Part shown: positions 1-64,000 of the stretch, one piece after another | Layout: each line of letters opens with the position of its first letter | Numbering within the stretch: position 1 is the first letter of the stretch | NCBI GenBank assembly: GCA_037783545.1 | Contig: JBBELK010000052.1 | Coordinates: 620,001 to 684,000 of the forward strand | Direction: 5' to 3' | Source of the DNA: Henricia sp. BOLD:AAB3569 | Taxonomy: Eukaryota; Echinodermata; Asteroidea; Spinulosida; Echinasteridae | Length of the DNA stretch: 64,000 bases | Notes under the pieces: generated by a model | Database searches by the model: none | The model's input: only the letters and a program-made list of their open reading frames with translations | Told to the model about the DNA's origin: nothing | Position numbers and translations under genes: made by a program

Positions 1-486
1 TTGTCTCTAGTAACCGAGCGTCAATACAATACCTTTTTTATTCTCGTGAAAAGCGGAGAAATAGACTTTGATTCCCCCTTTAAGGCATTTAGTATTAAAA
101 CGACCATCGCACTCTGTAGTCTGTACAAACAAGCTTACTGTGTATCAATTGCATCCTACCTTTCTTGTCCAAGCTGCTATGGCATATCATGTAATCTATC
201 GTTATTAGAACCCTTTTGATGCGAGGGCTCTGTAAATCCCTGTAGTACTTGTAAGGAGTGATGCACCTGTAGAACAACAAATTACAGACAATAACGAGAG
301 GAAATAAAACCCTTTGTAATAGTTTACCAATCACGTACTCTACCTTTAAAGGCAAGACTCTGGAAGGACTGTACCCTAGAGTTATTTCACTGTTGTTTAC
401 ATTGTGTCACTGGACCAGATTCGAGAAGTAGAACATTTGGTGCAAGATATGAGACCGAGTGACTACCCTTCTATTGTTCCCCTATA

Positions 487-821
487 GACCAATCCGGTAA
501 CTAAGGTCTCCTTCCCTGTATATCCGCCATAGCTGGGGGGCGTCCAGTGCATGGGCTGTGCGTTTTGTGTTGCTGTTAGAACGAAAAGCGCTCATCCATT
601 ACATGCACGAACGCGCCTCCTTCGCGTACACGCGACGCGCCCGCCTTCGCGTACACGCGCAGCGCCCGCCTTCGCGTACACACAACCCTACAAAGACGCG
701 CAACTTGTTCGAAGTAAACAAATGTAGCTTCAGCAACAGCAAAAACATACAGTTCATTCAGTGGAAGCCCCCCAGCTATGGCAGATATACAGGGAAGGAG
801 ACCTCAGTTACCGGATTGGTG
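487..821. mobile_element. TA-flanked MITE with about 50-bp terminal inverted repeats (copy 1)
   Basis: The ends read ACCAATCCGGTAAC inward and are nearly perfect inverted repeats for about 50 bp, finishing in AGCTGGGGGGC. TA lies on both sides. The interior carries about three tandem units rich in CGCGTACACGCG. A second copy lies at 45498-45830 in the opposite orientation and a solo end at 23006-23058. No coding capacity; Tc1/mariner-type by target site only. Confidence 0.8.
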
Positions 822-961
822 TATTGTGTGTAAAACATCCAAGGAATTTCCTTTCAGGTTTTAGTGGGGGGAGTCATATGTTACCAAAAGGAGTGTGTTG
901 AGGTATAGGGGTGGTAGGGGAGAAGTCACTCGGTCCCATATCTTGCAGCATATTATGCTAT

Positions 962-1305
962 GTTTACACCGAAGCACGACCAAGTTAGGGTTGACTTACG
1001 AGTTGTAAAATTCTGTATTTCTTGGACTCGTGAGTGGTCGTGAAACTTTTGGCATCAGGTCGCAAGTTGGGCACTCGGGAAAAGTTTCCCGACCGTTTTG
1101 AACCGTTCCATACGGTCGGGGAACTTGTGCCGAGCGATGGCGATTCTCCCCGAGTTATTGCGAGTGTTCAAGACTAACTTACGACCTTCTGACAAGTAAC
1201 ATAGGAGGAACTTAAGATCTTGCCGACCAACTCCTGAGGAAATGACATTTTGACAAATTTGTGTTCTTAAATCACTCTCAAGTCCCTCGGGATTTCGGTG
1301 TAAAC
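962..1305. mobile_element. Candidate inverted-repeat element, GTTTACACCGAA ends
   Basis: GTTTACACCGAA at the left is matched by TTCGGTGTAAAC at the right, and a second imperfect palindrome (CACTCGGGAAAAGTTTCCCG against its complement) sits inside. No target duplication was identified and there is only one copy in the window, so this is less secure than the other elements. Confidence 0.4.
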
Positions 1306-1439
1306 AGGGTATAAAGTAGAATGATTGATGACTTCTACTTTGCAAATTACATGAATGAATGGGGCTTGGTCAGGAGTCCAGGTTTCCCAGGGTTGGCCTG
1401 ACAAGTGAGTAAAATCAACACCCAAGGTGACACATTGTC

Positions 1440-1541
1440 ACCATGTGTCATGCACGAGTAGGCACTTTGTAGATCTATTGTCACATCATTTAAATATGAA
1501 AACATGGCCCCGTCATGGCCGTCGGTGCAAAGGATCTATAG
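1440..1541. mobile_element. Degenerate copy of the GGCGGCCATGAC palindrome family
   Basis: The segment ending in GGCCGTCGGTGCAAAGGATC resembles the right arm of the palindromic elements at 44167-44312 and 57246-57390, including the TTGTCACATCATTTAAATAT core. The left arm is too degraded to place. Confidence 0.4.
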
Positions 1542-2158
1542 ACTAGAGTTGTAGCACTGCTACTGCTGGGGGACAAGCCCTGCAATGCCCACATTACCCT
1601 TCCTTGCCTTTTGTAGCTCTAAGCAAACCTTGTCATGTCATAAAAAAGTAATGACTGTCGCATGCACGGATCATTTCACATGATCTTAACCACAAATCCA
1701 GAAATCTTCCATGGGCACCTACTCAAATTTGGGTACAGTAAATTCTAAAAGGACCTTCCTTTGTATCATGGATGCATGCAAAATGTTTGGCTTCAAAGAG
1801 TCGCCGATACACCACCCATATCCACATGTTACACTAGCAAGTCACAAACGGTACTTCATCATAGGGAATTATAAAGGCCAATAACCTTGAAATTAATCAA
1901 TGCCCGAAAATACCACCCACTTACAAGAATCATAGAAATCTATTAAACAGAAAGTCTTGATAGCTGATGAAAAATGAACAATCTCAGTAAAAGGCTAGTG
2001 TTCTCTAAGTAAAATACACATCATTGTGCTATAAAAGGCAAGTGTAACAGAATCAAATCTAAAAATGTTGGTAGCTATAATAATTTGCAAATATCAAACA
2101 TACATTGTTACATTGTAGTACAGGTCTAAAGAAATGAACATACTACAAAATTTGTTAC

Positions 2159-5100
2159 CTGAGCCAGCACCTTAACATTATCGGCTATTGCCTCCCACAT
2201 CTTGGAGATAAGTTGACTATGAGCTGCTTGCTGAGACCACCACAGGCTACTCCCCCTAAAGGGTCAGAACAAAACATTGAACCTGAAGTTAGCATATGGA
2301 CCTAATATAACAAATGATCCCATGCATTTCAGGCAGCAAAAATAACAGAAGTATTAGTATGCATTATATACCTCATGCGTAGATTCCTGTCATCTAATTG
2401 GTTAAAAGTGGGGGCATTGAATCAGCTAGACCCGGCGCGTATATGCCCACCGGTCAATAGTCTTTGCCATGCCCCGGGCATAGTCATTTAGCGGGTTCCG
2501 GACGCGCGCATTACATGTGTTAGCATAGCTGTGCACCAACTATGCAGCTGGGCGCTTCACGTAAACATTCATCAGGACGGTAATGGCGGAATGGCGGAAT
2601 TTTGTCGTCTGTCGTAGATGATGAAGTCCTTAAGAAAGTAAGAGAAGTGACCTACATTGCAATGAAAACTGTGTCAGGTGAAATGTGCTACTAAAGTGCA
2701 AGGTGATTATGCTACAAATGTTTGCTGTAAATATACAACTTTTCCGCTGTAGACCAGCTTCCGAAATCGAAACTCGAAGGACCACTGTCATGACTGTATG
2801 ATGTATCGTTACATTTAACCAACCAGATGACAAAAATCTACACATTCGGTATATAAAACAAATATTGACTGCTGTTTATTCGGGTCATGGTTAAGATTAT
2901 AGGCCCTCGGTGATCTCGAAGCCATGACTATGCCCCTCGGCTTCCGCCTCGGGGCATAGTCATGGCTTCGAGATCACCTTGGGCCTATAATCTTAACCAT
3001 GCCCCTCATTGCAGTCAATATTTGTATACTATATACCTTGACTGTTACGGCATTAGCAGCGTCGAGGACACCACCACGCGTTCGTACGTCCAGATAGAAG
3101 AGGGGCTCCCAAAGCCATGGCGGGGCCGGTTACTGATGGTGAGCAGCATATTTTACCCACTTTAAGAGTTGTACTTGATTAGAAGGTCGTTGAACACCTT
3201 ACTGATTGTTTACTGATTATATAGTTCAGATTATTATGAATTTGCCAGTTGGTAAATGACTTTATTGGGCTACGTTACGTCCCAAATTGTCGGAAACAAA
3301 CATCCAACACCACACTAGTTATTGAATACGTGCATTTAGTACATGTATAACTACGCATCCGTTCCTTAATTATGACACTGTATTAAAGGTTAACATATTC
3401 CTAATTCCATGACTGTATTTTACAGAACTAACTATCTGATGAGCAACTGACTGACACAATGAGTGACTAATGAAGCCAAGATGAAGGAAATAAATAAGCA
3501 GACATTTACAGTTTTATCAGCCGGCACTTAAAAGCTTAATTCCAATGCCTCGCAGCCCACAAAGATAAGATGGAGGGAACAACTCCAACTCAATGCCTCC
3601 ACACCGTACATGCATTTAACCCGACACACCGTCAGTTTTATTGTCCCTTCTTCACATTGACTAATCATATTCATGTATTGCAGGGCTCGAAATACCCACT
3701 GGACCGAGGTCAGTAATTTAACCCTCGGTCTAGTGCTTTCTCTACCGTACTAGACCAGTGGTCCAGTGCATTTTTAAACTAACGAACAGTAAATCCACGT
3801 TCCTTGTGGCTTTAGTCTTGTAAAAATAGCATCGGTCCAGTAAATGATTTAAGCTAAACCCTGTGGTCTAGCAGATTTTTAAATGAAATTCGAGCCCTGT
3901 ATTGTAAACCTTGGAATTGTAGCGCACTTGAGAGTAACAGGAGAGAAGGGATGAGAGCATGAATTTAGAGACTCCAAATGTCCTCCTATGGTACATCCTG
4001 GGCATCTATTTACTAATTCAGTTGTCTGATTTCCCTAAAGTATGGGTATTGTTGCCCTAAAGTCAAGCTTCTAATTGGATAGAATGGTCTTTAGTATGAG
4101 ATGAGTGCCACCTGACACCAACCGAATTAGCCTTTTTGAAGTATGGCGGACACATGGGAGGGTGCACTTTGAAGTTGGTATAAAATCAAATAAAATGCAA
4201 TATATCTGCATTTTTAACTTTGCACTTTTGTTCTAAAAGGCTAATGCTGGATGGCAACAGCCATGGTCGAGTGGCTTGTACTAAAAACCGTGGTTACATC
4301 TAAGGTTGTGGGTTTGAATCCGGCTCGTACGCCCATTAACCGGTAGCCAGAACTGTATACTCCCCAGGGAACTTAGAAGGCTGGAGGAATGATATAGTTG
4401 AGCCCAATGACCAGGAATGAAGATAAATGTTATCAGCGCCCTGAGCACCTTGCGTGGTGGATATGTGCCCTATATAAGACTTGTGTTGTATGCCATATGA
4501 TTACACCAACTGCCATTTACAAATGTAGCTCGCAGGGCTGTAGCTACACAACGCTAAGTAGCTACAGGGTCTTTCTATAATTTAGGGGTCCAATGTTGGT
4601 GTCCCCCGTTACATTTTACATCTTGTTTTTGTAAATTCAGGACACATTCTTTAAATACTTTCCATCTCAAAGGGTGAATACATAAAGTGCAATTCATAAA
4701 AAATTGTTTAAAAGCCATTTTAATGATTTGTGTACGAAAAATAACACATATCAGGTGTAACGAGGGACACCAAATGTCACACTTTTGGACCCCTAATTTA
4801 TAGAAAGACCCTACAGCCCTGCTCATCATAACATGCTTACATTTATTTGTACGTCTCCCCCTCCCCAGTCTCACACAATAAAGCTACTTGCAGCACTGAC
4901 AACCCTAAAGCCATGAGAGAACTAAAGATGTCTAAGAAATTAGTTTTCCCAAAAGCAGAGTTCCTTTAGTTTACGTATTTGATTTTTTTGATATGCGGAT
5001 TACGTACAATGTACATGCAGCTTAAAGGCAGTATACATCTTTGGTAATCTCGAAAAACAGAAATGTTCACAGATTTACGCCTAACTTACACAATATAAAC

Positions 5101-8100
5101 ATGATGACCGTAGAAAACTTCCCCTGAAATGGTTTTGTCTGAAGTGATATAGTCTTTGAGAAATGAGTAAAACAATTAGTTTTCGTCTCATGAGACGAAA
5201 ATTCAATTTGCCCCAAAACCATTTCGCCCAAGTGCCATTTCGCCTCAAACCACTTCGCCCGAGTGCCATTTCGCCCCAAATTACTTCGTCCAAACACTAC
5301 ATCGCCCAAATGCCACTTCGCCCCAAAACCACTTCGTGCACAGGCCGTGGTTCAGGGCGCAATGGTACAGGGCGAAGTGGTTTTGGGGCGAAATGACTGC
5401 AAACCCTTTTTTGACTGTTTTCTCAAAAGTTAGACGACGTACGGAGCTGGTTTTTGCTCAGGTTGGTTTTAATCATGTATATCTTCAATCACACAGGGGG
5501 ATAAAACTATTTGTAACAGTTCACCAATCATGTATACTATCTTTAAACACCCGTCATCTGGTCTGGTTCTCTTAACATGTGCTTCCAAAACAATACATGT
5601 ATGCAAGCCTGGTTACAAAAACTGTTGTGATGTAAATAAAAAGGGGGTAACAGACTAAAAACTTACTCGCTGACCATCTGAGCATACTGTAGAGAATGAG
5701 GTCTGTGCTCCAGTTGCGGCTGCAACCTTGCAATGCGGAATGTCAGAATTACAGCGGAAATTGTCAAACACACAATTCTGCAACAATTACAGGAAAGAAA
5801 TGGTTTGTTATGTTAGCTGTTTGGACCATGATAGAGTCATTGCCAAAATAGAGCTTGTGGGATACTTTGATTATGGAGTGCCACAGCCGAGCCGTCTACA
5901 GGGTGTATCAAAAAAGTACACACTCAGAAAAATAATGTTGATAAATTAATATTGCATTATTTTTATAAAATTGGTACATACATATATCGGTAATGTAGAT
6001 ATTGCGAAGTTGGTTACCCTTAGACGAAAACGAAAAAGACAAAACATTTTCGACAGAGGGCGGTGTATTGGATGACGACTTTGCAGTACTAAATTGAATA
6101 TCACGTTAAATCAATTCTTTTGCACAAAACTTACATTGAATGCTTTATTTTTCAATTCGATATGTACAATGTACATGTACTAACGAAATTGTTGTGATGC
6201 TCCGGCGGGATGCCCAGATAGCTCAGTTGGTAGAGCAGTTGGACATGTATGCCAAGGACCTGGGTTCGAATCCCAGTCGGGGCACTGCAATTTTCTCGTG
6301 TTTCTAAATTCATCTCCAAATGTACTAACGGCAGGAGATTGAAAACCATCTTAATATGGAGGCATATTAAAATGATAATGGCCACTTTGCTAAAATTGGC
6401 CAAGAAAACAGGGCTAATAATTGCCCTGTTATGTGATAACAAAATGGACAATTTTGGTTAAACACTGACACAATTCAAATTACACTGACAATTCAATGAA
6501 ATGCGACACACTAATAAATTTGGAGGTACAGTACTTACAGGCAGGCAATTAGAATGAAAACAAACTGAGCTGGGGTGAGTGCCCTGACGAGTTTGAGCAA
6601 CCTCTCCAAAGACTTAAAAACATTCATGGCAAAAAGCACTGTGGGCAAAAAAATGCAAAGAAAGGGTAAATATACAAATAATATGATTTAAGGGTGGATA
6701 GTCGATATTACTACGCCTCATAAATATTCATCAGGCAGCCGCGGTATTTCATTGGTCCATCCTAGCACCTCGACCACGTTGCCTGCTCATGAGGGTGATG
6801 GTGCAAACTATTGTCCCGAGGTGATCTTGAGATGGCAGGCCTGCTATTTTTCCAAGGCTGGAGGCCAAGGGAGAATAGCAGGCCTGTCGTATCAAGATCA
6901 CCGAGGGGTGGTAGTTTGCACAATCACCCGAATAAAGAGTAGTCAATATTTGTTTTATATACACTATATGATTTTTCTGTCATCTCATGTTTGGATATTG
7001 AACAATATATTGCATGTTGCTTATGTCACGATAACTGCATGGTAACATTACATATCACCCCAACATACAGTAGTTGGCAGGTTCCTTTTAATAGTACAAG
7101 ATATTCTGGTCATAGTTGTGACTGCAAAAATTTATGTTGCTCGAGCTAAATATGAAGGCAGTTTGCCCGTCTCTCAGTAGAAGCCAGAAACCTCACTGTT
7201 GACTTACTTTTGCAAAGATGTTGACAAATACTCCTGGTAAAAGTTGGAGTGCCGTCTGTTACGGTGGTTGATTGGACGTGTGTAGGTTGGAAACTTGTAT
7301 CAATTTCTGTATAAAATACAAGCCACAAATTGTATTTTGAACATTTTGAAGATGTGCCTTTATAATCTGTGGTGAGGGAAGACGTCAAAAGTCTGACATT
7401 CTTGTTCCATTTGGAACACTCTTTTTTCTATCTAGAACACTTGATCCAGATTAGAACAGTCCATATGCATGTTCCTGCTGGAAATTCTGGGTGTTCCCTG
7501 ATGTTCTCCTGGAAATTGTGTGTGACGTCCGCATTGTTCTAGAGAGGAGACATTCGCAGTCAGTTTAGCCTTGATCAAGGCGTTGGGCTTGTCTTTAAGA
7601 TAGCCCGCTGAAGATCATAGCACCGTATCTGTTGTGTGTATGCTCACAGCGCGCTGCGCTATGAACATGTACGTAAAGCACTATACATGGTCCGTAACCC
7701 AACGCCTTGATGGTTCTGCATTCAGCCAGCGAAACTCATTACAGTAATGGGTGAAACACCAGTGTCAGCTGAAATTTCATTGGTCGACGCACGACAGGTT
7801 ATATTTGAAAAAAATGCTACATCTTTGAACCCCAGTTTGTTCGTCCGAGGCAGTATTAAGAGCTCCCACAAATTATTCAGGCAAGCTGTCATATTGCGAC
7901 CGTTGTCCCCCAAAAGTGTAATCAAATGCGTAAACAGATAAGGACAATAAATGTTACGAACCTAGGAACATATATTTCCGTCCAGTCGATCATGCCACCG
8001 TAATCGTAACATGGTGGACGCCATACATGCATGCTTCGCAATAAATAAAGAAAGACATTAAACCCGGAAGTGACAGACGCGACAAGGCGGTCTTTTGAGC

Positions 8101-11100
8101 TAGGGCAGGGTTGGTATGGAAGCCGTGACCGCATGAGGGCTCGTTTTGGTGTTGTGTGTGGTTTGCATTCGCAAGACCTGATATTCTCTTATATAGCAAA
8201 AAACTGCCTTGGACAAGGCTACAGTCAGTTATTATATTATGAACGCCAGGCCACACAGTGCATATAGTGTGGTAAATGTTGGGGTGGGCTGGGAATTAAA
8301 TTTGAAGCAAAAAACAAGGTGTCAGGGCAGTGTGACTAGAATCTGGGTCCAAAAAGTTTCATACGTCTAATAATCAGCTCTTCTGAGGTAAACATCTAAA
8401 TTGGGCAGTCATAACCTGGCAAGAATACTGTATGTACCGGTACCTGGCAGATCTTTACTTAGTACTTCTTGATGCAGGCAGTCATCTTCACATGGTAGTC
8501 TCTGCTCCAGCCATTTTGAACACCCTCCCTGGAAGAAATTTTCATCATGATTTTTGTACCTTAATCCTGCTCTTTTTTCATACAATCTGTCCTACATGTA
8601 GGCACTGATCTGAGGAGCGTATTGGTCATGATTATAGCTCAAATGGGATTATCTAGCTCAAATGGGACTATCTAGCTCAAATGGGACTATCTAGCTCAAA
8701 TGTTGTGCAACTCTGTAGGGGTGTCAGAAGCAGTTTGACATTGGACCAGCCTTGCTGAATAACGACAGAGGATATGTACATGCATTCAAATTTGTTGCAG
8801 CACCTACATGTACATGTACATGTATATGGGTCTTTCTATAAATTAGGGGTCCAATGTTGGTGTCCCCCGTTACATTTTACATCTTGTTTTTGTCAATTCA
8901 GGACACATTCTTTAAATACTTTCCATCTCACAGAGTGAGTACATAAAGTACAATTCATACAAAATGGTTTAAAAGTCATTTTAATGAATTTTGTACGAAA
9001 AATAACACATATCAGGTGTAACGGGGGACACCAAATGTCACACTTTTGGACCCCTAATTTATAGAAAGACCCATATGTATAAACCATGTGATTTTGTTTA
9101 CATCTAAAGCGCCAAAATCTTGCCTGCCGTTGTCTGCACGCATCATGCTTTGGATAATAGGGAATGCTTTGCATATTTTTGACTATTGCACGTGTTATGT
9201 TCGAATACAAAACGTGCTATACGAGCACACATTCCAAACCGTCCTAAACCGGTTACGGTGATGTGCCATTTAATAACAGTCGTTTCTTATCTTTTAGCTT
9301 TTAATGGAAACCTGTGCCAGCGATTCATTACCCAAATTTATGCACAGCAAGATACGTGATGCGTGCACACAGCTACCAGTATAGCCACACCTCCAATGTT
9401 TTGAGGCCACACTGTCTATAGACCTTTATCACGGTGCGGCCATCTTCCCTTTTCCCCTATTAAAATGAACGTAACGAAAGCGAGGCTTGCCGAAATAAAA
9501 TAGTTTGGCCCCGTGTTGAAAATGTTCATTGTGTGCATCACAATGACATGCGCGCGGTGCGATCAAGAAAACGCGCAGCGCGGACATAATTTATTCTCTT
9601 AAACAACGGAAGACTGCACGCGCTATCGCGCAGACACGCACACGCACTGATCATGCCCGACACGTACACGTACTATGCAGTGGGGAACAAGACAAAGATG
9701 GACGCACCGTGATAAAGGTCTATAAAGCATAGCATTTACATCGCTCTGTTTACGATGACAGGTTCATAACTGTTTTGTACGTTGTGGGGAATATATATTT
9801 TGGGCAAATTATTGGACCTGCCCGGTCCCGACAGCTCCGACTCTTTGATGTACATGTAATTCATTTGTAGAAGGCCGCAGTGTAGGGTAATCAGCTAGTT
9901 TATTTTTTGCCACACCTCGTAATCTCAGTTTATTTTATTAGGACACCTTGTATTTGGTACCGTATGAAATTTAGTTCTGGTAGATTAGTCTTGGATTTAA
10001 GATGGTTTTATTGCAATGCACCCCCAGTTTTAGATTGGTAATTTTGAGAACAGCGCACACTAGCAGAGTTTTGTGGGACACTTGCAAGGAATGAGGTACA
10101 TGCACTATGTGGACTTATCAGTGTTGTAGGACTCAATTCCAGGACTCGGACTCGAGTCCGACTCGAGTCACAATCTTAGTGACTCAGACTCAACTTGGGT
10201 CAAATTGGAAAATGACTCGGACTCGACCATGATGACTCGGACTCGAACATGGCGACTCGTGACTTATGAGTCACATATTTCAAACAAAGAAAGAAAAAAA
10301 AATTGTGCCAGGCCGGCAAGGAGTGCACGAGCACATCATTTAACATATTGTGTGTACGAAACTATAGCAGATTCAGTTTCATTTTGGCGAACAAGTGACT
10401 CGTGACTCGGACTCGAGGAAAGTGACTCGTGACTCGTACTCGAGGCTAATGACTCGAGACTCGGACTCATTACCGCTCTGATTTCAGCTTCCTCTGATTC
10501 ACTGTGTGGCTGTTCTGTGTGATTTGGGCTGGCAGTTGTAGTAGACGAAATATCTTCCTGTGATTAGAAAAAGCAAACATTAAAGCCTGTATACAAGATT
10601 GCAATGTCCTAAAATTTTAATTAACTATTTGACCCAAAAACCCTTTCTCAAATGGAAGATGTTCCAACTGTCCAATGCAATGATTCCAGAAGATACATGT
10701 ATCTTTTTATAAGAGATATTTATAAGAATAAAAATTGAAGATTAATTTTCATATAGAAGTGTGCATTTTTTTTTTTAGTAGGGTGTCCCTCATGCAAACA
10801 AAAGCAGGTCCCTGACTAACGCAGTATTATGGCTTTGTTTTTCATGCAGTATGGCCAGGGAATCAACCTAAGGCCCCCCAAAAAAGTATCCGGAATTCAT
10901 GCGGCGACGCATTTTTCCCACCTCTTTCCCCCCTCTCTATCGTACACAGTAAGGCCTATAGTAAACTTGCAGAGCCGTCACAACACTGAATGTTCTGAGA
11001 GTTTTCACTCCACAAACAATGGACACGGAAATAAGTGGCATATTTCAGTATTCAGCTCAGATACACGCTGTATGTAATTCACAATTGCAATTCCTTGTTG

Positions 11101-14100
11101 TGTCGCGTGAGAACTAGCCGCCATTGTTGCAGCTGATAAAACAACCTCATACTCAATATCATTCAAAATCAGCATCGTCCGAATCTATTGCCCCCAGTCT
11201 AGAAAATGTGAGGTGCTGTTTTAGCTGCCGCAGAAAAAAAAAGGATTGACAAACATGCTTGAATTTGACGCGCGCGCTGACGAGACATCTTTTTTTTGGG
11301 CCTAAGTAGGCCGATGACTTTCGCACAATTTCTTGAAAGCATGGACAGTTTTCTCGGTATGTGAAAGAGATTTTTTTGTGACACAGACTCAAGTCGAGTC
11401 GCACTTAACTCGACTTTTCAAACAAAAGCACGTCTCAAATACACTGTTCTGCAATGTACATAAAACTGTCATTGCACACGTCCAGTATGTGTGATCATGT
11501 GCTTTCAGTACAAACAAAATAATCCTTGGATAATTTAATATACATATGGTACACTTAATATACATTTGGTACACATCAACCTTCATTAAGGTATTAAATT
11601 ATACACAAGTGACATGTAAGATATTATAATAAAAGGTGTACCGTACCTCTTCCATTTCATCCGTTGCCATAGCGTTTCTCCACACACGGATGAGCTGCAT
11701 GTAGGTAGACTGTCTCGATAATAACGAGCCGAAGACATGCTGCAGTTAAAAATTTAATATTTAATATTTAATTGAGTACATGTAGAGAATAAGCCGAAGA
11801 GTAATTCCTTAATTGAGTCTTTCCACAGTAAAGGGGGCATTTTGGCAACAGACCATATTTTCCAGAAAATACCCTTGTCTGGTCTCAAAATAAAAGAAAT
11901 AAATTTTCAGTTGTTCTGAAGAGATAACTTAGGTCCAAAAAGAGTTACAAATAGTGTGACAACATGCCTTTCTAAAAACCCTGTGTACAAATGTCCAATA
12001 TACGCTCGTAACCGGGACAGCCCGCTAAAATGTAACACAAGTGTCCGTTATCTCTTTAGAACAACTTTTATTTTAAACCAGACAAAGGTATTTCCTCGAA
12101 AATATGGTCTGTCTTGCCAAAATGCCCCCTTTACTGTGGAAAGACCCAATTAGGGGTAAACAAAAAAAGTGTTCCGAATGATAAGTTTAGCATTGCCAAA
12201 ACAACACATGACATATTGACAGCTAACGTACATACATGTGAATAAAGCACCAAGTGTGTTAATCCACACTGGAAGCATGTATGCACTATTGAGCTCGTGC
12301 CAATGACGTCATTTTGGGAGCCAAATAATGCCGCGTCGTTGTGGAAGCAATGTGCATGCGTTGTGTGTGTCCATAGCGTGCGTAACGCGCAATGCTAAGG
12401 CTCCCATTGGTGAATTAAACCGCGTTACGCCCACCAGAGACACACACAGCGCGCACGCACATCGCTTCCACAATGACTCAGCATTATTTGACTCAGCATT
12501 ATTTGACTCCCAAATTGGCGTATTTGCACGTGTTCGAAGGGGGTCAATATTTTCAATGAGGTTCAGATGCATCATCACTTGTGTACATGTACATGTAGAC
12601 ACATCCTCTAAATTAAGCCCGAGCCCAATTTGTACTACATGTATACATACGTACACGTAGATACTAAATTGAGAGAAATATCCCCTCTAATTCTGTCCGA
12701 CAGGTTAAGGCTCCAACTGCATTACACGCACCTCACATTCAAGAAATGCAAGCAATAAACATAGCAGACACAGGAAGTAGAGAGAAAGGCCACAATATCC
12801 TTGAGCAAATCAGCTCCACCAAGTTAATTCCCGTAATGAGAAAAGTGGCTTCTTAATTCAATTGACTTGATACAGAAGGTGTCTCGTATGTAAAGAAAAG
12901 GAAAAAAAAAAACTACAGATACTATACCGAGCAACAAAAGAATTGCAAAAATGTTTCCCTTTTTGATTGAAAAAGCAGCCAGTCTTTGAGTGGGAATTTC
13001 CAGCACACCAAAGCTTTATGCAGTCATGCATAATGAAACTGTTCTGTGAATATTTCGATGTCAACTTAATTACAAGAGAAATTTTAAAATTTTGATTGAA
13101 ATGAAAATTTGCATTTCTTTTGTTGTTCGGTATGTCTGTTGGTACTGGGGCTTTTTCGCATTTGTCGTGTTGTGTGTTTGTATGTGTGTTGGATGGCTTG
13201 CATGCATGCTTGTATGTAAACGTGCATATATTGTTGGGTTGTAGGGACGTTTGTATCTTTGTATGGTCGTGCTATACAGAATAGCAATGTGGATTTACTA
13301 TCCCTGTACCATCCTCTTGCAACAGTGTCTCTTTAATGTACTCATCTACTCATGCCTCACGAGGCCCTGTTGAAATCCGCCCCATTTCGCTGTGGAAGCA
13401 GCGACAGAAATCTTGTCGCCCAATCAGGACGCTTGGTAGTACATTGTGGGCGTTCAAACACATGCACGCAGAATCGTGGACCTATTCTTTCTCTTTTGTT
13501 CGCTCCCTCCTCCCATCCACGATTTGATGGTGTTTACAAACACACAGACATCAGTTTAAAAAAAAAAAAAGTGCTGGCCAATTTTCAATTCTCCTCTCGA
13601 GGGCACTCATGGGTATCAAAACTGTTTCATCCACAAAAGCATGACTATGAGTTTTACTTCAAGCAAAAAATGTGATACGTAATTTTTTTATTTTGTATTT
13701 TTTTTATTATAAAATATCACCAACCATAACCTTCTAAGGCTAATTCCCTTGTTACCTCACATTTGCAAAGCATTATATTGTACATGTACATAGTGATTGT
13801 AATGGCATCACTTATTTCATAACGACCTTACAGATGCCATTAGCAGCTAGGATAATGTTACCTTCTCGTTTGCCGTCTCAATTCCAATTGCGTTAGGAAT
13901 AACAAAGGCTGTCCTGGCCTTGCTGATACTTGTGATGGAACTCATTTTAATTGTGACCTGTGGAAAATGAGGAGGAAAAATAATAACACTATACACTGTA
14001 CATCTTTCAATTGCCTGTGACACCAAACTTCTCTGAAACCACAGCGACAAAACCTACACACATACAATTTTAATACATAAGAATTGGCACAAAGGGTCTT

Positions 14101-17100
14101 TTCTTTACTAGGTTAGGCAAATCAGAATACATGGGTTTAGCCAAATCTTGATATTAAAAGAACTCCATATATGTACATTCTGCTTATAAATACAAGGAAA
14201 GTGTACAGGTTCCAATGTTTCCTAGTTTATTATTTTTATTCTACGTAAAAGAAACTCTGCTGTGCCATGGCACAATAACGCACCCCACCCCACCCCACTA
14301 GTACTGTACATTCCTGAAGTTCTTTGTGAAAACAGGTTGAATTAAAATAAACAAAAGAGTTAAGTGGTGTTCCCATTGGACTATTTTTTGTTAAACTCCC
14401 GTGGTTGTGCGGGAGAGTAGCAAAATTTAGTCCAATGGGGACGCACGGAGAACAAGCGTCCCTGTAAATTTACCGCGACCACGATGTAAAACTTACAGGG
14501 TAAAAGAGTCCGCGGAAACTTTCCGCTTAGCCGCGGGAGTTTTACAGGGCCCTCGAAAAGTCCAATGGGAACAGCGCCGCCCTGTAGAACTACCGCTACC
14601 GCTGTGTAAAATGCCAAATGGATGACGTCACTTCCTGCATTGTGCAATCCCACCACACATTGCACGAAAATTCTTGTTCCGTTATTATTATGTACTGTAC
14701 ATGTACGTACGTACGCACGTGTTTTTTTCATGCTCATTTCTTCGCAAATATAATGGCAAGTCTGAAGGGTTTTAACGTACGTGCGCACGTACACAGACAG
14801 CATGCACACAAGTAATAATTTCGCGCCAATGTGTACGTATCGCATGGCACGTCGAAAATCCTGTTAGGTCAAAGGTTATGTAAACTACGCCCTCAGTTGA
14901 CCACATATGGCCAGCCAAATAGCTAAATTTTCCGCTCGCGTCGTGTAAAATATATGGTAGTAGGAACGCACGGGAGATTTACAGGAAGGAATGTTTACAG
15001 GGAGTCGCGGAAAGTTCCCGCGAGGGCGCGTAAAAAGAAGTCCAATGGGAACGCGCCTTTAGAGGAGACTCCTTCAATTTCCCCGAACTACCACTCCGAT
15101 CCCCTCCATTCACACCTTTCTCTAATCTCCCCCTCCCAAAGTACAAAAATACATACATGTATGTCGGTAAGACTTAAGGCTATGCATGGTAGAAATCAAC
15201 GTGTGTATGGGTTTACGGTAGCACCACATGAATCTCTTTTGTATATGTTTGGTTCTGAAAAGAACCGGTGAGTGTGAACTCAACGTTTCGAACTCTGTTC
15301 GTCTTCAGGAGTAATGCCGGACTCGTGATGATGCAGGGCTATAAGTACTGGTTGAGGGCATTCAGTATACAATCAGGGCTCGAATTTCATGAAAAAATCT
15401 GCTAGACCACAGGGTTAGTAGCTTAAACCATTTACTGGACCGACGCTATTTTTACAAGACCAAAGCTACAAGGAACGTGGATTTACTGTTCGTTAGTTTA
15501 AAAATGCACTGGACCACTGGTCTAGTACGGTAGAGAAAGCACTAGACCGAGGCATAAATTACTGGCCTCGGTCCACCGGTCCAGTGGGTATTTCGAGCCC
15601 TGACAATGTGTGCACTGAAGCGGAATGGCTTGGGTTGAGGAGGCGTGGTTTTGGCTGTGGTGTGCTCATGGTGCGTGTCATTGTGGCAGTGGCTGTCCAG
15701 GGGGAGGGGGGGGGGGGGGGGGGGGGGGGGGGACCTACATTGTAGGGTATAGGTGACCCATCGGTTTGGTTGGTTAATAGGGAGTGCCAGATATTGATGT
15801 TGAAGCCAATGTCTTGGGGTACTGTGTTGTGCCACTAAATAATACCCACTGCACTACACATACTACATGTACATAGTATGTAATCACCTGTGTCTCAAAG
15901 GTAAAGATGTTGGAGTGGAAACAGATCCAGTTCTGGGAGATGAACATTCTTCCCTGTAGCATAATTATTTCTTTCACCAAAGCACAGGAATATGCTGTAA
16001 AACGGAAGAAATTCCCAGGAGTAAAAACGGATCTTATTTGTTGTGACCTGCCACGGCAAAATGAGCAATGTCTCCCAAATAGCAAAAACACAAAATCAGC
16101 ACCTGAAGTATATGGTATAATAATAATAATAATAATGAATATTTATATAGCGCAACGTTTCCACCCTCAAGGGCGCTCAAGGCGCTGAAATACAAATTAC
16201 ACACTATTAAAGAAAACTACATTTTGATCAAATGCCTTGTGCATGAGGTGGGTTTTGAGACATGATTTGAAAGAGGATAGTGTATCACGTACTAGATCTG
16301 ATCTGAAAGGGCAATTCATTCCAAAATCGGGGTGCTGCCACTGAGAAGGATCGACTTCCCCACGTGCGACGTGATCTTGGTTGATGGAGCAAGAGTTGAC
16401 TACTAGAGCGTAAAGTGCGTGATGGTTTGTGATAAGAGAGCAGATCCGAGATGTATAATGGAGCCATGCCATTCAATGCCTTAAAAACAATGAGCATCAT
16501 CTTGAAGATGATCCGATAATGTACATGTACGTGAAAATTTAAGTCAAAATCATCATGTTTGGGTTTTTCACATTTTTGGATCGCCTACCCGGTAGATGCC
16601 AAGGATTCAACTTGACACTTGTTCAAAAAGAGGGTTTTGAAGTCTGCTTGTGTTGGTGGTATATGGCAAAAAAACCCAAGTTTTCTCGATACTCTTCTTG
16701 GCTACAAACACGGTTCATCAATTTCTTCCGTCATTAACTTATTAAATAAAAATACAGGATACAGGAATAAAACTGGTTTCAATGGAATTAACCAGTTTTG
16801 TGTACAATGTATCTCAAAAACCCCAAAGTGGGAGACATTTCTCATTTTGCTGTGGCAGGTCACATTTTGGACCGGGACAAATGTACCGTACACGTGCCTC
16901 TAGCATGTCTAGTGTCAACTGAAATGTGTACAGATGTACATGTAAATACATGTAGATAAATACGGCATTATGGTTAATATTCAAATACAGAGCCAGCATA
17001 CAGGGTTTGCAAACACATCAAAAAGAAAAACTACAAAATTCAATTATGATTATCAACCGTCAGTGTCTCAACCTTGTGAGAAATCATAGTCACTGATAGT

Positions 17101-20100
17101 GCATGGATGTGCAATTCAGTGGAATTCATCATGTACATCAATAGCAGTTGCGATTGTCAGCTGACAATCACTGGAACCAGTAAATTAGCGACAGTACACC
17201 AGTAAATTAGCGACAAGTGCTGGGCTTAAAATTTTTTTTCTCTTTTTTTGCTTTTCTCCTCACAATGTATTCCAACTCTGCATTCTGTACGTATTCGGTA
17301 CTCACAAACAATAACCGTCTCCTCCATAGGGATAAAACTGAACAGCTTGTGGAATTGCCTGTTCCTGCTTTCACTGCTCATTTCCTAAACAGAATAACAG
17401 CAAGGAAAGAACCGTAAACCTCGGATAAATCGGATCCAATGGAACCGACCGATTTTATCTGACTTAAGCGAAGACGAAAATATGCCTATACATATTCATT
17501 GATTTCCAACCACCCAACAGTCGACAGTCCAAAAGGCATGAATTAAAGTCACACTGCTTTGATTCCAACAACAAAACATTTTTTTGAACATGTACATGTT
17601 CATGTACTAATAAGGCAGAAAATCGTATTATTTTTTGCCGGACGCGGTCATGCATTTGTGCCTCGAGTGTCGCAATATCGTCTGATCATGCACGAGTAGG
17701 GGAGAGTGGGGTTAGTTGGAACAGCGGGTATGTTGAAACATTAATATTTTCTTTCACGGCTGAAGTTATTTTTATGAAATTCTGCTAGTCATATGTTGCT
17801 ATTAGCAACAGCTATCCATTATTGTCCACAGCACAATCTATTAAAATGAGAAAGGAATGTTTTGTTTTTTGACCTTCCGAGTAATTTTTCACCATTCAGA
17901 AATGTTGCATTATGCCAATGATGTTCATAGATTCGCTCGACTAGTTTTTTAGTATTTTAAATTATAGTACAAAGCTTCAAAATAAGGTTAACGAAATGTC
18001 AAATTGTAGTCCCTGTTTTGCGTAGTTATAGCTTGCAAATGGGCCAGCGGGTTTAAATGGAACAAAATGAGGGGGTTTGTTGGAACATGTTTCAATTAAC
18101 CCATAGGTGAAGGTAGTGCCTTTTGGATAGAAGTTTAAGTTTATTTTCTTTCATTTTGTGCATGGGGGATAACATTTTGCCGTTCACTTTTTAAAAAGGT
18201 GAAAATTTAAAGGCGAAAAATTGTAAGATATTTTACTTCTAATCACACATTTTATAGGCTCGATTTGTAGCCCAAATATGTACATGTACATGTATGCTTA
18301 AAGTGGTATAGTTGTTTTTTCTTTAATAAATTATGTTAGTGTTTTATAGACGATTTTGTGAAAAATGTTCCAACTAACCCCACTCTCCCCTATATGTACA
18401 CACAGTACAGCTCAGCCCACCCACCTTAGCCAGTAAAAAATGCAGCCTGTGATCACGTGCGCATGTATACTTTTTTTTCAATCTGAATTACATGCACACG
18501 TGCTCATGGCTGGTCACGCATGTACTAGCGCTACTTCGCTAGTGCTACATGTACACGTTGCACGGCATAATTGTGCGCCTGACAAGGCTGCTGATAATGT
18601 ACATACACTCCCTGCGGTAACTGGAGTGAAATTAATATACGAACACATCAACTTTCGTCAATCTGACTTAAAAGAGGTAAAACACTCAGGAAATTAAACA
18701 AATGTTCTAGGTTGATGTGTCCGAGATTTAGCAAAAATCAGACTTACATGTACATGTAAGTGATGATTTTTATTAGGAGTAACATACGATATCAAATGAC
18801 CCAAGGGATTTTGTCCGAGATAAGTGAAAATCCGACAAACAAATCTGACTCACCGGTATGCAACGTTTACTGTATAGACAAAGATACTAAACTGTATTAA
18901 AGAGAAATTGCAATATACATGTACATGTACACTGTGCCGTACCTCAAGTTTTGAGAGAGCATCAACAAATGCCTTGGAAACAGATGTCCCAAACGTCTTT
19001 GACCTGCATTAACAAAAAGAAAAAGAGACAAAAAGTCCTGTTTAAGTGAAACATTATCAAACATACATTCTTGTAAAATAGATATTTAAAGAAGCAGTGC
19101 TGCAAGACTTGAGTCCAAGACTCACAACTTCAGGATGAGTTACTCAACTATCATGACTCGGACTTGACACTCGCAGGTCTTGTATTATTTTTTTAACCAA
19201 CAATACATATGGACTTTCAACAATATTGCCAATTACTTTTTACAAGATTAATTATCTTTTTAAGTATCCGCATAGTTATATGAAACACATTGGTTCTTAC
19301 ACTGACAGTGTTCTTCACTGGTACAAATTTTGTCCAGACGCGCTGACATCGCTCAGCAGGGGGTGGGGGAGTGGTGGTGAGGGGTTGGGGGGAGTGGTGG
19401 TGGTGGTGGGGGGTTGGGGAGTGGGAATTTTCATGTGCCACGCACGCACTCCAAACGCGTAACGTTCCGGCCGTAGCGCCTATCGCGATCGCCACCACGC
19501 TGGTTATGAAGCACCACCAAGAGGTGAACACACTTACCTCTTTAGGGCGCTACATGTTCAAAACAAATGCATGCAACTTTCATGGTCGTTATCGGCGCGG
19601 ATGCGATACATTTTTCCAATGTGGAAAAATTCAACCAACGTACCCGGAGAATCGTCTCAAGGCCGCCGTTAACACCCAAGATTTGTGAGTTAACCCACCT
19701 CGCCAGCAGGGATACAGGTTAAGTGGGGTTTTGAGGCAGTTAACCGGGAGAGTTTCTAACCCCGAGAAGTGCAGTGTTAACGCTCCAAATTACCCGGGTA
19801 ATCTCGGGGGTAAAATTTTTTGTTAACCCCGAGATAACCCGGGTAACAGCATAGTCTGAAACCCCTAAAACTTGATTAGCACTGCATACATTCAGTTTTA
19901 AACAGAGGTACCGTAATTTTCGAAATATTATAAGCCGCCCGCTGTATTAGCCGCGGCGCTCTGAAATCTTCAAAATAAGATTCATAGTCGGCGTATAAGC
20001 CGCACCATCGTATAAGCCGCACCATTTTGTCGGAAACAAAGAACTGCCGCCGTACTAAATGCCTGACCGCGGGCCACGCGCGGGCGCCTACGCACCAGTA

Positions 20101-23100
20101 GTCGCACTCTTTGTCGGCACGCGCCACGTCGCCTCTAAGAGAGCTTTGTGGTCAGGTTGTTTTGATGAGAGCACACTCAAGAGAAAACCTTATAGAAATA
20201 AAAAAAAGGGCTTTATTGGAAAAGGCGTTAATGGGTTTTATAAAAAACTCTTGGAGCATTGTCCCCAGTACCTATAGTTTGTTGAGTTTTATTTTTCCAT
20301 GGAATCCTTGAAGTGTTGTCCAGCGCATTTGTAATATTCGGACTAGTGGTGTAATATTCGGATACCGGTATACATGTAAATCGGACTGGGTCTTCCAGAT
20401 TTTTTCTAAGGGTACATAATATTTGTAAATTTTATTTTAACGCAGAGGTGTGCAACTGGGTGTCGGACGCCTGGAAAGCCATCAAGCCTGCAACCATTAT
20501 CAACGGCTTCATCAAGGCCAAGATTGTCAGCGGACAGGAGGAAGACGAGTCCGACATAGAAGACTCAGCACAGCTGGACGACGACTTGGCTGCTCTCTTC
20601 CACAGTGACAGCGAAGAAAGCGACTTCGAAGGATTTGAGTTGTAGTTGGCTACAACTGCACTTCATCAAAACATACAGCCCCTTTCAGGGCTACCACATT
20701 TTAAAAAAAGAGATTGATTTAGTGCCGAAGCCCATGTCCCAATAACGATATTAAAAAAAACAGAAAAGCCCTAACACAAATATAAGCATAGTCGCCAACC
20801 CTATTCATTAGCCTTTGTTCATGAACTGGGTGGCGATTTCACGGACCTGGCGACAATGCCGACATTTGCGTTATTTCCCTTCTCTTCCCGTTTGTTGTGT
20901 GGACATTATTTATTTTAAAGTAAGGAAAGGGGCGGGATAAGAAAATTCAAGTTTATTAATTTAAAGATCAATTTAAAAGTTACATATGCCTGGGCAGCGC
21001 AGATAACATGATTCAAAGCACTTAAAAACCATTCAGAGCAAGTTCGGTTGACGACTAAAGTCAACTATAGCCTCTCGAACAACGGAATTATCCAACTTGT
21101 TGTTCTAGTTCATTTTCCGAATTCGGTTATCTGAATAGATCCTTCTATGTCGATCCGCTATTCACAGATACATCATTCAAAATACTTGCAAACCATTAAA
21201 AAGAAGATTGCAACTGACATAAAGGGGCTTCATGGGGACGGGGTGATTGATATTAATATTTGTAATTCATAGGCGGAAAACAAATGCAATATAAATTTAT
21301 CATCGTCTTCTGCTTGGTACTGCATGGTATTGCCATGTTCAAAGTTGGACCAATATGTGGCATCCTGACTGTGCCGCCCTGGCCGGCCCGGCACTTCGCT
21401 CATTCCCACCGCCCATAGGCCTACTGGGCGCTGGTACGGGCTGATGTGCCTTTTCAGATTTCTGACGGAAATTGTTTTTACGTCAGTTTACAAAAAAAGA
21501 CGTGACCTCGTGTCGTATAAAATTTTGGCCAATGATCTAAGATGGCGCAACAGATTAGCCCTTCCCAGCGCCCAGTAGGCCTATGGGCGGTGGGCCGGAA
21601 TGAGCGAAGCCCAGCCCTAGTTTATTATAGCGATCACGCTTTTGTATTTTTAAAAATCGGTCATTTCGCCCAAAAGACACTTCGCCCTCATCTACCGGTA
21701 CATCGCCCATTGCATCATATACATCAATAACCATGAAAATTGACACATGGCTTTTTAATTTTTTTAGATACATTTGTAAAACGAAAGACTATATAATTAC
21801 TTGCGTAATTAAAATAGAGGACCGTTTGCCTGCCTTGCGGACGTACGTACACGTATATGCCGCTTGGGCGAAATGGCTTTTGGGTGAAGGGGCTCAAGTT
21901 GGGCAAAGTGACTGTACGTACATCGTTGGAAATACATCGTTAATTAAAATTACATGTACTTGTAATGATTTTCCATCTAAAAGACAAATTCCCACATACA
22001 ATGACAAACACGTAAACGTTTAGAATTTCAAAACACCAACTAAAACTAACAAGAATGGAAGAAAACACGGAAGGAACAGACGCACCAAACGATTTGTTTG
22101 GCGTTGGATGGCATGGTCCGATGGCGAACTGGTTGCCTGCGCTTGTGCAGTGTCACATCGAAACTTTGCACCTGGGAAATTTGCACACCTTTTCGTGTGC
22201 GTGCGACGGCCTTCAACATCGATTGTTGACAATAAAAAATTCTCATTAAAAATTGATATAATTATTTCGCGAACTACGATACATAATGTATATGAGCATA
22301 TAATGATTTTTATCTTTAGAGCTCGGCGTATAAGCCGCCCGGTTAATAAGCCGCCGGGAACTTTTTTTGTTGTAAAATCAACGTATAAGCCACGGCTTAT
22401 ATTCCGAAAATTACGGTATATAAAAAAAAATATTGGTGTTCTTGTCAACATAAAGTTGCAAAAAGTTGTTAAAATGGGCGACTTTCAAAGTTTTAGGGCC
22501 TATACATGTGTATACATGTAGTAGCTATATTCTTATCGCATTCATATTCTCATCGCATTCATATTCTCATGTACTTGAGTTCCAAGGAAATTATCCACTT
22601 TTTATTCAAATCTATTTTTTATGGTGAAAGCAGTCACTTAAAATGTGAGAATTTGTTTTGCCGAGAAAATCCCGTGAAAAGTCAAAACACAGTGAAATCA
22701 AGATGAAATAACACTTTATACCTAAAACCTACATGTAAATGCTTGTTGTTACACTGTTTTAAAATAAACTAGAGGTATGACGTTTGTTGTTACAAACGCC
22801 AGGTGATCGGGCTAAATGAACATTTTGTGATGAATTTCAGACGTTGTTATCACCTGTGGAATGGCAAAAATGGAAGTTCAGCAGCCGATTTCACGAAACT
22901 TTACGCAATTGCGCAAGTCCACTTACGCCATTACTTGCGCAATAACTTATGGCGTAAGTGGACTTGCGCAATTGCGTAAAGTTTCGTGAAATCGGCTGCT
23001 GTATACACTAATCCGGTAACTAATATCTCCTCCCTGCATATCCGCCATAGCTGGGGGGTTGATAGCTTGCACCGTTTTGAGATATGAATTGTTGAAATAA

Positions 23101-24576
23101 TAACCTTTGAAATCTTGTAATGTGACACCTGTGACGACATCATGACGTCACAATTTTGTGCACAAATTGTTGAACAATATGTTGAACATCAAGTTCTTAA
23201 ATGTGGCGAAGGAATCATACCAATATCTGTTGTAGTTTTCAAGATACAGCATTTTAAAACATCTCAGCTCCAAATTTGCGTAATTTGACACCACATTACG
23301 TAACCACCGTCCATGTAATGACGTCACCAATGGTATAGTCAAAAGGTCCACATGTGTGGAAACATTTCGTTCCGTAGAAATATGGTCAAATTCACTACCA
23401 CTTTGAATCTATTTGCATTCAAAATGCTAAAAAATTGCACATTTTCGAACAACTTCCGGTTTGGACCGGAAGTAGGCGTCACACAGGGGTCATGACATCG
23501 TATGATTTGTTCAGTTTATGTGGACTTATCATGTTGTGAAAGAATTGTTCAAGTATCTATTACGGTTCTTGAGATATGAATTTTGAAAATAATAACCTTT
23601 GAATTTTTGTAATTTGACACCTGATGACGTCATGATTACGTCACACTTGATGCCATCATGATACTATACATGCTGGTGAAAGTCTGCCGTAGGGCCTATG
23701 TCTGTATCTAATTTACTAACGATTCAGCTTGGTTTGATGGGCATTGTTACTGTAAAAACTGAGATTTCCGTTTTCGTTGAACTTTGACCTCCAATTGACC
23801 CCAGAAGGAAGGGTCAGATGACAATGCCCACACAAAGAAAGATGTAGAACAGAATGTCATCTATAAACCTGCCAAATACGAAGATCCTGGGTCACGTGGT
23901 TTTCGAGACGGAAGCATTTTAAAATATGCATATTTTGGTTTTTTGGGTTGTGTAATTGGGTTGATGCCATCATAATATTAAACACGCTGGTGAAAGTCTG
24001 CTATAGGACCTATGCCTGTACTTAGTTTCTTAAAGATTCAGCTTGGTTTGATGGGCATTGTTGCTCAATAAGTGCAAACATTTAGATTTTCGTTGAACTT
24101 TGACCTCAGATTGACCCCAGAAATAAGGGTCAGATGAAAATGCCCACACGAAGAAAATTGTAGGCCATGATCTGATATATAAGCATGTCAAATACGAAGA
24201 TCATGGGTAACGTGGTTTTCCAGACGGAAGCATTTTAAAACATGCATATTTTGGTCATTTTTGGGTTGTAATTTGATACCCGATGACGTCACAGTGACGT
24301 CACACTTGTATGCACACCTTCACATTGGGGTTGATGTTCCTACCAAGTTTCAAATTGATAGCTTGAACCGTTTTGAAGAAAAGCTCTGGAAACATTTGAG
24401 TGGAAAAAGAAAAAAAAATAAAAAATAAAAAGACAAAGAAATCGTACGAGAGTAGGTGATCGGGCTGTTGGCCCGATCACCTAAAAAGAAAAGAAAAGAA
24501 ATGGCCAGAAAAAAAAGGAATTCACTTACATACAAGTTACATACCTGGAAACACGGTTCTTTCTATCTGGAGGCAT
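2159..24576 (-). CDS. GRAM domain-containing protein, GRAMD2-like (11 exons, 3' end not found)
   Basis: Exons on the minus strand: 24587-24545, 19003-18943, 17384-17306, 15994-15888, 13957-13862, 11739-11647, 10557-10474, 8528-8459, 6638-6539, 5726-5667, 2255-2159. All have AG acceptors and GT donors, and their phases join into one frame. The ATG at 24576 (MPPDRKNRVSR) is the first in frame; only 293 residues are visible. A GRAM domain spans residues about 38-145: it starts RNRQFHKLF, has SYSCAL, LQGRMFISQNWICFHSNIF and IPNAIGIETANEKHVF, and ends near W145. An acidic Ser/Thr/Glu linker follows, then a short hydrophobic run (about 233-242) and an amphipathic tail. GRAM domains bind membrane phosphoinositides or phosphatidylserine, and GRAMD proteins work at ER-plasma membrane contacts; that role is inferred from the family. 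No VASt (sterol-transfer) domain is seen, which argues for GRAMD2 rather than GRAMD1. Introns are full of transposons. Confidence 0.8.
2850..3035. mobile_element. Foldback element with 50-bp hairpin arms
   Basis: Outer ends AAACAAATATTGACTGC and its complement enclose an almost perfect hairpin: arms at about 2886-2936 and 2951-3001 match over about 50 bp with a 14-base loop. The element at 6690-6965 shares the outer end sequence but not the arms. It lies in an intron of the GRAM-domain gene. Confidence 0.75.
3681..3899. mobile_element. hAT-like MITE, CAGGGCTCGAA ends, 5-bp target duplication (copy 1)
   Basis: It starts CAGGGCTCGAA and ends TTCGAGCCCTG. TATTG is duplicated at 3676-3680 and 3900-3904. 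A second copy in reverse orientation is at 15374-15602 (target ACAAT). The TIR is hAT-like, while a 5-bp target fits the hAT5 group rather than the usual 8 bp; the group name is from memory. Confidence 0.85.
4251..4495 (+). mobile_element. tRNA-derived SINE
   Basis: A degenerate tRNA-like head has box A (TGGTCGAGTGG, about 4265) and box B (GGGTTTGAATCC, 4310-4321). A body follows, then a tail reading CAGCGCCCTGAGCACCTT and CCCTATATAAGA, which resembles the shared LINE/SINE 3' tail. It sits in an intron of the GRAM-domain gene. Confidence 0.65.
4567..4811. mobile_element. MITE with GGGTCTTTC ends and 4-bp target duplication (copy 1)
   Basis: The ends GGGTCTTTCTATAATTTAGG and complement are about 27-bp inverted repeats. 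The flanks are TACA on both sides. It is 245 bp long, the same length as the second copy at 8828-9072, to which it is closely similar throughout. Confidence 0.85.
5026..5542. mobile_element. TTAA-flanked element, AGGCAGTATACAT ends (full copy)
   Basis: TTAA stands at 5022-5025 and 5543-5546. The ends are AGGCAGTATACAT and an inverted match reading ATCATGTATACTATCT. The TTAA target suggests a Kolobok- or piggyBac-type non-autonomous element. Its centre holds a foldback block of CACTTCGCCC phrases (5195-5397). Related copies are at 53820-54167 and 38616-38750. Confidence 0.8.
5195..5397. repeat. Foldback block of repeated 'ccaCTTCGCCC' phrases
   Basis: About eight imperfect units of the type CCAAAACCACTTCGCCC run left to right and are answered in reverse complement (GGGCGAAGTGGTTTTGGGGC) at the right side. 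The block can fold back on itself. The sister element at 53820 carries only one short version of it (about 54000-54035), so the array has expanded or shrunk between copies. Confidence 0.7.
6212..6284 (+). mobile_element. tRNA-like sequence (tRNA-derived SINE head or tRNA pseudogene)
   Basis: The 73-base unit has an acceptor stem (GCCCAGA with TCGGGGC, one mismatch), a perfect D arm (GCTC/GAGC) with box A TAGCTCAGTTGG, and a perfect T arm CTGGG-TTCGAAT-CCCAG. The anticodon arm does not form a normal 5-bp stem and 7-base loop, so no anticodon can be named. It is more likely a SINE head or relic than a working tRNA gene. Confidence 0.6.
6690..6965. mobile_element. Foldback element related at its ends to 2850-3035
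   Basis: An inner imperfect palindrome of about 60 bp per arm (GGTGATGGTGCAAACTA against its complement near 6920-6930) is followed by an end reading AGTCAATATTTGTTTTATA, shared with the foldback element at 2850. The left outer end is less clear. Confidence 0.6.
7574..7712. mobile_element. Small MITE, ATCAAGGCGTTGGG ends
   Basis: ATCAAGGCGTTGGG at the left is matched by CCCAACGCCTTGAT at the right. It is 139 bp long, without coding capacity or a clear target duplication. Confidence 0.55.
8635..8701. repeat. Tandem repeat, 19-bp unit, about 3.5 copies
   Basis: TAGCTCAAATGGGACTATC is repeated head to tail with one substitution in the first unit. Confidence 0.85.
8828..9072. mobile_element. 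MITE with GGGTCTTTC ends and 4-bp target duplication (copy 2)
   Basis: Same family and same 245-bp length as 4567-4811. The target duplication is ATAT. The two copies are similar throughout and in the same orientation, which suggests two separate insertions of one master sequence. Confidence 0.85.
9421..9720. mobile_element. TA-flanked MITE, GACCTTTATCACGGTGCG ends
   Basis: The ends are inverted repeats of about 26 bp beginning GACCTTTATCACGGTGCG, and TA lies on both sides. The interior is GC-rich and has no reading frame worth noting. It is 300 bp long, within an intron of the GRAM-domain gene. Confidence 0.8.
10133..10473. repeat. GACTCG-rich low-complexity repeat
   Basis: GACTCG and GACTCGGACTCG phrases recur on the plus strand with interruptions. 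The repeat runs right up to the donor of the exon at 10557-10474, so the first intron bases lie inside it. Weaker relatives are at about 11383-11415 and 19099-19175. Confidence 0.7.
11815..12147. mobile_element. Longer MITE with G(G/A)GTCTTTCC ends, 4-bp target duplication
   Basis: Inverted repeats of about 34 bp begin GGGTCTTTCCACAGTAAAGG and continue into GGGGGCATTTTGGCAA. AATT is duplicated at 11811-11814 and 12148-12151. The end and target size link it to the 4567/8828 family, but the interior is different. Confidence 0.8.
12310..12516. mobile_element. Palindromic MITE, TTTTGGGAG(C/T)CAAATAATG arms
   Basis: The left arm TTTTGGGAGCCAAATAATGC and the right arm with CATTATTTGACTCCCAAA are inverted repeats, with GTTGTGGAAGC and GCTTCCACAATG inside them. 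A copy of the left arm and centre lies at about 42240-42365. Confidence 0.6.
14363..15060. mobile_element. Composite element with GTCCAATGGGAACGCGCC motifs
   Basis: The left end GTGTTCCCATTGGACTA is mirrored by AGTCCAATGGGAACGCG at the right, and further inverted copies (GTCCAATGGGAAC, TTTACAGG, GCGGGAGTTT) occur inside. It may be several nested copies of one palindromic family. Confidence 0.55.
15374..15602. mobile_element. hAT-like MITE, CAGGGCTCGAA ends, 5-bp target duplication (copy 2)
   Basis: Reverse-orientation relative of 3681-3899. ACAAT is duplicated at 15369-15373 and 15603-15607. The inner sequence (GCACTGGACCACTGGTCTAG and so on) matches copy 1 along its length. Confidence 0.85.
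15700..15732. repeat. G-run
   Basis: A nearly uninterrupted run of G, about 30 bases. It is liable to length error in assembly and could form a G-quadruplex. Confidence 0.8.
16042..16867. mobile_element. Inverted-repeat element carrying a nested LINE fragment
   Basis: TGTGACCTGCCAC-GCAAAATGAG at 16042-16080 and its complement at 16828-16867 match over about 35 bp with two differences. The segment between them contains a LINE 3' end (16113-16505). The left arm starts about 48 bp upstream of the acceptor of the GRAM exon at 15994, inside the intron. Confidence 0.5.
16113..16505 (-). mobile_element. 5'-truncated LINE 3' end (CR1/L2/Jockey-like)
   Basis: The minus strand encodes the typical tail of a non-LTR reverse transcriptase ORF: FKALNGMAPLYISDLL, SRTLRSSSQLLLHQPRSR, then RSFSVAAPRFWNELPFQIR. 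A frameshift follows and the frame resumes as SSFKSCLKTHL. The 3' end shows GCGCTATATAAATATTCATT and an ATT repeat, a common tail in L2-like LINEs and their SINEs. Only about 390 bp remain, so it is inactive. Confidence 0.75.
17699..18390. mobile_element. TA-flanked element, GGGGAGAGTGGGGTTAG ends
   Basis: GGGGAGAGTGGGGTTAGTTG at the left and its complement at the right are inverted repeats of about 25 bp, with TA outside each. It is 692 bp long and has no reading frame of note, so it is a non-autonomous Tc1/mariner-like element by target and end structure. It lies in the intron upstream of the GRAM exon at 17384. Confidence 0.8.
19311..19600. repeat. Relative of the 58072 element, with a G/T-rich core
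   Basis: TTTTGTCCAGACGCGCTGAC and the sequence after the G-rich tract (AAAACAAATGCATGCAACTT) match 58080-58280. The element ends and target duplication seen at 58072 are not intact here. Confidence 0.5.
20445..20645 (+). pseudogene. C-terminal fragment of a pogo/Jerky-type DDE transposase
   Basis: An open frame ending in TAG encodes CNWVSDAWKAIKPATIINGF followed by an acidic tail (EEDESDIEDSAQLDDD, HSDSEESDFEGFEL). The W-x-x-x-AW-x-x-I-x-x-x-x-I-x-x-x-F pattern and acidic end are typical of the C-terminus of pogo-like transposases related to Tigger and Jerky. The catalytic DDE region is not visible upstream, so this is a remnant of the surrounding element and not a host gene. Confidence 0.65.
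21378..21622. mobile_element. Inverted-repeat element nested in the pogo-like element
   Basis: Arms with GCACTTCGCTCATTCCCACC and GCCCATAGGCCTACTGGGCG at the left are matched in reverse complement at 21555-21615. A partial copy of one arm occurs at about 29808-29865. Confidence 0.6.
22801..24482. mobile_element. 1.7-kb repeat with AGGTGATCGGGC ends
   Basis: AGGTGATCGGGC at 22801 is matched by GCCCGATCACCT at 24471-24482; the right end is itself a 12-bp hairpin with a 5-base loop. Inside, a unit of about 300 bp is duplicated in tandem (about 23665-23960 and 23970-24260). TGACGTCA-type palindromes recur (near 23132, 23320, 23623, 24283). No coding frame. It lies in the intron of the GRAM-domain gene just downstream of the 24545 donor. 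Confidence 0.6.
22879..23001. mobile_element. Perfect 53-bp hairpin element
   Basis: Arms at 22879-22931 and 22949-23001 are exact reverse complements over all 53 bases, beginning CAGCAGCCGATTTCACG, with a 17-base loop. It lies inside the 22801-24482 repeat next to a solo end of the ACCAATCCGGTAAC family (23006-23058). Perfect arms suggest recent insertion or gene conversion. Confidence 0.85.
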
Positions 24577-25164
24577 TGGAAGCTGTACTGTGTTGTATGC
24601 AATCCTGAGATGGTATATTGCCTTCCGTCATCTACAACACTAACTTTACAGTATGCATGTACTAGCTAGCGCAAATGTGTACTTGCCGGGAGATGTGTTT
24701 GGCAATGCATGGAACGGTTGTACGTGTATGCAGTGCAGAACTGCTGGCATGGTAATGTCACAATGTCAAAATTATTGCAGATAGGAAACCAAAACTGTTC
24801 CAAACCAAATACCGGTACAGCTGTAAAAACCATTCTGATTTAGGAAATGTTTGTCTACCGTAGCACTACAGATATGCTTGTACAGTACCGGTACATACCG
24901 TATAGTACCTGTAATAATTGCACAGCAATTTTCAAGGTTGCGCAGCTCAAATCAGTGATCTGTGGACAACAATTGTGTACATACATCTACATCAGCCAAT
25001 CTCTTTCACCTTGTAATCATAATGGCTTATTTTCAACACTGGCATTATTGCTGTTTTACGGTAGCATGACTGATCTTCCTCACAAAAACGCACCCACACA
25101 AATAATGCAACACTTCATTTCAAAGTGCAGTCAAACTGGCCTAAAATGCATGCACCATTTACCT

Positions 25165-25816
25165 TAAGGCCAAGGGAATGAAATTTCATGTTTTGCGTCC
25201 GAGCAAAAATTAAAACACATGCGGCATTTTTTCATTTTTCATTATTCATTATTTTTTATGAAATCTTTCAAATAGAAAAATGAATAACACGGGAGACACC
25301 CAGAAGAAAACGAACGATATGTTTCATTAATACAGCTAAAGAAAAGGTAGGCTGACCCAGGAAAATTTTAAAAACATTGACACATTCTCGCCAGAAATAT
25401 TTTTGCGATGTGAAATGCACAGTAAAAAGACACGCAAAAAAGCTATATGGGCTAGCGCATACATCTATGCGCAGGGAACGCTGAAATACAATTGGTAAAA
25501 TTCACATTCCCATCAAGCCATCAGTATCAAATATTATCACTGAAGCATTTATTAGAAAAGTATTAAAATACATGTATCTTTCATTCATTTTCGGGGAAAT
25601 TCGGGGGCAGGAAACAAAACCAAGAAAACATTTTTTGTTTAAATAATGAATTTTTGTTTAAATAATGAATTTTTGTTTAAATAATGAATTTTTGTTTAAA
25701 TAATGAATTTTTGTTTAAATAATGAATTTTTGTTTAAATAATGAAAATTTTGGGCGGGTGATTCACGGCCATGCGGGAGGTGGACGCAAAACATGAAATT
25801 TCATTCCCTTGGCCTA
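25165..25816. mobile_element. MITE, AAGGCCAAGGGAATGAAATT ends
   Basis: The two ends are about 35-bp inverted repeats, AAGGCCAAGGGAATGAAATT followed by TCATGTTTTGCGTCC, with TTA-type sequence outside. The interior is A/T-rich and includes the 19-bp tandem array at 25632-25745. Confidence 0.8.
25632..25745. repeat. Tandem repeat, 19-bp unit, 6 copies
   Basis: TTTTTGTTTAAATAATGAA is repeated six times with essentially no variation, inside the MITE at 25165-25816. The uniformity suggests recent expansion. Confidence 0.9.
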
Positions 25817-25841
25817 ATTATACTTCCAAATAATGAAAGTA

Positions 25842-26781
25842 CCGTAATTTTCGGAATATAAGCCGCGGCTTATACTTTGATTTTGCAAAATAAAAAGTTC
25901 CCGGCGGCTTATAAACCGGGCGGCTTATACGCCGAGCTCTAAAGATGAAAATCATTATATGCTCATATATACATTATGTATCGTAGTTCGTGAAATAATT
26001 CTATCAATTTTTTATGGGAATTTTTTATTGTCAACGAACGATGTTGAAGACCGTCGCACGCGCACGAAAAGGTGTGCAAATTTCCCAGGTACCGATCTTT
26101 GTTGGTGACCCATACATCGATGTGACACTGCACAAGCGCAGGCAACCAGTTTGCCATCGGACCATGCCATCGGTCGTAAGTACTCGTCTAACGCCAACAA
26201 ATCATTTGGTGCGTCTGTTCCTTCCGTGTTTTCTTCCATTCTTGTTAGTTTTAGTTGATGTTTTGAAATTCTAAAAGTTTACGTGTTTGTCATTGTATGT
26301 GGAAATTTGTCTTTTAGATGGAAAATCATTACAAGTAATTTTAATTAACGATGTATTTCCATCGATGTACGTACATTGTACAGTCACTTTGCCCAACTTG
26401 AGCCCCTTCGCCCAAAAGCCATTTCGCCCAAGCGGCATACGTGTACGTACGTCCGCAAGGCAGGCAAACGGTCCTCTATTTTAATTACGCAAATATTTAT
26501 AGTCTTTCGTTTTACAAATGTATCTAAAAAAAACAAATTTAACATATGCATTTTCCTTTGCTCACGCACGTACGCGAAGGTGCATTCGTAATAATCCAGC
26601 CAAGTGTCAATTTTCATGGTTATTGATGTACATGTATATGATGCAATGGGCAATGTAGATGAGGGCAAAATGGTGCGGCTTATACGATGGTGCGGCTTAT
26701 ACGCCGACTATGAATCTTATTTTGAAGATTTCGGAGCGCCGCAGCTAATACACCGGGCGGCATATATTTTGAAAATGACGG
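25842..26781. mobile_element. Deleted derivative of the pogo-like element
   Basis: CCGTAATTTTCGGAATATA and the other end (ATGACGG) are flanked by TA. The subterminal TATAAGCCGC repeats and a long inner stretch match 21640-22416 in reverse. At 940 bp it is a shortened, non-autonomous copy of the element at 19911. Confidence 0.8.
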
Positions 26782-27149
26782 TATAGGCTTGTTTTTTACT
26801 GATATGATATGCTTAAAAAGCCTATACTTTCAATAGAACAATTTTTTTCCTATCAAAAACGTGGCTCCAAATGGAATCTTTAACCTAGTCTTTTTACAGT
26901 AAATTGCATCTTTTGGGTAAAATCAAAATCTCTCCACGTTCTACATACCGCCCTGGCCGTAATACTTTCACAACTTGAGTACACACCTTCGTTTTTCTCA
27001 AATTGACAAACTCACCTCGCCGTGCACGTGCAGTATGTAAAAATGGCCGTATGGCTGGCGCATTGAATTATGGGCTGGCACCAGTAGGACAAAGAGATAG
27101 GGGTGCTATTCACAATGAATGGTCGAGTTCGGGCGGTGATTTTGACATG

Positions 27150-27266
27150 GATTTTGTTTAGCCTAGACTGGCCCCCTGTCCACATATTTACTTCCCCATG
27201 CGTTGTATGAGCGAGAGCAGCGTAGCGCACATAGACAGAGGGCCAGTCTAGGCTAAACAAAATCTA
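27150..27266. mobile_element. Palindromic MITE, GCCTAGACTGGCCCCCTGTC arms
   Basis: ATTTTGTTTAGCCTAGACTG and its complement form arms of about 35 bp around a short GC-rich loop (GAGCGAGAGCAGCGTAGCGC). The TAGACTGG core links it to the small palindromes at 32333-32413 and 32928-33014. Confidence 0.7.
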
Positions 27267-28051
27267 TCCGCGTTGGTGGGACTACTTTCCTTTTGACGCG
27301 ATATTAGTAGCGAAATCAACATGGTCAAGTCTCCCGTCTGTCCAGATTTGTCGATTTTACTCCAGATTTTGCTCCCTTTTATCCTTTTTTGATGTTTGAG
27401 TCATCATGGACAATGAACGACAAGGGTACAGAAGTCTTGAGATTACAAGGACCTTCATGGTGTGCTTTTAAATGTCTGATTTGGAATTTACGGTAAGAAT
27501 TTGGCCTTGAGTATTTGGCCTCTTGAGGGCGTGTAAGATTGGTCCACACCATGAAGGGGGTTAAAATGTTAAGGGGCTAAAAGTGTTATACAGAAAATGA
27601 TAACGTCCCAATATAAACGTCCAAAACAACACTTTTAGCCTTCTAAAAGTAGGTCCAAGAGATCTTTTCTTTTAAAACTTTTTTAAGGAAGAGTATTACT
27701 ATTAGACCTTTTCTGATTGAAAAAAATGAAAATGATTAGCCGGTCAATTTGCTAGTTGCCGACTTATTTTGAAATTGAAAGCTCTGTCAGTGTAATTTTG
27801 TCGAATTTTAGATTTTCGGATTAACAGAACATGTAGGAACCTACTTTTGCTCATCAGTACGCTCGAACCTGACCATACGATAACGGCACCGTTTTCCTTG
27901 TTTTTGCCATGATTCACAAATACAAACATAGATATAAAATTGAAAAGGTATGTAAGTGAGGTATTATAATTATTACTTAAGTAGGCCTACACCATTCAGA
28001 TTCATGTTTTCTAAAACTGATTGCAAACGACAATCACATATCTAGGCCTAA

Positions 28052-28956
28052 AAGCCTAAGGTACATCGACCTTGCAACTGGAAGCAACTCAACTGTGCGT
28101 AGAGTGCACATCATCAACGGCAACTGATTAGTTGCGCAACTAGCAGCAACTGGGAGCATCCAGCCATGTCTACATTTCCAGAGCAATTTTGTAAAGCCTA
28201 GAGTACATTGAGCTTACAACTGGAAGCAACTGTTGCTTGCAGTTGCTGTTGATGTGCACCCACATAATCAGATGCACTCGTGCAACCGACAGCAACTATA
28301 CTTGTACGCGTACATAACGAAACTGACCGCAAGTTACTAAGGATACAACTACTGTAGTTGCCAGAAAGTAGAACATAATGAGCAACTCGTGGCAACTGGT
28401 ATTCTTCCAGTTGCCAGTAGTTGCACGTACATCGACCTTTTTAACCAACTGATCAGTTGCTCCCAGTTGCCGCGAGTTGCTTCTACATTGCGTCTGTCCA
28501 CAGTAATGGGGCACATTTGAAAAATAAGTCAATAATTCCTTTCAGATGTCTTTAGTTTATCTCAGAATTAAAGAAATGTCCTTGTTTTGTTCTCAGGAGA
28601 TAAATTTTGCCCAAAAAAGTAACAAATTGCTGCCACAACATACATTTTTTAAAAGCAAGTGCACAAATTTTCCTATTACTCAGGTAACATGGACAGACAA
28701 TTTTGTGACATATTTTCCCGTCTTTGTTACATGCATAATAGGAAAATTTGTGCACGAGGTATTGACAAATGTATGTTGTAGGACTATTTGTCTTACTCCT
28801 TGGTGAAAAAGTTATTTCCTCAGTTTAGCTTGATAATTTAAAGATAAAATTAAGACATTTGAAGTGAACTGGGACCTAAGATCTTGAATGTTACAGAATT
28901 GTACCCCATTACCGTGGACAGACCCATTTGCAAGGTCGATGTACGTTAGGCTTAAA
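28052..28956. mobile_element. Inverted-repeat element, GTACATCGACCTTGCAACTG ends, interrupted
   Basis: The left end (AAGCCTAAGGTACATCGACC) is answered at 28931-28955 by GCAAGGTCGATGTACGTTAG. Between them run imperfect copies of GCAACTGG and CAGTTGC motifs. A second element (28490-28925) has inserted near its right end. A related copy is at 39475-39785. Confidence 0.6.
28490..28925. mobile_element. GGGTCTGTCC-end element nested in 28052-28956
   Basis: The ends TCTGTCCACAGTAATGGGGC and complement (CCCCATTACCGTGGACAGAC) are inverted repeats. Inside is an imperfect palindrome with ACAACATACATTTTTTAAAA. A relative occupies about 52866-53161. Confidence 0.65.
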
Positions 28957-29017
28957 GGGATACTGGCTTTAACAACTACATACTGTACATGTAACTTCTT
29001 GAAAAGTTTGATCTCAC

Positions 29018-29190
29018 CTAGAGGGCAAGTAGCTCCTCCGTTTCTTTTGAACAGCAAGATGGGACATTAGGTCTTTGTCTCTTTATTCCTGATTTCAAGT
29101 GTGTTGTTGATGATGCTGATGATAAATCATCATGGAGATGCTCATCTGTCCTGAGTTCAACATTCTTGGTTCCTTGCATGTGACAATGAC
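29018..29190 (-). other. Possible 5' non-coding exon of the GRAM-domain gene
   Basis: On the minus strand an acceptor (cactcgcag) precedes, and a strong donor (TCTAG|gtgaga) follows, a 173-base segment. In the frame needed to reach the ATG at 24576 there is an in-frame stop, so it would be untranslated. In another frame it holds a 53-codon ORF (MQGTKNVELRTDEHLHDD...) whose stop TAG sits exactly at the donor. It could be an upstream ORF, part of another transcript, or chance. Confidence 0.35.
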
Positions 29191-29899
29191 CTGCGAGTGA
29201 GGAGGTACAAAAACAAGGAGAGACTGCATTAAAGATGGCCAAGTGGCCATGCCTGAGTAAATTCAGGACACATTCATTTAGATGGGAGAAAAATTGTCGG
29301 CCAGATGGGCTTAAGAGCACATTCTTGTGCCAAAATATCATCTGCACGTGGTTCCTTTCTGAATATTTCAGTACAGAAGATGTACGACAGATGACCAAAG
29401 AATACAGTAGGATGAAGAGTGTGACTGTGCGAGTACAACATATTTTTAATACTAAGTCTAGGATATGCAATAAAGTAGCGCAGACATCCGGGAACTTCCG
29501 ATACAGGCTTGACATTTTTCCATCTTTATTGACATGAAAGTGAAAAGCTCATTGAGTGTGAAGCCCGACTTTCTTTTTCACCTGTTGCTTTGCGTTACTA
29601 GGTAAAAAACAAAACATGTTTTCACCGCATGACGTCGTCAAGCCCTCCCCTATCACCTGCTGCCCAGTCTCCACCTAGTCCGAGTGCCTCTGTTCACTCA
29701 GGACCCAGCGCGCCTTACTCAATTTATTCGTAAATTTGATTTTTGCACTGGATATATAAGCGTTACCATACTATTTATGGTGTTTCCGTCACAGAAATCT
29801 GTGCAGGCACATCAGCCCTTCCCAGCGCCCTAAAAGCATGTAATAAGGGCCGAGCGAAAATGCCTCCGACGCTTACCTCCGGGGGAGCGTCAGACGATT

Positions 29900-31545
29900 G
29901 TAGGTCAAGTCGCCCCCCCCCCTGACCGACTCGCCCCTGACCGACTCGCCCCTTACCAAATCGACCCCTGACCAGCTCGCCCCACCCCCCACCCCCCCTC
30001 GACTTGGTCACTTGGTTAAATTTTGTTTTCGAAAAACAAAACTACTCTCCAGGGCCACAGAGATTTCTGTAAATGCCAAGCAACATTTTTCTTGAAAATG
30101 AGTTGTTAAAAATTTTCTACAAAAATGTTTGGGCGCCACGATAAGGATTTCGATATTTGCACAACGGAGATTAGCTACATGCGCTTGCCGGACCGCCATA
30201 CGAGTTGGTCGGCGTTCGAGTTGGACGTCGAATTGTTTTCGCAAAATTTAATATGTAATATATGTTCCTTTTGAGGCCTTTACTTTTTCCAGGAAAACTC
30301 CATATGTGCTAATAACATGAGTTTAAAAGCATCTAATCTTGATCAAAATTCCACTTTTGCCAGAACACCATAGCAACCACTTTAAAGGCTTATTTTACAA
30401 AATGTGATTTTTTTTTGTGCAAAAAATCAACAATTTCGTTAAGTTAAATACCGATTAAAATTACAAATTCGAATTTGCTGCAGGGTACGGAGCAAAACAA
30501 GCAGCATTTCCTGGACGCCATGTATGAACATATAAGACTGGGATCCGTTCTGCGGAAGGTCAGGTTCCCGCCGCACCTGTACAATTACTAATTGTGCAGG
30601 CCGCACCGGAACGAAACGTACGCGCGTGCGGTATATGGTACGAGTTGACCACCAGCATTATTCGGAATCAGGTCAAGTCGCCCCTGGCCGAGTCGCCCCT
30701 TACCTACTCGCCCCTTTCCAAGTCGCCCCCTGACCGACTCGCACCTGACCGGCTCGCCCCTTACCAAGTCGCCCCCTGACCTACTCGCCCCCTGACCGAG
30801 TTGGCCCCCTGACTGACTCGCCCCTTAGACTACTCGCCCCCTTGACCCAATTATGTAAAGTGGCCAATCGCGAATTATGAAGTGTTTGGCAAAGTGGCGC
30901 CGGACCATCGTGATTCTTGTGATTCTTTTTGCGTTATGTTAATGGTAAATAGTACACACACGGCTGAATACAATGTAGGTTCTTGACTGCCGTATTTCCT
31001 TATTAATCGTATAATTAAACATTTTCCGATTCCAACCTTGGAAACATTATTCGCCCATAACAAAATAAATAAATAAATAAAATAAAAACAAAATAAAGCC
31101 TTATGCCATGCGGATCCGGTGTTGTTAACACATTCCCGTTACCTTTGTCTTTTAACGTTTGCTACTTATCAGACTATTGGGGAAAATGCAGCTGACAATC
31201 GCCTAGCGCCTATACCTACAAACTATTTAAACTTTCTGCGAATTCGTGCGCGCCAACGAAAACTTTGCGCGTTCGCGTTCGGGCCACTTTTTTCAATTGG
31301 GCTGGGGGCGAGTTGGTCAGGGGGCGACTCGGTTAGGGGGCGACTCGGTTAGGGGGCGACTCGGTCAGGGGGCGACTCGGTCAGGGGGCGAGTCAGTCAG
31401 GGGGCGACTCGGTCAGGGGGCGAGTCAGTCAGGGGGCGACTTGGTAAGGGGCGAGTCGGTCAGGGGGCGAGACGGTCAGGGGGCGACTTGGAAAGGGGCG
31501 AGTAGGTAAGGGGCGACTCGGCCAGGGGGCGACTTGACCTACAAG
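29900..31545. mobile_element. Foldback element with arms of 16-bp tandem units
   Basis: The outermost ends TGTAGGTCAAGTCGCCCCC (left) and complement (right, ending 31545) enclose arms built of a 16-bp unit, GGTCAGGGGGCGACTC, with variants (GGTTAGG, GAGTC). The right arm (31306-31541) has about 15 units. Opposite-orientation units occur at 29909-29998 and 30670-30846. The two left blocks are separated by about 670 bp of unrelated DNA, so it may be one interrupted or two overlapping elements. Confidence 0.7.
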
Positions 31546-31597
31546 TACAAACTTTTGTACAATCCATTTATTCCCGTATGATATGACCATGACAGAC

Positions 31598-31660
31598 CTA
31601 GCCCAGGTTGGACTCCGTACCGCATACTACATGTAGTAACTCGTAATGCAATGAAGACGG
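31598..31660. mobile_element. Partial copy of the TAGCCCAG(A/G)TTGGAC MITE
   Basis: TAGCCCAGGTTGGACTCCGT and the following sequence through CATTGCATTACG-like bases match the 79-bp element at 38139-38217 in reverse orientation. The second end is absent. Confidence 0.6.
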
Positions 31661-32142
31661 ACCGTGGCGTAATGCAGGAAAATTTATTGGATGGCAAACA
31701 TGCGATTTATTTAACTTTTTAGAAACTTCCGTCTAGTCAACTTACAACCAATGTGTCCTTGAATTTAGTGGGAACATTAAAATTGTCCACTTAGTTCTGG
31801 ATGGACGATATCAATGTTGATTTTAGTGAATTTTCGTAGTGTTGGTGCAAGACGATTCCGTGTGTGTATATAAACACTAACATTAATAACAATCACCAAG
31901 AGAGGGCGCCAGACATAGAGAATCGTCTCGCACCGGACTGAAAGGGAATGGTAAACATTGCACCAAAAATCCACTAAAATCAACGTTGAAATCGTCAATC
32001 CGGAAGTAACTGTACAATTTTAATGTTCCCAGTAAATCCAAAAGCACATTGGTGGTAAGTTAACTAAACTGAAGTTTCTAAAAAGTAAAATAAATTGCAT
32101 GTTTGCCATCCAATATGTTCCTGCAATAAAACGGTCTGTCAT
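31660..32142. mobile_element. Long inverted-repeat element, arms about 130-150 bp
   Basis: The left arm (ATTGGATGGCAAACATG, AACTTTTTAGAAACTTC, GGGAACATTAAAATTGT) is answered in reverse complement at 32008-32142. The centre again shows arms (GGATGGACGATATCAAC against GTTGAAATCGTCAATCC). No coding frame. Confidence 0.7.
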
Positions 32143-32162
32143 ACCATGGAGGTCTTTTTCTA

Positions 32163-33206
32163 GGCGCAAATTCTGAATTTAATTGCGCGCGCAGATTTTG
32201 AACTTCACCCAGTTCAAAGATTGCGCAGCGCAAATTTTGATTCCGACCGCAATTTCAGAATCTGCGCAAGATAGGTTGGGCGCAAATTTTGAACCATGCG
32301 CACATTTTGAACAAAGCGGCATTAGACTGGTCCTAGGTCCATGTGCACTACGCTTCTCTCGGTCTCGCTATACGACGAAGGGAAAATAAATGTGAAAACA
32401 GGGGACCAGTCTAATGCGGCATGCACTAGCGAATGCACCACATGCATACTAGACTGGTTCCCTTCCACATATTCATCTTGATCTGTGATTGGTCGTCTTT
32501 GCACGTACGTGTGCATTGTGTGTTTTATATTTTGTAAATAAAGTACATTTCCTAAAGCAAGGGCTTTGCCAATTTTTAAATATAAAACACACAATGTGCA
32601 CGGGAAAAGACGACCAATCACAGATCAAAATGAAGCGCCCTTTACCTGTCCTTATATTCTCCTATGTGAAATATGTGGACAGGAACCAGTCTACTCTTTA
32701 CCGATCCTTATATTTATAATTTTCGCAATAACTGATAGGATCGGGAACCAATCTAGCACCACACCAACTGTCAGAGAGCACGTGACGTAAGCAAATGCCC
32801 AAGCGCAGTTTTAATTTCGGTGCGCAATCTGATTCAGTACATGTACCTCCAGCTCAATTTTTTTAGAAGTATTAGGCAGAAGTATTTCCTCCTAATAGTT
32901 TAATGACAAGTTTAACTGACAAGTTTATAGACTGGTCCCCTGTCCTCATATTTATTTAACCTTCGTTGTTTAGCGAGAGAAGCGCAGCGCACATGGATTA
33001 GGGGAACCAGTCTAATGCTGCGTATGCGTACCGGATATGACGCAGGATATTGCTTTGTTCAAAATTTGCGCACGGTTCAAAATTTGCGGCCAACCTATCT
33101 TTTGCAGATTCTAAAATTGCGTTCGGAATCGAAATTTGCGCTGCACAATCTTTAAACTATAGGTGAAGTTCAAAATCTGAGCGAGCATAAATATTGCACC
33201 CAACAC
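32163..33206. mobile_element. 1-kb inverted-repeat element holding small palindromic MITEs
   Basis: Arms at 32163-32318 and 33054-33206 are imperfect inverted repeats of about 155 bp (AGATTTTGAACTTCACC, AGATAGGTTGG, CGCAAATTTTGAACC). Three TAGACTGG palindromes lie between them, at 32333-32413, about 32450-32757 and 32928-33014. The first has near-identical 9-base flanks (AAGCGGCAT / ATGCGGCAT). Confidence 0.7.
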
Positions 33207-33429
33207 TGGTAGTCTCTGATGCTCACCCTAGGGTGAGTGTCAGAGGCACTCGGCAGGATTAGCCCCCACCAAACTATGTCATGGCCTAGTACGCTGTGTT
33301 ACATGTACATGTAGGTCTAGGTTGGTTTACATTCAATTCGAACGAGTTGACCGTTTGCTCCCACCCCCACCCCACCCCCATACCGCCCCCACCCACCCAC
33401 CCCCAATCAATCGGTGAAGTGGTGTTCAC

Positions 33430-34990
33430 ACTATAGAGACAGACGAGACCAGCTTCGGCCTCTTTGTCTCCGGGATCTAAGGGAGCTGTTGCTTTCATTG
33501 GCGCTGGCCATTCCTCTTTTGGGAGTTGAAGAAAGGACGGTCCCTTGACCCACTGCAAACCCATCACAGAAGCTGTCAGACCACGGCTTAGATCATCAGC
33601 AGGGTTGGTTTACTGTTTACAGATGAACCTGGAGTTTTTCCCGAAGCTCAGTGTGAAGCATCTTGGCCAAACGTGAGGCGATGAGCGCAGCCATCAATTC
33701 CAGGTGTGGGATTGTGGTCTGGCGAAGAGGAGCAACTCTAGGCTTTGCCGCAAATAGACGAACGCATGGACCATTGGGAGTGTTCCAAAGCATGTAGGCG
33801 ACAGCACCATAGGCGGTAAAACGTGCATCTGCTAAAACATGCAACTCCGGATCCAGAACGCCGATTGTATCTGCCGGCTTAACGCTTCTGGGCACGTTTA
33901 GCACCTCAACTTCTTAAGTTTCCTTGGATCTTCAAACAGCTTGGTCCACAATTCCACGTGATCTTTCGGAAGTTCGTTTTCCCATCCTAATTTCAAATTT
34001 GCCCAACCGCCAGATAGCTTGCATAGCTATCCTAGCTAGCTCTGATGGTCACGGGCGTGTAGCTAACCCCAATGGGTCAAATAGCATTGATATCCTGGAC
34101 AGGACTAATATCTTTGTGAAGATCTCGGTCTCAGCGATTTCCTCCCTCATAGCGATTTTCTTCCTTGTGACAGGAGTTAGCAAACATCTCCATTGCTCTA
34201 GTTGTCTTCCTTGCACATGGCATCCAGTGGGCAGCTACAACTCGGTGCATGTTCTTACAACCAAAGTCTCAAAGTCATACAGCTTGCTCAGATCTAAACG
34301 ATACTTCGTGACGGCACTGACAAACGCCCTTGAAGTAGATACGTTTCCTGGACCAATCACAAACCACCCAAGCGGGGTCTTCTTCCCCACTGGCTCAAAT
34401 GGTAAGCCCCGTCGAACCTCCTCTTCAGCATGTAGATGGGCGTACTGGTCTCCAAGGATAAGGTCAGTCGGCCCAGCCCTATGGGATAATTCTAGATCAG
34501 AGATATGGGGAGAGGAAAGTCACCGACTGTCTAATGAAGCAACGCTAAGGACGGTACCATTGATCTCATGTGCATCTATTTCATGCTCTTCGTCTTCAGA
34601 CAATGGCGAAATCCACTTCACACGACTAAAGTTCTGCTTCAAGCGACCGCCTCCAACAACTGAAATTTCCAGTGGTTCTCCTTTACCCTGTGGACCGAGA
34701 GCTTCAGCGAAATCTCTTCGAACAATGGTGGTTGCTGCACCGCTATCTATGAGAACATTACACACATGTACCTTCCCTGACTCTTCTATTCCAGCTCTGA
34801 AAATCCCACAGCAGGCAGAATCCCGTCTCGGTCCAAGGTAGAAACGGCACCGCTATATTAGGGATGGAAGTGGATCAAGGGATGATGTACTCTTGTGAAA
34901 CCATTCTTTTCGCATTTCTTCTTGGATGTACACACTTTTCACCTTTATGGCCATGGATGAGACACGAGTAGCAGATGCAGTTGTCCTTCA
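33430..34990 (-). mobile_element. BEL/Pao LTR-retroelement fossil (internal region only)
   Basis: Minus-strand conceptual products show family signatures in the expected order: a CCHC zinc-knuckle-like stretch near 34930, an aspartic-protease-like region at about 34520-34765, and an RNase H-like region (YGAVAYMLW, IPHLELMAALIASRLAK) at about 33620-33900. No LTRs were recognised at either side. It is broken, with several breaks, and looks old. Confidence 0.75.
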
Positions 34991-35704
34991 CGGTGGATCA
35001 CTGGCAGATCGGCAGACGTCAACGCATGAAAATGAACTTTGATCCGTCTGATCCGAGCCCTGGCGGGGCTACGTCGTCGGATCCGCAGCTACAGAAGTAG
35101 CCTTTTGGCAAGGCTTTATGGCTTTGGGGTTATATTGTTCGGTAAAATGTGGGATAATTGGGCGTCTGAGCAAAGTATAATAAAGGCTGGGCGAAAGGCT
35201 GGGCTTTCTGTCTTGCCATAAACCCTTTTCGAACTGGCTACTGCTACATTATTTATTGCATGCAAGTAGTTGACCCATACGTCAAGAGTTCCTTGAGGAC
35301 ATGCATGGTTGCACATATTGTGCTTCCATCGTTGAACGATTGAAGTAACAAAAGGTGCCCCACAAGATGGCAGCTATTCGATACGGTCAATTGGAAGTTC
35401 ACACGCCAGTTCCCTTGGCCTTCGGGATCTAGCGTGTTAACTTTCAATACCTCGAGGAGCTATCGACTATTCACCCTCAAACAATGTGATATTTGTATAC
35501 TATTAATTCTGACAGGTTAATCTGGTTGGTGACTTGTGAAATATGATATAAGAAAAAAGAGTTTAAGAACAAAGTTTAAAACGAAGAGTTTATTCGCTGG
35601 CAGAGTCGTGACGACACATTGCGGGCGCTGGACTGTAACTATGGTTAATGGTTCACGCTCACGTTTTACATCTATCGTGTTTCCGCACAGTGTGTTTTAC
35701 TATT

Positions 35705-36012
35705 AAGGGGAGTTCACACTATCGCGAAAAAAATCACACTTTCGCGCTGCGCTCACCGCATTGCATGAGCTCCCAATCGCCGATTATTCAAAAATAGAAA
35801 ATTTCACTCTGGTATCTTGGGGCTTCTCTGATACCTCATTAGCTGCGCGTTGGAAAGGTCATCGCACCGCGGTCAAAGTTCAATAAATTTGAACTTTGAC
35901 CCAGCTCGAAACGTTTTGCGCGTCGCGATAGGCCGCGCACAAGCGGCAAACCAGTTTGTGTACAAACCAATGGAACAGTGTGATTATTCCGCGATAGTGT
36001 GAACTCCCCTTT
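35705..36012. mobile_element. MITE, GGGGAGTTCACACTATCGCG ends (copy 1)
   Basis: GGGGAGTTCACACTATCGCG and complement form terminal inverted repeats. The interior includes AAGTTCAATAAATTTGAACT, a small palindrome. A near full-length copy in reverse orientation is at 51893-52200. Confidence 0.8.
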
Positions 36013-36253
36013 AGTATTATTCTTTGACAAGAAAATGTTTAAAAATAAGGACCATAACGACTTGCAACATGGTTTGCTCATACCTACTCTTATAGCGATA
36101 TACGCTACCATGCCGCCTTATTTTGTGATGTTTGTAACAGAAACCCTAACAGAAAATGTTCCCTTTGAGACTCCTGTGCAAAACGAATGGAGAAACGCGT
36201 TGCCATGCAAGTAGCGTGAACCGTTGTCAAATAAGTGAGCGCGTCCGCGCACA

Positions 36254-36857
36254 AATGCATAGTTCCGAGATTGCCCAGTTCACCCCGCGACACAACGTAC
36301 AAAGCAACGGGACTCGACATGGAAAGCACAGATTCATTAGAGAAAACTCAAAGGTATTTATGTTTTAGGGTCGACAGGTACCGTAGCACACACTGAGCAA
36401 AGGGCTATAGTAATGCAGGGATGCCATATATTCATAAAAATGCGCTTTCCTACCTTTGACCCGGGGCCAATTTCATAAAGCAGTTAAGCCAAAAATTTTG
36501 CTTAATCAAAAAATTTGTTTACTTTATAAAAATGAGTTAATAATCAAAATTGTACGTCAACTTGTGTTTTTAGCAAGAATAGCAGATATTCTTGTGAAAA
36601 ACACAAGTTGACATGCAATTTCGACTATTGACTCATTTTTATAAAGCAAACAAGTTTTTGATTAAGCAAATTTTTCTGCTTAATCGCTTTATGAAATTGG
36701 CCCCAGCGCATACAACATGTACAAACTGTATATGGGCAGAAAATCGCGTGATTGTTTGTGATGCAATGCACTTTGACATATGTGGGCGCTGTCTGCTAGC
36801 TCTGTTGTGATTGGTCGGCGGGTTCGGCTTGATTGACAGGTCGGAACTATGCATTGA
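36254..36857. mobile_element. Element with ATGCATAGTTCCGA ends, split by a younger MITE
   Basis: ATGCATAGTTCCGA at the left and TCGGAACTATGCATTG at the right are its ends. The uninterrupted relative at 62347-62803 matches both outer parts in reverse, which shows that 36463-36704 is a later insertion. Confidence 0.75.
36463..36704. mobile_element. Palindromic MITE, GGGGCCAATTTCATAAAGC ends (copy 1)
   Basis: The arms are about 100 bp each and the ends read GGGGCCAATTTCATAAAGC. It lies inside the older element at 36254-36857. Same family as 36976-37216 and 43343-43593. Confidence 0.8.
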
Positions 36858-36975
36858 CGTGTCACTGCCAGCGAATAAAGGATCGTGAACGCTGGCGCAG
36901 GGCGGCGTTTCACGCGCCGCTTGCGCACCCTGACGCAGGGCGGTGTTTTGCCGCGGTGGTCTTTCATCCAAACCA

Positions 36976-37216
36976 GGGCCCAATTTCATGGAACCTGTTA
37001 GGAAAAAAAATTGTTTAGCTTATAATGTCTTTGCTCTGTAAAATGGGTTACCAGCCAAAATTGTATGTCAAATTGTATTTTTAGGAAGAGGAGCAAAATA
37101 TCAGTAAATACACATCACATACGATTTTGGCTGGCAACCCAGTTTTGCAAAATAAAGCAAAGAAATTCTGTGCTAAACAAGTTTTTGTGCTAACGGGTTC
37201 AATAAAATTGGGCCCC
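36976..37216. mobile_element. Palindromic MITE, GGGCCCAATTTCAT ends (copy 2)
   Basis: Ends GGGCCCAATTTCATGG and its imperfect complement, with inner arms GGTTACCAGCCAAAATTGTA / ACGATTTTGGCTGGCAACCC. Its length is close to copy 1 but the arms have diverged. Confidence 0.75.
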
Positions 37217-37883
37217 GATGGCATTTTTAACTTTGAAAATTTCTTCACAAAAACTCACAAAAAGAGGACGCTGTTCGGGGAATATCACTTTAGGAGCAGA
37301 AAAGCAAAGAAAAAACATTATAAGACTTCAAACTGGAATTGTGGAAAATTGCTGCAGTTTTGTTTAAAAACAAAGAAATTTTCTGCTTGAAAATGAGCTC
37401 TGATTTCGATTCAACGTGACACTGATTGTTGTAAAACACTGCATGCTGTGATCGTGTATGTGAAAAAGTAGCCAATAAAACCACGCGTTTTTACAGTTTA
37501 ATCGGGCCTCCCGAAATTTGTCTATTGAATTGAAGTTGCTGATTACAAAAAATGCATTCCAAGCCTCGTCTTCAAATCGAGTCAAAATTTGTTTTTTAAA
37601 AGTATAAAGTGTACCTTCCCCCTATCAGGGAGTTAGCCTATATAGGCATAATAGGTGTGCAAAAAAAGAAAGACTGTGGGCCGTAGTATAATATTTTGCC
37701 ATATTTCGGACTAAATACACAAGTAGCTGTACGTAATGCTCGGTCGATCAAACCTATAACTTTCCAAAAAACAAAACACACTAGTAGGCCTAGTATACGT
37801 ATAGTGACATATTTGTTATTTATACGCAATGCGCGTTTGTTTTTGCCACAGTGTATTATGCATAATCTGACGAAATAGTTACA

Positions 37884-40800
37884 ATGGCCAACTGCAGAAG
37901 GAGACGACGCTATGCTGAAAACGATCTCATGAGGTAGGCCTTTGTTATTCGATTATTTTAAATGGCCACTTTTTTCAAATAATTCCTCAAATGTATAAGA
38001 CTATAGGAAAAGATGCTGGGAAGTTATTACTATATGCCATATGATTAAAATATTGCCTATATATACTGCACGGTGAAGTTTGAGCACAAATCATTCGCCA
38101 GACGTGCCTACGGTGCTATACTATATGTGCATGACCCCTAGCCCAGATTGGACGTCGTCTTCATTGCATTACGAGTCCCCATAATGTAGTATGCGGTACG
38201 GAGTCCAACCTGGGCTACATGACCCCCAACCCCTTCGTCTCATTACAATGGCTGTATTAAAACAATACCCATACACCTACATGTATATTGATTTATAACA
38301 GGGTTCGTCGGCTATTTGTTCCCGAAGATGGCAAGAAAATTACCGTAGCCGAAGCACACGACGCTATTCGACAAGAATTTCCCAAATGCATATTTAACTA
38401 CCGTGTACTTGGTCAGTTATTTAGAGAGGCTTTTAGGGACTATAACATCAAACGCTTGAAGCCGGGGAAGACCAACAAGAACCCTGTGAGGCAGTACATG
38501 TATTACGGTGTCGTGTTGAGAACAAATCAAAATGCACAAAGCCAGGTAAGTGAAAGAGAGATGCGTAACTGTCTATAGATGTATTATGGATGTCGTCTAA
38601 AATGTGTTCGTTTAAAGGCGGTATACATGATTGGTAACCCGTTACAAATAGTTGAATTCCCCTGTATGATTGAAGGTATGCATGATTAAAACCAACCTGA
38701 GCAAAAATATGCTCCGTTCTTCGTCTAACTTTTGAGAAAACAGTAAAAACAAAAATTAAAACTGGTTTATTTTGTTTACAGTGCAGTATATTTTCCTTTC
38801 AAGGTTGCGGCTAATGGAGGTGTAGGCCTACATTTATTTAGAGAACCACCGGCCAGAGTGCTCCTACATGCAGATACAAATCGCTCGGTGGAGGAAAACA
38901 TTCATGTCAAAACCGAAGTTAGCAGAACTCTCGAAGATATGCAGAGATGCAGAATCCCCGGAATAGTTCTCCCACCGTGCTTTTACCTGAAGGGTGCAGA
39001 TTTGAAGTACACTGGCAATCAACTTGGTGGCGGATCACACGGAGCTTCTGAATTGGCAACATATCGCGGAATACAGGTAAGTTAAGGATACCTTGTTGAA
39101 TCATCTATGATAGTCGTCTATCTCTGTTCCGTACGCTGTCCTTTTTCTTTGATTTGCGATTTTGGTAAAACAACATGGTTGTAGATATCTGGTGTTGCAA
39201 TAGGGTTGGAGACTAAAAATGCTCCCTGGTGCATTATCGGTATCTGTTTTTACATATAGGCCTACAAGTACATGTAGATGTATCATACGCACGTATGGCT
39301 TAATGTTTCGGTCTGTTTTTAGAATGCAAAATTAAACTTTGCGGGAATTTTGCCCCATATTGAATTGGAGAGGCAGAATTCTAGATTTTCCAGTGCCTTC
39401 CAGGAGATGGGCGTCACGGGACTGTAACCGCAATTTACTGTTGTGAACCCAAAAGCTTTTGCGCACCTCAGCGTGTATCGACTATCGACCTTGCAAACAT
39501 GTTTCCGGCAACTGGGAGCTACTGATCAGTTGCTTAAAAGGTCGATGTTCGCGCACTTGCAACTATGGCAACTAGAAAAATCCTGGTTGCCGCGAGTTGC
39601 TCATGTTCTACTTTCTGGCAACTATAGTGTATCCAGTTGCGGTCAGTTTCGTCGATGTACGCGTACTAGCAACTGGTTGATGTCCGTTGAAGAAGTGCGT
39701 TTGATCACATATGGGGGGCACATCGGCACGGCTGATCAGTTGAGTTGCTTCCTACAGTTGCAAGGTTGATGTACACTAGGCTTTTGAGCGAAGCAACCCC
39801 ATGAGTAGAATACAGGCACTATATAGCTAACGCTAAAGGTTTTGCTTGGACAAAGATTGCATAGCAGACACGTTGTTTTAATCATCGCATAGCCAGCTGC
39901 TGTTGTACGTATTTGAGCCTGCAACATTTTGTGCATTGGCTCCAACCTCCGCGCTCTAACCTCCAGCGTTATGGTTAATTTTATTGAGGAATTTCAAATT
40001 GTCACAAAAAAACGGGTCTCCGTGCTTTCTTTTATGATAAAATTTGCAAATGAAAAGACGCGTGACGTAATACAACGGCTTAGCATCCAAAACGAAACTG
40101 CCGGTGTTAATTTGAAATTTGTCAGTTGGCTGAAGTGTAATGCAATGAGGACTGCCAACGTGGCGTTTGTGAAGCCAGAGTGGATTTACATTCAGAGCGC
40201 AACAAACCTCGCAATCTTATTCTGGCGCCGGCTGCGCCTCCAGACCCTGTTTCTTGTGATAATTGTTGTGTATGTGACTTTTTTGGTAGGTTGTGGTAAA
40301 GAAAATGATTAACGCAGATAGATTGGAAGAGAAGGAGCTCAGAGCGGCAGTGCAAAAGGAGGCTCACGTGAGGTGCCAGCTACGTCCCCACAAGAGTTTG
40401 CCATTGCTCCTTGGGTTATGCCTGGACGAGAATCCACCTTTTATTGTGTCTAGATTTTATAGTGGGCCGAATTTCATGTCGATTACCATATCCAATGCAG
40501 TGAGGGACAAGACTCTCCGTGAAAGTATTCCGTGGTTGGTAATTCTGGCTGATGGAGCAGATGCCCTCGGGGCAATACATGACAGTGGCATCATTCATTG
40601 CAATCTCAAAGGTATTTACAGGCCTATAATTACGACTTTGCAAAACACATTTTCAGGTTTACATGTATGCTTATGAGAATGGTAATAAATTTACATAACC
40701 TTCCTACAAATATTTTGAGCATTTATTTTATGCCGTTATTTGTCATTAATGGTTATCACTTTTCATGTTTTTTTTCCGCATTATATGCAGACGATAACAT

Positions 40801-41131
40801 CGTACTTCACTTTAACCTTGGAACATGGAGTCCAGTCATAATTGGTTACGGGAAGGCAGTCACTAAGGGAACAGACATTCGTGGACAAATGACAAACGAG
40901 GAAGCTGCAATATGGAGACGCAGGAACAAGTGGATAGCGCCAGAGCTTGCCTTTGACAGAGCCGTGCCCGACGAACGATCTGATGTATATTCCTTTGGTC
41001 TTGTTGCACGCCGTGTGAAAAAAAAAACGCGGATCACTGAGAAACTCCAGGAAATAGTCGAAATGTGCTTGGATAGCAATCCAGGCAAACGGCCAAGTAC
41101 TAAATACATTTGTGAGACTCTTAGGTCTTAA
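37884..41131 (+). CDS. RFX-like winged-helix / pseudokinase fusion protein, 409 aa
   Basis: Five exons: 37884-37933, 38302-38545, 38804-39076, 40290-40611, 40791-41131 (TAA). All splice sites are GT-AG and the phases close exactly (1230 nt, 410 codons). Residues about 20-90 resemble an RFX-type winged helix: LGQLFREAF, then NPVRQYMYYGVVLR, compared with KYHYYGI in RFX factors. Residues about 165-409 are a kinase fold: glycine loop LGGGSHG (172-178), VVVKK (lysines 193-194), FIVSRF hinge region, HCNLKDDN (292-299), GYG (315-317), IAPE (345-348), DVYSFG (361-366). The HRD aspartate is Asn294 and the DFG aspartate is Gly315, so phosphotransfer is unlikely. The fold is closest to tyrosine-kinase-like kinases. 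Function unknown; a DNA-binding, nuclear scaffold or signalling role is inference. Introns carry young MITEs but the frame is intact. A possible ATTAAA poly(A) signal is at 41409. Confidence 0.75.
38139..38217. mobile_element. 79-bp MITE with 9-bp target duplication (Mutator-like)
   Basis: TAGCCCAGATTGGAC and complement ends, about 20-bp inverted repeats. CATGACCCC is duplicated exactly at 38130-38138 and 38218-38226. A 9-bp duplication is the mark of MuDR/Mutator elements. It lies in the first intron of the RFX-like pseudokinase gene. Confidence 0.85.
38616..38750. mobile_element. Partial TTAA/AGGCGGTATACAT element in reverse orientation
   Basis: TTAA then AGGCGGTATACATGATTGG is followed by sequence matching the right arm of 5026-5542 in reverse (AACCAACCTGAGCAAAAA, CTTTTGAGAAAACAGT). 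It is cut off before the other end and lies in the second intron of the pseudokinase gene. Confidence 0.7.
39475..39785. mobile_element. Relative of the 28052 element (GTTGCAAGGTTGATGTACAC end)
   Basis: ATCGACCTTGCAAAC at the left and GTTGCAAGGTTGATGTACAC with TAGGCTT at the right enclose CAACTGG/CAGTTGC motifs, as in 28052-28956. It lies in the third intron of the pseudokinase gene. Confidence 0.6.
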
Positions 41132-41134
41132 AGG

Positions 41135-42235
41135 GGCGTGTCCAGATTATATTTTTGACACCCCCAATTTTTCCCATTGGTGTTTAGTAGACAAATAATA
41201 ATGTTTATGAGTGCAATGGGAGGATTATTTGCATGCGGTGAAAGATGGAATGTTCCACCGATTGAAAATATTCCTTCCATTGCAGGAATTAAAATATTCA
41301 TTATACATGTAATATGTTTTTTATATCGCCCAAATAGATCCTTGTCATCCTACTTTTGTCATCCTAGTATTCAGGCTTATCCTCAAAGATTTTTTTGTTA
41401 GTGTTTCGATTAAAAACATGCCTGTTGGCTTCATGTCAACTTGACTTTATTGCTTTGAAATCCACTTTACGAAAAAAAGCGGGGAAAAAGCCGCGTCACT
41501 GCGTCATTTTAGTTTCACAAATCATGCCTGTATAACATGTAGTGCAATAACCTGCTGCCCAATCCTCACCAACCTTCGTTTGATATTTCTTGAGAACTTT
41601 ACCTTGCGTGTGTCTATGGAATTTTGGCAGAATTTGTCCTTTAAATTATTAGTCGGGCTGTTTTACGCCCCTGGACAATACCTCTCCGGCAGAATGCCAA
41701 ATCATCATGGTTAAAGGCCCAGTGTATCATTTGCAATGACCCCAAAAGGTAATCGACGAGTTTACAGGGGAGAAGTTCTTAAAGTAAAGATTGAATTAAT
41801 AGCAACTATCCAATGAAAGGTTTTCGCTCAAAATGATATAATTTTACCAGAAAATAATCCGTAAAGATGAAATTATTTAGATCGTTTGCAAACGATTTAC
41901 TTATTTTTGGTTCGCATCTACGCGGTCCAAAATGCATGGGCGCTGTGTACTCCGCGTGCGTGTTCCAACGCGATGCATTTTTATGGATCGCGCGCACACG
42001 CAGTATATGATGTGCGCCACAGAGTGCATGACGCAAGCCACATAGTACCAGATCAACTGAGAACGAATATTTCAAACACCCCGCCAAGACCAAGAAAACG
42101 CATATGAATTTTCAGAAGCTGAAATTTCTTCGGATGAGTTTGTTGATGTCTTTCGTTTGATTTGTAATGGTTTTATTCGCAGAATCGCTCAAAAACAGAT
42201 CATCTACAGGGCCTTTAATAGAACTTGCCATAAAT
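41135..42235. other. Intergenic stretch, nothing recognised
   Basis: Between the pseudokinase stop and the next repeat I see no gene, no long inverted repeat and no protein-like frame. The first few hundred bases probably include the 3' UTR of the pseudokinase gene. Confidence 0.4.
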
Positions 42236-42239
42236 ATTG

Positions 42240-42365
42240 AGCTCGTGCCAATGACGTCATTTTGGGAGTCAAATAATGCCGCGTCGTTGTGTGTCCATAT
42301 ATAGCGTGCGTAACGCGCAATGCTAAGGCTTCCATTGGTGAATTAAACCGCGTTACGCCCACCAA
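42240..42365. mobile_element. One-sided copy of the 12310 palindromic MITE
   Basis: GAGCTCGTGCCAATGACGTC, the TTTTGGGAGTCAAATAATGC arm and GTGCGTAACGCGCAATGC match 12297-12440. The right arm is missing. Confidence 0.65.
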
Positions 42366-42955
42366 ATGTTGCTTTTCTGTAGAAAAATCACATTTTCTTC
42401 TTCAAAAATGTCCTTCAGTTAGTGCACAAGATAACCATTCGCGCGCGCGCGCAGCGCCCTCTGTTGTCGCGCTTACGCACAGACCTCTCGCCGCGTCATT
42501 TTGTGCATTACTTTATTATGTTTATGCAGTAATTTTATCATTTATTTATCTCAGAAATGCAACATTTGCGACAGAAGTGCAAGTGGGAAGTATATCTTAG
42601 AATTTGATGATCTGTTGATTCAAGGAGGTAATTTCATTCAAATCTTTGTTCAATGTATAGTGTAATCCGAGCAACATTTAGTGAGCCCGCCCTCTTGTGG
42701 TTATTGCATTGTTACTGCGGTGTATTTCTATTGTGACGTCATGTAAATACCTTGGAGATACACCGCAGTTTTCAATCGTCGGATTAGTCTATACGAAAAA
42801 AATACCAATATGGGTTCAAAATTCCCGCCTCATTCGAGCGAGAATTTACATTAAACGCGCATGCTCAAAAGGTATTTCGTAAATGACTTTCTAAAATAAC
42901 TGATTTATTCATATACATGTATATACATTTTATAAACACAATATGTTAAATAACG

Positions 42956-43223
42956 TATTAGGACGACCGTTTTGGGTAGAGTGCTTACAGAGACCACTAA
43001 AACCACAAAATTGTCGGAAAGAAACTCATGAATTGACACCCATTTTCTCGACCTAATTCTCTGAAAAAAATGTTTTGCGACCTAGACGAAAATGGTTTGT
43101 GACCTAATAAAAATGGTTAAGAACCTAATAAAAATGTTTTTTTACCTAATAAAGATGGTTTTTGAAGCATTAGGACGACCGGCTATCGGTCGCCCTAATG
43201 CGGTCGGTCGTCCTAATACGCCG
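42956..43223. mobile_element. Foldback element, GTATTAGGACGACCG ends
   Basis: GTATTAGGACGACCG and CGGTCGTCCTAATAC are terminal inverted repeats. The middle has about four phrases of ACCTAATAAAAATGGTT type, and a second GGACGACCGGCTATCGGTCG palindrome is near the right end. Confidence 0.7.
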
Positions 43224-43342
43224 TTTTTACCCATAACCGGTCGACCTAAACGCGAAAGAGTAAGTTGTTGTGTTACACTTTTAAAAAAATAGCTGTGATT
43301 TTAACTGTCTTTAATACTGCAATCTCTCACAGTAATAAACAA

Positions 43343-43593
43343 GGGGCCAATTTCATAGAGGTGTTTAAGCACAAGTTTTTGCTTAAGCACAAAAAACTCT
43401 TGCTTAGTAGGGAGCGTTACCATTGAAATCCTCATGTGATATAAGCAGTGTATGACCTGCAGTGTTAGAGGACTGTTATTATATTTTAATTACCATGACA
43501 ATCTCATGACATTTTTGCTGGTAACCTAATTTTATCAAGTTTTTCATGCTTAAGCAATTTTTCATGCTTAAGCAGCTCTATGAAATTGGCCCC
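43343..43593. mobile_element. Palindromic MITE, GGGGCCAATTTCATAGAG ends (copy 3)
   Basis: GGGGCCAATTTCATAGAG and complement ends, with inner AAGCACAAGTTTTTGCTTAAG type arms. Third copy of the family at 36463 and 36976. Confidence 0.75.
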
Positions 43594-44166
43594 AGTTGCG
43601 TGATAGATTTGCATAAATCCTAGACTCTCGACGCTATATGGCGCTCGCATGCGAGTGAGCTGAGTCAAGCACCAGACTACCTGGCAAATTGGGACGTTTC
43701 CGGGGGTACGGTGCACGCCGGTCCAAAGTAACCGGCGCGTAAGTGTGTGCGGCACCTGGAATACCTCGCACATTACTCTGTGCATTTTAAAGCTGGACCA
43801 CCTGAAATTACATGTTGAAATAAACATGCTGAAACGTGTATAGTAATCATCGATAATTCTAGTCAAACGAAGTAGAACGTGTTTTTTGACTTGAAATCGA
43901 TGTCAACTTTGAAAGCTGGAACGTTTCCAAACTGCAATGATGTATTGAAGAAAGTAGAGAAACGATTTTGGGTTATGTGACTGGTTTGAAGTCACAATCA
44001 CTGAACCGTGTCCCTGTGCTTTTGCAATAGACTGCCAAAGTGAATACGTCATCTTTTGTTGGTTGCTTAGGCAATTGGCTCTGAACTAAAAATCACTGAA
44101 CCGGCCGTGTCCCTGTGCTTTTACAAAATGGTACTTTTTCCGACGGTCATGTTAGTTTAGAGCCAT

Positions 44167-44312
44167 TAGAGCTTCTGCACCGGCGGCCATGACAGGGGGC
44201 AGGTTTTCTTATTTAAATGATGTAACAATAGAACCACAAAGCGTACTCATGCATGACACACGGTGACAATGTGACTTCCCATTGTCGTCATGGCCGCCGT
44301 GCAAAAGGTCTA
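44167..44312. mobile_element. Palindromic MITE, GCACCGGCGGCCATGAC arms (copy 1)
   Basis: GCTTCTGCACCGGCGGCCAT and the right arm CATGGCCGCCGTGCAAAAGG are inverted repeats around a TTTAAATGATGTAACAATAG core. The closely similar copy at 57246-57390 is in the same orientation. Confidence 0.75.
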
Positions 44313-44999
44313 TTGCCATGGCAACACGTCACACTTTGGCTGTCCATGTAGCCTTGGTTTCACCATGGAGGAAGGGTTTCATCGATAACCGTCGCGTTTT
44401 TCTCATACTGACGAACATGGCCAAACTGCAGTTTTGAGTAATTCGAGTTTTTATAGTTGGACTTATTTTGGTTCTTTTAATTCACCGTTTTTGAAAATAA
44501 AATTCCACTTTTTGGTTTAATAACCTTCTTGCTTAATGTCTAAACTTTAATTAATTACGTATTTTCCATTTATTTGATTAATATCTGAGCAGTTATAAAG
44601 CTGTGAACGTGTTCGTCGGTATGAGAAAAAACAAAATTCGATGCGGACGCGTCTTATCTTTATACTGATGGACACTTAGGTAATTAAGTACCATATCCAC
44701 AAACTAACATTTTGTAAAATTCCATATATTTCTTTATTTATTGATTTTTCTTACGTAAAAACAGCGTTCAGCTTCGCGCGATATTGGTTGGTACTCGGTA
44801 CCAGCGCGCTGTGTTGTAATACGCAGAAGCAGTGAACGGTCACCAACCAAGAATCCGTGTTCGTCAGTATGGGAAAAACTTTAAGCGAAATGGGGTTGTT
44901 CGTCATTTTCAGATGTTTCATAACCGTCAAAAACCAGACAATATCTTGGTTTGAAATGTTCAGAAATGAAAGGGGACACCCCAAGAACCCCTGTGGTGC

Positions 45000-45180
45000 G
45001 CTTCTCGATCTCCAGCGTATACAGCGACCTCATTTTTCGTGGCTGCGTTCGGGAGTAATCATCGCGTGCGCATTGCACTCGGGCCACATTACGCGAACGG
45101 CAAGTCCGCAGTCCGCATGCGCGAATGGCCATCAGTCAAGATGGCCGTCTCTTGCCATGACTACACAAAAACAAACATTA
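45000..45180 (+). promoter_or_regulatory. Candidate CpG-rich promoter and first exon for ABHD17
   Basis: CpG density is clearly higher here than around it. An NRF1-like site (CGCATGCGCG, 45114-45123) and a plus-oriented YY1-like site (CAAGATGGCCG, 45137-45147) are placed as in many housekeeping promoters. A donor (ATTA|gtgagt) follows at 45180. It could splice to the acceptor ending 46099 just before the ABHD17 start codon. No TATA box is evident. Confidence 0.4.
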
Positions 45181-45497
45181 GTGAGTTGTTGTTTCAGTTA
45201 TCCAGTTGACACGTTAAGCAAATTCACCAAAAATCCAACCTATATCCCGCCATCTTCGTACAAATCACATGGCACTCAGGAGTAAGAACACACTCCCCAT
45301 TTGTTGGGGAGTACCGAGAGCTGACCCGAGTGTCGTTAATCTTGCCGTTCGCGCGTACAGGATCGAAGTATGCTCGTGTTAACACGAGTACACGCCCGAA
45401 CGCAGCCATGTGTCGGCAGGAGTTTATGCAAATTACCTTCAGCGGTACGAACGCCTTGTGTCAAGCGGGATTTCCAGCTACGCCGCTGGCCCATATA

Positions 45498-45830
45498 CAC
45501 CAATCCGGTAATAAGGTCTTCTTCCCTGTACATCCGCCATAGCTGGGGGGCTTCCACTGAATGAACTGTATGTTTTTGTTGTTGCTGAAGCTGCATTTGT
45601 TTACTTCGAACAAGTTGCGCGTCTTTGTAGGGTTGTGTGCGCGCGAAGGCGGGCGCGTCGCGTGTACGCAAAGGCGGGCGCGTCGCGTATACGCGAAGGA
45701 GGCTCGTTCGTGCATGTAATGGATGAGCGCTTTTCGTTCTAACAGCAACACAAAACGCACAGCCCATGCACTGGACGCCCCCCAGCTATGGCGGATATGC
45801 AGAGAGCAGACCTTCGTTACCGGATTGGTG
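45498..45830. mobile_element. TA-flanked MITE with ACCAATCCGGTAA ends (copy 2)
   Basis: 333 bp, reverse orientation relative to 487-821, with TA at 45496-45497 and 45831-45832. The CGCGTCGCGTGTACGC-type tandem units are kept. Confidence 0.85.
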
Positions 45831-46172
45831 TATAGCAAATACATGTACAAGTATACATTATAATTGTTTTATGTACTAGTATAGTGGTACGGATTATATC
45901 GCCGCCAGGGAGAAATGTGGACCGGGCACCAGTCTACGTGCTACTCACCTAAAGAGAGTGACGTCATCACGTACGTACGGTACGATCATTTTGTCATCGT
46001 GGTGCTGTTGTATTATACAGTGTTACATGTACCAGATGCTCCATAATTATTTGTCTAAAAAAGGGGTAAATTTCGTATCCTTTTTGATTTTTTGGACAGG
46101 AGACCTATAGAGTAGAGAGAGGTGTTGTGTTTAGATCATTTGTTTGGTAAATCTGCCGAAGGCCGGACAAAG

Positions 46173-49100
46173 ATGAACGGCCTAACTGTTGGCGAACTGT
46201 GCTGCTTGTTCTGCTGTCCGCCATGTCCTTCACGGATAGCGTCTAAGCTGGCGTTCCTTCCCCCCGAGCCAACCTACAGCATTGTTACGGACGAGACCGG
46301 AAGTAAATGTACACTCAACCTCACCGAACGGGCTGAATGGCAATATTCCGACCGTGAACTTGAGTCCATGGAAGTGTTCTATACCCGCAACAAGCGAGGA
46401 AACAGAACAGCATGCATGTTTGTTCGCTGTGCCTCAAACCCCAAATACACTGTTCTTTTTAGCCATGGGAATGCTGTAGACATAGGTCAAATGAGTAGCT
46501 TTTACATTGGACTTGGTTCTAGGATCAATTGCAATATTTTTAGCTATGACTACTCGGGGTACGGGGCCAGTGGTGGCAAGCCTTTGGAGAGGAACCTGTA
46601 TACAGATATTGATGCTGCTTGGCAAGCCCTTCGTTCACGCTATGGGATCAGCCCTGAAAGTATAATTCTTTATGGACAGAGTATCGGCACGGTACCTACA
46701 ATAGACCTGGCTGCAAGGTACGAGTGTGCTGCTGTCATTCTGCACTCCCCACTCATGTCAGGGATGCGAGTGGCATTCCCTGATACCAAGAAGACATGGT
46801 GGTTTGATGCATTTCCCAGGTGGGTATACATGTAGGCCTACATGTACCATGTATAGAAGAAAATAGACATTGCCAGAAACTGTTTTAATTGGAACTCCAG
46901 TAAAATAGATTGAATAATTAGCCAGTTCGGAGTCTCGACTGCGCATGCATCTCCCGACTTTGATTTGAGATAAACAAAGGCGCACCCTGTCCGTATGCAT
47001 TGTGTTTATCTCAAATGACCTTTGACACAATCCCATTGACGTTCCTTGCGCGTGCGAGATTCCGAACTGGCTTATTCTGTCGGTCGCCGCAACGTCACTT
47101 CCGGTAGGGCTGGAGTGAAAACAATGGTGTGCCTATGGTGACACTATGGTGACAAGCGAAGGAACAGAGCCGTTGTCTACGCAACACGTACACTTATCTA
47201 AGCATGAACGAATTTGTTTTCACTCCAGCCGTGGTGCTATATGCCCGTATACAAAAGCATATGACACAGGGTCAAAAAAGTGCCAGGATGTGTGACCGAC
47301 AGAATCTCTGGAACGAACAAACCGAAGTTATTGACGTCATCTTACTCAAGGGGGCGAAAGGACATGTTGCAATTGCTCGGTGGAATAGCTTTGTGTTGTT
47401 AAATCACTGTGCATCCATTATAGTCTGCACATGCACACAGCAACATGTGTTCGAACTGCTCCTTAAACAAGATGGCATAGATAAACATGAAAGGGTTTAC
47501 TGAGTAGTTTATGGTTTTTAGAACTTGTGTACAAAACAAATAAGACGGCGGGGTATCGTGGTCGAGTGGTTTGGGTCACTGACTCACAAAACTCTGGTGA
47601 AAACTCGGGTGATACCCTGCTAGAGGTTCGATACCCCACTGGGGTACCTGTGTCCTTGAGCAAGGCACTTGAACACACTTGCTCCATCCTTCGTAAGGGA
47701 TGTAAAGCCGTTGGTCCAGTGTGTTAGGTAATGCACCTATCAATGCACCTATCTTGTATGTAAATTTGAGTTTTTGTCAGATCTGCATTTACTGATACTT
47801 TTCAAAGAAAAATGTCAATGATCAACTTAGCAATTGGGTCATTCCATGTCAATTCAACAAGCTTTTGGACCTGACCATCACGGATTTAAATGAAATTTGG
47901 TGTGCTGATTGGACTCCTTGAGAAATCCTGAGAACTAAAATTTTATGTCATTCGGTCAATTAATTTTTGAGATACGGGTCAACGAACTTTTGACTAATTA
48001 CATGTAGCATGACCTGCTATGTTTGAACATGGTTTGAACAGCACATGTACTACGTGTATAACATACTGTACACAGTTACATGTTATTTACATGGTATTTA
48101 CATGTTAGCCAATGTTAAAATTATCGTAACTCAAAAACTGTAAGAGTCCCCATCCCAAATCTTTCTGGAAATGTTCCTTGTACATCGGTACCGGTATGTA
48201 CGGGTACATCTTAAGCTAACAAATAAAACAAAATTACGCATTTTTGCAAATCATGGTCAAAGGTTATAAATTCACATAACTTTTTGGTGGTACGAGATAC
48301 AATTTATAAAATGAAGGCCATTTCAAGACCTTTAAAATTATGTAAAGTTTATCTCTATAGGTCCATTACTTTTAGAGATACAACTGTCCAAACGTACCAG
48401 CAGGTCATGCTAATTAGTCAAAAGTTCGTTGACCCGTATCTCAAAAATTAATTGACCGAATGACATAAAATTTTAGTTCTCGGGGTTTCTCAAGAAGTCC
48501 AATCAGCACAACAAATTTCATTTCAGTCCGTGATGGTCAGGTCCAGAAGCTCGTTGAATTGACAAGGAATGACCCAATTCTTACCTTTCCCCCAAACCTA
48601 AAATGTGGTTCCCTTCTGTGTGTCTGCATCGACAATTATCTGCTTTTTTAAAATTCTGAACATGGTACATTTTTACTATACATGTACAATATATATTTAC
48701 CTTATATAATTATTTGCAAGGGGTAGAGAATGCTGGCCATCGTCCCACCCTAATATTTTGGCTAAAAAAAGAGAAAAAATGAAAAGATGTTTCCCACCTA
48801 ACCACTCTTAACATTTTTGACATAATATTAAAGTAAAAATTTTCTTGGCTTTATTGCCAGTACAAATATTGATCAGTGTACATGCATGTACATGTACATG
48901 GACCACAAAATCAGATCTCATAAGGTTTACAATTTGCCTGTATAGCAATGAAAATGAGTCACTGCACTGTCGTTAGTCACTGGCTTTGTAACACAGTACC
49001 ATCGTCCATGCAATGTGCACTTGCAAAAGTGTACAATGTACATGTATGTACAAAAATGTATTATATTCCAGTACATGTACATACGCACAGTATACTACTA

Positions 49101-50921
49101 CTAGTACATGTATATTATACATGTATGCACAATCATGGTATTGGAGATAGGAAAAACAATGTAAATTTACAGTATAATTTAGGTGTATTACATGTACATG
49201 TACTTATTGATACTTCAAAAGAAACGCACATTTTCAGTACTCGAAACTTGAAATAATCACATAACAGCTTCAGTATTATGCATGACTGCATAAAGCTTCT
49301 GTGTGCTGAAAATTTCTACTCTCAGATTGACTGTTTTTTTTATTAAAAAAGTGGAGAAATTGTTTGCATTTCTTTTGTTGCTCAGTATAGTATCATAGTG
49401 AATCATGTTTGCATTTTAATGTACAATCCTGTTTTGCATTGTACATGTACATGTACGTGTATGTACCGGTATTAGTACACGTGTATTGCTAACATGTTTG
49501 GTACACTGTTTATGTACACATGTACTGGTATACTGTGATGCACTTTCAGGAATCCAGGATAGACCAACATGTATTTGGGTCTGTCTACACTAATGTGCAC
49601 AACTGATAACTTTGAGAGTGAGACACAAAAAGTGACTAAAGGGAAAACAATTTGCCCCCTTTTGGCCTGGCAGTTTGTGAAAGTCGGACCCTCCGGATCT
49701 TTGTTAAAATTTGATATTTAACGAACAGAAATACCTAGTTTGACTTCTAAATACGCTTACATACCTTTTACCACCATGTATTGCACCAATTTGTAATCAT
49801 ACACCACATCGACTATCCACAAAGTGAAATTTTCGAAGAAATAGGCGTAGGAAGTGCAGGACACTAAGAAAAAAGAAATTGGGTTTTTTTTCCACGCCGG
49901 ATCTTTAAAAATAAGGCCTGTACATGGCGGTAAGAGGTATGGAAGCGTATTAAGAAGTCAAACTAGGCATTTTCTGTTCATTAAATAGCCATTTTTGAAA
50001 AATATCCGGAAGATCTGGAAGGATCCGGAGGGTCCGTTTTTCACCCACACCCTTTTGGCCTTACGTGTTAAGTACATTCCCAATCACTTATTTTCTGTGA
50101 TGACCAAAAATGGCTGTTCTGAAAAGTGCTAAAGGTATTGATTACATTACAAAATAATACCCACACATCTAAAAGATTAATGAAACATTAACACAAACCA
50201 ATTGTGTGTTGAATTCTTGGAATTACAGTGCCAATGAATAAGTTCACATACACGCATCACTGGACAAACATTTTGGGACAATGTATCACCTTAGACAACT
50301 TCCCCAATCAAGTACACTACTTTTTGCAGACGATATTGTTGTCATTTTTGAAAATGTAAAATGAAAACTAGAGATAATTCTTGCATGGCCTGGTATGTAC
50401 TCGGAATGTAATAAAGAAATTACCATGAACAACTTCATAGTTTTTATCTACTTTTGAAAAAGTCACAAAAGTGTGCTCTTTAGTGTGGACAGACCCATTT
50501 ACATATTTACATAGCCATAGAAACACAACTAAGGTTAAATCTCTTCCAACCTTGCTACATGTACAAGTACTGTAACTGTACACATGGTACATGTGAGAAA
50601 CGGCCACCGGCCGTGTGTTACAGGATTTTACACAATCATACATGTAACTTTTACTGTGTGTAATGCATCTATTTTCTCTGTTCTGAATGCAGTATTGACA
50701 AGGTGACCAAAGTGTCGTCCCCCGTTCTTGTCATCCACGGCACAGAAGATGAAGTGATCGACTTCTCCCATGGACTGGCAATCTACGAGCGCTGCCCTCG
50801 GACCGTGGAACCACTCTGGGTAGAAGGCGCTGGTCATAATGATGTTGAGCTCTACGGGCAGTACTTAGAACGCCTTAAACAGTTCATCACTCAGGAACTA
50901 CCAACCATGACTGTTAGTTGA
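46173..50921 (+). CDS. ABHD17B: ABHD17 depalmitoylase (alpha/beta hydrolase), 291 aa, two coding exons
   Basis: Exon 46173-46819 (donor gtgggt) joins exon 50693-50921 (acceptor ending tgcag) in phase 2. The junction rebuilds FDAFPSIDKV, as in vertebrate ABHD17. Length is as expected (human ABHD17B is 288). The N-terminal cysteine cluster [12 protein letters not shown] (residues 8-19) is the site of palmitoylation that anchors the protein to plasma and endosomal membranes. The catalytic triad is Ser170 (GQSIG), Asp235 (GTEDE) and His264 (GAGHND). The family removes palmitate from peripheral membrane proteins such as N-Ras and PSD-95. Start choice: [11 protein letters not shown] matches the family; the 17 in-frame codons upstream of it do not. 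An acceptor at 46098-46099 suggests a separate 5' non-coding exon. The 3.9-kb intron carries several transposons. The closest vertebrate paralogue by eye is ABHD17B; orthology to one paralogue is not established. Confidence 0.95.
46921..47071. mobile_element. MITE with GCCAGTTCGG ends and TTA target (Harbinger-like)
   Basis: GCCAGTTCGGAGTCTC and the complement GAGATTCCGAACTGGC are its ends. TTA is duplicated at 46918-46920 and 47072-47074, which fits PIF/Harbinger. An inner palindrome ATTTGAGATAAAC / GTTTATCTCAAAT is present. Located in the ABHD17 intron. Confidence 0.8.
47108..47230. mobile_element. Small inverted-repeat element, GGCTGGAGTGAAAACAA ends
   Basis: GGCTGGAGTGAAAACAA at 47108-47124 and its exact complement at 47214-47230. 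No target duplication identified. Confidence 0.6.
47547..47750 (+). mobile_element. tRNA-derived SINE
   Basis: Box A TGGTCGAGTGG at about 47559 and box B AGGTTCGATACCCC at about 47625 mark the head. The body reads CCTTGAGCAAGGCACTTGAA and GTAAAGCCGTTGGTCC, phrases seen in SINE bodies of marine invertebrates. Located in the ABHD17 intron. Confidence 0.75.
47832..48579. mobile_element. Long inverted-repeat element, AATTGGGTCATTCC ends
   Basis: Arms of about 185 bp (47832-48022 and 48398-48579) are inverted repeats with few differences, including TTGACCGAATGACATAAAAT. The roughly 370-bp centre is A/T-rich and non-coding. Located in the ABHD17 intron. Confidence 0.8.
48870..49220. repeat. Cluster of TACATG/ATGTAC microsatellite-like runs
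   Basis: Short runs of the self-complementary hexamer (TGTACATGTACATG) recur several times in this stretch and again near 49440-49510. Similar runs are scattered through the whole window. Confidence 0.7.
49577..50496. mobile_element. GGGTCTGTC-end element, 4-bp target, with a nested foldback
   Basis: GGGTCTGTCTACACTAATG at the left and CTTTAGTGTGGACAGACCC at the right are inverted repeats. ATTT is duplicated at 49573-49576 and 50497-50500. About 370 bp of its 920 bp are a second inserted element (49677-50043). Confidence 0.8.
49677..50043. mobile_element. Foldback element, GTCGGACCCTCCGGATC arms, nested
   Basis: GTGAAAGTCGGACCCTCCGG and complement (CCGGAGGGTCCGTTTTTCAC) form arms of about 110 bp that also include CCTAGTTTGACTTCTAAATA against TAAGAAGTCAAACTAGG. 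It lies inside 49577-50496. Confidence 0.7.
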
Positions 50922-51608
50922 GGTATCACTAATTAATTTGTAAATTTGCCATGCTCCCAAGTGATTGCCAGCGTTTAATTTCTATGAATTTTTTTTTGAT
51001 AGTGTCTTGGGAGATGGCAAAACAAACCCAAATTAACCAGTATAAGCCATGCTGACAGGGCAGTGATGACCAGTGTCGTTCCTTTTGCAAGGTTACAGCA
51101 ACAGTACGAACCCAATTATTCTCTCGGTGTTGTAAATGTATGTGAGCTATATTTTGAGACAAGATAAGATATTTGTACGAAAATATGGCCTTGTTTGCCA
51201 AATGTACCGGTACCCATTGGAAAGAGCCCGGTACATGTACATGTATTGTAGTGAAGTCGTTTTACAAGAAGCTAGTCTGGCTCATATGAAGTATAATTTC
51301 TTTTTTTGGGTTCTTTTTTTTCCCCTTTCAATTAAACAATGTTTTTTCTTCTTTATATTATTTTTTCAGACGAAACAGCAAACCACCAGCCCCTAGTCTT
51401 AAAGATCGGCACTTTCTTGAGCACCATGATGTCAACCTAGCATTTAGCGATCGCAATGTAACACTGGGTCAACTTCTCTGGCTAAAACCGAAGGCATTCT
51501 AGCTACATGTACAAGCATTCATACATGTACGTGTACTTCATACTCAAACTTTTTCTTGTTTAGCGCTAAACCCATCAAAGGTGGTTTATTTTACAATTTT
51601 AGCAGCAA

Positions 51609-51614
51609 AATAAA
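51609..51614 (+). terminator. Candidate poly(A) signal for ABHD17
   Basis: AATAAA about 690 bases after the ABHD17 stop, followed by a T-rich region. Other weaker signals lie further on, so use of this one is only likely. Confidence 0.3.
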
Positions 51615-51892
51615 GCTGGTCTGGTGCAACTACTAAAGCTGTTTATTTACTGTGTTAGCTGAAAAGTTGCACGGAAACGGGTTCAACTAGTGTTTTGAGC
51701 ACATTTCACATGTGCAGTGTCTGAAAATTCAAAAGTTTAAAAGGGCAATTCCAGAAATCCAGATTTCAGAGACTTGGATGGCTTGTAATGCTTCACGAGT
51801 TCAAGTTGTTTGATTTTAAACACAAGTTCTTCAAGCATCCTTGAACGAAGTGTAATTCCTGAAAAAAAACTGATTGTAATGCCATGCTCAGT

Positions 51893-52200
51893 AAAGAGGC
51901 GTTCACACTATCGCGGAAAAATCACACTGTTCCATTGGTTTGTACACAAACTGGTTTGCCGCTTGTGCGCGGCCTATCGCGATGCGCAAAACGTTTTCAG
52001 CTGGGTCAAAGTTCAAATTTGTTGAACTTTGACCGCGGTGCGCTGACCTTTCCAACGCGCAGCCAATGAGGTATCAGAGAAGCCCTAAGTTACCAGAGTG
52101 GAATTTTCTATTTTGGAATAATCGGCGATTAGGAACTCATGCAATGCGGTGAGCGCAGCTCGAAAGTGTGAATTTTCCGCGATAGTGTGAACGCCCCTTA
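51893..52200. mobile_element. MITE, GGCGTTCACACTATCGCG ends (copy 2)
   Basis: Reverse-orientation copy of 35705-36012, similar over its whole length, including the GGTATCAGAGAAGCC and GTCAAAGTTCAA segments. Confidence 0.8.
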
Positions 52201-52659
52201 AGTGTGATAGGTCCAAAAAGCACTTTGTTTCAGACATACTTACGAAACCAAGGTGTTTTTTATTTTGACATTAGATTTTGATTAAAATCATGGCACAACA
52301 AATGACGTGAAAAGATTGATGGGGCAGTTTTATTAAAAGTCTACTGAATAATTTCTTTTTAGTGCGATACACGTTTACATTTGACCTTCATGGAACAGTG
52401 TACATATTACCATAGGTAGAGTAGTTTGGTATGCATCAGACCAGATAGTTAACAGAAAAAAATAAACTACTGAATTATTATGAACTACTTTATTTAAATG
52501 TAAGTGAATTATAGGCTGAACCTTAGTTTGAAATTATAAAAAAAAATTTACAAAATTTCATTAGTCAGTGTAAATGTTTTCCTTTCGAGTGTATGTATCC
52601 ATGAACATGATCAAGCAATTTGGTGTTCCTTCCATGACTTAAGAATCCTCCAATGTGTA

Positions 52660-52790
52660 TGTACATAGACAGTATCAAATAGCTGCCATCTTGTAGGGCA
52701 ACTTTTCACATTAAAATGTGCAACCATGCATGTCCTCATGGAACAAAGAAACTGCCCTACATGTACCGTAGCTATTTGATAGGGTCTATT
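52660..52790. mobile_element. Small inverted-repeat element, TATCAAATAGCTGCC ends
   Basis: TATCAAATAGCTGCCATCTT with GTAGGGCAA at the left is answered by TTGCCCTAC-type sequence and CGTAGCTATTTGATA at the right. Confidence 0.6.
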
Positions 52791-52865
52791 AGTTTGATCA
52801 AGAGAGCGTAGTGCCACCAAACTAGTGTCGACAAGAAGGAAACTTTTTGTACGTCATGTAAGAAA

Positions 52866-53161
52866 ATGCTGCCACAACATACATTTCTGAAAAGCTTGTG
52901 TACAAATTCCCCCTTATACGTATGTAACTGAACAGACAAAATTTTGACTTTTTGTCTGTTCACATTACATACGTATATGGAAAAATTTTGCACAGGGTTT
53001 TCAGAGTTGTATGTTGTGGCAGCATTTTCTTACCTTTTGGGGAAAAAGTTATCTCCTGAGAACAGTACAAGGGAATTTCTTTAAGTTTGAGATAAACTGA
53101 AAACATCTGAAAGGAATTATTGACTTATTTTTCAAATAGGCCCATTACCATGGAAAAACCC
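52866..53161. mobile_element. Relative of the 28490 element with a palindromic core
   Basis: TGCTGCCACAACATACATTT and AAATTCCCCCTTATACGTAT are answered in reverse complement before 53030. The right part (TCTGAAAGGAATTATTGAC, CCCATTACCATGG) matches the arm of 28490-28925. The left terminal repeat is not clear. Confidence 0.6.
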
Positions 53162-53819
53162 ATCTGTAATAATTGGTATTTTGTTGAAACCTCAATCAAG
53201 GCCGTTGGAATAATGTTCTGAGTTTTGTAAGACATAGTAATGCTGCAATAAACACAAGAACACTGGTAAATAAAAGGCAAAAACTTGGTAGACACCAAAC
53301 ATTAAATTTTTGGTATTTTGTATATACCCAGCACAATATGAGGCAACGGGACTATCCCCTATAATGCCCCTATTCCTGGACACACTCTTCCCTTTTGTTA
53401 ACCACCAACTTCCCCTAAAACTGAAAGGAATTCCTTGGATGTTTGAGACATAATAGGGGAACAATGGTACGGGGGAGTCCCTCTGCCACTATTGTGCTGC
53501 ATATGATTTTGTAAACTGTTATAAAAGTATAATGCTTAAATTCTTTCGCGATCTGCATAAATACTTTGCGTGCTGCATTATTATTGTATTACATGTACTT
53601 TGAGTTATTTGTACATGGACCAACAGCTAATTTTGCGATCCTTTTGTGTGTAATGTGCGCATGGACGCGTTTTCATTTGTTTAAAATCTGTGCTCGTTCG
53701 CTTTAGTATCACTTGTAGTATAGCATTAGTGTCTTTTTACAGTAAGGTAGAGGCATGTAGGAGTCCATTTCTGATGTCAGAATGTAGAAAAAGAAACCAT
53801 GGGGTGAGGGGAGGCTTAA

Positions 53820-54167
53820 AGGCAGTAAACATGATTGGTATCTCGAAAATCAGACATGCTCACAGATTTAACGCCTAACTTACACAATATAAACATAATG
53901 ACCGTAGAAAACTTCCCCTCAAATGGTTTTGTCTGAAGTGCTATAGTTTTTGAGAAATGAGTAAAACAATTATTTGTTGTCTCATGAGACGAAAATTCAA
54001 TTCGCCCCAAAACCACTTCGTGGTTCAGGGCGAAATGACTGCAAACCCTTTTTTGACTGTTTTCTCAAAAGTTAGACGAAGTACGGAGCTGGTTTTTAAG
54101 CATGCATATCTTCAATCACACGGGGATAAAACTATTTGTAACAGTTTACCAATCATGTATACTATCT
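53820..54167. mobile_element. TTAA-flanked AGGCAGTAAACATGATTGG element
   Basis: TTAA at both sides, 348 bp. It matches 5026-5542 over both arms but has only one short CCACTTCG...GGGCGAAATG unit in the centre. Confidence 0.8.
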
Positions 54168-54423
54168 TTAAGACGGATACATGACTAGAAAACTTTTTAA
54201 CACAGGAACAGCAGTATTGCATAATACTAAAGAATAATGTTGATAAACTGCCTTGTAGAAATTTCAGCCACATAGATGCAGTCTAGTATTACTTAAGAAA
54301 ACCTCAAAAATCCATACCGGTACATGGTTAAAAAGATTGTTTTTTTGCAAACGATTTGTACACAAATGTACACGGGAAAACCACATGGTGTTTGTTGCCA
54401 TTGCTATCAACTGTCTTTTTTTT

Positions 54424-54640
54424 AAATTTTGGGTTTACTGAATATGAAGTAGGTCAAGGATGATGATAGTAACATGTGAAAGGTATAATAAAACCGTTAT
54501 TCTTTAGATTTTTTTCTTGTCAACTCCTGAAGTAAAATTTTGGGTAACTGAATGTGATGTAGGTCAAGGATGATATGATAGTTTCAGTAACATATGAAAG
54601 TATAAGGTATGAAACCATGTTATTGTTTAGATTTTTTAAA
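54424..54640. repeat. Imperfect tandem duplication, unit about 110 bp
   Basis: TGTAGGTCAAGGATGAT-like and ATTTTGGGT(T/A)(T/A)ACTGAAT phrases recur in the same order, followed each time by GTTATT and TTTAGATTTTTT. No coding frame. Confidence 0.6.
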
Positions 54641-54905
54641 TACGTGTAGTCTTTAATAATTGGCGTCAATCAAATCAATAGAGCTTGTGGTGTATAATAT
54701 TTAGGCCTGCTACATGTAATCTCTTTTGTTCATGAAACCTTCAGCCTTTGTTTTTAAGATGGGTTTCCATTTTGAATATTCTAGTCCCAAATCGAAGCTA
54801 TGTAGTAATTACTAAAAAGGCCCTACAAGACTTTTTAGTTCCACCTTATTCTGCTGTGAGCCATAGCCTACATGTACGCCATGCCACATGGCTATGAATT
54901 CCGTT

Positions 54906-55020
54906 CACTGGTCGCCACTAGACAGACGTGTGGAAAGGGGCAGAAATTGTTCAAGATTTTTACTCCTAAAATCACTTCCCTTTAAACACGTTTTGGTGGA
55001 AAATAAGTGGCGACCAGTAA
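54906..55020. mobile_element. Small MITE, CACTGGTCGCCACT ends
   Basis: CACTGGTCGCCACT and AGTGGCGACCAGT ends, 115 bp. A second short inverted pair (GTGTGGAAAGG / CCCTTTAAACACG) lies inside. Confidence 0.6.
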
Positions 55021-55029
55021 ACGCAATTG

Positions 55030-56410
55030 TGTACATGCATACCGTATGCGGTCACTTTTCGGGAATGAGGAAAATTTTACTTTGCCACTGAATTAGATAG
55101 ATACCATGTGATGAAATATTGCCAATCGACATGTTCCGTGGCACAATTAATTGTTGAGTTGAAATGTACATTGTTTATTGTGATAGAACAAAGTAATTTG
55201 GGTATTATGTATGAATTGTATTCTCGATAAATATGCAGACTGTAGAATCTCAGAACTACAATAATACCACATATATAGGGTATGCATTGTAGTGATATAT
55301 TATTGCGTCTTGAATTAAATCAGACTGAATACGACGTAATTTCGCAGTCGAATGTAGATCATTTCTAAGTTAACATTTCATTACTACACATGTTACACCA
55401 AATTAGAATTGATCAGATTTTTGGGCAATATAAACATTTTGTTTACGGCAGAATTCATCTCCAAGACCATTTGAAAATAACTGACGTAATAGCATGTTTA
55501 TATGTCCACCCCGGTCCCTCCCTTCGAAATGTCTGGCTGTACTCTACTTGAAAGTTATGAGGAGCCAAAGTGTGACGTCATACCAGATATTGAGCCGTCG
55601 GCTCAGACGTCCATCACAAAAGTATGGGGAAATGGTTCAGTATTTTTTTGTAGAGCCATTGCTTTGGTTCTCTATATAGCGGGGCTATGGTGTACGTGGT
55701 TCCAAGTCTGTCTTATGACACGCTGAAAAATGTCTTGTAAAATCAAAAGGTTACGACTGTTTTGAACAGTGTTTCAATCGCATTACACGTACCAGTGGTT
55801 AGTGGTATAAGCGGCATAAACAACTCTGAGAAAACGTTAGTAATTCGATCGTCTTGAATTGTAGTAAATTTTCAGTCGAAAAAAGTGTTGACAGATCTTA
55901 TAAAATTAATGTTTGATGTTGATTACATGGGTTTTCCAAGGAATGAAACGGGGAAATATAAAACAATGTTCAAAAGACATCTTATTAGGACATATGTTTT
56001 TACATATAATATTTTTATTACAAGAAGAAAACTTCTTGAAATCTACCCCAGATTTCTATGTAGGTACCATTGTTCAGTATACATTGTACATTTCATATCA
56101 ATGACGGCACAATTAAAGATAACACATCAATTTATTTCTGTGATACGTACTGCATTTTTTTCTCATTCGTTTGTATAAGAGTTACCCCTTACACAATTAT
56201 ATTTTGTAGCCATAAATTAGGTATGTGTACCTTTTGAAGCACACATTAAAATTAAATATAATTTACCATTTAAAAGTATATTGCATACATTATCTTTAGT
56301 AAACGTCACATTCTCAAAATATATAAATTATCTTTGGTACATGCATAGAATGAGCAGCGATTAAAGAAAGACGGTAACATCAGACGATACATGTACAAGT
56401 ACACATATTA
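55030..56410. other. Intergenic stretch between two converging genes
   Basis: A/T-rich, with no inverted-repeat element recognised. A 74-codon plus frame at 55502-55726 has a hydrophobic run (CRAIALVLYIAGLWCTWFQV) that could span a membrane, but there is no support that it is expressed. AATAAA on the minus strand at 56136-56131 is a possible poly(A) signal for the GH3 gene. Confidence 0.35.
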
Positions 56411-56419
56411 AAGGGACGA

Positions 56420-59400
56420 TCAAAGTAAACACTTTGACAAAGGAGTCACAGGGCCTTCCACAGTAAACGTTGTATTAAGTACATTTGAGCCTACTTGTCG
56501 TTTCTGGCCTGGCTGTTGGCCACCAGCATACAGGGTGAAAAGTCCTGGCTCAAGCACCAACTCCGTGGTGAATACTGCCCTAACACGGGCTGGTATCTTC
56601 AGGTAGTCCGTCACCTTATTCTGTTGGGTGGTTTTGAAGCGGTTAAAGGCTGCCAGTTGGATATTTGGCACTGACACAGATGCATTATGCCACTTAATGT
56701 AAACCTGCACTGTCTACAAACAAGAAAACAACATGCACAAAGATAAATTGTAAATCTTAGCAAGCCATCTCGACGTACTAGCGAGAAAAAAAGCATAAAA
56801 AAAGTGAGTGCAAAACTCAATTCTCTTCTCGACCGTCATCTAAAGAGGATGTCTCAAATTTTAAAAATTTATGTCATGACCTATGATGCTATCGATTGAA
56901 AATAAAGTATAAACTAAACTAAACTAAACAAAGCAGAAGAATATAGAGATTAGACAGGCCACCGGTCCAGAGGGCACGCTGCGCATTACAGACCAAATAC
57001 GGGAAGTCAGACTTGGGCAAGTCTACGCCTTGCCGTGAGTTCAACTATTGGCGGACCGCCAATAATTCGAAATATGGACAGTAATTGTTGGGTAATTAAA
57101 CATTGGTCGAGTTTTTTTTCATTGATGTCTCATTTGAAAGTGAATAACTTTTATGTTTCTACAAAAATATCAATTCAAAAAAATTGTTTTTTTCGAGGTG
57201 CCACACCCAAAACGCACGGACAATACATCTTTAATCAAGAACACTTGAGCTTTTGCACCGGCGGCCATGACAGGGGGCAGGTTTTCATATTTAAATGATG
57301 TGACAATAGATCCACAAAGTGACTACTCGTGCTTAACGTACTGTGACAATGTGACTGCCCCCTGTCATGGCCATCGTGCAAAGGCTCTATACCAGTATTC
57401 ATGTGCGTATGTGGAATATGTGGTCCGGGAATCATTCTAACTCATACTAAAATATAATGCTACCTACCTCATCTCCTGGTCTATTCCCAATGTTGATCAA
57501 GGTAACGTAAACCATCAGATCATCACATGGTTTGATTGAGGTGTGATCGACCCTCAACTCAGTGTACTTGAACTTAGTGAAGGACAAGCCATAGCCAAAT
57601 GGGTACAGTGGCTCATCCAAGAAATAACGATATGTCCGATTCACCATGCTGTAATTCACCATTGGGGGCACCTACATGTAGGAAAGAAAACAAAATGTCA
57701 CAGGTCTTAAAAATTGACTTTGTACAAACATACTCTGTAGATGTACAAGAAATATTTTATCAAATCTTCATTTTTATTTCATATACCATCTTTTAAGACC
57801 AAGATGGCAAAGAAATACAAATGCCAGGGTTCCACTTCCAGATTTTTCTGGTCACCTTTCTAACCGGCTCACCGCAGCCTTGCTCACCCCAGCCTTGCTC
57901 ACCCCATCCCAACTAAGCACACGACATGCACGACAACTACCGGTAGACAAAATATTTCTGCAAAAAGTCCTATCTTCGCTGAGGGTCTGGACATTTTTAG
58001 ACAAAATGTCACAGTCCGTGGAACGATTTTAACATCTGCCATGGCCATCTTTCATCACATTTTACACAGTCCAGTGTTCTCCACTTGTCCAGATTTTGTT
58101 CGGGCGCGCCGACGTCGCTCAGCTGTGGGTTGCGGGGGGGGGGGGGGGGGGGGTGGTTAGGGGTGGTTGGGGGTGGTTGGGGGGGGGGGGGGGGGGGGGG
58201 GGGGGATAGCTACGCCACTGCACTGGGCATGCAGTGCCCTCAAGTGGTGAATGTGTTTAAAACAAATATATGCAACTGTCATGGTATGTGAATGATAGTG
58301 GCTAGTGAATTTACACCTAATTTTGGAATGACTTGGCTGTACTTTCACAGCTAGTGTTTTAGAGGGAACATTTTTTTTTTGTCCGGGCGGCAAATTTTTT
58401 TCCGGGCGCTAACGGTACCTGTGATGATTTTGTCCGGGCGCCACGCCCGTACAAAACCAGCAGTGGAGAACACTGCAGTCCACGGTTGGGCTAGAAAGGT
58501 ATAATTTAGGTATAATGAAATGTATACATGTACATGTATTCATGACCTTTTAATCCCTGCATAACAATAACTAGTGACCTAAGTTCCTCTTTAGGACCAG
58601 CCATTTGAGGTACGTATGAGCTTTCAAAAAAGTACCCACCAAACACATGGTCATTTCCGGTAAATAAATGTCTCCGGCTCTTGGACTACATGTATATACA
58701 TATACTGCTGACCATACCAAGAACATTTACATTTTTGCTGAAAGGAAACAAAACACTGTGATGAAGCGAATCAAAAGGTCAAGGATCGTTGTATGTGATA
58801 CAATTTTTCTAAATCATATACCTGGTCCAGAGACTTTGGCCATGTAAATGGAAGCCGTGCTGCTGGATTAGCTTGTTCATTATTATCAAAGAGTTGTCGG
58901 AGAGCAACACCAGTTGCTTGTGCTGGGAAGAAGCATTCCACAATGGTGTGGACTCCTGGACTCTGATCAGCCCAGGTTATGTCCAGTGGTCCACCATTGA
59001 AGAGGAGTAGGACCAAGGGCTTGCCGGATGCTGTAGTTTAGTAGCAATTAAATATCAATAACGTTAATGGGAGCAGGACCAGGGTATATTTCTCCAAATG
59101 CTTTTTTTTATTCTGAACATTTTGGGTTTGATTTGCCGTTACCCAACGTAACTTGGTTAGCACTGTGTACTCAGTGCTCCCCGGGACTCTATGAGAAAAA
59201 CTTTATAGCGTGCTTGGGCAGAACTCGAACACACGACCTCTGCATACTATCTTAACCAACCGACCACCGGGTGCCGAGGCTCACATGCACCCTCTTGGCA
59301 CCAACACCAAGCTACATCATGCACCCACATTGTAATCTGAGACGTGCACAGTGAATTATATATTTACCGTAATTTTTGGACTATAAGCCGCGGCTTATAC

Positions 59401-62400
59401 GCCGAGTTTTGAAGAAAACAAATTACATGCACATGCACATTTGAAAAAAATTCTGACTTACCATATTTGACTGAATCTTGTAAGAGCTGAAGCTGGTGTC
59501 CAGGAAGGGACATGTTCCTCCTATCTAGACCTTCACTCTCAACCTTGGTTCCTTAGAAGAAAAATGCACAGAATCTACAGATGAATATTGTTTTTTTGTG
59601 ATTTTATAGTCCTATAATTTGAAGTTGCCCCGTACGGCAAACAAAATACACAACTTCCCTTCCTTTGCAAGTGAAAGCCTTTGGAAAGCACATTATAATG
59701 CACTAATACTGCAACTAAGGCTTAACATCTTATCCCTAGCTCAGACTCGGATCAGTTAAGATCTAAGTACTTGTACATTGAAAGTTAACATTTTTCCCTT
59801 TCATTGAGATACCTCATATATTTGCACAAATTGTAAAAACGTTTCCACAGTGTGTGATAAAAGACTCCCCACGAAAGTGTGAAAATTTTCCCCAATCTTA
59901 AAAAAAGAGGAAAGCGTGGAAACCCCTTTCGAAGATTTGTGAACTGAAAACATGTGCAAATTGTGCAAACTTATGGTCCCTACTCAAACTGCCAAACCTG
60001 TTCCGAGACAAACGACCACAAAATCAGCTCCCGACACTGCATTCCTTATTGCAGTCTGGTTGTACTGGTCGCATAAAGGGTTGTTGCATCCAGCAGCAAG
60101 TCTCTGCAATGCACCGAGACTCCGCAGGCCATCCCATGGTGTGCTTATGAATTTGGGATCAGTCTGCGGGGCATAGCTTCCAAACAGGTCTTCAGGCGAG
60201 TTGGCAAAGGGGCCTATTATCTGAATTTAAAAGAGGGGAATAATAAAACCAATTTGACTTAACCACAATTCAAACGACAACTCTTGCAAATTGTACTAGC
60301 ACACTACTAACTTTACTATATATCCAGCCCTGATCAGGCTTAAAGGCACAGGCTCATCAGCAATGCGCGCATGCCTTTGCTATGGAGCTGTGTATTTCGT
60401 GGCACGAATTTGGCGCGCGTGCATTGCTGACGAGCCTGTGCCTTTAATTACACGGCATAAAAATGCTGTTAAAATGCTCTCGTTTGCTGCACCGTGAAAT
60501 CACCCTCATGGCAGTCTCGAGACCAGCTCACAAACTTGCAAATTTGAATCCTACAAAGTATTGTCCGCTGTCAATGGACCTAAAACACAAGACGTCACGC
60601 TTTGTTTACAGTATACATGCTTTCCTATAGCCCTACGTCGTCTGGTATCCACTGTCCCATAGATTTGTGCGCATGTAAACAAACTGTCACGTCATTATGT
60701 TTTTAGGTCTATTACACAAGAACATGGTGCCAAATTTTACCATGGGTTACGGTTTTATCACAAATTAGCCTATTTCAACCCCTTTTTCTATTGGGTTTGT
60801 GTAGACCACGTACTGCACACACGTGCACACTGTCATTTTGGGAGTCAAAATTAAAGCTCTAGTGCATCATTTGCAGAATACCAAAAACACTTTTCACCCA
60901 AGATGATTATGTGGTTTTCAGTGCATTGTTTTACTCCAAATTCCCTCCCCACCACTTTTTCTGAAAGAGATGCACGTCCAATGTATGCACAAAAGAGCTA
61001 TGTGTGTATCATGCACCCTTATACAGGCACCATGACTCACGCCCCGATTGGTTTTAGTGCTGGAAAACAACATAGGGCATGGTGGGGTACATGTAGGTAA
61101 GTCGTTAAGAACCAATATTGGCTCATATGGCTGGTACTCATCCCTGGTTTCTGTGGCATGGAGTGACTAGGAGCAATGTACTCCTCCTGGATGGGATGCC
61201 AATCCATAATTTAGGTCTAGCTACCCCCAGCAACTACATGTACGTAGCTGGGTTTCCCCAACCGTATTTGCTGGTACCCATTAATACACCTGGGTGGAGA
61301 GAGACAACGTGTCTTGTCCAAGTCCTGACACAACGCGGTGCAATGGCCAGGTTTCGAACCATGGATGGACCTGTCGACCGAAGGTCCAACACGCTATCCA
61401 CTAGACCACCACGTCTCATCAGCTGGCTGGTGGGGCACTTAAAGTTTAAATGCCAGTGCTCATTTAACATTAAAATTCACTTTATAAAAAGAGTTACCTA
61501 CAGCCAGAGTATGGGCTCTTCCACCTGGCAACGTGTTCCCCTCATTTTTCAACAAGACAAATGTCTTTGCAGCAGCAAGAGATGCCAGATTTCTGTGCTG
61601 GAAGCTTTCGACTATTTCCGACGCCACGAACTTGGAGTAAGGGTTTCTCTCTGGTGGATCAAACTCCCCAAGTCTCATCCGAGTGTAGAAGAGCGGCCTG
61701 ACCAGTGACTTCAGCCGTGATTCCGTCAAATTTCCTGCCTCGACAGCATCCGTGATATTAGTGTAAACATTCTCGGCAGAGTAGCACAACTCCAGATTGC
61801 AACCGGCTTGGACACCAGCCACGGCGGTCTCCAGTGGACTGCGAGTGTATTTATGCTTGAGGAAGACATACTCTAGGGCCTTCTGGTCACTCACTACGTA
61901 CCCCTTAAAGCCAAACTGCTTGCGCAGTATGTCGGTGAGAAATCGTTTATTCACGCAAGATGGAACGCCATTGATGCTGTTGGAAGGATGCATTTTAAAA
62001 TAGCCGTAAAATAAAGTGCACCAATTTTTTTTTAGAATTGATTTAAATCCCACACGCATTATCCTAGTGTGTGTCCCAATAGACCGATCCAGTAAGCCCA
62101 GCGCCCCCAAAATATTTGTTGAATCTTGTCAAAATTTTACTATGACCCCATGTAAATTTATTTGAATTTCATGAAGTCATTACAAATAACCCTCTGAAAA
62201 CTATTGTAAATTCTTTAAAATTGGGTTTCGTTTAAAGATCGGCAAAACCGGTTATTAATTTTGTTTGAATCATAAACGGTTAACCAGTTAAACGTCCCAT
62301 CCCTACATATTGCACATATGTATCCAACATTTTTCTTGACCATCACCAATGCATAGTTCCGACCTGTCAATCAACCGAACCCGCCGACCAATCACAACAG

Positions 62401-63304
62401 AGCTAGATGTCACCCACATAGGTCAAAGTGCACTGTACGCTCACAACAACATGATCACGCGATGTTCTGCCGGCCCCATACAATTTGTACAGTGTTGTAT
62501 GCGACGATCCGGGTGAATTTTTGGTTTCAAGGCCGGTCGTTTCGTTGTTCAAAGGTACGAAAGCTATATTTCGTAATAATATGACATCCCTGTATTACTG
62601 GCCCTTTACTCAGTGTGTTCTAAGATAACTGTTGACCCTGAAACATGAATACCTTTGAGTTTTCTTCAATGAATCTGTGCTTTCCGTTGAAAGTCCCATT
62701 GCTTTGTGCGTTGCGTGTCGCCATTTTTGACGATAGCGTGTGAGCCATAGCAACAATGTCCAAGGGGGCGGGGTTAACTGGGCAAAATCGGAACTATGCA
62801 TTGAAGGAGACTGGCTAGGGACAAGGATGTTAATAATATTGTTAGTGACTGTGTCTAGCTGATGTTTACCGTAGTGTCCAATAATGATTACCAAAGTGTT
62901 TCATCTCACTGATTGAGTCGGCTACTAATTATCGTATATTTTTCTTTTTATTTTGAATTAACACTACTTACAATAAGTTAGGGATATTGTGGGGTGTATG
63001 CAGATATTTTGAGGGTATGCATCTCGCTTGAATGATTTTGTATATGATTAACAAATTGTATCTGCATGACAAACACACCGATAATTCTGTTATGGTGATG
63101 CATAAACAAAATGTTATGCATTTCACAAGCTTGGGATGAGAAAGCAACAAATTAAAGTACTTTTTATTTGATGTGACAGTATCAAGAGGTGAATTTCAAG
63201 CACATGACTTGCCTGTTATAGCTACACATAATGCTGTATGTTCCTGCTTTGACACACTCATGGAACGCTGGCAGATAGGTCATGTGCAGATCCTGTTCTG
63301 AAAC
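56420..63304 (-). CDS. Glycoside hydrolase family 3, beta-xylosidase-like (C-terminal 528 aa; gene continues past right edge)
   Basis: Minus-strand exons: 63304-63213, 61976-61502, 60220-59998, 59551-59462, 59030-58822, 57671-57468, 56713-56420 (TGA). All phases join in one frame. Motifs in order: VSEQDLHMTYLPAF, CSYNSINGVPSC, GYVVSDQKALEY (nucleophile Asp expected in SDQ), AGCNLELC, AAKTFVLLKNEGNTLP and IIGPFANS in the second domain, LGTGTKVESEGLDR with LPGHQ, GGPLDITWAD, ARLPFTWP, PLYPFGYGLSFT, then a fibronectin III-like end with TVQVYIKW. Family members are near 750 residues, so about 230 N-terminal residues lie to the right. GH3 enzymes of this type release xylose, arabinose or glucose from glycosides; substrate here is not decidable, and secretion cannot be judged without the N-terminus. 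The first intron uses a GC-AG pair (CAG|gcaagt at 63212), and only this join gives SYNSINGVPSC. Introns hold SINEs and MITEs. Confidence 0.92.
57246..57390. mobile_element. Palindromic MITE, GCACCGGCGGCCATGAC arms (copy 2)
   Basis: Same family as 44167-44312, in the intron before the last GH3 exon. Arms TTTTGCACCGGCGGCCATGA and CATGGCCATCGTGCAAAGGC. Confidence 0.75.
58072..58475. mobile_element. hAT-like element, CAGTGTTCTCCAC ends, 5-bp target, poly-G core
   Basis: CAGTGTTCTCCACTTGTCC and GGAGAACACTG ends. CAGTC is duplicated at 58067-58071 and 58476-58480. It includes a long G-run (58134-58205) and CCGGGCG motifs near the right end. Located in a GH3 intron; a relative is at 19311-19600. 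Confidence 0.8.
59062..59277 (-). mobile_element. tRNA-derived SINE in a GH3 intron
   Basis: On the minus strand the head reads GGCACCCGGTGGTCGGTTGG (box A) with GTGTTCGAGTTCTG (box B). The body ends in an A-rich tail near 59107 (AGAATAAAAAAAAG). Confidence 0.7.
59367..59412. mobile_element. Solo end of the pogo-like family
   Basis: CCGTAATTTTTGGACTATAA and GCCGCGGCTTATACGCCGAG match the termini of 19911-22416 and 25842-26781. No second end nearby. Confidence 0.65.
60344..60443. mobile_element. 100-bp palindromic MITE, TTAA target, AGGCACAGGCTCATCAGC ends
   Basis: AGGCACAGGCTCATCAGC and complement (GCTGACGAGCCTGTGCCT) form arms of about 30 bp, with TTAA on each side (60340-60343 and 60444-60447). 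Located in a GH3 intron. Confidence 0.85.
60576..60718. mobile_element. MITE, GGACCTAAAAACATAATGAC-type ends
   Basis: GGACCTAAAACACAAGACGT with CACGCTTTGTTTAC is answered by GTAAACAAACTGTCACGTC and TGTTTTTAGGTC. Arms about 35 bp with small differences. Confidence 0.7.
61096..61416 (-). mobile_element. tRNA-derived SINE in a GH3 intron
   Basis: The minus-strand head has GTGGTCTAGTGGATAGCG (box A) and ATGGTTCGAAACCTGGCC (box B). The body has CTCCACCCAGGTGTATTAAT, a phrase common in SINE bodies. Confidence 0.75.
62347..62803. mobile_element. Uninterrupted element with ATGCATAGTTCCGA ends
   Basis: About 457 bp, reverse orientation relative to 36254-36857, matching both of its outer parts and lacking the MITE that splits that copy. 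Located in the GH3 intron with the GC donor. Confidence 0.75.
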
Positions 63305-63327
63305 CTACAGGAACAAATGAGACATAA

Positions 63328-63667
63328 CCAGCGTTTCATCTAGCGACCCGTCTACCCGTCTATTTGACGGGCAATGTGTGATTTTAGACGGGCACTTTGC
63401 GAAATGGAAAATAAAACATGACGGGTAGAATTTTGTCAAATAGACATTAAAAATGACAGGTGGATTGTTGGTTTAAAATGTATGCATACCGGTACTTGAG
63501 TGACTAAACTGCATTTTCGTTTGGAATAAAAAACACAAAAGTACCTCGTAATCTGTGCATCAGCATCGACCGTCGTACCAGCCCGATCGATGTATCAGGA
63601 TGGGTACTTTTTAACTGCACCAAATAAGTAGGACAGGCAGTTTTGGAAATCCTAGATGAAACGCTGG
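63328..63667. mobile_element. MITE, CCAGCGTTTCATCTAG ends, 6-bp target
   Basis: CCAGCGTTTCATCTAG and CTAGATGAAACGCTGG are exact 16-bp terminal inverted repeats. ACATAA is duplicated at 63322-63327 and 63668-63673. It starts 24 bp upstream of a GH3 exon acceptor. Superfamily not assigned. Confidence 0.85.
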
Positions 63668-63799
63668 ACATAACACCATTTTATGTATGAAACGCGTCTT
63701 TAAATAATCAAATATTTGAGTACTCCGACATTTGGCAAAGCCTTATATCAATTATCCTAACCAGCGACATCGCCAGACTTTTGCAAAGTGGGGGTCCAA

Positions 63800-63897
63800 T
63801 TAGGGAAGGGCACAGCACACTGGAAAGGGTTGCACAGTACACTGGAAGGGGTGGCACAGCACACTGGAAGGGGTGGCACAGCACACTGGAAGGGGCA
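63800..63897. repeat. Tandem repeat, unit about 23 bp, four copies
   Basis: GGGGTGGCACAGCACACTGG-type units repeat with small changes (TTGCACAGTACACTGG in one). Confidence 0.85.
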
Positions 63898-64000
63898 CGC
63901 AAAGCAGCTTACCAATACAGTTGTGCACACGTACCTCAAGTCTCACTTGGGGGGGAGGGACACAAGAAGGGGACAAGCGAGGACACGAAACTTTTTTGGG

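Follow-up and report, generated by a model that had tools for sequence, protein, structure and literature searches.

A probable single gene in the starfish Henricia that joins a distantly RFX-like domain to a predicted TKL-type pseudokinase

The best explanation for the open frame at positions 37884-41131 (+ strand) of the window is a real, single gene that encodes an RFX-like domain, a linker, and a putative TKL-type pseudokinase; the frame and the order of its parts are read from DNA alone. The window (the whole stretch of 64,000 nucleotides that we analyzed) is part of contig C52 in a 740.7 Mb genome from Henricia sp., and our own-genome searches cover that assembly. Both domains are of known kinds. 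What is new is their union with a kinase that is predicted to be dead, and we found no earlier report of it. More specifically, the RFX-kinase layout was not found among the matches listed for open-access PMC titles and abstracts (a scope that excludes subscription journals and annotated proteomes), and no such protein was found in the accessible parts of PMC10530576, PMC2575513, and PMC6526094. Predicted proteins with this layout may already be in public databases.

The five exons, all on the + strand, join into one open frame of 409 residues plus a stop codon (1230 nt). Exon 1 (37884-37933) holds the start codon, in the context ACAATGG, and a run of five arginines (RRRRR, residues 5-9) that is a possible nuclear localization signal; its donor reads GTAGGC. 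Exon 2 (38302-38545) encodes the RFX-like domain (residues 17-98, with KRLKPGKTNKNPVRQYMYYGV), which was recognized by using hhalign against RFX DNA-binding domains and which has no Pfam match. Exon 3 (38804-39076) carries the linker and then the start of the kinase N-lobe, including the glycine loop (GGGSHG, residues 173-178). The core of the kinase is in exon 4 (40290-40611), with K193, the alpha-C glutamate E213, and an altered catalytic loop (H292-C293-N294). Exon 5 (40791-41131) adds N299, an altered DFG site (G315-Y316-G317), APE at 346-348, DVYSFG at 361, and the stop codon. All four introns start with GT and end with AG, the junction phases are 2, 0, 0, and 1, and there is no stop or frameshift across the 409 codons. 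The GC content is 0.464 in the coding sequence versus 0.397, 0.337, 0.436, and 0.291 in the introns. Re-splicing bore out the preliminary description of this gene, which had claimed an intact five-exon frame (410 codons including the stop, with all of the phases closing) and a layout in which HRD has become HCN and DFG has become GYG; the VVVKK, glycine loop, APE, and DVYSFG motifs that it listed are also present.

As for what the protein does, the most likely reading is a DNA-tethered pseudokinase adaptor, which is a prediction from sequence that we hold with a little less than even confidence. The five arginines would bring the protein into the nucleus, and the RFX-like domain would bind DNA. 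The kinase fold could then be a binding surface, or a nucleotide-dependent switch, that recruits or sequesters signaling partners, so that the pseudokinase would serve as an adaptor or would hold back a relative that is still capable of catalysis. It seems plausible that selection has favored a non-enzymatic role of the kinase. According to the accessible part of PMC4718504, IRAK2 and MLKL are signaling pseudokinases with altered HRD and DFG motifs, and IRAK2 lacks both aspartates, which is a loss that it has in common with the window kinase. If the adaptor reading is true, then placing a pseudokinase on a DNA-binding fold with sequence specificity would directly short-circuit signaling and transcription. 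It would also show how RFX domains, which are best known from the control of ciliary and MHC genes, could gain new partners in echinoderms. There might even be a lineage-specific class of DNA-tethered pseudokinases, in which an RFX-derived reader places a dead TKL kinase on chromatin, DNA itself is where a RIPK/IRAK-like signal arrives, and the catalytically able sisters are lost or unassembled; we consider this to be unlikely.

The strongest rival to the adaptor reading is that the gene is being lost: its frame still looks intact, but relaxed selection has cost it its catalysis, and it would be following two decayed relatives. We think that this could have happened but probably did not. The two relatives came from a search of the genome, which identified C245 (38% identity, E = 5.1e-6) and C504 (48% identity over 29 residues, E = 0.02). 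These are the only other loci with the RFX-like domain that were found, and both are dead, which favors decay: each contains stops or frameshifts, and the window copy is alone in keeping its frame open. C504 and C245 are 92.9% identical to each other across 602 aligned columns (33 mismatches). Among codons that differ by a single step (four two-step codons were set aside), 20 differences are non-synonymous (two of them to stop codons in C504) and 5 are synonymous, which is consistent with neutral decay of dead copies. Both loci lack an intron at the position of the exon 2/3 junction, and C504 also lacks one at the exon 3/4 junction, as would processed copies. An intact parent of the two was not found in the assembly (the four matches were C245, two pieces of C504, and the window). 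The own-genome search did not find a second haplotype or a close paralog of the window gene, either, and this too would fit with decay. On the other hand, the 409 codons are free of stops and frameshifts and all eight splice dinucleotides are kept, which speaks against decay. Also, if C504 is read through its breaks, then blastp gives a single match to residues 18-246 of the window protein (E = 5.8e-23) at 27% identity. That both domains are still recognizable at this divergence suggests long constraint on both lineages.

The match to C504 includes both parts of the protein. The RFX part (the N-terminal 100 residues) scores 44.7 bits (the maximum from 200 shuffles was 20.0), the kinase part scores 54.3 bits, and the linker scores 13.9 bits, which is meaningless alone. 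C504 keeps the RFX-like domain and the kinase in this order within one intronless stretch and ends in the N-lobe, while C245 holds the RFX-like domain, the linker, and the start of the kinase and ends at the glycine loop. Both of them end before the HRD and DFG sites and hence are silent on the aspartates of their parent. By eye, C504 ends beside a duplication and a peptide that resembles a transposase: at L023:7745-8110, a 77-base kinase stretch is repeated 289 bases apart around this peptide.

Profile-profile comparison supports a predicted, distant relationship between the N-terminal domain and the winged-helix DNA-binding domain of RFX. When we aligned three rows (the window, C245, and C504) and compared them to RFX domains, the hhalign score was 31.7 (probability 80.7%), versus a maximum of 18.8 across 200 column shuffles and 10.0 for the reversed alignment. 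A repeat with five clean RFX rows, which replaced an RFX set in which one row carried borrowed residues, gave a score of 30.4 (the maximum from 200 shuffles was 19.5), and two RFX sequences from PDB alone gave 30.3. The relation to RFX was detectable only by profile-profile comparison and with the three rows pooled (hhalign probability of 76-81% across the pooled comparisons). The window row alone scored 21.1 (shuffle maximum 20.7), and the C245 and C504 rows without the window scored 22.3 (shuffle maximum 20.0). Because these scores barely exceed the shuffles, the support for RFX comes from the three rows jointly. The 37 matched columns cover only helix 3 and the wing; the preceding half of the domain can be aligned with RFX by eye, without statistical support. 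Within the match, the domain has in common with RFX transcription factors (PF02257) the pattern G-K/Q-L-x-R-x-x-F ... RRL ... YYG, and basic residues in the wing (KRLKPGK in the window, RRLRPGK in C245 and C504) match RRLGTRG of RFX.

Unlike RFX domains, the window domain is below detection by Pfam, has a wing loop that is 5 columns longer, and is fused to a kinase. The same genome also contains canonical RFX loci (13 exon matches), and one canonical RFX domain, used as a positive control, matched PF02257 with E = 4.5e-34. PF02257 was not matched at E ≤ 10 by the 409-residue protein, by exon 2, or by the pieces from C245 and C504. Sequence and profile searches of PDB with the RFX-like domain did not return RFX, and in a search with a six-row RFX profile (with one faulty row), the window exon was absent from the matches at E ≤ 5 while C245 appeared only at E = 3.3. 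The term "RFX-like" from the preliminary description thus stands on profile-profile comparison, and no direct match to RFX appeared in Pfam (the check that it proposed), in PDB, or for the window exon with our own RFX profile.

Structure models of this domain had low confidence. AlphaFold gave a mean pLDDT of 53.8 for exon 2 as a single sequence and of 53.4 with the three-sequence alignment, and the latter model has the element order H-H-E-E. Given this low-confidence three-sequence model, Foldseek ranked RFX5 first, yet with E = 1.0; the next matches, at E = 1.0 and worse, were winged helices (Fur and forkhead) mixed with unrelated chains such as mitoribosomal proteins and PI3K. With the single-sequence model, which also had low confidence, a winged helix was not ranked first. 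Separately, we considered and rejected a viral origin: when the RFX-like alignment was used to scan viral contigs once, there were 16 pattern matches, none of which was confirmed as a relative.

Another reading is that the RFX-like domain binds protein instead of DNA, so that the product would be a cytoplasmic pseudokinase adaptor of the RIPK/IRAK type. The short extent of the RFX match fits with this, as does the presence of RIPK1 among the nearest solved kinases. But the part that does match carries the wing residues of RFX, with the basic residues kept, and given the role of the wing in RFX proteins, we find the protein-binding reading doubtful.

The kinase that the preliminary description recognized is found with Pfam. 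The protein matches PF07714 (E = 2.2e-16; the best stretch is residues 169-368, and there is a second stretch) and PF00069 (E = 6.6e-14). The C-terminal part is TKL-like: the top relatives in PDB, from the best 60 of 465 matches at E ≤ 0.01, are CTR1 and RIPK1, which we take to be TKL kinases. In contrast to RIPK1, CTR1, and the IRAK pseudokinases (including IRAK2, presumably a TKL pseudokinase), the window protein has an N-terminal RFX-like domain and has no death domain according to Pfam, which shows the kinase alone across all 409 residues. N294 and G315 are found where a canonical active kinase has the aspartates of HRD and DFG. Given the loss of both aspartates, we predict that this is a pseudokinase.

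Could the kinase, with HCN and GYG at these sites, still be active through an atypical mechanism of phosphate transfer? It does retain K193 (within VVVKK at 190), E213 (located via the alignment to CTR1), N299 in the catalytic loop, and the glycine loop (GGGSHG at 173), and the accessible part of PMC4718504 describes some kinases, such as CASK, as active though they lack canonical residues. With the catalytic aspartate and the metal-binding aspartate both gone, we consider atypical catalysis to be very unlikely. That the window instead holds two neighbors, an RFX-like gene (exons 1-2) and a kinase gene (exons 3-5) that were joined on paper, is scarcely credible, and we rejected it, as C504 carries both domains in one intronless stretch that aligns through the linker.

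The genome contains other relatives of the kinase part. Searching with exon 5 gave 10 places at E ≤ 0.01 (among 46 scored candidates), one of which is exon 5 itself; exon 4 gave 6 places at E ≤ 0.1 (among 15), of which one is itself and one is C504. We read 10 of the 13 other places (L016, L019, and L020 were left out, and a short kinase fragment on C6 was not counted). These are largely near-identical copies and represent about four kinds altogether. Relatives on C340, C162, C171, C266, C376, and others resemble the window gene around the catalytic loop and the DFG site. For example, C340 has PQIIDFGKS where the window gene has PVIIGYGKA. The catalytic-loop and DFG sites align unambiguously with the matching stretches in the relatives (IIDFGKS in C340, IIDFGQA and HCDLK in L033, IIDVGLC and HNDLK in L015). 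Where the catalytic loop is readable, 6 of 8 relatives have the aspartate and the other two (L030 and L031) have HRN; similarly, the aspartate of DFG is present in 8 of 10 relatives and absent from L030 and L031. Two kinds thus lack the aspartates: the window gene is one, and L030/L031 are the other.

The AG acceptor of exon 5 has a counterpart in the kinase exons of C340 and C162, where its codon and phase are the same. An upstream exon with the catalytic loop was not found at either locus. We scanned the flanks of the kinase relatives (1.5 kb, or up to ~8 kb for six regions) by running hmmsearch on six-frame translations, and the RFX-like domain was not found in them; only the window, C245, and C504 were above the inclusion threshold. 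Two of the relatives, L015 and L018 (on C171 and C266), are near-identical, intronless open kinase frames that lie behind long glutamine runs and have HND and IDVG. L030 and L031 (on C599 and C64) are a second kinase-like kind without the aspartates, with HRN for HRD and SGL for DFG.

Several other features lie in the window. At 33286-34852 (- strand), some 3 kb upstream of the RFX-kinase gene, are fragments that by eye resemble a BEL/Pao-type retroelement, with stretches like an aspartic protease and an RNase H. An alpha/beta hydrolase exon at 46116-46835 (+ strand; Hydrolase_4, E = 2.2e-9) resembles ABHD17 by eye. There is also a glycoside hydrolase family 3 exon at 61460-62128 (- strand; E = 5.2e-16) and a histone 3' stem-loop at 15226-15271 (- strand; 35.3 bits in Rfam, versus a cutoff of 34). 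Elsewhere in the assembly, the mitochondrial contig has 16,221 bases, and the best reading of its cox1 takes AAA as Asn and both AGA and AGG as Ser, which is the echinoderm code (8 AAA, 5 AGA, and 1 AGG codons, compared by eye to cox1 motifs). The genome is that of an echinoderm and not of a vertebrate, the group to which the preliminary description had referred. Naming the mitochondrial genes by eye from their translations, we found nad1 and nad2 on the strand opposite to cox1, which is an inversion that we take to be a starfish trait.
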